Of a stretch of DNA of 43,336 bases, positions 1 through 43,336 are shown in pieces (within the stretch, counting starts at the first letter, position 1; every line of letters begins with the position of its first letter). This stretch comes from an uncultured Trueperaceae bacterium. GTDB taxonomy: Bacteria; Deinococcota; Deinococci; Deinococcales; Trueperaceae. The notes beneath the pieces are model-generated. The model was not told where the DNA came from. It did not search any database and worked only from the letters and a program-made list of their open reading frames with translations. The stretch is from positions 1 to 43,336 of the forward strand of contig CAJXOA010000016.1 of assembly GCA_913057685.1 (NCBI GenBank). The letters run 5' to 3'. Made by a program: the position numbers and the translations under genes.

Positions 1-1721
1 GCGGCGCCCCCCCCGAGGAGTCCGTAGCGCGCCAGCAGGTCGAGGGGTTGGTTGTGCGCGTGCGTGACCCGTTCCTGGGTCGTTCCGAACGCGCTCCACC
101 AGTCGGAGAACGTCGTCCCCTGACCGGTCAGCCCGGTCCACGGATGCGCGACGAACGCCTCCCACGCCCCCCGCCAAATCACCGCGCGCTCCGAAAGCCC
201 ACCGACGTTGAACGGGAGCGCGTCGCGGGCGAGGAACAAGGCGGCGCCGATCCCGGCGACGGTCACCACCGACGCCCACGCCAGATCCGACCGCCGAGCG
301 CCGACGAACCGGATGAGCAGGAGCACGAGTGCGCCCACCAGGAACGCCGCGGTCGCCGCGCGCCCGCCCGTCAGGAGCACGACCAGGCCGCCGCCCGCGG
401 CGGAGGCCAGGAACGGCCAGGAGGCGGTGGCGGTGAGGGCCATCCCGCCGACGGCGGCGACGGCGGCGCCGTGCCCCAACGCGTTCGCGTGGCGCGCCAG
501 AAGGCCGGGCCGCAGCGACGGCGCGACCGCCTGCGGAGCGGTTCCGTCCCACCTGACGTCGCCGACGGCGAAGGTGGTTCCGGGGGCTGGGCGCAACGTG
601 AGGGTCCAGCGAGTTCCGGGGGTGCGTGCCGCCTCCGGGACGTCGAGGCTGCGTTGCGAGGGACGTCCGGACAGGGACCACAGGGTGTGCACCGAGCCCG
701 ACGTGGTCTCGCTCCGCCACGCGAACTCCGCGTCCATCGCCTGCGGCACGAGTGGGGTCAGGGACCGGACGCCCTCCCCCGGAACGACCTCCTCCAGGGT
801 CGCGTCGCGCACGTCGAGGGTGCCTCCGGCGAAGCCGTGCAGGACCAGACGCACGGTGCGCGACGTCGCGCCCTCCGGCACGGTCCAGGTCAGCGACGCC
901 CGTCGCCACTCGGACGACGGTTCGAGCGGGGCGCACGACGCACCGCCGCCCTGCCCGAAGACCTGCAATCGAAGGCCGCGACACGTCGTGTCGGTCGGTG
1001 GGGCCGACCCACGGAGGTCGACGCTCGCGCGGAAGGTGCGCCCGCCGACCGGCTCGCGCAACGTCCGCCAACGCTGCGCGTACGGCGAGCCGCTCGGCGC
1101 GAAGTCGATGCGTGCGGCGTCCGGACCTTCGCTCGGCCGCGGATGCACCTGCACGTCGCCGCTCCACCACCAGCCCCAGCCCTCCCGACCCTCCAGGAGG
1201 TGCACGTCGACCGACACGCGGGTGGGGACGGTCGACGGTGCGGCGTCGGGGGGGACGTTCCACGTCCGTTGGCGGGTCACGTCGCTCGCCTCTCCCGCCC
1301 CCGCCGCCCGTCGGACCCAGGCGGACAGGGCGTCGTCGTCGATGCGGGTCGACCACGACCACGGGGCGGCGACGTGCACGAGCGCGAGCAGGATCGCGGA
1401 GGCGACCAGCCCGGTCGCGAGGCCCTCGGCGAGGGGCCGCCGGGGCACGGCGAACACCGTCGCCGCGACGATGGCGAGGGCGGCTTGGAGGACGCCCAGC
1501 ACCAGCGTCCGCGGGTCGCCCGCCGCGGCGGCGGCAACGGCGACGGCGACGCCGTACAGGATCCATGCCGCCACCCACGCGCGAGGAGGACGCCGGCGGG
1601 CGCCGAACGCCACCCCGAGGACGAGGGCGGCGGGGGCGAACACCGGCGCGAACGCGCCCATGGCGCGTGCGGCCCAGGCCTCGCGCCGCGCGGGGCGGCG
1701 GCTGGGGGGCCCTTCGCTCAT
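1..1721 (-). CDS. O-antigen ligase-like (Wzy_C) membrane protein, C-terminus outside the window
   Basis: An open frame runs from ATG at 1721 off the left edge (573 codons visible). Residues about 20-120 form several hydrophobic helices. Then comes a soluble stretch of roughly 250 residues, a second hydrophobic block, and the ligase-type ending: VIWRGAWEAFVAHPWTG followed by THAHNQPLDLLARYGLLG, the conserved Wzy_C region with its histidines. Family knowledge: such proteins join undecaprenyl-linked glycans to an acceptor, or polymerise them, outside the membrane. The ATG overlaps the stop of the upstream glycosyltransferase (ATGA), so it is the last visible gene of the polysaccharide operon. 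The soluble insertion is unusually large and looks like a beta-sandwich. Ligase, polymerase and protein O-glycosylase cannot be told apart from sequence alone. Confidence 0.82.
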   Translation of the reverse strand, partial: MSEGPPSRRPARREAWAARAMGAFAPVFAPAALVLGVAFGARRRPPRAWVAAWILYGVAVAVAAAAAGDPRTLVLGVLQAALAIVAATVFAVPRRPLAEGLATGLVASAILLALVHVAAPWSWSTRIDDDALSAWVRRAAGAGEASDVTRQRTWNVPPDAAPSTVPTRVSVDVHLLEGREGWGWWWSGDVQVHPRPSEGPDAARIDFAPSGSPYAQRWRTLREPVGGRTFRASVDLRGSAPPTDTTCRGLRLQVFGQGGGASCAPLEPSSEWRRASLTWTVPEGATSRTVRLVLHGFAGGTLDVRDATLEEVVPGEGVRSLTPLVPQAMDAEFAWRSETTSGSVHTLWSLSGRPSQRSLDVPEAARTPGTRWTLTLRPAPGTTFAVGDVRWDGTAPQAVAPSLRPGLLARHANALGHGAAVAAVGGMALTATASWPFLASAAGGGLVVLLTGGRAATAAFLVGALVLLLIRFVGARRSDLAWASVVTVAGIGAALFLARDALPFNVGGLSERAVIWRGAWEAFVAHPWTGLTGQGTTFSDWWSAFGTTQERVTHAHNQPLDLLARYGLLGGGA

Positions 1722-2860
1722 GTCGGGAACGTGCGCACGGCGTCGTCGACCGCCTCGCGGAACGCCGCATCGAAGCGCTCGGGACGGAACGTCCGCGCGT
1801 GCGCGTGGATGGCGTGCGGGTCGAAGTCGCCCGCGTGGCGTTCGAACCGCTCGACCGCGTCCGCGACCGCCTCCGGCGTCTGGGCGTCGAAGAACACCCC
1901 GGTCGGCTCGGACGCATCCAAGCCGCGAACGGTTTCCAGGGCGCCCCCGCGCCCGAAGGCGACGACGGGGGTGCCCGTGGCCTGCGCTTCGACCGGGGTG
2001 ATCCCGAAGTCTTCCTCGGCGGCGAACAGGAACGCGCGTGCCTCCCCCAGCGCGCGGACCAACGCGGCGTGGTCGCGATGCCCGTGGAAGACGACGTTCG
2101 GTGGGGCGCTCGCCTCGAGTTTGCCGCGGTCGGGTCCGTCCCCCACGACGTGCAACGTTCGGTCGGGCATGGCGGCGAACGCGCGGACGAGGACGTCGAC
2201 GCGCTTGTACGGCACGAGACGCGACGCCGTGACGAACGCCGAGCCCTTGGCTTCGTGCAGGGGGAACGCCGAGACGTCGACGGGGGGGTGGACGACCGTG
2301 GCGTCGCGCCGGTACGTCTTCCGAATCCGTTTCGCGATGAAGTGGGAGTTGGCGAGGAAGGCATCGACCCCGTGCGCGCTGCGCACGTCCCAGGTGCGGA
2401 GCCGGTGCAGGGACAGGCGCACCCACGCCCCCACGAGGCCCCGGTCGAGGCCACTCTCGCGCAGGTACTGATGCTGGAGGTCCCAGGCGTAGCGCATGGG
2501 GGAGTGGACGTACGACACGTGCACCTGGTTGGGACCGGTGATCACGCCCTTCGCGACGGCGTGCGAACTGGAGAGCACCAGGTCGTAGGCGGACAGGTCC
2601 AGTTGTTCGATCGCGAGCGGCATCCACGGTAGGTAGGACCGGAACCGCGTGCGGGCGAAGGGGAGGCGTTGCACGAACGTCGTCGTCGCGCGCTTCCCGG
2701 AAAGGAACGCCCGCTGGTCGTCGGGAACGAAATCCACGACCGCGAACAGGTCCGCGTCGGGGTAGAGCTGCAGGATGCGTTCGAGGACCCGCTCCGAGCC
2801 GGCGTAGCGGTCCAACCAGTCGTGGACGACGGCGACGCGCGGCGCGTCCGCCCCCCTCAC
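1718..2860 (-). CDS. Glycosyltransferase family 4 (WbaZ-like)
   Basis: 380-residue GT-B glycosyltransferase. The N-terminus VAVVHDWLDRYAGSERVLE is typical of the WbaZ/mannosyltransferase branch of GT4. The C-terminal half has the EX7E donor-binding motif (EEDFGITPVE) followed by ATGTPVVAFGRGGALETV. It should transfer a nucleotide-activated sugar to a lipid-linked glycan at the inner face of the membrane. Start is GTG at 2860; the ATG at 2874 is in another frame and hits a stop after five codons. Its stop overlaps the start of the ligase-like gene. Donor sugar and linkage cannot be read from sequence. Confidence 0.9.
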   Translation of the reverse strand: MRGADAPRVAVVHDWLDRYAGSERVLERILQLYPDADLFAVVDFVPDDQRAFLSGKRATTTFVQRLPFARTRFRSYLPWMPLAIEQLDLSAYDLVLSSSHAVAKGVITGPNQVHVSYVHSPMRYAWDLQHQYLRESGLDRGLVGAWVRLSLHRLRTWDVRSAHGVDAFLANSHFIAKRIRKTYRRDATVVHPPVDVSAFPLHEAKGSAFVTASRLVPYKRVDVLVRAFAAMPDRTLHVVGDGPDRGKLEASAPPNVVFHGHRDHAALVRALGEARAFLFAAEEDFGITPVEAQATGTPVVAFGRGGALETVRGLDASEPTGVFFDAQTPEAVADAVERFERHAGDFDPHAIHAHARTFRPERFDAAFREAVDDAVRTFPT

Positions 2861-2870
2861 GCGGGCCCCC

Positions 2871-3950
2871 TCATCGCGCGATCACGCTCCGGTAGGCGTC
2901 CAGGTAGGCGGCGGTCACGGCGTCCCGCGTGAAGTGGTTCGCGACGCGCTCGCGCGCCCGCGCGACCATGGTGGCGCGCGACGCGTCGTCGCGGACGACG
3001 CTTCGCAGCGCCTCCGCGTAGGCGGCCGGATCGTGCGTATCGACCAACACGCCCCCATCATCACCCACGACCTCCGGCATGCCGCTCACGTTCGACAACA
3101 CGACGGGAAGCCCCATTTCCATCGCCTCGATCGGCGCGATCGGGAAGCCCTCCCAGCGGGACGGAAGGAAGAACACGCCTGCGTCCCGCATCGCGGCGAG
3201 CGCGTCCGCACGGGGAAGCGCGCCCGTCACCTCGACGACGTCCCGGAGTCCCGCAGCCTCGATCGCTCGGTGGACCGCCACCTCCAACGGTCCGCCACCG
3301 ATCAGGCGGAAGCGGAACCCCTCCGCCGCGAGGCGCTCGGCGACCGCCACCACCATGTGGGGGTCCTTCTGATGGGCGAGGCGCCCCAACGTCACCACGA
3401 GGCGTGGATCGCCCTCGGCGGCGGCGGGGACGTCCGACCGGCGGATGCCGTTGTGGATCACGCGGCTTCGCGCGGTGGCGGTCAGTCCCCAGGCGCTCGC
3501 GAGGCGCGCGTCGTACGCACAGACGTGCACCGTGAGGTCGGTGCGGGCACTGGCCAGGCGCTCCGCGAGGGCCGCGGCGTGACGCGCGCCCGGCGGCTTG
3601 CGAAGGAAGTGGTACCCGCGGACGGTGTACACGCTCGGAACGGACGTGCGCCGAGGGGTCAGGGCGTACAGGAATCCGGCGCGGGCACCGTGCACGTGCA
3701 CGACGTCGGGCGCCACCGTCCCGACGGTGCGTGCGATCGCGCGCGGTAGGCGCGGATCGAACCGACTGGTGAAGAACGCCGCCTCCTCGACCGCGACGTC
3801 GGACGCGCGCGCTACGTCGGCGGCGTACGACCCGTGGTCGGTCAGGAGGGTGACGTCGTGCCCCAACGCCCGCTGATCCTCGGCGAGCGCCAGGACGTTC
3901 GTCGTCCCCCCACCGGGGCGACCGTCCGCGACCACGTGAAGGACCTTCAC
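2871..3950 (-). CDS. Glycosyltransferase family 4
   Basis: 359-residue GT-B enzyme. The N-terminus MKVLHVVADGRPGGGTTNVL is the acceptor-side Rossmann strand with its glycine loop. The C-terminal domain has VVTLGRLAHQKDP and the EX7E motif EGFPIAPIE followed by MGLPVVLSNVSGMPEVV. GTG at 3950 overlaps the stop of the polymerase gene in a GTGA junction, which fixes the start and suggests translational coupling. It probably adds one residue of the repeat unit. The acceptor and donor are unknown. Confidence 0.9.
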   Translation of the reverse strand: MKVLHVVADGRPGGGTTNVLALAEDQRALGHDVTLLTDHGSYAADVARASDVAVEEAAFFTSRFDPRLPRAIARTVGTVAPDVVHVHGARAGFLYALTPRRTSVPSVYTVRGYHFLRKPPGARHAAALAERLASARTDLTVHVCAYDARLASAWGLTATARSRVIHNGIRRSDVPAAAEGDPRLVVTLGRLAHQKDPHMVVAVAERLAAEGFRFRLIGGGPLEVAVHRAIEAAGLRDVVEVTGALPRADALAAMRDAGVFFLPSRWEGFPIAPIEAMEMGLPVVLSNVSGMPEVVGDDGGVLVDTHDPAAYAEALRSVVRDDASRATMVARARERVANHFTRDAVTAAYLDAYRSVIAR

Positions 3951-5134
3951 GACCCGCCCTCACGTGCTCGCGGCGCGACGACCGCGAGCGCCGCGATCGT
4001 CCAGTACGTGTGTTGCGTCGGGATCAACGGGAACGCCCCGTCGCTCACCATGACGAACAGGTAGGCGACCAGTCCGACCTTGGCGGCCTTGCCGACCGGG
4101 CCGTGGGCCGGCAACAGGAGCGGAAACGTCCACGCCAGGAGGAACGTCGCCAACCCGAAGACGCCGAACGACGCGAGGATCGAGGTGTAGACGATCTCCT
4201 GGATGCCGGTGAACGACGTGCGAAGCCACGCGAGCTCGAACTGGAACTGGTCGATGCGTCCCCCCAAGTCACGATCGAAGAGGAAGTCGAACGGGTTGGC
4301 TGCGAGGATGCCGGCGACGACGACGACCCCCGCCACGACCAGCGGGACCGACAGCCCGAGGCCGGCGAGCCGCGTGCGGGTCCGGCGCGCGAACACCGTG
4401 TTGACGACCTCCATGACCAACCAACCGGCCCACACGGTGCGCGACAGGGAGAACAGGAACACCAGGCGGGGCGCCCCCTGCCATACCCACCGGGCCGGAA
4501 CGTGCTGCGCGGCGAACGCGAACGCGGCGGGGAACCAGGTGAGCGCGTTGACGCCCAGGATGTTGCCGTTGTTGTACGTCGACACCATCTTGAAGATGCC
4601 ACCACGGTTGATGTTGCGCGAGTCGGCGAGGTCCAACTCCGCGCCGGTCACCGTGAGGAAGGGAACGCCGGGGAAGGCCCCGAACGCGTTCATCGCCACG
4701 AAGTGCACCAACCCCCACGCCGTCACCAGACCGAGCGCGGCGAGGACGACGCGCCGAACCGCCCGCGGAGGGGCCCAGCGAAGCACCAAACTCGTCGTGA
4801 GGAGGGCGAGGACGGGAACCAACGCGGCGCTCACCAGGAAGGAGAACGCGGACACGGCCCCATCCTGGTTGTCTCCCAACACCACCAGAATCGCGCTCGT
4901 GCCGATCCACGGCAGCAACGCCGCGAGCGTCCAAACCGTGGGGCGCGGAAGCGTCCAGCGGCGCAGTAGCAAGGTCGCGAGCGCGAGGAGGCCGGCCGCA
5001 CCCAGCAGGGCGTAGCCGGCCGTGATCGGTACGTCGCCGACGTAGAACCCCGCCTTCGGGAACGCCAGGTTCACGAACAGGCTCGCGAGGCTCACCCGCA
5101 GGGCGAGGCGGAGCAGGAGGCTGCGGCGGGGCAT
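3947..5134 (-). CDS. Wzy-like polysaccharide polymerase (multi-pass membrane protein)
   Basis: 395 residues with roughly ten hydrophobic helices and one longer external loop in the middle containing NINRGGIFKMVSTYNNGNIL, a low-similarity pattern like the periplasmic loop of Wzy and O-antigen polymerases. ATG at 5134 shares its A with the flippase stop (TGATG). The same frame stays open far upstream, but that part is antisense-like, arginine-rich sequence over the flippase gene, so the short start is preferred. Its place between flippase and transferases supports a role in polymerising the exported repeat unit. Sequence divergence in this family is extreme, so the call rests on topology and context. 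Confidence 0.72.
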   Translation of the reverse strand: MPRRSLLLRLALRVSLASLFVNLAFPKAGFYVGDVPITAGYALLGAAGLLALATLLLRRWTLPRPTVWTLAALLPWIGTSAILVVLGDNQDGAVSAFSFLVSAALVPVLALLTTSLVLRWAPPRAVRRVVLAALGLVTAWGLVHFVAMNAFGAFPGVPFLTVTGAELDLADSRNINRGGIFKMVSTYNNGNILGVNALTWFPAAFAFAAQHVPARWVWQGAPRLVFLFSLSRTVWAGWLVMEVVNTVFARRTRTRLAGLGLSVPLVVAGVVVVAGILAANPFDFLFDRDLGGRIDQFQFELAWLRTSFTGIQEIVYTSILASFGVFGLATFLLAWTFPLLLPAHGPVGKAAKVGLVAYLFVMVSDGAFPLIPTQHTYWTIAALAVVAPRAREGGS

Positions 5135-6435
5135 CAGAGGGCTGCCGTTCGGCGTGCGCCATGGGTGAAGGCCCCCATGGCGATGAGGAGGACGAGGTTG
5201 AAGGCGGCCCCGACCAGCGCGTACGCGGCGATGGCGGCGACGTCGCCGACCTGCGTGCCGACGACCAGGAGCGCCCCGACGCGGAGGACGAGGAGCAGCG
5301 CGTCGTACGTCATCAACCAGCGTTGCTTGCGCAGGACCTGCGTCATGACGATGGCGGGCGCGTTCATGGACCCGATCCACATCCCGACGGCCAGCCACTG
5401 GGCGTAGATGCCGCTCGCCTCCCACTGTGCGCCCAGCACGAAGGCGAACAGGGGCGGGCCGAACGCCATGACGAGGAGGAACGGGATCGTCACGACGGCC
5501 GCGAACCCGAGCACGGCGCGCAGGTACAGCGTGAACACGTCCCCATCTTCGCGTTGGGCGGTGCGGACGCGTGCGAGGAACGCCTCCTTGAACGTGCCGC
5601 TGAGCAGGTTGACGGGGAGGACCAGGACGCGGTGCGCCAACAGGTACCAGCCGACGTACGTCGGGCCGAACAGGGCGGCGAGGACGAGCGCCGGAACGTT
5701 CTGCGACACCGAGTTCAGGAGCGCCTGCGGCGCACCGAAGCGGACGAAATCCAGGTACTCGAGGGCGACGTCGCGCATGGCGACGAGGGAGACGTGACGT
5801 CGCAACGCGGGAACGGTCGTCCTCCACGAGCGCAGAGCGAGCGACGTCGAGCCGACCGCCTGTCCGGTCACGTGGCCGCCGACGAGCCCGACGACGCCTG
5901 CGGGGAGGAGGCCCAACAGGCCTTGCAGGGAGACCGTCGTCAGGGTGCGCGTGATGCGCGCGCCGGCCAGGACGCCGAACCGTTCGTCGCGAATCGATTG
6001 GTACGTGAACGCCTGGAAGAGGCCGATCAACGCCACGGAGACGGGGATCCAGGGGATCCACGGCGCGATCGCCGGGTCGTTCACGAAGGCGACGAGAGGG
6101 CCTTCGAAGGTGAGGAGGAGGGCGGTCGCGAGGCTGGCGACGGCGGCGATCGCGACGAGGTTGACGGCCAGCAGGTTCGCGGCGACCGACGGCTCGTCGG
6201 GCAGCGCGAGGGTCAGTTCGAGGCGCGCACCGGCGACCACCCCGAGGATCGCCGCGATGCTGAGGAAGACGCCGAACGTCCCGAAGTCCGCGGCGCTGTA
6301 CAGGCGTGTGAGCAGCGGTGCGGCGAGCAGCGATGCGGCTTGCGCGATCGCGGTCCCGGACATCAGGACGGTCAGGTGGCGCAGGAAGGCGCGGTCCCGC
6401 CAGGCGGTCCGCAGGCGTGCGACGGCGGCGTTCAC
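5134..6435 (-). CDS. Wzx-type polysaccharide flippase (MATE/MOP superfamily)
   Basis: 433 residues, twelve or more hydrophobic helices. The N-terminal part HLTVLMSGTAIAQAASLLAAPLLTRLYSAADFGTFG (residues about 15-50) matches the first helices of Wzx/RfbX flippases (A.PlltRlys..dfG.f). Later landmarks are FVRFGAPQALLNSVSQNVP and LSGTFKEAFLAR. It should move lipid-linked repeat units across the membrane. GTG at 6435 overlaps the stop of the upstream glycosyltransferase (GTGA). The frame is open further upstream, but that sequence is an antisense shadow of the transferase. Confidence 0.88.
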   Translation of the reverse strand: MNAAVARLRTAWRDRAFLRHLTVLMSGTAIAQAASLLAAPLLTRLYSAADFGTFGVFLSIAAILGVVAGARLELTLALPDEPSVAANLLAVNLVAIAAVASLATALLLTFEGPLVAFVNDPAIAPWIPWIPVSVALIGLFQAFTYQSIRDERFGVLAGARITRTLTTVSLQGLLGLLPAGVVGLVGGHVTGQAVGSTSLALRSWRTTVPALRRHVSLVAMRDVALEYLDFVRFGAPQALLNSVSQNVPALVLAALFGPTYVGWYLLAHRVLVLPVNLLSGTFKEAFLARVRTAQREDGDVFTLYLRAVLGFAAVVTIPFLLVMAFGPPLFAFVLGAQWEASGIYAQWLAVGMWIGSMNAPAIVMTQVLRKQRWLMTYDALLLVLRVGALLVVGTQVGDVAAIAAYALVGAAFNLVLLIAMGAFTHGARRTAAL

Positions 6436-7655
6436 GAGGTCGGTCCGTCCGCGGGTGTGGCGCGCTCGGTGGGGGCGGGCGTCGCCCCTTCGGGTGTGAG
6501 GAGGCCTTCGTACCGGCGGACGACGTTCGCTGCGCGTTGGTCGTGGACCGCATGCCGGAGGGGACCGGGGTCGGGTGGTGCGTCGAGCGTCCGCTCGATC
6601 GCCGCCGCGAGTGCGGGCGCGTCGTCGACCGGCACGAGGGCCCCGAGGTCGCCACCCCGCAGCAGCTCCCGTGGTCCGTGCGGGCAGTCGGTCGCCACGA
6701 CCGGCACGCCGAGCGCCAGCGCTTCGCTCACGACGTTCGGGGCGCCCTCCCACCGCGACGCGAGGACGAACGCGTGCGCGACGCGCAGGTGGGGGTACGG
6801 GTTCGCGACGAAGCCCGGCATCCACACGCGGTCGCCGACCCCGAGACGCTCGGCGCGGGCGCGGAGGGCGTCGCGGTCCTCGCCCTCCCCGAGGATGCTG
6901 AGGGTCGCAGCCCGCCGGTGCGCGAGGTCCGCGAAGGCGTCGATCAGGACGTCGAACCCCTTCTGTTCGGTCAGGCGACCGATGGCGACGAGTCGCGCCG
7001 CGCGCTCGCCGTTCCCGAATGGGGGGGCGGGGGACGCGGGCGCCGCGGCGCGTGACTCGATGCCGGCGACGTCGACGGGGTTGGGGATGACCTCGACCCG
7101 GTCGCGGGGGAGGCCGGTCACGTCGGCCAGGTCGGAGGCCGACCCGGCCGAGTTGGCGACGACGTGCGTAGCGGCCGGGTAGAGGGCGCGCATCAACCGT
7201 CGGTACGCCGCGAGCTTGGGCGATCCTCGCCGCCGAAGGGGCGCGCTGAGCGTGTTCGCCTCCCGTAGGACGAGGACCCGCGGGGACCCGGCGAGCGAGC
7301 GCGCTGCGACCGCGGCGAGGTTGGCGTTGCGCAGGGTGGCCAGGAGGGCGTCGGGCCGCCGGCGCCGCAGGTACCGCGCGAGGGGCAGGACCGCCGCCAG
7401 CATGTTGGTTGCGTGCAGCTCGACGATGCGGACGTCGGGGGCGACCTCACCGACGAGCGGTCCCTGGGCCGTTCCGACGACCAGCTCGACGTCGTGCCCT
7501 AGCTCGGCGAGCCCGCCCGCCAGCGTGACCATGACGCGTTCGGCTCCGCCGCCCGTCAGCGTCGGTAGGAACAGCGCGAGGGTCCGCGTCGTTGGGGGGG
7601 CGGGATGCGGGTCGCGTGCCGGGTGGGGTTGCGACTCCGCGTCGACGGCGTGCAC
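6432..7655 (-). CDS. Glycosyltransferase family 4
   Basis: 407 residues. TLALFLPTLTGGGAERVMV near residue 25 is the GT4 N-terminal loop. RLVAIGRLTEQKGFDVLIDA and EGAPNVVSEALALGVPVVATD mark the donor-binding half with EX7E. The first 22 residues are polar and proline-rich. A TACGAT box lies six bases before the GTG at 7655, inside the 70-base gap after rfbA, so this gene probably begins a second transcript for the export and assembly genes. Donor specificity is not visible. Confidence 0.9.
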   Translation of the reverse strand: MHAVDAESQPHPARDPHPAPPTTRTLALFLPTLTGGGAERVMVTLAGGLAELGHDVELVVGTAQGPLVGEVAPDVRIVELHATNMLAAVLPLARYLRRRRPDALLATLRNANLAAVAARSLAGSPRVLVLREANTLSAPLRRRGSPKLAAYRRLMRALYPAATHVVANSAGSASDLADVTGLPRDRVEVIPNPVDVAGIESRAAAPASPAPPFGNGERAARLVAIGRLTEQKGFDVLIDAFADLAHRRAATLSILGEGEDRDALRARAERLGVGDRVWMPGFVANPYPHLRVAHAFVLASRWEGAPNVVSEALALGVPVVATDCPHGPRELLRGGDLGALVPVDDAPALAAAIERTLDAPPDPGPLRHAVHDQRAANVVRRYEGLLTPEGATPAPTERATPADGPTS

Positions 7656-7661
7656 GGGCGC

Positions 7662-7667
7662 ATCGTA
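7662..7667 (-). promoter_or_regulatory. TACGAT -10 box before the GT4 gene at 7655
   Basis: TACGAT on the minus strand, six bases before GTG 7655, in the 70-base gap after rfbA. It would start a separate transcript for the downstream glycosyltransferase, flippase and polymerase genes. Confidence 0.55.
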
Positions 7668-7725
7668 CCGGGCGCGGTGGGTCGACGCCGAAGCGTCGCC
7701 GTGGGAACGGTTCGAGAGCAGGGCG

Positions 7726-8601
7726 TCAGGTGCCGGCGGAATCCAGGAGCGAGCGCAGGTACGCCCCGTACGCGTTCTTCGCCATCGCGTCCGCCGCCCG
7801 CGCGAGCGCCGCGTCGTCGATCCAGCCGTTGCGCCAGGCGACCTCCTCGGGGGCGGCGATCTTGATGCCCTGCCGCGCCTCGAGGGTCTGCACGAAGGTG
7901 GCGGCCTGCAGCATCGCGTCGGGCGTGCCGGTGTCGAGCCAGGCGGTGCCGCGCCCGAGGGTGTCGACGTGCAGGTCGCCGCGCGCCAGGTAGGCGCGGT
8001 TGACGTCGGTGATCTCCAGTTCCCCGCGGGGGGAGGGCGTGACCCCCTTGGCGATCTCGGTGACGTCGGCGTCGTAGAAGTACAGGCCGGTGACGGCGTA
8101 GCGGCTGGTGGGGTGGGCGGGTTTCTCCTGGATGTCGGTGGCGACGCCGTCGGCGCCGAAGTCGACGACGCCGTAGCGTTCGGGGTCCTGCACGGCGTAC
8201 GCGAAGATCCGTGCGCCGCGCGTGAGGGTGGCGGCGTCGCGGAGCTTGCCGGTGAGGCCGTAGCCGTGGAACAGGTTGTCGCCGAGGATCAGGGCGGCGG
8301 GGGCGCCGGCGAGGAAGCGTTCGCCGATGAGGAACGCCTGCGCGAGGCCCTCGGGGCGGGGTTGTTCGGCGTAGTGGAGGGCGACGCCCCACTGCGTTCC
8401 GTCGCCGAGCAACTGCTCGAAGCGGGGGCGTTCCTCGGGCGTGGTGATGATCAGGATCTCGCGGAGGCCCGCGAGCATGAGGGTGGTGAGGGGGTAGTAG
8501 ATCATCGGCTTGTCGTACACGGGCAGCAGTTGTTTGCTGACCGCGTGCGTCATCGGGTGGAGGCGGGTGCCGCTGCCGCCGGCGAGGACGATGCCCTTCA
8601 C
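7726..8601 (-). CDS. rfbA: Glucose-1-phosphate thymidylyltransferase (RmlA/RfbA)
   Basis: 291 residues, the usual length. [18 protein letters not shown] carries the nucleotidyltransferase signature GGx[33 protein letters not shown] and [16 protein letters not shown] are conserved in RmlA. It makes dTDP-glucose from dTTP and glucose-1-phosphate, the first step to dTDP-L-rhamnose, and is usually feedback-inhibited by that product. GTG at 8601 overlaps the rfbB stop. All four rhamnose genes are adjacent here, so rhamnose or another dTDP-deoxysugar is a likely component of the surface glycan. Confidence 0.96.
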
Positions 8602-9683
8602 GGCGTCCCCCGTCCGGTCTCCGGGCCGGCCTGGGGCCCGAGGCCCTGCCGCTCCAGGTCGTACCCGCCGCGGACCGCGTCGACCCACGCGGGGTGGGTC
8701 CGGTACCAGTCGACGGTGGTGCGCAGGCCCTCCTCGAAGGCGACGGTGGGGCGCCAGCCGAGGTCGGTTTCCGCGCGGGTGGGGTCGACCGCGTAGCGGA
8801 CGTCGTGCCCGGGGCGGTCGGGGACGTGCTCGATCCGGTTCGCGTGGGGGGCGCCGTCCGGGTGGGCGTCGTCGAGGAGGCGGCAGACCTGCTGCACCAC
8901 CTCGAGGTTGCGGCGTTCGTTGCGGCCCCCGAACAGGTACGTCGCGCCGGGGGTGCCGCGCTCCAGCGCGGCGACGAGCCCGCGGGCGTGGTCGTCGACG
9001 TACAGCCAGTCGCGCACCTGGTCGCCCGCCCCGTAGATGGGGAGCGACGCGCCCCGCGCGCCGCGCAGGACGATCGTGGGGAGGAGCTTCTCGGGGAACT
9101 GGCGGGGGCCGTAGTTGTTGCTGCAGTTCGTGACGATGACCGGCAGGCCGTACGTGTGGAACCAGGCGCGCGCCAGGTGGTCGGAGGCGGCCTTGGAGGC
9201 GGCGTAGGGGCTGCGGGGGGCGTAGGGCGTGCCCTCGTGGAACGCGGGCGCGTCCGGGGCGAGGCTGCCGAACACCTCGTCGGTGGAGACGTGCACGAAG
9301 CGCACGTCGTCGCGCATGCCGTGGTCGGTCGTCCAGGCGGCGCGCGCGGCCTCGAGGAGGGTGAAGGTCCCGTCGACGTTCGTGCGCAGGAAGGCGGCGG
9401 GCCCGTCGATGCTGCGGTCGACGTGGCTCTCCGCGGCGAGGTGCAGGACGGCGTCGGGGGCGTGCGTCCGGAAGGCGTCCGCGACGGCGGCGGCGTCGGT
9501 CACGTCGGCGTGCACGAAGGTGTGGCGGGGGTCGTCCAGGACGCCCTCGAGGGAGGCGAGGTGGCCGGCGTACGTCAGGGCGTCGAGGGTGACGACGTGG
9601 TGGTCGGTGGCGGCGAGCAGGTGGCGGACGACGGCGGACCCGATGAAGCCCGCGCCGCCGGTCACGAGGACGGTGCGGCTCAC
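8598..9683 (-). CDS. rfbB: dTDP-glucose 4,6-dehydratase (RmlB/RfbB)
   Basis: 361-residue extended SDR enzyme. GGAGFIG at residues 9-15 binds NAD. STDEVFG supplies the dehydratase Asp-Glu pair, and YAASKA is the catalytic Yxxx[18 protein letters not shown] is diagnostic for RmlB. It converts dTDP-glucose to dTDP-4-keto-6-deoxyglucose. The GTG start at 9683 overlaps the rfbC stop (GTGA). The C-terminus runs on after [21 protein letters not shown] with a short Gly/Pro tail. Confidence 0.96.
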
Positions 9684-10339
9684 GGGCGGTCCCGCCCGTC
9701 GTCGTTCGGGGGTGCGTGGGGGGTGGGGGTGGACGATGCCGCACTCGACGGATCGGTGCGCGCGAACGGGTCGGCGCTGGTGAACGGGTCCGCGTCGCCG
9801 TAGTCCCGCAGGTGGGGGGCGGCGGCGTCCTTCACCGACAGGGTGGGGGCGTCGGTGCCCCAGGCGACCCCGACGTCGGGGTCGTCCCACCGGAGGCTGC
9901 GCTCCAGCGCGGGGGCGTACTCCGCGGTGGTCTTGTAGTGGACGTCGGCGACGTCGGACAGCACCAGGAAGCCGTGCGCGAAGCCCTCGGGGATCCACAG
10001 GTGCCGGTGGGCGTGATCGTCGAGGACGGCGGACACCCACCGCCCGAAGTGCGGGGACGTGCGCCGCACGTCCACCGCGACGTCGAGGATGCGGCCGGCG
10101 AGGACGCCGACCAGCTTCCCCTGCGCCGCGGGGGGCGCCTGCCAGTGCAGGCCGCGAAGGACGCCCCCCGCGGAGCGGGAGTGGTTGTCCTGCACGAACG
10201 GCCCGACGCCGTGCGCGGCGTACGTCGACGCCTTGTAGCGCTCGAGGAAGAACCCCCGCGCGTCGCCGTGCAGGTCGGGGGTGACGACGAGGACGCCGTC
10301 CTCGCCCCACGGGCCGAGCGGTTCGAAGGTGGCGCTCAC
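9680..10339 (-). CDS. rfbC: dTDP-4-dehydrorhamnose 3,5-epimerase (RmlC/RfbC)
   Basis: 219 residues, with the cupin landmarks [29 protein letters not shown] (catalytic His), [41 protein letters not shown] and [15 protein letters not shown]. It epimerises C3 and C5 of the 4-keto sugar. GTG at 10339 overlaps the rfbD stop. A longer in-frame start at 10363 would add eight glycine/arginine-rich residues and is less likely. The last 35 or so residues are a low-complexity Ser/Pro/Asp tail not needed by the fold. Confidence 0.95.
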
Positions 10340-11139
10340 GCCGCCGCCTCCGCGGCGCGCCACGCCGCGCGGAGCGCGGCCAGCCGGTCGGTGTTCAGCG
10401 AGACGTCGGCGGGGAGGGCGACCGGCGCGTCGGCGCGCACGCCGGGCGCGACGCCCGGGGTGCGGCGGCGGACGAGGTCGAAGACGCTCTTGCGTTCGGT
10501 GGCGACGTGCAGGACGTCGTGCCCGGCGCCTTCCGTTCCGTCGTTCCCCACGTCGGCGTGGTGGCGGACGACGTCGGTCAGGAGGTCGGCGATCACGTCG
10601 ACGTAGTCCTGGCTGGTGAACAGGTCGGTGAAGGCGGTCGGGTGCGGCCAGGCGTCGGGCCGGAACGACGTGCGCACGATCAGGGCGTCCGGCGCCCGCC
10701 GGGCGGCCTCCTCCGCGGCGAGCTTGGTGAGGGCGTACGTGTTGCGGACGGGCCCGGGCGGGTCGGTCTCGCGGTAGCCGCCGGGCGGGCGGTCCTCCCC
10801 GCCCCAGAAGACGTAGTCGCTGCTGACGTGCACGAGGCGCGCGCCGGCGGCGCGGGCGGCGTCGGCGACGTGCCGGGTACCGGCGACGTTGACGTCCCAG
10901 CAGGTGGCGCGGTCGTGTTCCGCGCCGGCGACGTCGGTGTACGCCGCGGCGTGCAGCACGACGTCCGGCGCGTGCGCCGCGACGAGGCGGTGGACGGCGC
11001 CGCCGTCGCGGACGTCGGCGTCGGCGCTGGCGACGCCGGTCACGCGCACGCCCGCCTGCTCAAGACGCGGCGCGAGGGCCCGACCCAGCGTGCCGGTCGC
11101 GCCGGTCATCAGGACGTGCGTCGCGTCCGACGTCGCCAC
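10336..11139 (-). CDS. rfbD: dTDP-4-dehydrorhamnose reductase (RmlD/RfbD)
   Basis: 267-residue SDR protein. TGATGTLGRAL is the NADPH loop, VSSDYVFWG and YALTKLAAEE the catalytic Ser and YxxxK, and DVVLHAAAYTDVAGAEHD the RmlD-type segment. It reduces dTDP-4-keto-L-rhamnose to dTDP-L-rhamnose. Start is GTG at 11139, four bases after the stop of the Wzz-like gene, so it is probably cotranscribed. It is somewhat shorter than typical RmlD (about 290). Other sugar reductases of the family are possible, but the neighbours make RmlD the simplest reading. Confidence 0.93.
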   Translation of the reverse strand: MATSDATHVLMTGATGTLGRALAPRLEQAGVRVTGVASADADVRDGGAVHRLVAAHAPDVVLHAAAYTDVAGAEHDRATCWDVNVAGTRHVADAARAAGARLVHVSSDYVFWGGEDRPPGGYRETDPPGPVRNTYALTKLAAEEAARRAPDALIVRTSFRPDAWPHPTAFTDLFTSQDYVDVIADLLTDVVRHHADVGNDGTEGAGHDVLHVATERKSVFDLVRRRTPGVAPGVRADAPVALPADVSLNTDRLAALRAAWRAAEAAA

Positions 11140-11143
11140 GGCG

Positions 11144-12364
11144 TCAGGCGTCCGCGGGGGACGGTGCGTCGGACGGCCCGTCGGACGGTGCGTCGGGCGG
11201 CGAGGTGGACGGCCCGTCGGGCGCGCGGACCGCCTCGCGGAGGAACACGAACAACGTCGCGAGCAGCGCCGCGACGACCGCGGCGAGGACCGTGACGAGG
11301 ACGGTGGAGCGCGCGACCGGTTCGGTGGGGGTGCGCGGCGCCTCGAGGAGGCGCGTGTTGCGGGGGGTCAGGTCGCTCACGAGCGCCAGGGCCGGCTCGA
11401 GCGAGCGTACGCGGGCGTAGGCGTCGGCGGCGGCGTCGCGCTCGCGCTGGGCGGCGTCGAGGGCGAGGCGGGCGTCGGCGACGTCGCGGCGCAACGTTCG
11501 GATGGCGTCGCGCTCGGTGGCGAGGGTCGCCTCGACGGCGTCGCGTTCACCTTCGAGGCGGGCGATCTCGCGCGGGTCGCCCTGCGCCCCGTCCGCGCGG
11601 AGGCCGGCGAGGGTGCGTTCGAGCTGCGCGAGGTCGGTGGTGAGCCACCCGAGGCGGGCGTTCGCCGCCTCGAGCTGCCGTTCGAGCCCGGGCAGGTCGC
11701 GGGTGGCGGCCTCGCGGTAGGCGGTTTCCGCGGTGTCGAGGGCGGCGCGCCGGTCCTGGAGGGCGGCGCGCGTGCGTTCGTAGATGGGGCCCAGGTCGTC
11801 GAGCAGGGTCGCGCGGATGCGTTCGACGGTCACGTCCGCCCACGCGCCCGCCCAGGCGGCGGCCAGGTCGGGGTCGCCGTGCGCGACGCGCAGGACGACG
11901 GTGAGCGCTTCGTCGCCGCCGCCCGCGCCCGTGAGCGCCTCGAGGGAGGTGGCGGCGTCGAGGTCCTGGGGGGTGGCGGGCGGCGTCACGCCGTCCGCCT
12001 CGAGGGCGGCCCGCACGTCGTCGTACGTGCCGCGGCTGGTGGCGATGCTGCGCAGCGTCGCGACGTCGATGGCGCCGCGCACGTCGAAGTTCAGCGCGAC
12101 GTCCTCCCCGAGGCGCACCTGGTTGGGGCTGGAGACGATCGTCGCGCGCGCCTCGTACGTCTCCGGCGCGAGCCACGCCCAGGCGAGGGCGGCGGCGGCG
12201 GCGAGGACGGTCGCGACGAGGATGAGCGGGAGGCCGCGACGGAGGATGAGCGCCAGCTCGCGCAGGCTGACCTCGTCGTCGGGACGCGCGGGGGGTGCAC
12301 CGTGGGGTGCACCGTGGGGTGCAGCGTGGGGTGCGGTGGGGGGTGGGGAACCGGGATCGTTCAC
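11144..12364 (-). CDS. Wzz-like chain-length determinant / polysaccharide co-polymerase
   Basis: 406 residues. A Pro/Ala/His-rich cytoplasmic head (residues 8-28) is followed by VSLRELALILRRGLPLILV leading into helix 1 (about 46-66), then LAPETYEARATIVSS typical of Wzz. A long coiled-coil region fills the middle, and EAPRTPTEP precedes helix 2 near residues 355-378. The C-terminus is a short Pro/Ser/Asp tail without a tyrosine-kinase domain. It should set glycan chain length. GTG at 12364 is chosen because TATCGT lies eight bases upstream; a longer start at 12409 would run through that box. Confidence 0.85.
   Translation of the reverse strand: MNDPGSPPPTAPHAAPHGAPHGAPPARPDDEVSLRELALILRRGLPLILVATVLAAAAALAWAWLAPETYEARATIVSSPNQVRLGEDVALNFDVRGAIDVATLRSIATSRGTYDDVRAALEADGVTPPATPQDLDAATSLEALTGAGGGDEALTVVLRVAHGDPDLAAAWAGAWADVTVERIRATLLDDLGPIYERTRAALQDRRAALDTAETAYREAATRDLPGLERQLEAANARLGWLTTDLAQLERTLAGLRADGAQGDPREIARLEGERDAVEATLATERDAIRTLRRDVADARLALDAAQRERDAAADAYARVRSLEPALALVSDLTPRNTRLLEAPRTPTEPVARSTVLVTVLAAVVAALLATLFVFLREAVRAPDGPSTSPPDAPSDGPSDAPSPADA
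12292..12339 (+). repeat. Four tandem 12-bp units inside the Wzz-like gene
   Basis: Units begin at 12292, 12304, 12316 and 12328 with consensus GGGGTGCACCGT; the first two are identical and the last is the most diverged. On the coding (minus) strand they encode His-Gly-Ala-Pro and His-Ala-Ala-Pro repeats in the cytoplasmic head. The 12-bp length keeps the frame, so copy-number change would lengthen or shorten the head without breaking the protein. Confidence 0.9.
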
Positions 12365-12372
12365 GTGCCGCG

Positions 12373-12378
12373 ACGATA
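12373..12378 (-). promoter_or_regulatory. TATCGT -10 box before the Wzz-like gene
   Basis: TATCGT on the minus strand ends eight bases before the GTG at 12364, with no Shine-Dalgarno sequence between. It is the likely main promoter of the polysaccharide operon and implies a leaderless or nearly leaderless mRNA. Confidence 0.6.
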
Positions 12379-12475
12379 CCGCGCCGGGCGGAGCTCGGGG
12401 GCTGCGCACCGCGAGTGGACCGGTGGGTGGAGCGGCCGCTTGGACGGCGGGTGGGGCGGCGCCCCGGGGCGGGGG

Positions 12476-13561
12476 TCAGCGTTCGCTGCGGATGAGGCCG
12501 TCCGCCTCGAGGCGACGCAGCCAGGGCGCCAGTTGGTCGAGGCCGACCCCGAGCGCGTCGGCGCACCCGCCGACGTCGAGGCCCCGCTGCAGGGTCCGCA
12601 GGAGCTCCTTGCCCGACGGCCCGTAGTCGCCGTCGAACGACATCGCCAGGTCCGTCATCGGGTCGAGGGCGTCGCGGCCGCGCAACGTCAGGTGGTAGCG
12701 GCGGGTCTCCAGGTCGGGCGGGTCGTCCGGGAGGGGGAGCGACGGGAGGGCGGCGGGGTTCGGGTGCGCCTGGTAGCGCGCGGCGGCGGAGCCGCCCCCG
12801 CCGACGCGGAGGACGGGAACGCCGCCCTCGAGGAGGGTCGCTTCGCGGGCGGTGATGCGGACGCCGTGGGGGGCGTCCCCCTCGCGGCCCAAAAGCAGGC
12901 CGGCGAACGCGGCGCGCCAGCTGGGGGGCAGCGGCGCGAACTGCAGCGTGGGTCGGTCGCCGGCGCCGGGGGTGGGGGCGGCGGCCGCCCCCCCGCCGGC
13001 GTGCCGCTGCAGCAGGCGCAGCGCGTCGCCGTTGCGGACCGGGAGGGGCGCGTCGTCGGGGGCGGCGCCGGACCGGGGGCGGCGTTCGCCGACCGCGGCG
13101 CGGATGCGTCCCTCGACGACGAGGGCGGCGGCGGCGTCGCCGTCCTCGTCGAGGGTCAGGAGGCCGTCGGCGGCTTCGGTTTCGAGGGCGGCGAGCCAGG
13201 TGGGGAGGTGCGCGAGGGCGGCGCGGGCCGCCATGCGGTGCGGGAGGTGGGGGAGGGCGCGGAGGTGCGCGTCGGTCGCGCCGGGGAAGCGGCTGGGGAG
13301 TTCGGGCACCCCGTGCCGCGCGCCGCTCGGGAGGGCGTGGTCGTGGAAGGCGAAGGCGACGTCGGGTACGTCGCTGGCGGGGGGCGCGCCGTGTTCGGCG
13401 CGGGCGACGGTTTCGCCGCCGTCGATCAGGGTGGTGGTGAGGCCGTGCGGGCCGGCGAAGGCGAGGGTGCCGGCCTCCTTCGCGTCGAGCAGCGTGCGCA
13501 GGAGTTCCGCCGCGCCGTGCGGGCCGCTGCGTCCCTGCAGGGGCGGACCGGTCCGGCTCAC
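12476..13561 (-). CDS. Protein of unknown function with C-terminal HTH-like segment (DUF4388-like N-terminus possible)
   Basis: 361 residues, not confidently recognised. The N-terminus GAAELLRTLLDAKEAGTLAF resembles the opening of DUF4388 domains, which occur in bacterial regulators, but the match is loose. The middle is Ala/Pro/Gly-rich with DGLLTLDEDGDAAAALVVEG, a similar beta pattern that could be a second copy. The C-terminus KELLRTLQRGLDVGGCADAL followed by LAPWLRRLEADGLIRSER reads as a winged-helix or MarR-like HTH. No membrane helix or signal peptide. GTG at 13561 overlaps the NUDIX stop (GTGA), so the two are coupled. A regulatory role near the polysaccharide operon is a guess. Confidence 0.6.
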   Translation of the reverse strand: MSRTGPPLQGRSGPHGAAELLRTLLDAKEAGTLAFAGPHGLTTTLIDGGETVARAEHGAPPASDVPDVAFAFHDHALPSGARHGVPELPSRFPGATDAHLRALPHLPHRMAARAALAHLPTWLAALETEAADGLLTLDEDGDAAAALVVEGRIRAAVGERRPRSGAAPDDAPLPVRNGDALRLLQRHAGGGAAAAPTPGAGDRPTLQFAPLPPSWRAAFAGLLLGREGDAPHGVRITAREATLLEGGVPVLRVGGGGSAAARYQAHPNPAALPSLPLPDDPPDLETRRYHLTLRGRDALDPMTDLAMSFDGDYGPSGKELLRTLQRGLDVGGCADALGVGLDQLAPWLRRLEADGLIRSER

Positions 13562-13989
13562 GCGTCGTCCGGAACGCCGGCCAGGACGCGGTCCAGGAGG
13601 GCGCGGTCGGGGGCGAAGGTGAGGCGTTCGCGCGCGACGTCCGGGGGCAGGAAGGCGCCGTCGGGGAACAGCGCTTCGCGGGGGGTGAACCGGGCGTCCT
13701 GCGCGGCGGTGCAGCGGAACCAGGTGATGCGGCGGGGGACGCCGGCGGCGTTGACGTACGTCGTGACCCAGGTGGCGGTCGGGTCGGGGCAGGTGGCGTG
13801 GACGCCGGCCTCCTCCGCGATCTCGCGCAGCGCGGTGTCGAGCGGTCCTTCGCCGGGGTCGACGTGGCCCTTGGGGAACGCCCATTCGCCGCTGTCGCGG
13901 CGGAGGACCAGGACGGTGCCGTCGGGGCGGAACACCAGTCCGCCGGCGCCCGCGGTCGGGGCGGCGGATTCGTCGGGCGCGTTCGTCAT
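13558..13989 (-). CDS. NUDIX hydrolase
   Basis: 143 residues. The full Nudix box spans residues 41-63 (GHVDPGEGPLDTALREIAEE then AGV), with the metal-binding RExxEE. LVLRRDSGEWAFPKGH precedes it, as in MutT/Ap4A-type hydrolases. It should hydrolyse a nucleoside diphosphate linked to another group; the W-A-F-P-K-G pattern is common in diadenosine-polyphosphate hydrolases, but substrate cannot be assigned. ATG at 13989 has TAGCAT nine bases upstream. It is translationally coupled to the following unknown gene. Confidence 0.93.
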   Translation of the reverse strand: MTNAPDESAAPTAGAGGLVFRPDGTVLVLRRDSGEWAFPKGHVDPGEGPLDTALREIAEEAGVHATCPDPTATWVTTYVNAAGVPRRITWFRCTAAQDARFTPREALFPDGAFLPPDVARERLTFAPDRALLDRVLAGVPDDA

Positions 13990-13998
13990 GGTCCGAGC

Positions 13999-14004
13999 AT
14001 GCTA
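13999..14004 (-). promoter_or_regulatory. TAGCAT -10 box before the NUDIX gene
   Basis: TAGCAT on the minus strand lies nine bases before ATG 13989, in the 76-base gap after the amidase gene. No Shine-Dalgarno sequence is seen. Confidence 0.5.
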
Positions 14005-14065
14005 GCACCGTCGCCCGGCGGGAGGCGGCGGAGATCGGTCGTGCCGTCGGTGCGGGGCGGTGGGG

Positions 14066-15721
14066 TCAGCGGGCGGCGAGGTCGCCGCCGACCCCGCCGG
14101 CATCGAGGAACGTGAGGATGCCGTCGGCGAGGGCGTCCGCGAGGTCGCTGCGGTAGTCGTCGCGCAGCAGCCGGCGGCCCTCCTCGGGGTGGCTGACGAA
14201 GCCGAGCTCGACGAGGATGGCGGGGATGCGGCTGTTGCGGATGACGTAGAACAGGTTCTTGCGGACCCCGCGGTCGTTCGCGCCGGTCGCGTCGACCATC
14301 TCGTCCTGCACGAGTTGCGCGAGGTTGAGGCTGTAGTTGAGTTGCGTCTCGCGCAGGATGTCGCCGGCGATGTCGGCGACCTCCGCCGCTTCGGCGGTGA
14401 GGGCGGCACCGACCTCCCCGCCGCCGTTCTCCTGGATGGCGCGGTCGATGAGGCTGGGGTCGAGCGGTTCGCCGAACACCCACGTCTCGATGCCGGCCGC
14501 CCCGCGGTTCGGGGCGGCGTTGGCGTGGACGCTGACGAAGACGTTGCGGTCGGTCGTCGCGAAGGTGCTGCGGTCCTGGAGGGTGAGGAAGGTGTCGTCG
14601 TCGCGCGTGAGGATCACCTCGACGCCGGCGTTGCGGAGGCGTTCGGCGAGGCGCAACGAGACGTCGAGGACGATCTCCTTCTCCTGCGCCCAGTCGCTGA
14701 CCGTGCCGGGGTCGTGCCCGCCGTGCCCGGCGTCGATGACGACGACCTGGCGTCGTTCGACCGGCGGCGCGGCCGCCGCGGCGACCGGGGGGTCGGCGGG
14801 GTCGGGCGCCCGGCCGGCCGCCGGTTCGCCCTGCAGGTCGGGCCCGACGTCGACGTACACGACGTCCTCGGTCCGGCCGAGGCGGTAGCCGCGGCCGGCG
14901 TCGTCGACGGCGTGGTCGACGACCAGGACCAACGCCGGGTCGCCGCCCAACGTGTCGCGGTAGACCCGTTGCAGCGGTCCGCCGCCGGGGCGGCGGTCGG
15001 TGGCGGCGAGGGGGAGGCCGGGGAGGCGCAGCGCGACGCTGCCGTCGGCGACGAGCAGGTCGGCGGGTTGGTCGGCGGGCACGTCGATCGCGACGCGGGC
15101 GTAGCCGTCGTGCAGGCCGACGCGGGGGGTGCGGCGTTCCGCGCCGGCGAGGGGGTCGGGCTCGGGGAGGGTGACGCGGATGACGCGTCCGGAGGGGAAC
15201 CAGGCGGCCTCCCCGCCGAACGCTTCGGCGAGGGGGGTGACGGCGACGTAGCTGGTGCCGTCGACCAGCAGGGCGCTGGGGATGGCGCGGGGGAACGGCT
15301 CGCCGTTCACCGTGAGGGTGCCGGTGCGGTGCTCGAGGCCGCCGGCGACGTCGCGGGTGACGTCCCAGCGGGCGGTGGTGACGCCGTTCTCGAACACGAG
15401 CTGGCCGGCGTCGGCGTCGTAGTCGAGGTCGATCCCCATGGCGTCCGCCATGGGGCCGGCCTTCGCGAAGGCGTTGCCGGAGTCGCCGTAGGCGACGAAG
15501 TAGTAGGGCCCCGCGGCGTCGAGGACCTGGTCGTCGACGGCGAGGAAGTTGAAGCGTTGTTGGGCGTGCCCCGCGGCGGCGAGGGCGACGAGCAGCAGGA
15601 CCAGAACGGCCCGGAGGACCGCCGCGCCGCGCGCTCGCGGGGACCGTCCGCGGGCGGGACGGGGGACCTCGCGACCGCGTCGGGAGGGGGCCGGGGTGCG
15701 GCGTCGCGCGACCGTCGTCAC
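14066..15721 (-). CDS. N-acetylmuramoyl-L-alanine amidase (Amidase_3), secreted
   Basis: 551 residues. An Arg-rich N-region and hydrophobic stretch (34-50) ending GHAQ look like a signal peptide. Residues about 60-290 hold copper-amine-oxidase-like stalk and AMIN-like beta repeats. The catalytic domain starts near 325: VVVIDAGHGGHDPG (H333), EKEI (E347), SVHANA (H399) and ILVELGFVSHPEEG (E505), a full set for a zinc amidase cleaving the glycan-peptide bond of peptidoglycan. Residues 418-465 form an acidic, helical insertion between ETWVFGEP and SLNLAQLVQDEM, in the position of the inhibitory helix of the AmiA/B/C type (inference). GTG at 15721 is favoured by TAGCGT seven bases upstream. The EnvC-like and FtsX genes lie about 4 kb upstream on the same strand. 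Confidence 0.93.
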   Translation of the reverse strand: MTTVARRRTPAPSRRGREVPRPARGRSPRARGAAVLRAVLVLLLVALAAAGHAQQRFNFLAVDDQVLDAAGPYYFVAYGDSGNAFAKAGPMADAMGIDLDYDADAGQLVFENGVTTARWDVTRDVAGGLEHRTGTLTVNGEPFPRAIPSALLVDGTSYVAVTPLAEAFGGEAAWFPSGRVIRVTLPEPDPLAGAERRTPRVGLHDGYARVAIDVPADQPADLLVADGSVALRLPGLPLAATDRRPGGGPLQRVYRDTLGGDPALVLVVDHAVDDAGRGYRLGRTEDVVYVDVGPDLQGEPAAGRAPDPADPPVAAAAAPPVERRQVVVIDAGHGGHDPGTVSDWAQEKEIVLDVSLRLAERLRNAGVEVILTRDDDTFLTLQDRSTFATTDRNVFVSVHANAAPNRGAAGIETWVFGEPLDPSLIDRAIQENGGGEVGAALTAEAAEVADIAGDILRETQLNYSLNLAQLVQDEMVDATGANDRGVRKNLFYVIRNSRIPAILVELGFVSHPEEGRRLLRDDYRSDLADALADGILTFLDAGGVGGDLAAR

Positions 15722-15728
15722 GTGACGC

Positions 15729-15734
15729 ACGCTA
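15729..15734 (-). promoter_or_regulatory. TAGCGT -10 box before the amidase gene
   Basis: TAGCGT on the minus strand, seven bases before GTG 15721. It overlaps the alternative GTG at 15730, which argues for the downstream start. Confidence 0.55.
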
Positions 15735-15748
15735 CCACGCGCCCTCGG

Positions 15749-15766
15749 GCCGGCCGGGCGGCCGGC
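15749..15766 (-). terminator. Hairpin after the YhcB-like gene
   Basis: A perfect 7-bp GC stem (749-755 with 760-766, loop GGGC) lies just past the stop of the YhcB-like gene and before the amidase promoter. No U-tract follows, so termination is uncertain. Confidence 0.35.
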
Positions 15767-15773
15767 GACCCGC

Positions 15774-16535
15774 TCAGGGGCGGGTGCGCTGCGCGTCGTC
15801 GTCCGCCGCGTCGTCGTCCGGCGTGTCGTCGTCGCCGTCGCGCGGTCCGTCGTCCGGCGTTTCGTCCGGCTTCGGTTCGTCCGCCGCTGCGTCCTCGTCG
15901 TCGACGGCCGCATCGCTCGCCCCGTCGCCCGCGGGAGGGGTGCGCTCCGCGCCGGCGTCCTCGTCGCGCGGGGCCTGATCGGGGGCCGGTGCGGGGGCGG
16001 CGTCGGTCGCGGCGTCGTGCCCGTCGCGTCCTTCCTCCTCAGGGGGTGCACCCGCGTCCGTAGCCTCCGCGTCCGCAGCCTCCGCCTCCGGCGCGTCCGC
16101 GTCGGGTGCGCCCTCGCTCGGCGCGCCCGCGTCCGGCGCGGCGCCCGTTTCGTCCGGTGCCGGTTCGCCCGGCAGCGCGTCGGTCGGGGCGCCGGTCGGG
16201 GGCGCGGCGGAGCGGGGGCCGATCCCCGGGAGGACGACCGGTTCGCTCCCGCCGTCGAGGCGGCGGCGCAGTTCGTCCTCCCCGACGAGGCGGTAGGCGC
16301 CGTCCTCGAGGTGGTCGTAGACGTCCTTGTACGCCTTCGTGAGCGCGTCGACCCGTTTCGCGGTCTCCGCGTAGTGCTCGGCGACGTCGCGCTTGTAGGT
16401 GTCGAGTTCGTCCTTGAGTTGGGCGGCGGTCCGGCCGCCGCCGGCTTGCCGCGTCGCGAACCAGGTGAGGAGCCCCCCGATCAGCAGCCCCGCGGCGAGG
16501 GCGGCGGCGAGGAGTGCGGAGAGATCGACGTCCAT
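15774..16535 (-). CDS. YhcB-like (DUF1043) membrane-anchored coiled-coil protein
   Basis: 253 residues. One N-terminal helix (about 7-26) is followed by ELDTYKRDVAEHYAETAKRV and LTKAYKDVYDHLEDGAYRLV (to about residue 86), the pattern of YhcB/DUF1043, in which ELe.Yr..V..HF..TA and LA.gA are conserved. YhcB (ZapG) in enterobacteria links cell division and envelope synthesis. Residues about 105-253 are a long acidic Ala/Pro/Asp/Glu tail, probably disordered and much longer than in E. coli. ATG at 16535 has TACCCT six bases upstream. YhcB-like proteins outside proteobacteria are less studied, so the function is inferred. Confidence 0.72.
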   Translation of the reverse strand: MDVDLSALLAAALAAGLLIGGLLTWFATRQAGGGRTAAQLKDELDTYKRDVAEHYAETAKRVDALTKAYKDVYDHLEDGAYRLVGEDELRRRLDGGSEPVVLPGIGPRSAAPPTGAPTDALPGEPAPDETGAAPDAGAPSEGAPDADAPEAEAADAEATDAGAPPEEEGRDGHDAATDAAPAPAPDQAPRDEDAGAERTPPAGDGASDAAVDDEDAAADEPKPDETPDDGPRDGDDDTPDDDAADDDAQRTRP

Positions 16536-16541
16536 GGAGGA

Positions 16542-16547
16542 AGGGTA
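16542..16547 (-). promoter_or_regulatory. TACCCT -10 box before the YhcB-like gene
   Basis: TACCCT on the minus strand lies six bases before ATG 16535. The six bases between (TCCTCC) are pyrimidines and offer no ribosome binding site, so a leaderless transcript is likely. Confidence 0.6.
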
Positions 16548-16638
16548 GCAAAGGGCGCCGCGGGCGCCTGGGTGCCCGCACGCGATTGCGAGGAGGGCCG
16601 TCCCGGACGGCGGTCGTGGGCGGGGGTCCCCCCAGCCC

Positions 16639-16668
16639 TTGACGCCTTAGGAATTAAGGTAGTAGCCT
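16639..16668 (+). promoter_or_regulatory. Promoter with inverted repeat in the spacer, upstream of the small gene at 16740
   Basis: TTGACG (16639-16644) and TAGCCT (16663-16668) are 18 bases apart, the clearest -35/-10 pair in the window. The spacer holds the dyad CCTTA-GGAAT-TAAGG (16645-16659), the most AT-rich spot nearby. Such placement suits a repressor operator. About 70 bases of leader follow, with GGAAAGGTGG (16720-16729) as ribosome binding site. Confidence 0.6.
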
Positions 16669-16739
16669 GCGGGCATCCGAGGGACGCCTCCACGGCCCCT
16701 CCCGCCGCACCGCGGCGACCGGAAAGGTGGTGACGCGAC

Positions 16740-17093
16740 GTGATCTTCGAACTGTTCCTCGCCCTCCTCGCGATCGGAGTCGCGGCCGCCCTCGCCGCCG
16801 GCCTCCACGACGCGGTCGCCGTGCACCTCGCGCCGCGCGCCGGCGCCCACCTGCGGGGGTCCGACACCCGCACCGCCGCCGTCCTCCGCGTCCTCGCCGA
16901 ACCGTTCGGCCTCGACGTCCGGCGCAGCCCGGCCCCCCGGGCCGCCCGCACCGCCGTTCCGGCGCCGGCCGCCCGCGCCGTCCCGCGCGGGGGTGGCCAG
17001 GTCGTGCAACCGAGCCTGTTCCCGCTGCCGGTCCGTACCCGCCCCTCGGGCGACGCCCGGCCCGCACGGCGCACGACGACGCACGCCGCCTGA
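16740..17093 (+). CDS. Small membrane-anchored protein of unknown function
   Basis: 117 residues from GTG at 16740. Residues 1-21 (MIFELFLALLAIGVAAALAA) form one hydrophobic helix, then a basic, Pro/Ala/Arg-rich tail without a recognised domain. It is the only plus-strand gene in a minus-strand block and has its own leadered promoter and Shine-Dalgarno sequence, which supports it being real. The tail composition (many Arg, Ala, Pro) is what any GC-rich frame gives, so the C-terminal part could be less conserved. No function assigned. Confidence 0.55.
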   Translation: MIFELFLALLAIGVAAALAAGLHDAVAVHLAPRAGAHLRGSDTRTAAVLRVLAEPFGLDVRRSPAPRAARTAVPAPAARAVPRGGGQVVQPSLFPLPVRTRPSGDARPARRTTTHAA

Positions 17094-17173
17094 GCCGTTC
17101 CCCGACCCCTCCCTGACGTCTCCCTGGCCGGGGGCGTTCGAACGGACCGTCGCCGCCTGCGCCCCGTGGATCG

Positions 17174-17193
17174 CGCCGCCCTTCGGGGCGGCG
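17174..17193. terminator. Hairpin with TTCG tetraloop between convergent genes
   Basis: Perfect 8-bp stem CGCCGCCC / GGGCGGCG closed by TTCG, ending directly at the stop codon of the cyclase-AAA gene and 80 bases after the small gene's stop. It could serve both strands. No long T-run. Confidence 0.5.
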
Positions 17194-19542
17194 TTACTCG
17201 GTGGCGCCGGGGCCCGCCTCCGCCCGCGCGGTGGCGACCGCCCGCGTGAGGCGCGCGTGGTCGGCCTCGAACGCGGCGGCGTCGCTCCGCGCGAGGGTCG
17301 GTAGGTGCGCCGCGAGGGCGGCGATCGCGCCGTCGGCGCCGGCGACGTCGCCGCGCCGCAGGGCGGCGTCCGCCCACTCGCGCAGCGCCACCGCCCGCTC
17401 GTGCGGTCCGGCGTCCAACGCCGCGAGGTGCCCGTACAGGCCGTGCATCTCTTCGAGTGACCCGTTCCAGCTGGCGACGTCCGCGGCGGCCAGGTAGTGC
17501 GCGTACGCCGCGTCGGTCGCCCCACCCCGCTCGAACTGCGTGGCGACGACGACCGACAGCTCGATCGGGGCGTGCCCCTCGAGCCAGGTGGCGATGCGGA
17601 CGTGGACGTCGGCGTGCTCGGCGTAGGGGAGGCGCTCGCGGGCGACGGTCCGCAACAGTTCGCTGCGGAAGCGGTACGCCCGTTGCCGGGGGATGCGGGA
17701 GGTGGGGCTGCGCACGAGCATCCCCTCGCGCACCAACGTCGCCAGGGTCCGCCCGCGCCGGTCGGGCCCGAGCGTGCGCAGGAGGCCCTCCCAGATCTCC
17801 TCCCCCGCGAGCGCCGCCTGCGCGAGGAGGGTGCGCGCTTCGGCGTCGAGGCGGTCGAGGCGCGCCCCGATCAGGGCGTGCAACGACGGGCTGTCGTGGG
17901 CGTGCGCGTCGCGCGCGAGGGCGCGCCCGAGCTCGATCAGGTGGCTGGGGGTGGCGTCGGTGTGCGGCACCCACGTCCGCACCGCCGCTTGCGCGCCGCG
18001 GTCGACGAACTGCTCGACGAGGGCGGTCGCCTCCTCGGTCGCGAGGGGGGGCACCGGCAGGCGGTGGGCGTCGGCGGGGAGCTCCGCATCGCGGCGCGCG
18101 GTCCGCACGATCAGGATGGGCGCCCGCGCTTCGCGGAGCAGGTCGAGGAAGGCGAGGGCGCTCGGGTGCGCCGGCTCGACGTCGAGCACGAACGTCCATA
18201 CGCCCCCGCTCTGGCGGGCGCGGGCGGCGACCAGGTCGCGCCACGCGAGGGCGGTGCGGTCGACCTTGCGGCGCTCCACCCGCCGCCAGGTGGGCGGCTC
18301 GAGGACGTCGAGGCTGGCGAGGATCGCCCGCCACCAGCGCGGTTCGCCGGGCAGCAACGTCGCCAGGCCCTGCTCGATGACCTCCGGATCGAGGTCGGCG
18401 ATGCCGCGTGGGGCGGGCGTCGGCGTGAGGGCGTCCGACGCCCCCGGCGCGTGCCGGGGGCGGGCCCGAATCGTCCCGCCGGCCGCGGGGAGCGGGGGGC
18501 GCCGCCCGTCCCGGCGGCGGATCGGCGCGCCCGGTACCGGGCCGGCCCCCCCGCCGTCGGGGAACACGGCGAGGGCCAACGTCCGCCACGGGGGCGCGTC
18601 CGCGGCGCCGGCCCGGAGCCACACGACGCGGTCCCCGTCCTCCGCCGTCCCGTCCTCCGCCATCCCGTCCTCCGCCGGTCCGGCCCCCGCCGGCCCATCC
18701 CCCGCGGGCCCACCTCCCTTGGGCGGGGGGCCCTCCGGGAGGACGACCTCCAGCAGGCGGGTCTTGCCGATGCCGACCTCGCCGGTGACCCACACCTCGC
18801 GGGCGCGCCCCTCGCGCGCGACCGCCGCGCGGTGCCGCAGCAGGGCGGCGCGCTCCTCCTCCCGCCCGACGAACGGCGGGTGGGGGTCGTCGGGGGCGTC
18901 CCCGTCGGGGGGCACCCACCGGAACGCCTGACGGACGTCGGGGAAGCCCGCCAACTCCACCGGGCCGGTCGGTTCGAACCGCACGCGGGTCCGGAGCGCC
19001 TCGTGCGTGGCGGGCCCGACCCACACCTCGCCCGGCGCGGCGGCCTCCTCGAGGCGCGCGGCGAGGTTCACGGCGCTGCCCATCACCGTGTCGGCGCGGG
19101 CGTCGCCCGCCCCGACCGCGCCGGCGACGACCGTGCCGGTGTTCACGCCCCCGCGCGCCGCGAGCGGAAGGCCCCGCCGCCGGCCCAACGACGCGATCGC
19201 GTCGATCGCGTCGCCCGCGGCGCGCACGGCGCGCTCGGGGTCGTCGGGGTGGCTGCGGGGCGCCCCGAACACCGCCATGAGGCCGTCCCCGCGGTAGGCG
19301 TCGACGCGCCCGTCGTGCGCCTCCACCGCGGCGGTGGCGAGGGTGAGGACCTCGTCGGCGAGGTCGCGGACGTGCTCGGCGTCCGCCTCGTACGTCAGGT
19401 CGGCGAACCCGACCAAATCGAGGAACACGACGCTGACCCAGCGCCGCTCGCGGCGCGCCGGGAGGGACTGCAACGCTCGGCCACACATCCCGCAGTAGCG
19501 CATGCCGTCGGGATTGCGGGCCTTGCAGTGCGGACAACGCAT
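17194..19542 (-). CDS. Class III adenylate/guanylate cyclase-like domain fused to AAA ATPase (STAND-type regulator)
   Basis: 782 residues. A zinc ribbon (C3, C6, C17, C20) leads into a class III cyclase domain (about 34-205): metal aspartates D42 in VVFLDLVGF and D86 in RGDGLMAVFG, then DTVMGSAVNLAARLE with N159 and R163. The usual base-specifying Lys before GD appears as Ala82 (VDAYRGD). FVGREEE and the P-loop GEVGIGKT (254-261) open a large ATPase domain, followed by helical, TPR-like sequence. This architecture is common in actinobacterial and Deinococcota signalling proteins. ATG at 19542 is preferred over GTG 19551 because TAAGGT sits seven bases before it. A Gly/Pro/Ala/Glu repeat interrupts the ATPase domain. 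Confidence 0.85.
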   Translation of the reverse strand: MRCPHCKARNPDGMRYCGMCGRALQSLPARRERRWVSVVFLDLVGFADLTYEADAEHVRDLADEVLTLATAAVEAHDGRVDAYRGDGLMAVFGAPRSHPDDPERAVRAAGDAIDAIASLGRRRGLPLAARGGVNTGTVVAGAVGAGDARADTVMGSAVNLAARLEEAAAPGEVWVGPATHEALRTRVRFEPTGPVELAGFPDVRQAFRWVPPDGDAPDDPHPPFVGREEERAALLRHRAAVAREGRAREVWVTGEVGIGKTRLLEVVLPEGPPPKGGGPAGDGPAGAGPAEDGMAEDGTAEDGDRVVWLRAGAADAPPWRTLALAVFPDGGGAGPVPGAPIRRRDGRRPPLPAAGGTIRARPRHAPGASDALTPTPAPRGIADLDPEVIEQGLATLLPGEPRWWRAILASLDVLEPPTWRRVERRKVDRTALAWRDLVAARARQSGGVWTFVLDVEPAHPSALAFLDLLREARAPILIVRTARRDAELPADAHRLPVPPLATEEATALVEQFVDRGAQAAVRTWVPHTDATPSHLIELGRALARDAHAHDSPSLHALIGARLDRLDAEARTLLAQAALAGEEIWEGLLRTLGPDRRGRTLATLVREGMLVRSPTSRIPRQRAYRFRSELLRTVARERLPYAEHADVHVRIATWLEGHAPIELSVVVATQFERGGATDAAYAHYLAAADVASWNGSLEEMHGLYGHLAALDAGPHERAVALREWADAALRRGDVAGADGAIAALAAHLPTLARSDAAAFEADHARLTRAVATARAEAGPGATE
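18637..18711 (+). repeat. Five imperfect 15-bp tandem units inside the cyclase-AAA gene
   Basis: Units start at 18637, 18652, 18667, 18682 and 18697, consensus GTCCTCCGCCGTCCC, the first three nearly identical. On the coding strand they give pentapeptides such as AEDGM, AEDGT and AGDGP. The unit keeps the reading frame and lies in a surface loop shortly after the P-loop. Confidence 0.85.
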
Positions 19543-19549
19543 CACCGTC

Positions 19550-19555
19550 ACCTTA
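19550..19555 (-). promoter_or_regulatory. TAAGGT -10 box before the cyclase-AAA gene
   Basis: TAAGGT on the minus strand, seven bases before ATG 19542. It overlaps the alternative GTG start at 19551, which decides for the ATG. Confidence 0.55.
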
Positions 19556-19707
19556 CGCCCCGCGAGCCGGGGCGCGCGTCACCGCGCCCCTGGCGGGTCC
19601 CGGCGGACCCCCGGGCGGGCCCCGTTCCCCCGGCCGTTCCGGCCCGCCGCCGGACCGTCGCCGGTGCGGTCCGGGTGCGCCGCACCGCTCCGCACCGCGG
19701 CCGCCGG
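19556..19707 (-). other. Intergenic stretch between envC-like and cyclase genes
   Basis: About 150 bases of very GC-rich sequence with several short inverted repeats, for example GGGTCC-CGGC-GGACCC and GGTGCGG/CCGCACC copies near 19660-19700. These may end the glyA-ftsX-envC transcript. No gene seen. Confidence 0.35.
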
Positions 19708-20997
19708 TTAGAGGCCGAGCAGCGGCAGCGGGTCGACGAACGCCTCGCCGCCCCCCTGCCGGACGCGGGCGTACAGGCGCAGCACGTCGGGGGGCGGCAG
19801 CGTCCCACCCCCGAGGTAGCCGATCACCTCGCCGCGCTGCACCCGGTCCCCCACCCGGACGGGGGGTTCGCGCAGGTTCGTGTAGACCGTCGTCAACTCC
19901 GGGTCGTGCCGGACGGCGACCATGAAGCCGTCGTTCGCGCCGATCGATTGCGACGCGATCACGACGCCCCCCTGCACGGCGTACACCGCCGCGCCCGCCT
20001 GCGCCGCGCGGATGGCGACGAACGAGTTGTTCCCCTCGCCGTAGCGGCCCACCAGGGTGCCGCCGTCGAGCGGCCCGACGAACCCCGCGGGGTTGGGGTC
20101 CTGCGGCGACGTGAGGGCGTCGATGCGCTCGCGGGTCCGGTCGGCCTCCGCCTCCAGCGCGTCGCGGCGTTCGTCGTCGGCCGCCGCCGCCTCGCGGCGC
20201 AGGCGGGCCTCCTCCGCCTCGAGCCGCGCGATCTCCTCCTGCAGGCGCGACTCGATGTTCGCCAGGTCCGCCTCGAGCTGGTCCTGCGCCAGCATCAACG
20301 CGACGCGTTGCGCCTCCTGGCCCGCCTGGGTGGCGTTCAGGTCCTCGATGACCGCCTGCAGTTCCGCGCGGCGGTCCTGCTGCTCGATGCGGGTGGCGGC
20401 CAACCGCTCGCGGGCGGCGGCGAGCTCGGCGAGGTCGGTCTCGAGGCGGCTGCGCGCCGCCTCCAGCGCGTCGATGCGCGCGCCCACGTCGCGCACGAGC
20501 GCGACGTCCTGGCGCGAGAGGCGGTCGAGGAGGGCGTTCGTGACGCGCAGGTCGTGCAGGCTGTCGGCGTTCGCGAGGGCGCCCGCCCCGCGCCCCGCGC
20601 GGGTGCGGTGGAGGTTCACCAGCAACGCGCGGATGCGGGTCCGCAGCGCATCCAGGTCCGCCTCGCGGTCGGCGATGTCGGCCTCGGTCGCCGCGACGTC
20701 CGCCTCGAGGGCGGCGACGTCCGCCGCCAGCGCCCGCTCCTGGGCGTCGAGCGCCGCGATGCGTTCGCTGAGCGCGTCGCGCTCCGCGATGCGCGCCTCG
20801 AGCTCGCCGCGCGTCGCCCCGAGCCGCTCCTCGAGGGCGGCGACCTCGGCGCGGCGCTCCTCGAGGAGCGCCTCGTACTCGCCCGCCTGCGCCTCGAGGG
20901 CGTCGCGCAGGGTCGTGTCGACCTGCGCGAGCGCGGCGCCCAGGAGCGCCAGGCCGGCGGCGAGCGCGCCGGCGCGGAGGAGGGCGCCCGCCCTCAC
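19708..20997 (-). CDS. EnvC-like murein hydrolase activator (coiled coil plus degenerate LytM/M23 domain)
   Basis: 429 residues. Signal peptide with cleavage after ALA (about residue 24). A long coiled coil rich in Leu/Glu/Ala/Arg spans about 27-300. The C-terminal domain has the M23 fold pattern: VYAVQGGVVIASQS, VAVRHDPELTTVYTNL, VRVGDRVQRGEVIGYLGGG. The zinc ligands are missing: the HxxxD site reads NNSFVAIRA and the HLHFE site reads RLYARV. Loss of those residues is the hallmark of EnvC-type activators, which open the active site of Amidase_3 enzymes during septum splitting. GTG at 20997 overlaps the ftsX stop (GTGA), and FtsX is the known membrane partner of EnvC. The function is therefore well supported by context. 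Confidence 0.85.
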   Translation of the reverse strand: MRAGALLRAGALAAGLALLGAALAQVDTTLRDALEAQAGEYEALLEERRAEVAALEERLGATRGELEARIAERDALSERIAALDAQERALAADVAALEADVAATEADIADREADLDALRTRIRALLVNLHRTRAGRGAGALANADSLHDLRVTNALLDRLSRQDVALVRDVGARIDALEAARSRLETDLAELAAARERLAATRIEQQDRRAELQAVIEDLNATQAGQEAQRVALMLAQDQLEADLANIESRLQEEIARLEAEEARLRREAAAADDERRDALEAEADRTRERIDALTSPQDPNPAGFVGPLDGGTLVGRYGEGNNSFVAIRAAQAGAAVYAVQGGVVIASQSIGANDGFMVAVRHDPELTTVYTNLREPPVRVGDRVQRGEVIGYLGGGTLPPPDVLRLYARVRQGGGEAFVDPLPLLGL

Positions 20998-21854
20998 GCC
21001 CCCTCGCGAAGGTGGTTCGACACCGCGATGGTGGAGCCCACCAGGCCGATCAGGAGCGCGAGGGCGGTCAGCAGCAGTGCGACCTGCGCCAGCAGCGCGC
21101 CGTCGCGCACGAACGGGACGAACGGCAGGGTGGGCGCGAGGCGGGCGACGACGTACTGGTAGCCGGGCACGACGATCAGCAACGTCACCGCGGCGCTCGC
21201 CAACCCCAGGACGAACCCCTCGATCAGGAACGGCGCGCGGATGAAGCCGCGGGTCGCGCCGACCAGCCGCATGACCTCGATCTCCTTGCGGCGCGCGGCG
21301 ATCGAGGAGGCGATCGAGTTCTGGATGGCGAACAACGCCGCGCCCAACAGCACCACGATCAGGAGCGTGCCCGCGACGCGGAGCGCGTCGTTGAACGCCA
21401 GGAACGTCGTCACCGCGTCGCTGGCGTCCTCGACGTCCTCGACGCCGGGGCGGGCCAACAGGCGGTCGCGGACCTGCGCCGTTTGGGCGGGATCGAACAG
21501 CTGCAGCGTGACGGTGTCGGGCAGCGGGTTGGCGACCAGCGTCGAGGCGGTCCGCAGCGACGGGAGGTCGGTGACGAGCGCCTCCAGGGCGGCGTCGGCG
21601 CTGGTGAACTCGGCGCGGGCCACCTCCGACCAGCCGCGCGCGGTGCGCGTCAGCGCCAGGCCGTCGGCGTCGGGCGCGAGGAAGGCGGTGACCTCGAGTT
21701 CGGTCTGCAGGTCCGCGAGCACGGCGTTCAGGTTGAGGCTGACGAGGCTGAAGGTCGCCAGGATCGTCAGCGACAACGTCATGGTGGTGATCGTCGCGAG
21801 GCTGGCGACCGCGTTGCCGCGGAGGGCGCGCATGGCGCGTTGGAAGGCGTACAC
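20994..21854 (-). CDS. ftsX: Cell division protein FtsX
   Basis: 286 residues, normal for FtsX. Helix 1 about 19-42, an extracytoplasmic domain (about 45-155) and three more helices with SSIAARRKEIEVMRLVGAT, the conserved FtsX cytoplasmic segment that contacts the ATPase FtsE. GTG start at 21854. It sits 25 bases after glyA and overlaps the EnvC-like gene. The usual upstream partner ftsE is not in this window. FtsX normally couples ATP hydrolysis by FtsE to activation of peptidoglycan hydrolases outside the membrane. Confidence 0.92.
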   Translation of the reverse strand: MYAFQRAMRALRGNAVASLATITTMTLSLTILATFSLVSLNLNAVLADLQTELEVTAFLAPDADGLALTRTARGWSEVARAEFTSADAALEALVTDLPSLRTASTLVANPLPDTVTLQLFDPAQTAQVRDRLLARPGVEDVEDASDAVTTFLAFNDALRVAGTLLIVVLLGAALFAIQNSIASSIAARRKEIEVMRLVGATRGFIRAPFLIEGFVLGLASAAVTLLIVVPGYQYVVARLAPTLPFVPFVRDGALLAQVALLLTALALLIGLVGSTIAVSNHLREGA

Positions 21855-21879
21855 GGGGGCGGGGGCGTCCCTTCGGGGG

Positions 21880-23157
21880 TCAGGGGGTGGGCGCGTCGCC
21901 CGGCATCGGGTGGGCGCGCGCGAGCGTCCGGACGCGGTCGCGCAGCGCCCGCAGGTCGCCGTCGAGCGCGTCGTCGTCCAGCGCCAGCGCCTCCATGATG
22001 AGGTCGGCGACCGCCTCCATCTCCGCGGGCGTGAAGCCGCGCGTCGCGAGGGCGGGCGTGCCGATGCGGACGCCGGAGGTGACCCACGGCTTCTCCGGGT
22101 CGCCCGGCACGGTGCTCTTCGACACCGTGATGCCGACCCGCCCGAGGCGGGCGTCGGCGACCTTGCCGGTCAGGCCCATCGGGCGCAGGTCCAGCACGAA
22201 GACGTGCGTGTCGGTCCCGCCCGACACGACCTTCGCGCCGCGCGCCGTGAGGGCGTCCGCCAGCGCCTTCGCGTCGGCTTGAATCGTTTCGGCGTAGCTG
22301 CGGAACGCCGGCTGCAGCGCTTCGCGGAACGCGACCGCCTTCGCCGCGATCACGTGCATCAACGGTCCCCCCTGGGTGCCGGGGAAGATCTGCCGGTCGA
22401 TGCGCTTGCCGAGCTCCGGGTCGGGCCCGAAGATCACGCCGCTGCGCGGGCCGCGCAGCGTCTTGTGGGTGGTGCTCGTCACGACGTGCGCGTGCGGGAG
22501 GGGGCTCGGGTGCACGCCGGCGGCGATCAACCCCGCGATGTGCGCGACGTCGGCCAGCAGGTACGCGCCGACCTCGTCGGCGATCGCGCGGAAGTGCGCG
22601 AAGTCGATCGTGCGGGCGTACGCGCTCGCGCCGGCGATCAACAGCTTCGGGCGGTGCTCGCGGGCGAGGTCGGCGACGTGGTCCATGTCGAGGCGTTCGG
22701 TGTCGGGGTCGACGGGGTAGCCGACGACGTCGTAGTCCTGCCCCGAGAAGTTCACGGGGCTGCCGTGCGTCAGGTGGCCGCCGTGATCGAGGTCCAGGCC
22801 CATGATCCGGTCGCCCGGCTCGAGCAGCGCGCGGAACACCGCCATGTTCGCGCCGCTCCCGGAGTGCGGCTGGACGTTCGCCCACGCCGCCCCGAACAAC
22901 TCCTTGAGGCGCGCGATGGCGAGCCGCTCGACGTCGTCGACGACCTCGCACCCGCCGTAGTAGCGGCGGCCCGGGTAGCCCTCGGCGTACTTGTTCGTCA
23001 GGACGCTCCCGGTCGCTTCGAGGACGGCGGGGGAGGTGAAGTTCTCCGAGGCGATCAGCTCCAGGCCGTCGCGTTGCCGGGCCTCCTCGCGCTCGAGGAG
23101 GGCGAACAACTCCTCGTCGCGGGGGACCGGGGGGGCGCTCGTCGCGGGCGTCGTCAT
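21880..23157 (-). CDS. glyA: Serine hydroxymethyltransferase
   Basis: 425 residues. [54 protein letters not shown] and the PLP-lysine motif [14 protein letters not shown] (K232) are all intact. It interconverts serine and glycine with tetrahydrofolate, supplying one-carbon units. ATG at 23157 is chosen: it gives the family N-terminus and has TATCCT seven bases upstream; the frame open further upstream is Arg-rich noise. ftsX follows 25 bases downstream, probably on the same transcript. Confidence 0.97.
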
Positions 23158-23164
23158 GGCCGCG

Positions 23165-23170
23165 AGGATA
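23165..23170 (-). promoter_or_regulatory. TATCCT -10 box before glyA
   Basis: TATCCT on the minus strand, seven bases before ATG 23157, with no Shine-Dalgarno sequence. Probable start of the glyA-ftsX-envC transcript. Confidence 0.6.
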
Positions 23171-23215
23171 GCAGGTGGGTCGCGGGTCGGCCCGTCCGCG
23201 CGGGGCGGCCGGCCC

Positions 23216-24235
23216 CTAGCGCAGCGGCAGCGCGTACGCCGCACCCATCACCGCGACCAGAAGGCCGAAGGTGAGCGCCCCGAGCGCCAGCGTCGCGCGG
23301 CCGCTCGCGCGCACCGTCCGCAGGTCCACCCCCAGCCCCAGGGCGGCCATGGCGGCGGCCGTCGCGACGCTGCCGCCGGTGGCGATCGCGTGCGCCCACG
23401 GGGTGGGGAGGACGCCGACGCTCACGAGAACGCTCATCGCCACGAACCCGAGCACGAAGGGGGGGACCGGCGCGACGCGCGGGCCTTCGGGGGCGTCGCC
23501 GCGCCGCGTCGTCAGCCCCAGCACGAGCAGGGCGGGGGCGAGCAGGACGACCCGCGAGAGCTTGACGAGCAGCGCCTGGTCCGCGACGGCGGGAGCGAGG
23601 TTGGCGCCGGCCGCGACGACGTGGCCGACCTCCTGCAACGTCGCGCCGGCCAGGAGGGCGAGGAGCAGGGCGGCGTCGGGGTAGGCGCCCCCGAGCAGCG
23701 CGACGGCGACGACCCCGACCGTCCCGACCAGGCTGATCGTGGCGACGGCGAGGGAGGCGTGCTCCGCCCTCGCGCGCAACAACGGAAGCGCAGCGGCGAT
23801 CGCGCTGGCGCCGCAGATGGCGGTCCCGATCCCGACCGCACGGCGGAGCGGTGCGGGGAGGCCCCAGGTGCGACCGATCGTCTCGGCCGCCGCGAACGCC
23901 ACGAGCGCACCGACCGCCCCGGCGGCCAACGCGATCGGCCCGACCTCGACGAGGAGGCGGGCGTCGAGGCGCGCCCCGAGCAGCACGATGCCGATCCGCA
24001 GCACGTCGCGCGCGACGAAGCGGACGTCCCGGCGTTCGGCGAGGCGGTGCCGGCGACCCCACGGCGTCGCGGCGACCGCGACGCCGCCGAGCAACGCCAG
24101 GACGAGCGGTCCGAGCGTCGCGGCGCCGGGCAGCCGTGCTGCGGCGTAGGCGAGCACGGTGACGACGAGGACGACCGCGGCACCGAGGCCGACACGCGAC
24201 GTCGCGGAGGTGGCCGCGCTCACGCGGTCGCCCAC
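23216..24235 (-). CDS. YeiH/UPF0324 family membrane protein (putative sulfate exporter family)
   Basis: 339 residues with about ten hydrophobic helices. [20 protein letters not shown] is the family signature ([10 protein letters not shown].A), with [14 protein letters not shown] before it and [14 protein letters not shown] after it. The family is annotated as putative sulfate exporters, with weak experimental support. GTG at 24235 is used. The sequence upstream has TACCCA eight bases before it, a near match to the box seen at other genes; GTG 24223 is an alternative. Confidence 0.85.
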
Positions 24236-24260
24236 ACGACCATTGGGTATGAAAGCCGCG

Positions 24261-26930
24261 TCAGGGGGTGCACGGTGCGCCCCACGCCGGCTTTTCGCTC
24301 GCGGTCCACGTTGCCGGCGTCCCGACGTCGAAGTCGGTGGGGGTGGTGGGGAGGCCCTCGACGCACCAGCTCGAGAGGTCCCGGTCGAACGATGCCGCCC
24401 GCGCGAACGCCCCCGTCATATCGGTCACCGACGCGACATTCCAGCCGCTCACGTCGCCGGTGAACGCCTCCGCACCGTGGAACGTGTCCTCCATCGTGGT
24501 GACGTTCGCGGTGTCCCAGGTCGCGACGTTTCCGTCGAACGACGTCGCGAAGGCGAAGGTACGGCGTAGATCGGTGACGTTCCCGACGTCCCACGCGCCG
24601 AGGTCGCGATCGAACGCGGTGGCGCCGGCGAAGGTCCGGCGCAGCGAGGTGACGGAGGTGGTGTCCCAGTGGCCGATCGGAGCGTCGAACGCGTCGTCGC
24701 CCTCGAACAAGAACGCGAGGTCGGTGACGCCCGACGTACACGCCGTGGCGGCGTTCCCGGGCGTGAGGTCCGCCGCGGTCCGCTTGACGTACGTCCCGCC
24801 GTTCACGGTGCCGGTGTCCCCGACCGCCGCGTTCGGACACCGAATCGTCACCCCGTTGGCGTCCAGGTAGAACGTCCGCAGCTCCAGCGTGCCGGTGGCG
24901 GCCGTCGCGACCCCGTCGAGGCGCGGCTGCAGCGTCACGGTCGCGCGCTCCGTGCCGGCGGTGTAGGTCGCTTCGTAGCGGCCGTCCTGCAGGTCGTTGA
25001 CCGCACCGAGGGTCCCGACGACCGGGGCAGCGAACTCGACGTTCGCCCCACCCGCGTCGCGGGGGTTGCCCTGCGCGTCGAAGAGCTGGACGGTCACGAC
25101 CGTGGTGGACGCGCCGTCGGCGGGAAGCGTGGCGTCCTGCACCGTCACCTGGGCGGTGTCCGCCGACGCATCTCCGGGCGTGAGCGTCAACGATGCGGTC
25201 GCGTTCGTCGCGACGCCGTTCACGCGCGGGGCCAACGTCACCGGACCGGTGGACGTCCCCGCCGTGTACGTCGCCTGGTAGCGCCCGTCCCTGAGGTCGG
25301 TCGCTGCGGTGACGCTCCCGGGCCCGTCGACCTCGACGGTGATCGTGTCCCCGCCCCGAGCCAAGGGGTTGTCGAACCGGTCGGCGGTGCGGATGACGAC
25401 CTGCGTCGTCGCCGTGCCGTTCGCCGGGAGGGCCGCGTCGACGACCGACACCTGGGTCGTGGCAGCGCTCGCGGGACCGCTCTGGAGGGTGAGCGTGGCG
25501 GGTGCGGGGAGCGCCACGCCGTCGAGGCGGGCGACGACGTCGCTCGTGCCCGCCTGCGTCCCGACCGCCCAGGACGCCTCGTAGCGGTCCGTCGCGACGG
25601 CGGTCACGGGACCGAGCTGGGTGCCGAGCCCAGGGGCCGGGGCGTCGAGCGTGAGGGTGGCGGTCCCGAGGGGGGTGGGGTTCGCGTAGGCGTCGCGCAG
25701 CTTGACGCGGACGACGGCGTCGTCCGACGTCGCGACCGTTCGTGTGGCCGGTGCGACGGCGACGGTGCTTGCGTTCGCGTCCGGCGGTCCCGGGTCCACG
25801 GTGAGGGTCGCGGTCGCGCGTCGGGCTGGGGCCGTCGTCTCGACCGCGACGGTGCACGTTCCGGGCGTGGTGGGGGCGGTGACGACCACGTCGGTGCCGG
25901 AGCCGCTGATGCCGCCGCACGTCGCGGACCAGGTGAGGGCCGCGGGGTCGAGGTCGCTGGCGGACACCTGCAGGGCGAGGGGCTCGGCGACCGCCAGGGT
26001 CGCTTCGGTGGGAGCGAGGAGGAGCGTGCCGGGGGGCGGGGCGGGCTGGATGGCGACGGCGGCCTCCCCCCGCACGCCTTCCTCGTTGGGGGCGGTCGCG
26101 TCGCCGTCGTCGGGCGTCCAGGTGGCGCGCAGCAGGCAGGGCCGCCCGTCGGCGGGCACGGTGTCGGGCGCCCGGTAGGTGACGTGCGTCCCGTCGCCGT
26201 CGACCGATCCACACGTCGCGCTCCACGTGAGGTCGGGCGCCTCGACGGCGAGGCCCGATCGGGTGACGTCGGCCGTCCACCGGGCGGTGCGTCCGGCGGT
26301 CAGCGTGGAGGTGCGGGGGGTGAGGCGGACGGTGGGTGCGCGGGCGACGACGCGCACGACGGCGTGCGCGTCGGCGGATCCGTCGGCGCGGGCGACCTCG
26401 ACGCGGCACGTCCCGTCCGCGGGTGCGGGGTCGGGGGCGACGTACGCCGCCGTGCCGTCGGTGGGGCTCAGCGTCCCGCACGTCGTGGTCCAGGTGAGGG
26501 CGGGTTCGTCGCCGGCGCCGGTCGCGACGAAGGTCACGGTGCCCCCGGGGGCCAGCGTGGCGCGGCGGGGCGCGAGGGCGAGGGCGTCGGGCGCGGGTGG
26601 GGGCGTGACCTCGACGGCGAGGGACCGCGCGACGCTCCGGCCGCCGTGCTCGAGGCGTGCGGTGACGAGCGCGGTGCCGGCCCTCCGTCCGGTCAGCGCG
26701 CCGGTCGCCGTGACGGTGGCGACGTCGGGATCGCTCGACGTCCAGAGGACGTCGGCGGTCGCGGGGGTCGTGGAGGTTCGCACGACGACCGTCTCCCCGA
26801 CCATCAGGCGCACGGTGGGGCCGTCGATCAGCGTGACGTCCACGGGGGTCGGGCGATCGCTGCAGGCGACGAGTGCGACGTACGCGAGCAGGAGGGCCGT
26901 CAGCGCGAAGGGGAGGGACCGGCAGCGCAT
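24261..26930 (-). CDS. Large surface lipoprotein: Ig-like (BIG_2/invasin-type) domains plus C-terminal DUF285/BspA-like repeats
   Basis: 889 residues. Signal peptide with lipobox LVAC (cysteine near residue 23). A BIG_2-like domain follows (MVGETVVVRTSTTPATADVL, then WTSSDPDVATVTATGALTG), several Ig-like modules with a Cys near TTCGTLS, SATCGSV and SATCGGI, and then three or so invasin-type (Big_1) repeats with DGRYEATYTAGT. The last 170 residues carry 24-residue repeats such as WDTTSVTSLRRTFAGATAFD, the DUF285/BspA-type pattern W[DN].snVtdm...F..a..F. These are known from surface proteins of Mycoplasma and other bacteria. ATG 26930 has TACCCT five bases upstream. Likely exposed at the cell surface; binding partner unknown. 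Confidence 0.85.
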   Translation of the reverse strand: MRCRSLPFALTALLLAYVALVACSDRPTPVDVTLIDGPTVRLMVGETVVVRTSTTPATADVLWTSSDPDVATVTATGALTGRRAGTALVTARLEHGGRSVARSLAVEVTPPPAPDALALAPRRATLAPGGTVTFVATGAGDEPALTWTTTCGTLSPTDGTAAYVAPDPAPADGTCRVEVARADGSADAHAVVRVVARAPTVRLTPRTSTLTAGRTARWTADVTRSGLAVEAPDLTWSATCGSVDGDGTHVTYRAPDTVPADGRPCLLRATWTPDDGDATAPNEEGVRGEAAVAIQPAPPPGTLLLAPTEATLAVAEPLALQVSASDLDPAALTWSATCGGISGSGTDVVVTAPTTPGTCTVAVETTAPARRATATLTVDPGPPDANASTVAVAPATRTVATSDDAVVRVKLRDAYANPTPLGTATLTLDAPAPGLGTQLGPVTAVATDRYEASWAVGTQAGTSDVVARLDGVALPAPATLTLQSGPASAATTQVSVVDAALPANGTATTQVVIRTADRFDNPLARGGDTITVEVDGPGSVTAATDLRDGRYQATYTAGTSTGPVTLAPRVNGVATNATASLTLTPGDASADTAQVTVQDATLPADGASTTVVTVQLFDAQGNPRDAGGANVEFAAPVVGTLGAVNDLQDGRYEATYTAGTERATVTLQPRLDGVATAATGTLELRTFYLDANGVTIRCPNAAVGDTGTVNGGTYVKRTAADLTPGNAATACTSGVTDLAFLFEGDDAFDAPIGHWDTTSVTSLRRTFAGATAFDRDLGAWDVGNVTDLRRTFAFATSFDGNVATWDTANVTTMEDTFHGAEAFTGDVSGWNVASVTDMTGAFARAASFDRDLSSWCVEGLPTTPTDFDVGTPATWTASEKPAWGAPCTP
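24330..24690 (-). repeat. Tandem 24-residue (72-bp) DUF285-type protein repeats
   Basis: Coding-strand repeats of about 72 bp, each ending in a Trp-Asp/Asn plus Val-Thr core: HWDTTSVTSLRRTFAGATAF, AWDVGNVTDLRRTFAFATSF, TWDTANVTTMEDTFHGAEAF, GWNVASVTDMTGAFARAASF. Protein similarity is clear; DNA identity is only partial, so the array is old. Confidence 0.8.
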
Positions 26931-26935
26931 GCGCG

Positions 26936-26941
26936 AGGGTA
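26936..26941 (-). promoter_or_regulatory. TACCCT -10 box before the lipoprotein gene
   Basis: TACCCT on the minus strand, five bases before ATG 26930. It decides the start against the longer open frame. Confidence 0.6.
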
Positions 26942-27090
26942 TCGCAGGGGCGCACCGGCCCGGCCACCTGGGGTCGGGACCGGTGTGGGCGTAGCGGGGC
27001 GGTGGATCTCGGCCGGGCGTCCGTCGCGCGGCCGACACGGGGGGCGGCCGAGGCGCGGTCTACTCCGCCGTTTCGAAGGGAAGGTACGCC

Positions 27091-27504
27091 ATGACTCGAC
27101 CCACCTCCGTCCCCCCCGTCCCCACGTTCCTCCGCGCCGGCGCGCTCGCCGGCGTCCTCGCCCTCGTCGTCAACGTCGCGCTGTACTACGTCGCCGTCGC
27201 CGGCGGCTTCTGGGACCTCAGCATCCAGAGTCCGGCGGGCGGCCCGATCACGGTCGCGCCGGTCGCGATCTTCTCGCTGGCGCCCGCCATCGTCGGGGCG
27301 CTCCTCGCGTGGGTCCTGGTGCGGTTCGTGCCGGCTGGCTTGGCGGTCTTCCAGGTCGTCGCGCTGGTCGTGTTCGTGGCGTTCCTCTTCCCGCCGTTCC
27401 AGTTGGGGGCGCCCACCGGCATGGTGTGGACCCTGCAACTGATGCACGTCGTCGTCGCCGTCCCGACGGTCGTCGGGGTGCTGCGCGCCGTGCGCGGCGC
27501 CTGA
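27091..27504 (+). CDS. DUF6069-like four-helix membrane protein
   Basis: 137 residues with four hydrophobic helices (about 13-35, 55-78, 84-105, 112-133). The layout and the loop GGFWDLSIQSPAGGPITVAPVAIFS resemble DUF6069 proteins, which have no known function. ATG at 27091 has GAAGGGAAGG (27076-27085) as ribosome binding site, so unlike many neighbours it is not leaderless; TACTCC at 27061 may be its -10. It stands alone, divergent from the lipoprotein gene and followed by a hairpin. Confidence 0.72.
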   Translation: MTRPTSVPPVPTFLRAGALAGVLALVVNVALYYVAVAGGFWDLSIQSPAGGPITVAPVAIFSLAPAIVGALLAWVLVRFVPAGLAVFQVVALVVFVAFLFPPFQLGAPTGMVWTLQLMHVVVAVPTVVGVLRAVRGA

Positions 27505-27545
27505 GCGTCCCCCCACCCCCCGTTCGGCTCCGCACGCCGGACCCA

Positions 27546-27571
27546 CGCCCCGCGCCGTCCGGCGCGGGGCG
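27546..27571. terminator. Hairpin between convergent genes
   Basis: Perfect 11-bp stem CGCCCCGCGCC / GGCGCGGGGCG with loop GTCC, 41 bases after the stop of the DUF6069-like gene and before the stop of the epimerase gene on the other strand. No T-run, so possibly bidirectional and Rho-assisted. Confidence 0.6.
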
Positions 27572-27638
27572 GTGTCGTCTGCGTTGTCGTAGGCGGTTTC
27601 GGGGGCGGTGTCGGGGGCGGCCTCCCGGCCTCGCCGGG

Positions 27639-28673
27639 TCAGTCGCTCAGCAGCGCCTCCGCCGCGTCGTCGATCGTGCGGTAGCGGAAGCGGAAGCCCT
27701 CCGCCTGCAGCCGGGCGGGGCGGAGGTTCGTGCTGGAGAGCAGCAGGTGGTCGGCGAGCCCCCCGAGCGCGAGCCGCAGCGCGAACGCCGGCGCCGGCAC
27801 GATCGCGGGGCGCCCGAGCCGCTTCGCGGCGGCGCGGGCGACGTCGATCTGGCGCGCCGGTTCGGGGGCAGTGAGGGCGTACGTGCCGGCCGGGGGGAGC
27901 GCGTCCGGATCGGGCGCGCCGGGCGGGCCGACCAGGAAGAGCATCGCGCGGATCAGGTCCTCGGCGTGGATCCACGGCCACCACTGCCGGCCCGACCCCA
28001 ACGGCCCGCCGACGAACAGGCGGATCGGGAGCAGCATCTGCCGCCACGCCTTCGCTTCGGGTGCGAACACGATCCCGATCCGCCCGATCACGAGGCGGGT
28101 GACGTCCCCGATGGGGCGGGCGGCGTCCTCCCAGGCGACCCCGACGTCGGCCAGGAAGTCGTCGGGGTGGGGCGGCGAGGCCTCGTTCAGGACCTCGTCG
28201 CCGCGGTCGCCGTGGATCCCCGACGCCGACGTCTGGAAGAAGGTTCGCGGGGGGCGTTCCGCGCGCTGGACGGCGGCGGCGAGGGTGGTGGTCGCGTCGA
28301 CCCGCGAGTCGAGGATGCGGCGCTTGTGCGCGTCGTCGAACCGTCCCCCCGCGATGCTGGCGCCGGCGAGGTTCACGACGACGTCCGCGCCGGACAGGAG
28401 GGCCGCGAGGCCGGTCAGGTGCGCCTCGTCGCCGTCGCGGGCGGCGGTCGGCGTCCAGGCGACGGCGCGGGCGCCGTCGGGTTCGTCGCCGCGCACCTCG
28501 CGCGTGAGGACGACGACGTCCCAGGCGTCCTTCGTCGCGGCGACGAGGCGGCGTCCGACGAGGCCGGTGCCGCCCGCGACGACGAGGACGGGGCGGGCGG
28601 ATCCACCGTCGGCAGGCGTGTCGGCGGGGGTGTCGGCGGGCGGGTCCGCAGGCGTGTCGGGGGGCGGCGTCAT
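27639..28673 (-). CDS. TIGR01777 family NAD-dependent epimerase/dehydratase-like protein (YfcH/SDR39U1)
   Basis: 344 residues. VLVVAGGTGLVGRRLV is the dinucleotide loop (starting near residue 29), DVVVNLAGASIAGGRFDDAH with KRRILDSRVDAT is diagnostic for TIGR01777, and GSGRQWWPWIHAEDLIRA plus LRPARLQAEGFRFRY mark the C-terminal DUF1731-like part. The reaction is unknown for the family. ATG 28673 is chosen over an upstream start because TACGCT lies six bases before it. The first 26 residues carry a Pro-Ala-Asp-Thr repeat. Divergent from the oxidase operon. Confidence 0.9.
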   Translation of the reverse strand: MTPPPDTPADPPADTPADTPADGGSARPVLVVAGGTGLVGRRLVAATKDAWDVVVLTREVRGDEPDGARAVAWTPTAARDGDEAHLTGLAALLSGADVVVNLAGASIAGGRFDDAHKRRILDSRVDATTTLAAAVQRAERPPRTFFQTSASGIHGDRGDEVLNEASPPHPDDFLADVGVAWEDAARPIGDVTRLVIGRIGIVFAPEAKAWRQMLLPIRLFVGGPLGSGRQWWPWIHAEDLIRAMLFLVGPPGAPDPDALPPAGTYALTAPEPARQIDVARAAAKRLGRPAIVPAPAFALRLALGGLADHLLLSSTNLRPARLQAEGFRFRYRTIDDAAEALLSD

Positions 28674-28679
28674 GGGGGC

Positions 28680-28685
28680 AGCGTA
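28680..28685 (-). promoter_or_regulatory. TACGCT -10 box before the epimerase gene
   Basis: TACGCT on the minus strand, six bases before ATG 28673. Confidence 0.55.
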
Positions 28686-28728
28686 GCCGTCCGGCGCGCC
28701 CGCCATCGTCGTCCCCCCCGGGGGCGAT

Positions 28729-28792
28729 TGTGCTACACCATACGAATCGGACGCCGTGCGCCCGAATCGGTCCTGATTCTGCCCCCCGGAGG
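28729..28792 (+). promoter_or_regulatory. Upstream region of the ba3 oxidase operon with repeated CGAATCGG
   Basis: An AT-richer patch (TGCTACACCATACGAAT, about 28731-28747) is the likely -10 area. CGAATCGG occurs at 28743-28750 and 28763-28770, exactly 20 bp apart, and the second copy forms a dyad with GATTC at 28775-28779. GGAGG at 28788-28792 is the ribosome binding site for GTG 28803. The repeats may bind a regulator near the transcription start. Confidence 0.45.
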
Positions 28793-28802
28793 TCCCCGTC
28801 CC

Positions 28803-29024
28803 GTGAACGATCCGTCCCCCCACGATCCGTCGACCCCAATGCCGGACGACGCGCCGGACGGCGCGACGCCCGGCGCGACGCCCAACGCCCCGCCCGAGGC
28901 GACGTCCGAGGCTGCGTCCGACGCGACGCCGTCCGGCGCGATCGCCGTCACGGTCTTCCTCGCCGCGACCATCCTCGTCTTCTGGTTCGGAATGTACTTC
29001 TTGAACCTCGCCTGGAGCGGGTGA
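28803..29024 (+). CDS. ba3-type cytochrome oxidase small subunit (subunit IIa-like, CbaD)
   Basis: 73 residues. The C-terminal part (about 47-73) is one transmembrane helix, AIAVTVFLAATILVFWFGMY followed by FLNLAWSG, comparable to the 34-residue subunit IIa of Thermus ba3 oxidase. The first 45 residues are a polar Asp/Pro/Ala/Thr tail not present in Thermus. GTG start with GGAGG ten bases upstream. The next gene begins two bases after the stop. Identification is from position and shape, since such short subunits carry little signature. Confidence 0.75.
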   Translation: MNDPSPHDPSTPMPDDAPDGATPGATPNAPPEATSEAASDATPSGAIAVTVFLAATILVFWFGMYFLNLAWSG

Positions 29025-29025
29025 C

Positions 29026-29970
29026 GTGGAGCACCGCGAACACGAACAGATCGCCCGCTGGGAGCGACGCTGGTTGGCCCTCTCGGGGCTGATGTCGCTG
29101 ACGTTCGTGCTGCTGATCGCCTACAACCTCGCGACCGAGGGGGCACACATCGCGCAGCGCAGCGCGAAGGCGACGCCCGAGCAGATCCTGCAGCAGCAGG
29201 TGTTCCTCGAGCCCGGCGTCCGGCAGTTGGCGCCCGGGAAGGTGCAGGTCACGACGGTCGCCCAGGCGTTCGTCTTCCAACCCGAGGTGGTGCGCGTCCC
29301 GGTCGGGGCGGAGGTCGAGTTCTTCCTCACCGCCCGCGACGTGCTGCACGGCTACCAGATCGAACGCACGAACATCAACGTGGAGCTGATCCCCGGCGAG
29401 ATCTCGCGCTTGATCTACACCTTCGACGAGCCCGGCACCTACCGCATCAGCTGCAACCAGTACTGCGGCATCGGGCACCACGAGATGCTCGGCGCGGTGG
29501 AGGTCGTGCCCGCCTCGCAGTGGAACGAAGCGACGGCGGCCGGCGCGCCGCCCGCCGACGCGGACGCCATGGCCGACGCCGAGGGCGCCGTCGACGGCGC
29601 GCAGGTGTACGCCGCGAACTGCGCGTCGTGCCACCAGGCGGACGGCGGCGGTCTGCCCGGCGCCTTCCCGCCGGTGGCGGGGCACAGCGCCCGCCTCGTC
29701 GTCGAGCAGGGCCGCGACTACCTGCCGCTGTTGATGCTGTACGGCCTGCAGGGGGCGATCGAGGTCGACGGCCAGAGCTACGCCGGGGTGATGCCCGCCT
29801 GGGCGAACCTCAGCGACGAGGAGCTGGCGGCGGTCACGAACTACGTCGTCACCGAGTGGGACGACGGCTCGCTGCCCGCCGACTTCGCGCCGTACGAGCC
29901 CGCCGACTTCGCGGCCGCTCGCGGCCAGGAGCTCACGGCGGACGACGTCTACGAACGGAGGACGCCATGA
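29026..29970 (+). CDS. Cytochrome c oxidase subunit II, ba3-type, fused to C-terminal cytochrome c
   Basis: 314 residues. One N-terminal helix (about 16-35) anchors the protein. The CuA domain has H108, C143, C147, H151 and M154 ([13 protein letters not shown]), each six residues below the Thermus ba3 numbering as I recall it. A linker rich in Ala/Asp (about 168-190) leads to a cytochrome c domain: C199-A-S-C202-H203 haem site and axial M256 in GVMPAW. Thermus ba3 subunit II lacks this fusion. It takes electrons and passes them to subunit I on the outer face of the membrane. The stop overlaps the start of subunit I (ATGA). Confidence 0.96.
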
Positions 29971-31637
29971 CGACCGTCACCGCTACCCCCGCCTCGGTCG
30001 CGACGGCGCACCCCGAACGCCGCGTGACGTTCGCGTTCCTGATCACCGGCTTCACGGCGTTGCTCGTCGGCGCGTTGCTCGGGCCGCTGCAGGCGCTGAA
30101 CTACGCCGGCATCAACCTGTACGAGCAGCTGCCCTGGCTGCAGTCGTACTACCAGGGCCTGACCCTGCACGGCGTCCTGAACGCGCTCGTGTTCACGACG
30201 TACCTGAACGCCGCGATTCTGTTGTACTTCCCGGCCCGCGAGATGGGCGTGGCGATGAACCTGCGCTTCGTCTGGACGATCTACGCGGTGATGACCGGCG
30301 GGCTGGTCATGGCCGGCATCGCGATCCTGAGCAACACCAGCAACGTGCTCTACACCTTCTACCCGCCGCTCGCGGGGCACTGGGGCTTCTACCTGGGCCT
30401 CGCCCTCGTCGTCGTCGCCAGCCTGCTGGTGGCGGTCGAGGTGTTCCGCATGCGGATGGTGTGGCGGCGGGCGAACCCCGGCAAGGTCACCCCGATCGTG
30501 ACGTACATGTCGATCATGACGAACGCGATGTGGCTGCTGGCGTCGATCGGCATCGTCGTCGAGGTCGTCGTGTTCCTGCTGCCCTGGTCGTTGGGCCTCA
30601 TTTCGGGGGTCGACCCGACCCTCGCGCGGACGTTGTTCTGGTGGACGGGGCACCCGATCGTCTACTACTGGCTGTTGCCCGCCTACATCTCCTGGTACGG
30701 CTTCATGCCGAAGCAGGCGGGCGGCGAGCTGGTGTCCGACTCGCTGACGCGCCTGGCGTTCCTGATGTTCCTGATCTTCAGCACGCCGGTCGGCTTCCAC
30801 CACCAGTTCGCCGACCCCAGCATCAGTGCCGGCTGGAAGATGGTGCACTCGCTGCTGACGATGTTCGTCGGCATCCCCAGCCTGATCACCGCCTTCACGA
30901 TCGCCGCCAGCCTCGAGGTGGGCGGCAAGCGCGCCGGCGGGACGGGCGTCTTCGGGTGGATCGGCAAACTCCCGTGGCGCGACGCGTCGTTCACCGCGCA
31001 GGTCCTGGCGATGATCAGCTTCATCTTCGGGGGCGCGGGCGGCATCGTGAACGCCAGCTTCAACCTCAACATGCTGGTGCACAACACCGCCTGGATTCCG
31101 GGGCACTTCCACCTGACGGTCGGGACCGCGGTGACGTTGACGTTCATGGGCATGACCTTCTGGTGGGTGCCGCACCTGACCGGCAAGCGGCTGTTCAGCC
31201 CCCGCATGGCGCTCGCGTCGGCCTGGACGTGGTTCGTCGGGATGATGGTGTTCGGGTTCGGGATGCACTGGCAGGGGCTGTACGCCGTCCCCCGCCGCGC
31301 CCTCGTGAGCGCCGCGCCGGAGGGCACGTACGCCGACGCGCTGGTGCCGCAGGTCATCACCGGCGTCAGCGGCGTCATCCTGCTCGTCGCGATCGTTCTG
31401 TTCTTCACCGTCCTCTTCGGGACGCTGTTCGCCAGCGGTCGCCTGCGCGAGGAGGAGCGACCCGCCATCCCGTTCGGGAACGCCGTCGAGTTGCGGAGCG
31501 TCGGCGTCCTCAAGGTCCTCGACAACGTCTGGGGGTGGTTCGCGCTGGCGTCGCTGTTGGTCGCTGTCGCCTACTTCCCGACGTTGATCGACATGCTCCT
31601 GAACCAGGTGGGCCTGCCGCCCCAGCGGCTCTGGTAG
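29967..31637 (+). CDS. Cytochrome c oxidase subunit I, ba3-type (B-family haem-copper oxidase)
   Basis: 556 residues, about 13 helices. Haem ligands H68, H380 and H382; CuB ligands H229, H278 and H279; cross-linked Y233 in GHPIVYYW. The B-type K-channel residues Y240, Y244, S305 and T308 are also in place. All lie four residues below the Thermus ba3 positions as I recall them. The D-channel motif of A-type oxidases is absent. It reduces oxygen to water and pumps protons, usually under low oxygen. Start at 29967 overlaps the previous stop. Confidence 0.97.
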
Positions 31638-31653
31638 GCGGAAAGGGGTTGCC

Positions 31654-32166
31654 GTGCTGACGTCCCTCGCCCTCTCTTCGGTCCTCACCGGCATCGTCGG
31701 GACCGCCGTCATGGTGCTGTTCTTGTACCTACCGCTCCTGTGGAACGGCGTCCACTACGACACCCTCGCGTCGATCGGTTCGATCTGGACGCGGGAGGCG
31801 AACGACCGCTCGCGCATGATCGGGATGCTGCTCCTGACGATCGGCGGCGTCGCGTTCGCCGCCTTCTACGGCGCCTTCGTCCTGATGTTCATGACGGAGG
31901 CGGGCGCCTTCCGCGGGGTGCCGTACGTGATCTTCCCGGGCGCCCCGACGACGATCGACCTGTTCTTCCCGTTCCTCGGCCTCGTGGGCGGGTTCGGGCA
32001 GGGGATCTTCATGTCCCTCGTCACGAGCTTCGTCGTCACCGACTTCCACCCGCTCGAGCGGTTCCGCGATCCGTTCCCGCTGTTGCTGTCGTTCCTGATC
32101 GGCCACACGGTCTTCGGGGTGGTCGTCATGTTCTTCCAGCACCAGGTGCTGCAGCTGCTGCTCTGA
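31654..32166 (+). CDS. Four-helix membrane protein of unknown function in the oxidase operon
   Basis: 170 residues, helices at about 5-27, 53-79, 98-125 and 140-165. I do not recognise a family. GTG at 31654 has GGAAAGGGG (31640-31648) as ribosome binding site and lies 16 bases after the subunit I stop. A strong hairpin follows, so it is the last gene of the operon. It could be an accessory subunit or an assembly factor; no copper-binding CxxxC or Met-rich motif is visible, but there are His residues at the helix ends (NGVHYD, FFQHQ). Confidence 0.75.
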   Translation: MLTSLALSSVLTGIVGTAVMVLFLYLPLLWNGVHYDTLASIGSIWTREANDRSRMIGMLLLTIGGVAFAAFYGAFVLMFMTEAGAFRGVPYVIFPGAPTTIDLFFPFLGLVGGFGQGIFMSLVTSFVVTDFHPLERFRDPFPLLLSFLIGHTVFGVVVMFFQHQVLQLLL

Positions 32167-32191
32167 CGCGCCGCCCGCCGGCACGCCGGTG

Positions 32192-32226
32192 GACGCCGCC
32201 CCCGACCGACGGTCGGGGGCGGCGTC
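32192..32226 (+). terminator. Terminator hairpin of the oxidase operon
   Basis: Perfect 16-bp stem (32192-32207 with 32211-32226) with a 3-base loop, 25 bases after the last gene. It is very GC-rich and not followed by a T-run. Confidence 0.75.
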
Positions 32227-32320
32227 GTGTGCGGCGTCGCGTGCGGCGGCGTCGCGTGCATTGGTGTCGTGCGGTGGTGTCGTGTGCGGTGTCGTCGCGT
32301 GCGCCGTCGTCCGATCGGGC
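32223..32320 (+). repeat. Degenerate GTCGYGTGCGG repeats
   Basis: Between convergent genes, variants of GTCGTGTGCGG / GTCGCGTGCGG recur about six times at irregular spacing of 11 to 21 bases. No coding function seen. Possibly slippage-derived. Confidence 0.5.
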
Positions 32321-32347
32321 GTGCGCGCCGTGCGTGCGCCCCGTGGG

Positions 32348-32887
32348 TCAGGCGAAGCGGGCGGCGTCGTCGGGGCCGATCAGGAGGCGCAGCTCCATCC
32401 CGCCCGGCTCCAGCGTCCCGAGCAGCTGCGCGACGCCGGCCTTGGCGAGGTGCAGGCGGGCGGGTTGGTCGGCGCGGTAGGGCGCGATCAGGAGGCCCGC
32501 CGCCTCGGCCAGCATCGGGGCGTGCCCGACGACCCCCACGCGGAGGGGGCGAGCGCCGGTCGTGACGCCCGACGCCGACGCGCTCGGGCCGACCCGGAGC
32601 ATGCGGGCGAGGACGTCGGGGAGGTCGGTTCCCTCGCCGTCCCACAGCGCCTCGAGCGGTTCGGAGCCCGCCGGCGCGAGGTGCGCGATCGCCTCCGCGG
32701 TGCGGCGGGCGCGCCGGGCGGGACTGACGTACAGGTGGTCGAACGGCGGGAGCCCCCCGGACAGGGCCTCCGCCTCGCGGACGCCCGCGTCGGTCAGGTC
32801 GCGCTCGACGTCGGCGAGGTCGGCGCGGCGGGGTTCCGCCGTGGCGTGCCGGATCAGCCACAACTCGGTCGTGGGGATGCGTTCCAT
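32348..32887 (-). CDS. SixA-like histidine phosphatase
   Basis: 179 residues. ELWLIRHATAEP holds the RH catalytic pair (R13, H14), LYVSPARRARRTAEAIA the second Arg region, and VGVVGHAPMLAEAAGLL the second catalytic His. This pattern fits the SixA branch of the histidine phosphatase superfamily, which removes phosphate from phosphohistidine proteins. ATG at 32887 has AGGAGG (32892-32897) and TATCGT (32904-32909), so a short leader is expected. The SARP regulator lies just upstream on the same strand, but a hairpin at 32910-32926 separates them. Confidence 0.88.
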   Translation of the reverse strand: MERIPTTELWLIRHATAEPRRADLADVERDLTDAGVREAEALSGGLPPFDHLYVSPARRARRTAEAIAHLAPAGSEPLEALWDGEGTDLPDVLARMLRVGPSASASGVTTGARPLRVGVVGHAPMLAEAAGLLIAPYRADQPARLHLAKAGVAQLLGTLEPGGMELRLLIGPDDAARFA

Positions 32888-32903
32888 GGCGCCTCCTGCC
32901 CGC

Positions 32904-32926
32904 ACGATACGCCCGCCGCGCGGGCG
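32904..32926 (-). promoter_or_regulatory. sixA-like gene promoter next to a 7-bp hairpin
   Basis: TATCGT (32904-32909, minus) is 16 bases before the ATG, with AGGAGG in between. Directly upstream, 32910-32926 is a perfect hairpin CGCCCGC-CGC-GCGGGCG that may end the SARP transcript or act as an operator. Confidence 0.5.
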
Positions 32927-32955
32927 GACGCCGGGCGGGCGCCACGCGCGGGGCG

Positions 32956-35658
32956 TCAGGGCAGGTGCGTGCCGGCGAGCGCCTCGAGGCGCTCGGCGGC
33001 GTCGTGCCGGTCGAACGCCTCGAGGAGGTGGATCGCCCCGCGCAGCGGGGCGGCGACGCGGGCCCGGTCGGTCGCGTCGAGGCGGGCGAGGGGACCGTCG
33101 AGCGCGGCGAGGTTGGCGAGCAGGTCGGTGGCGTCGTCGCCCCGAATCAGCAGGTCGTTGAGGGCGAGGCGCGCGCCGATTTCGGTCAGCGCGTCGCCGG
33201 CATCGGCGTAGGCGCGGACCGCGTCCGCGAGCGACGTGCGGGTCGCGGTGAGCGCCTCGTCGTAACCGGCGGTCGCGACCCACGAGATGTTCTGCAGCGA
33301 GGCGGCGTTCATCCACGCCGGGCCGGCGCGTTCGCCGGCGTCCAGGACCTCGCGGAAGGTCGCGGCGGCGGCGTCCCAGTCGCCGAGGATCACCAGCAGG
33401 GTGTTGAGGTTGATCAGGGTCCACGCCAAGCGGGCGGGGTCGTCGAGCGCGCGGCGGAGGGGGAGGGCGGCGGCGTAGAAGCGGCGCGCCTCGGCGCGGC
33501 GGCCGACGTTGAACGCCAGCGACCCGGCGGCGTCGAGGGCGTCGGCGCGGGCGGCGTCGGGGAGGTCGTCGCCGTGCGCGTCCAGGAGTGGACGGAGCCG
33601 CCCGAGCGCCGCACCGGCGTGCCCGAGCGACGCCATCACCCGCCAGGTGCGGGCGAGGAGGGGGAGGGCGTACGCGGGGTCGCGGGCGACGAGGTGGTCG
33701 AGGGCGGCGTCGACGTTCTCGAGTTCCGGTTGCAGGTCGGCGAGTGCCGCGTCGCCCTCGCGGCCGAACGTCCGTTCGCGCGTCGCGTCGAGGAGGTCGG
33801 CGTAGTGGCACGCCATCGCGCCCCGCGCCCGCTCGCGCAGCGCCTCGGGGGCGTCGGGCCCGGCCACGAGCGCCAGGCCGGGGGCGAGGGCGTAGCGGGG
33901 GGTGCCGTCGCGGAGCGGCGGTTCGGGGCTCACGACGTGGCGGGCGGCGAGCGCCTCGAGGCGGGCCTCGAGGGCGGCGTCGTCGGGGGGTGGGGCGTCG
34001 TGGGGTGGGGGGTCCTGCGCGACGGCGGCGACCGCCCGCAGCGCGGGGACGGGGGCGGGCCCGTCGAGGACGGTCCAGGCGTCGACCAGCGCGCGCTCGT
34101 CCGCGTCGAGCGTCGCGAGGAGCGGCGCGTACGTCTCCGCCAGGGAGCGGTGCCGGGGGGCGAGGTCGGCGGGACCGTCCCGCAGGGGTTCGGCGGCGTG
34201 CTCGAGGGTCCCGAGGAAGGCGGCGGGGCCGCGCCGCGCGAGGGTCCGGCCGGCGAGGAGGGCGGCGACGGGGTGGCCGTGCAGGCGGCGGGCGGCGGCC
34301 AGCAGGCTGCGGGCGTTGCCGGCGTCGACGGTGACGGGGTTGCCGTGCGCCTGCGCTGCGTGCCGCATCAGCGTGACGGTCGGGTCGGCCTCCGCCGCGG
34401 CGGGGTCGTGCGCGTCGACGTCGGGGAGGGGGAGGTGGGGGACGCGGATGGCGCGCTCGCGCAGCAGGCCGAACGGGGCGCGGGTCGCGACGAGGCCGGT
34501 GAGGCCCGGCTCGCCCGCCAGGAGCGCCCCGACCGAAGCGGCCCGCGCGACGTCCGGGGGGAGGTCGTCGATCGCCAGCTGCAGCGCCAACCCGCGGACG
34601 CGGGCGGCGATGCGGTGGAGGGCGCGGCCCCCCACCGCCCCGTCGCCGGGCGTGGCGGGGACGCCGGCGGCGTCGAGGGCGGCGTCGATGCGGTGGGCGA
34701 GCTCGCCGGCGTCGCGCACGCCGCCCGCGTCGACGACGACGCGCAGCGCGGCGGCGGGGGGGTCGGTCCGCCGGAGGGCTTCGCGGAGGAGGCGCGAGGT
34801 GCCGATGCCGGGGGGCCCGACGAGGGTGACGAGGTCGACGTCGGGGGCGGCGAGGGCCGCTTCGACGCGCGCGAGCAGGTCGTGGCGGCCGACGAACGGG
34901 GTCGCTTCGAAGGGGACGGGGGCGTGCGCGTCGGGTGCGCCGTCGCGGAGCTGGGCGGCGAGGGCGTCGAGCGCGGGGCTGGGGGCGGCGTCGAGGTGCG
35001 CGCGGACGGCGTCGCGGCAGCGTTGGACCTGGCGGAGGGCGGCGTCGCGCCGCCCGAGCGCCGCGAGGGTGCGCACGAGGCGCAGGTGGGCGTCCTCGTC
35101 CCAGGGGACGTGCTGCGTCGCGAGGTGGAGGAGGGTGACGGCGTCGTCGCGGCGGTCGTCGTCGGCGGCGGCGTCGGCGGCGAGGACGAAGGCGTCGCGG
35201 ACCTCCTCGGCGAGCGCCTCGCGGGTCGCTTCGACCCAGGCGTCGAAGGCGGGGGCGTCCTTGACGTGGAAGCCGTCGAGGAACGGTCCGCCGAGCAGGT
35301 CGGCGCCGATCGGGTCGCCGGCGTGCGCGCCGGTGCGGGCCCAGGCGCGGAAGCGGTCGAGGTCGAGGGCGACGTGGGCGTGGGGGTCGAGCTGGACGGT
35401 GCGGCGGTCGGTGATCAGGCGGTCGCCGACGGCCCCGCGGAGGTCGGTGAGGGCGAGGCGGAGGTGGTTGCGGGCCTTCCGCTCGTCGCGGTCGCCCCAC
35501 AGCAGGTGCAGGAGGTGGTCGCGGGGGTGGGGGCGCGGCTCGGTGGCGAGGAGCAGCAGCAGGGCGGTGGTCTTGCGGTAGCGGAATCGCGCCGGCGTCC
35601 CGCCGACGTGGACGGCGGGCACCCCCATCAGGGACAGACGCAACGGGGACGCGCTCAC
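32956..35658 (-). CDS. SARP/AfsR-type regulator: winged helix, BTAD, ATPase-like and helical-repeat domains
   Basis: 900 residues. Residues 5-100 are an OmpR-like winged helix (RYRKTTALLLLLATEPRPHP, RNHLRLALTDLRGAVGD). Residues 130-235 are the BTAD domain (FLDGFHVKDAPAFDAWVEAT, HLRLVRTLAALGRRDAALRQ). FVGRHDLLARVEAAL starts an ATPase-like domain whose P-loop reads GPPGIGTS (281-288): the essential Lys is Thr287. Residues from about 570 are alpha-helical repeats resembling TPRs. SARP proteins activate transcription at direct repeats. GTG 35658 is chosen because TACGTT lies six bases upstream and the domain starts right after it; a start at 35679 would run across the box. Confidence 0.9.
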   Translation of the reverse strand: MSASPLRLSLMGVPAVHVGGTPARFRYRKTTALLLLLATEPRPHPRDHLLHLLWGDRDERKARNHLRLALTDLRGAVGDRLITDRRTVQLDPHAHVALDLDRFRAWARTGAHAGDPIGADLLGGPFLDGFHVKDAPAFDAWVEATREALAEEVRDAFVLAADAAADDDRRDDAVTLLHLATQHVPWDEDAHLRLVRTLAALGRRDAALRQVQRCRDAVRAHLDAAPSPALDALAAQLRDGAPDAHAPVPFEATPFVGRHDLLARVEAALAAPDVDLVTLVGPPGIGTSRLLREALRRTDPPAAALRVVVDAGGVRDAGELAHRIDAALDAAGVPATPGDGAVGGRALHRIAARVRGLALQLAIDDLPPDVARAASVGALLAGEPGLTGLVATRAPFGLLRERAIRVPHLPLPDVDAHDPAAAEADPTVTLMRHAAQAHGNPVTVDAGNARSLLAAARRLHGHPVAALLAGRTLARRGPAAFLGTLEHAAEPLRDGPADLAPRHRSLAETYAPLLATLDADERALVDAWTVLDGPAPVPALRAVAAVAQDPPPHDAPPPDDAALEARLEALAARHVVSPEPPLRDGTPRYALAPGLALVAGPDAPEALRERARGAMACHYADLLDATRERTFGREGDAALADLQPELENVDAALDHLVARDPAYALPLLARTWRVMASLGHAGAALGRLRPLLDAHGDDLPDAARADALDAAGSLAFNVGRRAEARRFYAAALPLRRALDDPARLAWTLINLNTLLVILGDWDAAAATFREVLDAGERAGPAWMNAASLQNISWVATAGYDEALTATRTSLADAVRAYADAGDALTEIGARLALNDLLIRGDDATDLLANLAALDGPLARLDATDRARVAAPLRGAIHLLEAFDRHDAAERLEALAGTHLP

Positions 35659-35664
35659 CCCCGT

Positions 35665-35709
35665 AACGTAGCGTGTCAAAACCGTGTCGAACGTTATGTC
35701 AGCGTTATC
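35665..35709 (-). promoter_or_regulatory. SARP gene promoter overlapped by tandem direct repeats
   Basis: TACGTT (35665-35670, minus) is the -10 box, six bases before GTG 35658. Above it, TGACA/CGACA repeats occur on the minus strand at 35674-35678, 35685-35689 and 35697-35701, spaced 11 and 12 bp, and TAACG repeats at 35692-35696 and 35703-35707 (11 bp). One-turn spaced repeats near the -10 are the known layout of SARP binding sites. Confidence 0.5.
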
Positions 35710-35721
35710 TGGGAGTGGGGG

Positions 35722-36363
35722 TCAGGCCCCCTCGCCCAGCAGCTGCGCGTGCCCCCGCTCCAGCTTCGTGCGGTCCGACGGCGTCCAACCGTAGGCGGTC
35801 GCCAGCGCCTCCGCCGCGCCCTCCAGCGCCGTGCCGGCGTCGGCGGGGGCGGCCTCCGCCCACTCGAGCTCCACCTCGCGCCACGCCGCCCGCCGGTCCT
35901 GCCCCGGTTTGCGCGCCGTGACGTCGTCGAACGACAACGTCGCCACCCGCACGCCGCCGTGCAGGACCGGGAGGTCGCGGCGCTCCACGTCCAGCGACAT
36001 CACGACGTGCAGCGCCGCGGGGTCGGTCACGGTCCCGACCGCGTCCGCCAGCTCCGTCGGCCACCCCTGCGGCGCGTCGGCGTCCAGGACGACCTCGAGC
36101 TCCCCGCGGACGTGCTCGCCGTCCCGCACCGTCCCGAGCGTCTTCAGGGTCGCGACGACCCGCCCCTCCCCGGTCCGCCGCCGCAGGGCGAAGCCGACGC
36201 GCTGCAGCGACAGCCGCGGGTCGTCGTAGTAGCGGTCCTTGTGTACCGCCCGCGCGACCTCGCCGACCGTCAGCCCCCACGGCGCCAGGTGCGCGGCGAG
36301 GTCGGCGGGCTCCGGCGGGTCCCCGTCCTCGCGCAGGTACTTGCGTTCGCGTTCGGTCTTCAC
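35722..36363 (-). CDS. CYTH-domain protein
   Basis: 213 residues. The N-terminus VKTERERKYL carries the CYTH signature ExExK (E4, E6, K8). Later charged strands fit the tunnel fold: RVGFALRRRTGEGRVVATLK, RGELEVVLDAD and WREVELEWAEA. The family includes class IV adenylate cyclases, thiamine triphosphatases and inorganic polyphosphatases, so the substrate is probably a triphosphate or polyphosphate. GTG at 36363 overlaps the stop of the zincin-like gene (GTGA), so the pair is coupled. Confidence 0.88.
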   Translation of the reverse strand: MKTERERKYLREDGDPPEPADLAAHLAPWGLTVGEVARAVHKDRYYDDPRLSLQRVGFALRRRTGEGRVVATLKTLGTVRDGEHVRGELEVVLDADAPQGWPTELADAVGTVTDPAALHVVMSLDVERRDLPVLHGGVRVATLSFDDVTARKPGQDRRAAWREVELEWAEAAPADAGTALEGAAEALATAYGWTPSDRTKLERGHAQLLGEGA

Positions 36364-36848
36364 GACCCCCGCCCCAGGAGCCGCCGCCACCACGGCCGCC
36401 CTGCAGAGTCCCCGGCAGCGTCGGTGTCGGGACGGTCGAGGTCGGTGGGGGCGGCGTCGGCCGGTTCGCTGCGCGCATCGAACTGCTGGGCGTCGAGCAG
36501 GTCCTGCTCGATCAGGCGCCCGTCGCCCGCCAACGACTCGACGTGGTGCTGGAGTTCGTGGGTCAACGTCTCCCAGATCTCCTCCTCCCAGTCGAAGTCC
36601 GGATCGTTCTCGGCGATCGCGCGGAAGCTGCCCCAGTACAGCGCCACGTGGCGGCCCAACCCCGCGTCGCCGCCCAGGAAGGCGTCGGGGCCCGGGTCCA
36701 GGTACTCCCCCATGCGCCAGACGTCGTCGTAGCCCTCCTCCAGGACCTCCTGCTCGAGGGCGTGCACCCCCTGCAGGTCCCGCAGGAACCCCTCGGGGAT
36801 CTCGGCGGTCATGCGCTGCACGGTCGTGCGGAACTGGCGGTACGTCAC
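36360..36848 (-). CDS. Zincin-like metallopeptidase family protein (HExxH)
   Basis: 162 residues. ETLTHELQHHVESLAG holds the HExxH motif (H97, E98, H101), followed by an acidic helix (IEQDLLDAQQ) that may give the third ligand, as in the pfam06262 zincin-like family. No signal peptide. The C-terminal 40 residues are Asp/Ala-rich and end in a basic patch (WWRRLLGRGS). GTG at 36848 has TAGGCT six bases upstream. Peptidase activity is not proven for the family. Coupled to the CYTH gene. Confidence 0.78.
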   Translation of the reverse strand: MTYRQFRTTVQRMTAEIPEGFLRDLQGVHALEQEVLEEGYDDVWRMGEYLDPGPDAFLGGDAGLGRHVALYWGSFRAIAENDPDFDWEEEIWETLTHELQHHVESLAGDGRLIEQDLLDAQQFDARSEPADAAPTDLDRPDTDAAGDSAGRPWWRRLLGRGS

Positions 36849-36854
36849 GCGCGA

Positions 36855-36860
36855 AGCCTA
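36855..36860 (-). promoter_or_regulatory. TAGGCT -10 box before the zincin-like gene
   Basis: TAGGCT on the minus strand, six bases before GTG 36848. Confidence 0.5.
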
Positions 36861-36964
36861 CCGCCCCCCGGCGGCGGCGCGGGCCGCCCCGCCGACCGGC
36901 GCGCCCCCCGCCGCCGCGCGGCGGCGAGGACGGCCGTCCCGCGCCGGGGCGCGGGGGCGCTTGC

Positions 36965-37056
36965 TATCCTTTGCGCCACGTTCGCGTCGTCCGGGTCGCG
37001 CCGGCCGCTGCCTCCCGCACCGGCCCCGCGCCCCACGGGTAGAAAGGGACTCCGTC
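36965..37056 (+). promoter_or_regulatory. Promoter and leader of the EF-G-like gene
   Basis: TATCCT at 36965-36970 is the probable -10. It is followed by a leader of about 80 bases and AGAAAGGGA (37041-37049) as Shine-Dalgarno sequence before ATG 37057. This gene is clearly leadered, unlike many neighbours. Confidence 0.5.
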
Positions 37057-39120
37057 ATGTCCGAACTCCGCAACGTCGCCCTCCTCTCGCACAGCGGGGC
37101 GGGCAAGACCAGCCTCACCGAAGCGCTGCTGTACCGCACCGGCGTCCTGGACGCCATGGGCGCCGTCGAGGACGGCACCACCGCCAGCGACCGCAGCCCG
37201 GAGGAGACCCGCCGCAAGATCAGCATCTCCACCAGCCTCCACCCGGTCGAGTGGAAGGGGCACCGCTTCACCCTCCTCGACGCGCCCGGCTACGCCGACT
37301 TCGTCGGCGAGATCCGCGGCGCGCAGGCCGCGGCGGACGCCGCGATGATCGTGGTGAGCGCCGTGTCCGGCGTCGCGGTCGGGACCGAACGGGTGTGGAC
37401 CAGCACCTTCGAGCGGGAGCTGTCGAGCTTCGTGGTGATCAACAAGATGGACCGCGAGAACGCCGACTTCTTCCGCACCATGGCGCAGATCGAGGCGACG
37501 CTGCCCGGCACCTTCGCCGCCATCCAGGTCCCGATCGGCAAGGCCGCCGACTTCCGCGGGGTCGTCGACCTGCTCACGATGACCGCCTGGACCTGGCCGG
37601 ACGGGACGCCCGTCGAGGGCGAGATCCCGAGCGAGGTGGCGGGCGTCGCGCAGGAGTACCACGACCGCCTGGTCGAAGCGATCGTCGAGACCGACGACGA
37701 GCTGATGGCGAAGTACCTCGAGGACGTCGACATCGCCGCCGCCGACCTGCGCGACGCCTTCTTCGCCGCCGTGCGTGCCGGCGCGCTGACGCCGGTCCTG
37801 CTGGCGTCCGCGGAGAAGGCGATGGGGATCGGCCTGCTGCTGGACTTCATGGTCGAGGGCGTGCGCGGCCCCGCCGAGCACGCCCCGCTCCCGGTCGCCA
37901 CCGGCGCGTCGCCCGACCTCGGGGCGGACGCGCCGTTCCTCGCCCGCGTCGTCAAGACCGCGGTCGATCCCTACCTCGGCAAGATCTCCTACCTCCGGGT
38001 GCTGGCCGGGTCGCTGAAGGCGGGCGACACGGTGCTGGACACCTCCCGCGGCGACGGCGAGGCGGTGTCGGTCAAGCTCGCGCACCTGTACGTCCCCGAC
38101 GGCGGCGAGCTGAACGAGGTCCCGCGCCTCGAGGCCGGCGCCATCGGCGCGGTCACGAAGATCGAGGCGCTGCACACCGGCGACACGTTGGCGGCGTCCG
38201 AGCGGCCCGTCGAGCTCGCCCCGATCCGCTTCCCGCCGCCCGTGATGGCGGTCGCGCTGGAGCCGGAGACGCGCGCCGACGACGACAAGCTCGGCGACGC
38301 CCTCCACAAGCTGTTGGAGGCCGACCCCACCCTGCAGCTCGAACGCAACCCCGACACGCACGAGACCGTCCTCTGGGGCATGGGGCACGTGCACCTCGAG
38401 GTCGCCAAGAACGCCCTCAAGGACCGCTACGGCGTCGCGGTCGCGACGCACCCCCCGCGGGTCGCCTACCGCGAGACGATCCGCGGGCAGGGCGACGCGC
38501 GCTACCGCCACAAGAAGCAGACCGGGGGGGCGGGCCAGTTCGCCGAGGTCGCGCTCCGCGTCGAGCCGGCGGAGACCGGTGCGGGCCTGGTGTTCGACTG
38601 GGCGGTCGTCGGCGGGGCGATCCCCGCCGCCTTCCAGTCCAGCTGCGAGAAGGGCGTGCGCCAGGCGATGGCGCGCGGCGTGCTCGGCGGCTTCGTCACC
38701 GACGACGTGCACGTCACCGTCTACGACGGTAAGGACCACCCGGTCGACAGCAAGGACGTCGCCTTCGTCGCCGCCGCGGCGCAGGCGTTCCGCGACGCGG
38801 TCGCGCAGGCCGACCCGGTCGTGATGGAACCGGTCGCGCTCGTCAAGGTCCGCGTCCCCGACCGCTTCACCGGCGACGTCATCGGGGACCTCAACGCCCG
38901 GCGGGGCCGCATCCTCGGCATGGACAACGAGGGCGCGGTCTCCACCGTCAGCGCGCACGTCCCCGAAGCGGAGCTCGCGACGTACTCCCCGGAGCTGCGC
39001 AGCCTCACCGGCGGGCGGGGCGCCTTCTCGCGGCGGCAGGACCACTACGCCCCCGTCCCGCCGCACCTCGTCGACCGCGTCCTCGAGGCCGCCCGCACCG
39101 ACGGGGAGGCGTCCGGCTGA
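37057..39120 (+). CDS. Elongation factor G-like protein (EF-G-2 type)
   Basis: 687 residues with full EF-G layout. G1 is SHSGAGKT (11-18), G3 is DAPGYADF (75-82) and G4 NKMD (129-132), followed by domains II to V (EVALRVEPAETGAGLVFDW, RRGRILGMDNEGAVSTVSAH, LRSLTGGRGAFSRRQDHY). In canonical EF-G, G3 is DTPGH, with the histidine that positions water for GTP hydrolysis; here it is Tyr79. This DAPGY variant is known in EF-G-2-type paralogues such as the Thermus one. A second, canonical fusA should exist elsewhere. ATG at 37057 is chosen for its Shine-Dalgarno sequence; the open frame upstream is noise. Confidence 0.93.
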   Translation: MSELRNVALLSHSGAGKTSLTEALLYRTGVLDAMGAVEDGTTASDRSPEETRRKISISTSLHPVEWKGHRFTLLDAPGYADFVGEIRGAQAAADAAMIVVSAVSGVAVGTERVWTSTFERELSSFVVINKMDRENADFFRTMAQIEATLPGTFAAIQVPIGKAADFRGVVDLLTMTAWTWPDGTPVEGEIPSEVAGVAQEYHDRLVEAIVETDDELMAKYLEDVDIAAADLRDAFFAAVRAGALTPVLLASAEKAMGIGLLLDFMVEGVRGPAEHAPLPVATGASPDLGADAPFLARVVKTAVDPYLGKISYLRVLAGSLKAGDTVLDTSRGDGEAVSVKLAHLYVPDGGELNEVPRLEAGAIGAVTKIEALHTGDTLAASERPVELAPIRFPPPVMAVALEPETRADDDKLGDALHKLLEADPTLQLERNPDTHETVLWGMGHVHLEVAKNALKDRYGVAVATHPPRVAYRETIRGQGDARYRHKKQTGGAGQFAEVALRVEPAETGAGLVFDWAVVGGAIPAAFQSSCEKGVRQAMARGVLGGFVTDDVHVTVYDGKDHPVDSKDVAFVAAAAQAFRDAVAQADPVVMEPVALVKVRVPDRFTGDVIGDLNARRGRILGMDNEGAVSTVSAHVPEAELATYSPELRSLTGGRGAFSRRQDHYAPVPPHLVDRVLEAARTDGEASG

Positions 39121-39135
39121 GCGCGCGCGGTGCGG

Positions 39136-39141
39136 TAGCGT
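39136..39141 (+). promoter_or_regulatory. TAGCGT -10 box before the ABC transporter gene
   Basis: TAGCGT lies seven bases before GTG 39149, in the 28-base gap after the EF-G-like gene, so the ABC gene has its own start signal. Confidence 0.55.
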
Positions 39142-39148
39142 CGGGCCC

Positions 39149-40969
39149 GTGAAGGTCCTGCGCCAGTTCCTCGAGCTGTTGACGCCCCGCGAACGCCGCC
39201 AGGTGTGGCTGCTGCTGCCGCTGGTCGTCCTCATGGCGTTCGCCGAGGTGATCGGCATCGCGTCGGTCGTGCCGTTCCTCGAGCTCACCACCGACCGCGA
39301 GGCGGCCCGGAACAACGCGGTGCTCGCCTTCGCGTACGAGACCTTCGGGTTCGAGCAGTGGCGCTGGTTCATGGTCGCGACCGGTGCCGCGGTGATCGTG
39401 GTGCTGCTCCTCGCGAACGGCTTCCTGGCGTACGGCAACTGGATCCTGTTCCGCTTCGGCGCGATCCGCAACCACACGATCGCGCGGCGGCTGTTGATCC
39501 GCTACCTGCAGCAGCCCTACGCCTTCTTCCTGACGCGCAACACCTCGTCGCTGGCGAACAACGTCCTGCAGGAGGTGCAACAGATCATCCGCGGGGTGGT
39601 GCGGCCGGGCCTGCAGCTGGTCGCGAAGGGCTTCACGGTCCTGGCGATCCTCGGGTTGTTGGTGGTCGCCAACCCGCTCCTGGCGTTGCTCACGAGCGTC
39701 GTGCTGGGCGGCGCGTACGGCCTGATCTACCTCGTCATCCGCCGCTACGTCCGGCGCATCGGCGAGGACCGGGTGCAGGCGAACCAGGCGCGCTACCGCG
39801 CGGCGCAGGAGGCGATGGGCGGCATCAAGGACCTGCGCCTGCTGGGTCGCGAAGCGGAGATGGTCGAGCGCTTCACCGAGCCGTCGCGGCGCTTCGCGGT
39901 GTACGAAGCGAACAGCCAGGCGCTCGGGGGCCTCCCCCGGTACGTCCTCGAGGCGATCGCCTTCGGCAGCGTCGTGTTCATCACGCTGCTGTTGTTCGCG
40001 ACCGGCGCGGAGGTCGAGGAGGTCGTGCCGGTCCTCGGGCTGTACGCCTTCGCCGGCTACCGGTTGTTGCCGGCCTTGCAGGCGGTCTTCCAGGCCTCGA
40101 CGCAGATTCGCTACAGCCTCGGCGCGCTCGACGAGGTGCACGCCATGGTGCGGCGCGTCGACGCGACGGCGGCCGACCCCGACGCGTTCGAGGACCGCAC
40201 GGCGCTCGCACCGCTGCCGTTCGCCGACCGCCTCGAGGTGCGCGACGTCGCCTTCGCCTACGAGGACGGCACGGAGGTCCTGCAGGGCATCGACCTGGAG
40301 ATCCCGGTGCGCTCGCACGTCGCCTTCGTCGGCACGACGGGGGCCGGCAAGACCACCCTGGTCGACGTGCTGCTCGGGCTGTTGACCCCGAGCGCGGGAA
40401 CCGTGACGGTCGACGACGTCGCCCTGGACGCGGATACCGTCCCCCGCTGGCAGGCGAACGTCGGGTACGTCCCGCAATCGATCTACCTGACCGACGACAC
40501 CGTCGCGCGCAACATCGCGCTGGGCCTGCCCGACGAGCGCATCGACATGGACGCCGTGCGCCGCGCGGCGGCGATGGCGCAACTCGATCGGTTCGTGGAG
40601 ACCGAGTTGCGCGACGGCTACGCGACGGTCGTCGGGGAGCGCGGCGTGCGCCTCTCGGGCGGGCAACGCCAACGCATCGGCATCGCCCGCGCGCTCTACC
40701 ACGACCCCGAGGTCCTCGTCTTCGACGAGGCCACCAGCGCCCTGGACGGCGCGACCGAGCGGGCGGTGTTCGAGGCGATCCGGGCGCTCACCGGCCGCAA
40801 GACGATCCTGTCGATCGCCCACCGGCTCGCCACCATCCAGGACGCCGACACGATCTTCGTGCTCGATGGGGGACGGATCGTGGCGCGCGGCCCGTACGAC
40901 GCGGTCTACGCCGACAGCGACGTCTTCCGCCGGATGGCGGAGGGCGGGGGGCTTCCCGCGCGTCCCTAG
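39149..40969 (+). CDS. ABC transporter, fused permease and ATPase (PglK/MsbA-like flippase)
   Basis: 606 residues. The N-terminal half has about six helices and opens with LLTPRERRQVWLLLPLVVLM followed by FAEVIGIASVVPFLEL, very like PglK-type lipid-linked oligosaccharide flippases. The ATPase domain has Walker A GTTGAGKT (395-402), Q443, signature LSGGQ (502-506), Walker B VLVFDEATS (D526, E527) and H558, all intact. It probably moves a lipid-linked glycan or lipid across the membrane. It is separate from the polysaccharide locus, which already has a Wzx flippase. Stop is four bases from the stop of the convergent HemC-like gene. Confidence 0.9.
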   Translation: MKVLRQFLELLTPRERRQVWLLLPLVVLMAFAEVIGIASVVPFLELTTDREAARNNAVLAFAYETFGFEQWRWFMVATGAAVIVVLLLANGFLAYGNWILFRFGAIRNHTIARRLLIRYLQQPYAFFLTRNTSSLANNVLQEVQQIIRGVVRPGLQLVAKGFTVLAILGLLVVANPLLALLTSVVLGGAYGLIYLVIRRYVRRIGEDRVQANQARYRAAQEAMGGIKDLRLLGREAEMVERFTEPSRRFAVYEANSQALGGLPRYVLEAIAFGSVVFITLLLFATGAEVEEVVPVLGLYAFAGYRLLPALQAVFQASTQIRYSLGALDEVHAMVRRVDATAADPDAFEDRTALAPLPFADRLEVRDVAFAYEDGTEVLQGIDLEIPVRSHVAFVGTTGAGKTTLVDVLLGLLTPSAGTVTVDDVALDADTVPRWQANVGYVPQSIYLTDDTVARNIALGLPDERIDMDAVRRAAAMAQLDRFVETELRDGYATVVGERGVRLSGGQRQRIGIARALYHDPEVLVFDEATSALDGATERAVFEAIRALTGRKTILSIAHRLATIQDADTIFVLDGGRIVARGPYDAVYADSDVFRRMAEGGGLPARP

Positions 40970-40973
40970 GCGC

Positions 40974-41813
40974 TCAGCCGAGCGCCTCGAGTTGCGCGGC
41001 GACGTCCTGCGCCAACTCCGCTCCGAGCGACGCCGCTTCGCTCGCGTCCCCCGACGTGCGGGCCTGCAGGATCCGCCCGCCGGCGGCGACCGCGCCGAAC
41101 AACTCCAGGTCCCCGTCGTCGCTGACCGTCGCGAGCGCGCCGACCGGGTGGTCGGGCAGCGCCGCGGCGAAGGCGCGTTCGGCACGCACGCGGTCGAACG
41201 ACGGCCGGTGGTGCAGGGTGTACGCCAGCTCCGCCGCCTGGTCGTCGTCCTCGCGCACGAGGACCGCGAGCGCCCCCTGGCCGGGGGCGGGCGGCACGAC
41301 CTCCGGGTCGAGCAGGGCGTCGATGCGGTTGCCGTGATCCAGCACCCGCAACGTCGCGGCGGGCAGCAGCAGGGCGTGCACCTCCTCGCGCGTGAGGCGC
41401 GCGAGGGCGTCGTCCAGGGTGGCGTCGAGCGTCTCGATCGCGAGGTCGGGCCGCAGCGCCCGCACCAGCGCCTCGTCGCGCCCGGCGCGGGTCGCGATCC
41501 GCATGCCGGCCTCGAGGTCCTCGAACGCCCGACCGTTGCGGCTCACGAGGGCGCACCGGGCCTCCTGCCGGCGGGCGACGGCGGCGAGGACGACGCCGTC
41601 GGGCAGGTCCGCGGGCAGTCGGTCGACCGCACCGACCGCGAGGCCGATGCGCTCCTCGAGGAGCGCGGTCGGTAGCGTGCCCGGGTCGTCGCCGGGGATC
41701 GTGCGTTGCACGATCGGGACGTCCGGCCATTCGTCGGTGAGTTCGGCGAGGACCGCGCGGGCCTGGCGGAGCGCCTCCGCGCCGTCGCGGTTCCCCATCA
41801 CGATGCGGGGCAT
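40974..41813 (-). CDS. Hydroxymethylbilane synthase (HemC) homologue lacking key residues
   Basis: 279 residues, slightly shorter than HemC (about 310). The fold is recognisable: PPAPGQGALAVLVREDD, FDRVRAERAFAAAL and RIATRAGRDEAL correspond to HemC segments. The essential parts are changed. IAVHSMKD, with catalytic Asp84, reads LAVGAVDR (58-65). The dipyrromethane-binding GGCQVPIGA reads LPDHPVGA (219-226), with no cysteine. GTSSLRRQ is also altered. It should not bind the cofactor or polymerise porphobilinogen. The frame is unbroken and ordinary in codon use, so it looks like a conserved, repurposed protein. ATG 41813 has TACAAC (near match to the -10 box) six bases upstream. Confidence 0.75.
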   Translation of the reverse strand: MPRIVMGNRDGAEALRQARAVLAELTDEWPDVPIVQRTIPGDDPGTLPTALLEERIGLAVGAVDRLPADLPDGVVLAAVARRQEARCALVSRNGRAFEDLEAGMRIATRAGRDEALVRALRPDLAIETLDATLDDALARLTREEVHALLLPAATLRVLDHGNRIDALLDPEVVPPAPGQGALAVLVREDDDQAAELAYTLHHRPSFDRVRAERAFAAALPDHPVGALATVSDDGDLELFGAVAAGGRILQARTSGDASEAASLGAELAQDVAAQLEALG

Positions 41814-41862
41814 GGCGCGGTTGTATCACAGCCGTTGCAGGGGTGTCCCGACGGCGTTCCGC

Positions 41863-41900
41863 GCCCGCCCGGCCCCCCGCGGGACGGGGGCCGGGTGGGC
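41863..41900 (-). terminator. Terminator hairpin after metK
   Basis: 15-bp stem (41863-41877 with 41886-41900, one G-T pair) and an 8-base loop, 23 bases past the metK stop and before the HemC-like gene. No T-run. Confidence 0.65.
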
Positions 41901-41922
41901 CGTGGGGGTGCGGCGGGTCGCC

Positions 41923-43098
<1,176 letters not shown>

Positions 43099-43217
43099 GG
43101 GGGTGCCTCCTGGTGGGCGGACGGCCCGGATGTCGCGAGACGGTACCCCCACCCCCAGGGTCCATGGAGTGGACCCCGCGACGTTCGGGAGGCCCGCCGT
43201 CCGGTCCGCCCCGCGGG

Positions 43218-43223
43218 TACCCT
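43218..43223 (+). promoter_or_regulatory. TACCCT -10 box before the GNAT gene
   Basis: TACCCT lies six bases before GTG 43230 (nine before ATG 43233). No Shine-Dalgarno sequence is seen. Confidence 0.55.
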
Positions 43224-43229
43224 CGCGGC

Positions 43230-43336
43230 GTGATGGTTCCGCCCACCGGCCACGCCCCGTTCGCCATCCGGCCCGCACGGCCGGACGACGCACCGGCGCT
43301 CGCGGCGTTGATGGACGGCATCTACGCCGAGCGGCG
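43230..43336 (+). CDS. GNAT-family N-acetyltransferase, N-terminus only
   Basis: 35 codons before the window ends. [20 protein letters not shown] followed by IYAER is the typical first strand and helix of a GNAT acetyltransferase (iRpA...D...l..l...). Start is GTG 43230 or ATG 43233; the box upstream fits either. Divergent from metK. Substrate unknown. Confidence 0.7.

Follow-up and report, generated by a model that had tools for sequence, protein, structure and literature searches.

On the minus strand of the window (43,336 nucleotides, the whole stretch of DNA that was analysed), a zincin-like gene, a CYTH-domain gene, a BTAD regulator gene and a sixA-like gene follow one another in this order, and a cytochrome oxidase cluster converges on them from the opposite side. 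The window genome has a size of 2.29 Mb. It probably belongs to the Trueperaceae (Deinococcota), as judged from a neighbouring gene whose closest named relatives come from Trueperaceae MAGs. The features of the regulator locus are collected in Table 1. A preliminary description had taken the regulator for a SARP protein, and this assignment is supported by its BTAD domain and by profile matches to EmbR and AfsR. The BTAD domain matched PF03704 above the cut-off (E 4.1e-13). A profile built from the N-terminal region of the regulator and 11 relatives matched EmbR (2.9e-16, positions 5-250) and AfsR (best value 5.3e-8, positions 9-240) across the winged helix and the BTAD domain, so that an OmpR-type winged helix was detected at the N-terminus by profile, whereas Pfam Trans_reg_C alone remained below its cut-off (17.2 bits vs 26.2). 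TPR_12 exceeded its cut-off (31.6 vs 30.1), and AAA_16 gave a weak match below it (E 6.2e-4, 20.7 vs 32.6). Residues 1-260, folded from the single sequence, gave a low-confidence model (pLDDT 45.7) that added nothing.

Table 1. Coordinates of the BTAD regulator gene, its neighbours and the elements of its promoter region in the window
Feature	Position	Strand	Remarks
SARP/AfsR-like regulator, 900 aa (winged helix, BTAD, weak AAA, TPR; GTG start)	32956..35658	-	domain and profile searches
CYTH-domain gene	35722..36393	-	upstream of regulator, same strand
sixA-like histidine phosphatase ORF	32348..32953	-	downstream of regulator; start not fixed; partial PF00300 match, E 5.9e-9
Half-site 1, ATAACG (heptamer ATAACGC)	35703..35708	-	sequence reading, shuffles and genome pattern search
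Half-site 2, ATAACG	35692..35697	-	starts 11 bp past half-site 1
Half-site 3, GACACG	35683..35688	-	starts 9 bp past half-site 2
Half-site 4, GACACG	35672..35677	-	starts 11 bp past half-site 3
Putative -10 box TACGTT (TANNNT)	35665..35670	-	6 bp above GTG; predicted leaderless start

The stop codon of the CYTH gene and the GTG of the regulator are separated by 63 bp, which hold both ATAACG copies, both GACACG copies and TACGTT. In this interval the preliminary description had noted GACA in steps of 12 and 11 bp, TAACG repeated at a step of 11 bp and TACGTT below the repeats. All of these were recovered on the minus strand, GACA at 35700-35697, 35688-35685 and 35677-35674 and TAACG at 35707-35703 and 35696-35692. 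The fuller reading of the array is two six-letter pairs, ATAACG and GACACG, each at exactly 11 bp; the GACA pair at 12 bp has four letters in common and no more. Viewed on the plus strand, the array consists of four CGT half-sites (35672, 35683, 35692 and 35703; steps of 11, 9 and 11 bp). The array thus contains the two or more direct repeats at 11 bp that characterise SARP operators. The RNA fold of the CYTH-regulator intergenic stretch was unremarkable (z -1.59). A G/C-rich hairpin lacking a T run spans the CYTH stop codon (35709-35739), directly above the repeats.

The probability that such repeats arise by chance was estimated with 20,000 dinucleotide-preserving shuffles of a 66-bp stretch, scored for at least two six-letter pairs. 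The frequency was 0.0002 at lag 11, 0.0012 at lags 10-12 and 0.038 when every lag between 5 and 29 was allowed. Since the any-lag frequency is so much higher than that at lag 11, the significance of the repeats is strong only when the 11-bp lag is fixed beforehand. These frequencies bear on the explanation that a chance cluster of repeats overlies an ordinary constitutive leaderless promoter. The any-lag value would allow this, and TACGTT at 6 bp above the GTG may suffice as a leaderless promoter in the phylum, as far as such promoters are described in PMC12340547. Given the frequency at the lag stated in advance, and given that other BTAD genes are preceded by the same hexamer core with identical lag and direction, a chance cluster is unlikely.

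Leaderless promoters with a TANNNT element a few base pairs above the start codon are known from Deinococcus-Thermus, according to the available text of PMC12340547, and TACGTT lies so near the GTG that it fits this type. Transcription of the regulator gene probably starts leaderless at its GTG (35658). A promoter scan of the regulator upstream region detected no sigma-70-like promoter with a -35, and a standard sigma-70 promoter for the gene was rejected on this basis. The preliminary description had further likened the repeats to the SARP layout, in which direct repeats about 11 bp apart stand next to the -10. The 11-bp direct repeats of this layout are present, but their placement deviates: TACGTT is separated by 21 bp from the ATAACG pair and by 1 bp from the GACACG pair, whereas under the SARP rule, as given in PMC4393881, 8 bp lie between the 3' repeat and the -10, and the 5' repeat covers the -35. 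The -10 of the window is one turn too distant for this textbook rule, and the 21-bp spacing makes the site non-canonical by it. The distances from pair to TANNNT were also long and variable before other repeat-bearing BTAD genes, where chance matches to TANNNT are possible.

No orthologue of the regulator was found in relatives, where the best listed matches had 36-45% identity; nor did a search of the protein against the contigs of related genomes retrieve one. The DNA at 35600-35760 had no match in the five relatives searched. In one relative (G003, L052), the CYTH gene is directly followed by a sixA-like match, with the oxidase-cluster region further along and the regulator not between them. 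In another (G002, L053), in which only the CYTH and oxidase-cluster regions matched, the latter lies within ~1 kb after the CYTH gene, which leaves no room for the regulator. It follows that the regulator gene was either gained in the window lineage or lost in the relatives. The closest CYTH match (77%) is in G004 (C129, end of L051), and its contig stops 2 bp past the match.

The preliminary description had also suggested that the motif could reveal a regulon, with the sixA-like and polysaccharide genes as places to look. Within the window, the TAACG pair was present at the regulator promoter and nowhere else, and no regulon was found at the sixA-like gene or other window genes. Across the genome there are two copies of the ATAACG pair, one exact and one with a single mismatch. 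The one-mismatch pair, which has a canonical -10, is found on another contig (C7:52067-52098, corresponding to L071:1501-1531) before a gene for a secreted 223-aa protein, ~5.4 kb from a BTAD paralogue. A genome-wide search for the whole four-half-site array returned only the window copy at 0 mismatches, and two other places within 3 mismatches. As the array matches only itself at 0 mismatches, a local regulon could not be drawn. A protein of G004 with weak similarity to the secreted 223-aa protein has an exact box (L339); the box-bearing secreted proteins of G000 and G004 are weakly related (E 0.002).

To place the array in the context of its family, upstream regions of at most 120 bp were collected from BTAD genes. 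The first set was a sample from the matches listed, with unclear starts and contig-end matches left out; 134 regions were usable, and 128 remained after removal of six with a shared 20-mer. They were compared with 111 other upstream regions (from crude gene calls; G+C 66% vs 60% for the BTAD set) and with 603 random segments. A repeat of at least six letters at lag 11 was found in 21.1% of the BTAD regions, 5.4% of the control regions and 4.5% of the random segments, and one of at least seven letters in 14.1%, 0.9% and 1.7%, respectively. A local score of at least 12 was reached at lag 11 in 23 of the 128 BTAD regions, whereas the other 28 lags (6 to 34) averaged 2.4 such regions and none exceeded 6. 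In a second set, mostly from unused genomes (75 regions, 11 of them dropped for overlap), the enrichment was weaker: there were 6 of 64 regions at lag 11, while other lags had 1.4 on average and 4 at most; three of the six had ATAAC or TAACG pairs resembling those of the window. The 11-bp direct repeats, which had been proposed as a SARP-type feature, are thus enriched in both sets and family-wide at BTAD gene promoters. That a clear repeat precedes only 23 of 128 BTAD genes counts against a self-operator. The repeats come in many different sequences between genes, and half-sites that differ from gene to gene fit self-recognition better than one common regulator. Striking examples above other BTAD starts (L010, L029, L090, L126 and L143) include three CTAAC, two GTTACAC, three GCTTAGCGC, two AGCGTTTCAT and three GCGTCCCC.

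Both sets together comprised 192 BTAD regions, in which the half-sites of the window were followed on the gene strand. TAACG pairs at lag 11 occurred in 5 of 192 regions, the window included; the other 20 lags (6 to 26) yielded no such pair in any region. TAAC pairs at lag 11 occurred in 7 of 192 regions against a mean of 0.15, and TAAC ranked first among the 256 four-mers. Since the motif was suggested by the window itself, the independent counts are four (TAACG) and six (TAAC). GACA at lag 11 was found in the window alone among the 192 regions, and GACA, considered as a possible core, was rejected as a shared motif; the conserved half-site is ATAACG. In two orthologous BTAD genes (L343 and L345), both half-sites are kept, one letter apart, and the 5-bp spacer varies, with flanks that are also similar. 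The recognition-helix region is much alike across the aligned BTAD proteins.

The pattern ATAACG-N5-ATAACG, which the window carries and by which we define a class of ATAACGC-box promoters in this analysis, was matched exactly at 74 sites, spread over 30 of 111 Deinococcota genomes; the reversed-pattern control had 19. Most often, the loci examined have ATAACGC heptamers separated by 4 bp. TANNNT was located 9 or 10 bp below the pair in 23 of 29 loci (one per genome from the 74 sites, the window not counted). Judged by this layout, the ATAACG pair with its TANNNT is a SARP- or Pho-box-like promoter. The window departs from the class in its spacing of 21 bp (10 + 11) vs the canonical 9-10 bp, which is a further point against a self-operator. 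Below the box, genes for DegT/DnrJ/EryC1-type aminotransferases were found in 8 of the 29 loci (one identified by a scan, the other seven by a similar N-terminus), and the other genes encode proteins judged by eye to be secreted or lipoprotein-like, or proteins with no Pfam family. In the aminotransferase loci (L317, L320, L321, L323, L325, L326, L328 and L332), ATAACGC-N4-ATAACG stands at 1501-1517 with TANNNT ~10 bp below.

A BTAD gene on the same strand adjoins at least 10 of the 74 exact sites: three of these sites precede its start (window included), and seven are at its 3' end, where the box lies within -30 to 185 bp of the BTAD end. Most of these seven look orthologous, and since most contacts are of this kind, they are not independent. 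In L314, L318, L319, L324 and L331, a BTAD gene of ~1,090-1,140 aa ends at the box (1501-1517) or less than 200 bp from it, and a gene for a secreted or lipoprotein-like protein follows the box in the same orientation. The recurrence of the layout before many related regulator genes and before some genes for surface polysaccharides and surface proteins suggests that the box is probably a real binding site. The site in the window is very probably functional, and a BTAD protein is its likely binder.

The other 64 exact sites, which have no known BTAD contact, serve other genes, so that a shared regulator could bind all of them, the window included. The ATAACG pair might accordingly be the box of a global regulator, be it another BTAD protein or a response regulator, either of the receiver-BTAD type (as in COG3947) or of the OmpR/PhoB type, and the SARP gene would be one target in a regulon of surface-polysaccharide and secreted-protein genes. 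The exact sites stand mainly before non-BTAD genes, their distance to TANNNT is fixed, and in the window genome the site with one mismatch and canonical spacing precedes a gene for a secreted protein. The Pho box of PhoB/PhoP response regulators has the same geometry, with 11-bp direct repeats ~10 bp above the -10, but its half-site differs from that of the window, and the ten scanned proteins downstream of the ATAACG box included no phosphate-uptake family. A receiver-SARP protein of Deinococcus deserti with a Truepera homologue is described in PMC3564903, as far as its available text goes. However, the 11-bp repeats of BTAD genes are too varied in sequence for one regulator, ATAACG sites show an excess of BTAD genes, and the box was absent from all 27 genomes of genus g20 that were searched. 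A global regulator is possible, at a probability clearly below even.

CcaR, a SARP of Streptomyces, is said to bind its own promoter, like the autoregulation proposed for the window. The AfsR regulator of Streptomyces shares its profile match across winged helix and BTAD with the window regulator. According to the available text of PMC10936776 and PMC10972967, AfsR has a SARP-NOD-TPR architecture, which the window regulator may share, and the afs box in the afsS promoter has two 11-bp direct repeats and a poor -35, like the window. However, the afs box spans -40 to -19 with repeats CGTT(T/C)ATCGNN, whereas the window has its ATAACG pair at about -50 to -34, a second pair below and another half-site. 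The PimR operator, as described in PMC5930380, likewise has heptamers, 4-bp spacers and a placement relative to the promoter that is unusual for a SARP; it differs in having three CGGCAAG heptamers and another regulator gene as its target. In the literature consulted, SARP binding sites are described for Streptomyces. Searches of open-access papers on other phyla yielded one Deinococcus study of a SARP-type protein and, in the text available, no binding site.

Autoregulation by the SARP-type product of the regulator gene is the best single reading of these data, though an unproven one. We give about even chances to the reading in which the promoter of the BTAD regulator gene is overlaid by a SARP-type operator array that binds the gene's own product or a close BTAD paralogue. 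The core of the array would be ATAACGC-N4-ATAACG, with one copy per helical turn; with the GTG as the transcription start, it would cover about -50 to -34, and the second, divergent pair (GACACG) would cover -30 to -14. The protein, most likely the gene's own product and otherwise a closely related BTAD paralogue, would occupy the array as a dimer or tetramer, with its subunits side by side, and would control the leaderless TACGTT promoter, which has no good -35. We infer the binder, the autoregulation and its sign: activation would follow the habit of the family, and a site over the spacer and the -10 would also permit repression. Negative autoregulation, which differs from the best reading in sign only, would have the protein over -30 to -14 block RNA polymerase. 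The GACACG pair ends 1 bp from the -10, as this would require, but the SARPs characterised in the available text of PMC10936776 and PMC4393881 are activators, and we regard repression as unlikely.

A wider proposal, to which we assign slightly less than even probability, is that the BTAD regulators of Deinococcota use a SARP-type code, in which many would have an 11-bp direct-repeat operator of their own above the gene. The ATAACGC box would represent one specificity class, with a further role in driving sigma-adapted promoters of genes for surface polysaccharides and secreted proteins throughout the phylum, and the window gene would be self-regulated between the CYTH and sixA-like genes, with its doubled box one helical turn up. 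If this is true, the ATAACGC box makes a large and little-studied set of regulators, in a phylum for which laboratory strains exist, testable and ties these regulators to surface genes.

Follow-up and report, generated by a model that had tools for sequence, protein, structure and literature searches.

A HemC-fold protein lacking catalytic residues, encoded behind metK in Trueperaceae, probably serves a new function

What does a hydroxymethylbilane synthase (HemC) do once the residues that make it an enzyme are gone? The protein is regarded as having catalysis for its sole task, carried out with a unique cofactor that it assembles itself. A gene that raises this question lies in the window, by which we mean the whole 43,336-nucleotide stretch of DNA analyzed here, taken from a 2.29 Mb, 98% complete genome of the Trueperaceae (Deinococcota). 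The original prediction, made from the letters alone, was that the gene encodes a repurposed pseudo-enzyme, perhaps binding a tetrapyrrole precursor or acting as a regulator.

40974–41813, minus strand: the pseudo-hemC gene, encoding 279 amino acids with a HemC fold and without the catalytic residues

The open reading frame runs for 279 codons from an ATG start, and its relationship to HemC is evident. The protein is about 30% identical to the E. coli and B. megaterium enzymes, with which it shares the PAPGQGA hinge and the AER helix, and all real matches in a PDB search are porphobilinogen deaminases. Pfam PF01379 matches residues 47–194 (1.4e-29) and PF03900 matches weakly; against the NCBIfam hemC model (TIGR00212, EC 2.5.1.61) the protein scores 135 bits, under the curated cut-off of 164. 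An AlphaFold2 prediction built from 23 orthologues (mean pLDDT 94.9, pTM 0.91) places HemC crystal structures at the top of a Foldseek search (bacterial TM 0.84–0.90, E to 3e-33), so that the three-domain fold accompanies the sequence homology and is, in the model, kept. The protein is a descendant of the Thermus-type hydroxymethylbilane synthase of the Deinococcota.

HemC itself resembles the periplasmic-type binding proteins in its two-domain clamshell, and Type II solute-binding proteins (PqqT, TauA, SsuA) follow HemC among the Foldseek matches (E ~1e-9). Their TM scores reach only 0.4–0.5, however, and the window protein differs from them in possessing HemC domain 3 and in showing no export signal by eye; its N-terminus, MPRIVMGNRDG, appears cytosolic. 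No Rfam element was found within 39000–43336 of the window, and there was no defence-family match.

The differences from HemC are concentrated where catalysis takes place. Residues are numbered below, where so stated, after E. coli HemC, whose sequence is identical to that of PDB 1ah5.

41619–41633, minus strand: GAVDR in place of HSMKD, residues 61–65; D84 (E. coli) gone in 27/27 orthologues, and the K83 position D or E in 27/27
41475–41480, minus strand: R112-D113, corresponding to E. coli R131-R132; R131 kept, R132 changed to D in 27/27 orthologues
41163–41207, minus strand: the best-conserved stretch of the family, residues 203–217, in the helix joining domains 1 and 3
41136–41159, minus strand: LPDHPVGA in place of the cofactor-cysteine turn GGCQVPIG, residues 219–226; the turn is shortened in most orthologues and has no cysteine

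The two substitutions first read from the letters, GAVDR for HSMKD and LPDHPVGA for the cysteine loop, thus proved exact when aligned to E. coli HemC, and the alignment of close relatives that had been suggested as a check shows the altered sites to be conserved. The window protein has D64 and R65 at the K83 and D84 positions, neither of which retains the E. coli residue in any orthologue (0/27), and the Cys242 position never holds cysteine, being proline or a different residue in the window protein and all 27. As C242, D84 and K83 are lost in every one of these full-length Trueperaceae copies, chance or sequencing error is excluded. The window protein further lacks S13, the part of the active-site loop that extends to F62 (deleted in 26 of the 27 copies), R132, R149, R155 and R176, retaining only R11 and R131 from the HemC set of cofactor and substrate arginines (R11, R131, R132, R149, R155, R176). 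R149, R155, R176 and T127 are not conserved across the 27 copies. In E. coli HemC, either of the mutations R131L and R132L is enough to prevent binding of the cofactor, R149H, R155H and R176H are detrimental, and D84E lowers activity (PMC3945110); D84 is a key residue of the enzyme (PMC3945110; PMC8561815). Missing from the copy are the residues with which HemC holds its dipyrromethane cofactor and polymerizes porphobilinogen.

The overall HemC fold would also suit a hydroxymethylbilane synthase that is still active with another anchor residue, as might be imagined if a replacement cysteine held the cofactor. We find this scarcely credible: no position in the family has a conserved cysteine, many of the proteins contain no cysteine at all, the sole one of the window protein (C87) is common only to its nearest relative, D84, K83, R132, R149 and R155 are not conserved, and most genomes also encode a complete canonical HemC. 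We also considered and rejected a displaced cofactor cysteine; a cysteine near the site occurs only in some Meiothermus copies, two positions along. What the family has instead is an invariant signature of its own, in which R131 is kept and Lys83 and Arg132 are charge-reversed (K83 to D/E and R132 to D, each in 27/27).

The genome of the window does contain the second, complete hemC that was to be looked for. It lies elsewhere (C44:14220-14840, minus strand), carries the motifs VHSFKD and DAGCQLPFGA, and scores 236 bits against TIGR00212. The gene adjoins hemA in a hemA-hemC-hemB cluster, with hemB, hemE and hemH on the same contig. This canonical hemC can serve as the cell's HemC, so pseudo-hemC is not needed for this genome to make haem.

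We surveyed 111 genomes of the phylum, 39 of them Trueperaceae. HemC is found in nearly all and the Thermus type in most, and the two types show a complementary pattern: genomes in which canonical HemC was found have a Thermus-type copy that is either degenerate or missing, and those with an intact Thermus-type copy yielded no canonical HemC. Groups f2, f4 and g30/g31 have the Thermus type alone, with Cys242 and Asp84 present in the rows examined (the name Thermus for g30 is our reading of its sequences and match pattern). Full-length degenerate copies occur in 27 of the 39 Trueperaceae genomes, most of which also encode canonical HemC, and an extra fragment occurs in G089. The orthologue in Truepera radiovictrix (G108) is at 384775–385620, minus strand. 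The gene is gone from several lineages of the family (G074, G097/G098, G101, G106, G110), so it is dispensable there. Degenerate copies are also present in the Meiothermus-like genera g27–g29 and in two f3 genomes, usually with a canonical one. A contig search with the single window protein found no relatives, and one with the alignment found 19 loci, all in Trueperaceae or Deinococcota records.

The pattern of change in the degenerate copy indicates purifying selection. Nei-Gojobori dN/dS is 0.13–0.33 in seven pairs, 39 columns are invariant among 23 family sequences, and the reading frame is intact in 27/27 (the TAA listed for G096 falls outside that frame's protein). Sequencing error, assembly artefact and pseudogene are rejected, since 27 orthologues have intact frames and dN/dS is below 0.35; the original prediction had likewise judged recent decay unlikely from the intact frame. 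Slower decay, with an old hemC drifting as a relic after its replacement by the canonical gene, would account for the loss of nearly all catalytic residues and for the absence of the gene from several relatives. The selection just described, the newly fixed residues that functional HemC does not have, and the fixed place of the gene behind metK all speak against drift, and we disfavour this explanation as very improbable.

The gene tree groups the degenerate copies of the Trueperaceae in a single clade (100/100), whose neighbours are the f3 copies and then the functional f2 enzymes, and it sets the Meiothermus degenerate copies in a separate clade (100/100) beside functional Thermus-type enzymes. 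An AU test did not reject a single clade of all degenerate copies (p-AU 0.084). Because the tree separates the two groups, we favour, without regarding it as proven, two separate losses of catalysis.

The Meiothermus copy (e.g., in M. ruber, G031) is similar to that of the Trueperaceae in being a Thermus-type HemC with an altered cysteine turn that coexists with a canonical HemC and, in the genus Meiothermus, in having its catalytic Asp replaced by Tyr or His. It differs in keeping R132 and mostly K83, and in retaining the old genomic site: in Thermus-like and Meiothermus-like genomes alike, this hemC lineage is followed downstream by a Fur-family gene. Copies of this type (L076 of M. ruber and L030) score 249–251 bits against TIGR00212, over the cut-off, and would therefore be named as active hydroxymethylbilane synthase despite missing Asp84 or the cofactor Cys, a naming that misleads pathway reconstruction. 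As a separate observation, in two Thermus-like genomes of different species, G052 and G061 (L139, L140), a frameshift interrupts the only hemC within the active-site loop, in both cases at one shared G-run (five G rather than six); either sequencing error or slippage on the run would produce it.

A constraint on what the Trueperaceae protein does comes from one genus, g9. In its six genomes (G090–G095), one of which is a single 2.92-Mb contig (G093), we found no match for HemA, HemB, HemE or canonical HemC, and the degenerate HemC is kept in all six. As all six encode haem-copper oxidases, they probably import haem, and from their gene content they look like respiring haem auxotrophs. The f3 genome G008 likewise keeps its degenerate copy with HemB, HemE and canonical HemC not found, which is weaker evidence because it comes from one draft genome of 91% completeness. 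Retention in g9 means that the function of the protein needs neither porphobilinogen nor its polymer. The haem-copper oxidase genes of g9 number 2–5 per genome, and ferrochelatase was found in three of the six genomes and not in the other three (loci L014, L021, L023, L024, L028, L029, L135).

The two parts of the original prediction fare differently. The repurposed pseudo-enzyme is supported by the conservation of the altered sites, by purifying selection, by the lack of a conserved replacement cysteine and by the presence of a canonical hemC; the suggested binding of a tetrapyrrole precursor, or a haem-regulatory role, is unsupported, since the gene is kept in genomes with no means of making porphobilinogen. 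A regulator, chaperone or sensor of haem synthesis would bind porphobilinogen, hydroxymethylbilane or the cofactor and would control or assist canonical HemC or HemA, as its descent from HemC, the co-occurrence of canonical hemC in most Trueperaceae and the Fur-family gene adjoining the Meiothermus-like copy might lead one to expect. We consider such a role decidedly unlikely, given that the lowest dN/dS (0.134), and hence the strongest purifying selection measured, is that of a pair within g9, that the carboxylate-binding residues are removed or charge-reversed, and that the gene lies outside the hem cluster.

A carrier that binds finished haem or porphyrin, made or imported, and passes it to haem proteins such as terminal oxidases would not depend on the pathway. 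Haem-copper oxidases occur in all Trueperaceae searched, including the pathway-lacking genus, which means that every genome with the gene has a use for haem, and in G100 the gene sits between metK and a thioredoxin-like/CcdA-like pair. This neighbourhood is not general, however; the protein shows no recognizable haem motif, with H202 as the family's one invariant histidine and no cysteine conserved, and some lineages have dropped the gene while continuing to use haem. We therefore regard a haem carrier as unlikely.

The best explanation, to which we assign a probability of roughly 0.7, is a neofunctionalized, non-catalytic binding protein of the HemC fold. Freed from catalysis, the protein would have become a cytosolic binding or adaptor protein, with binding by the two-domain clamshell of HemC, whose cleft is altered at the two cofactor-carboxylate positions given above. 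The strongly conserved hinge and the link between domains 1 and 3 may transmit binding to a partner; mean column identity is 0.90 in the domain 1–3 helix (residues 202–217), 0.79 in the hinge and lowest, at 0.58, in domain 2. As this least conserved domain forms one wall of the cleft, a protein–protein role fits as well as ligand binding. The job would be independent of porphobilinogen because apparent haem-auxotroph relatives keep the gene.

That the protein has taken on a new job is, in our view, probable. Most of the Trueperaceae keep a dead HemC, whose catalytic role had apparently passed to a second HemC, and keep it even past the loss of the pathway. This is a clear example of how an enzyme of essential metabolism can be turned into something else, with functional cousins of the Thermus type for comparison. 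We found no report of a HemC pseudo-enzyme in the open-access literature searched.

The position of the gene offers a lead on what the job might be.

41923–43098, minus strand: metK (S-adenosylmethionine synthetase), the next gene upstream of pseudo-hemC and of like orientation at each of the 27 orthologous loci

The gap between metK and pseudo-hemC is 13–163 bp in 26 Trueperaceae loci and 383 bp in G100, where the order is metK, pseudo-hemC, a thioredoxin-like gene and a ccdA-like gene. In G101 and G110, which are without pseudo-hemC, metK is followed directly by thioredoxin-like and ccdA-like genes, an order that points to loss of pseudo-hemC in place. Because the gene always sits behind metK, a role is best sought first in the methionine/SAM cycle, as a functional lead only, since adjacency alone shows no shared function. 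A more specific proposal would make the protein the founder of a new class of cytosolic binding proteins tied to the SAM/methionine cycle and expressed with metK. Its cleft would have changed from anion-binding to cation-compatible through the K83 and R132 replacements, the protein might sense SAM or some other cation or else act on MetK, and a separate, similar loss would have occurred in Meiothermus beside the Fur-family regulator. We hold this proposal to be doubtful.

Other genes are conserved around the same locus. Beside metK in Trueperaceae, upstream and on the opposite strand, there is a conserved NYN-domain protein, mostly with a GNAT acetyltransferase (L063–L069, L108–L109). Several Trueperaceae also conserve, close to metK, an EF-G-like GTPase gene (a 769-aa open reading frame at 36811–39120 of the window, plus strand), which is adjoined by a CYTH-domain gene (35722–36393, minus strand).
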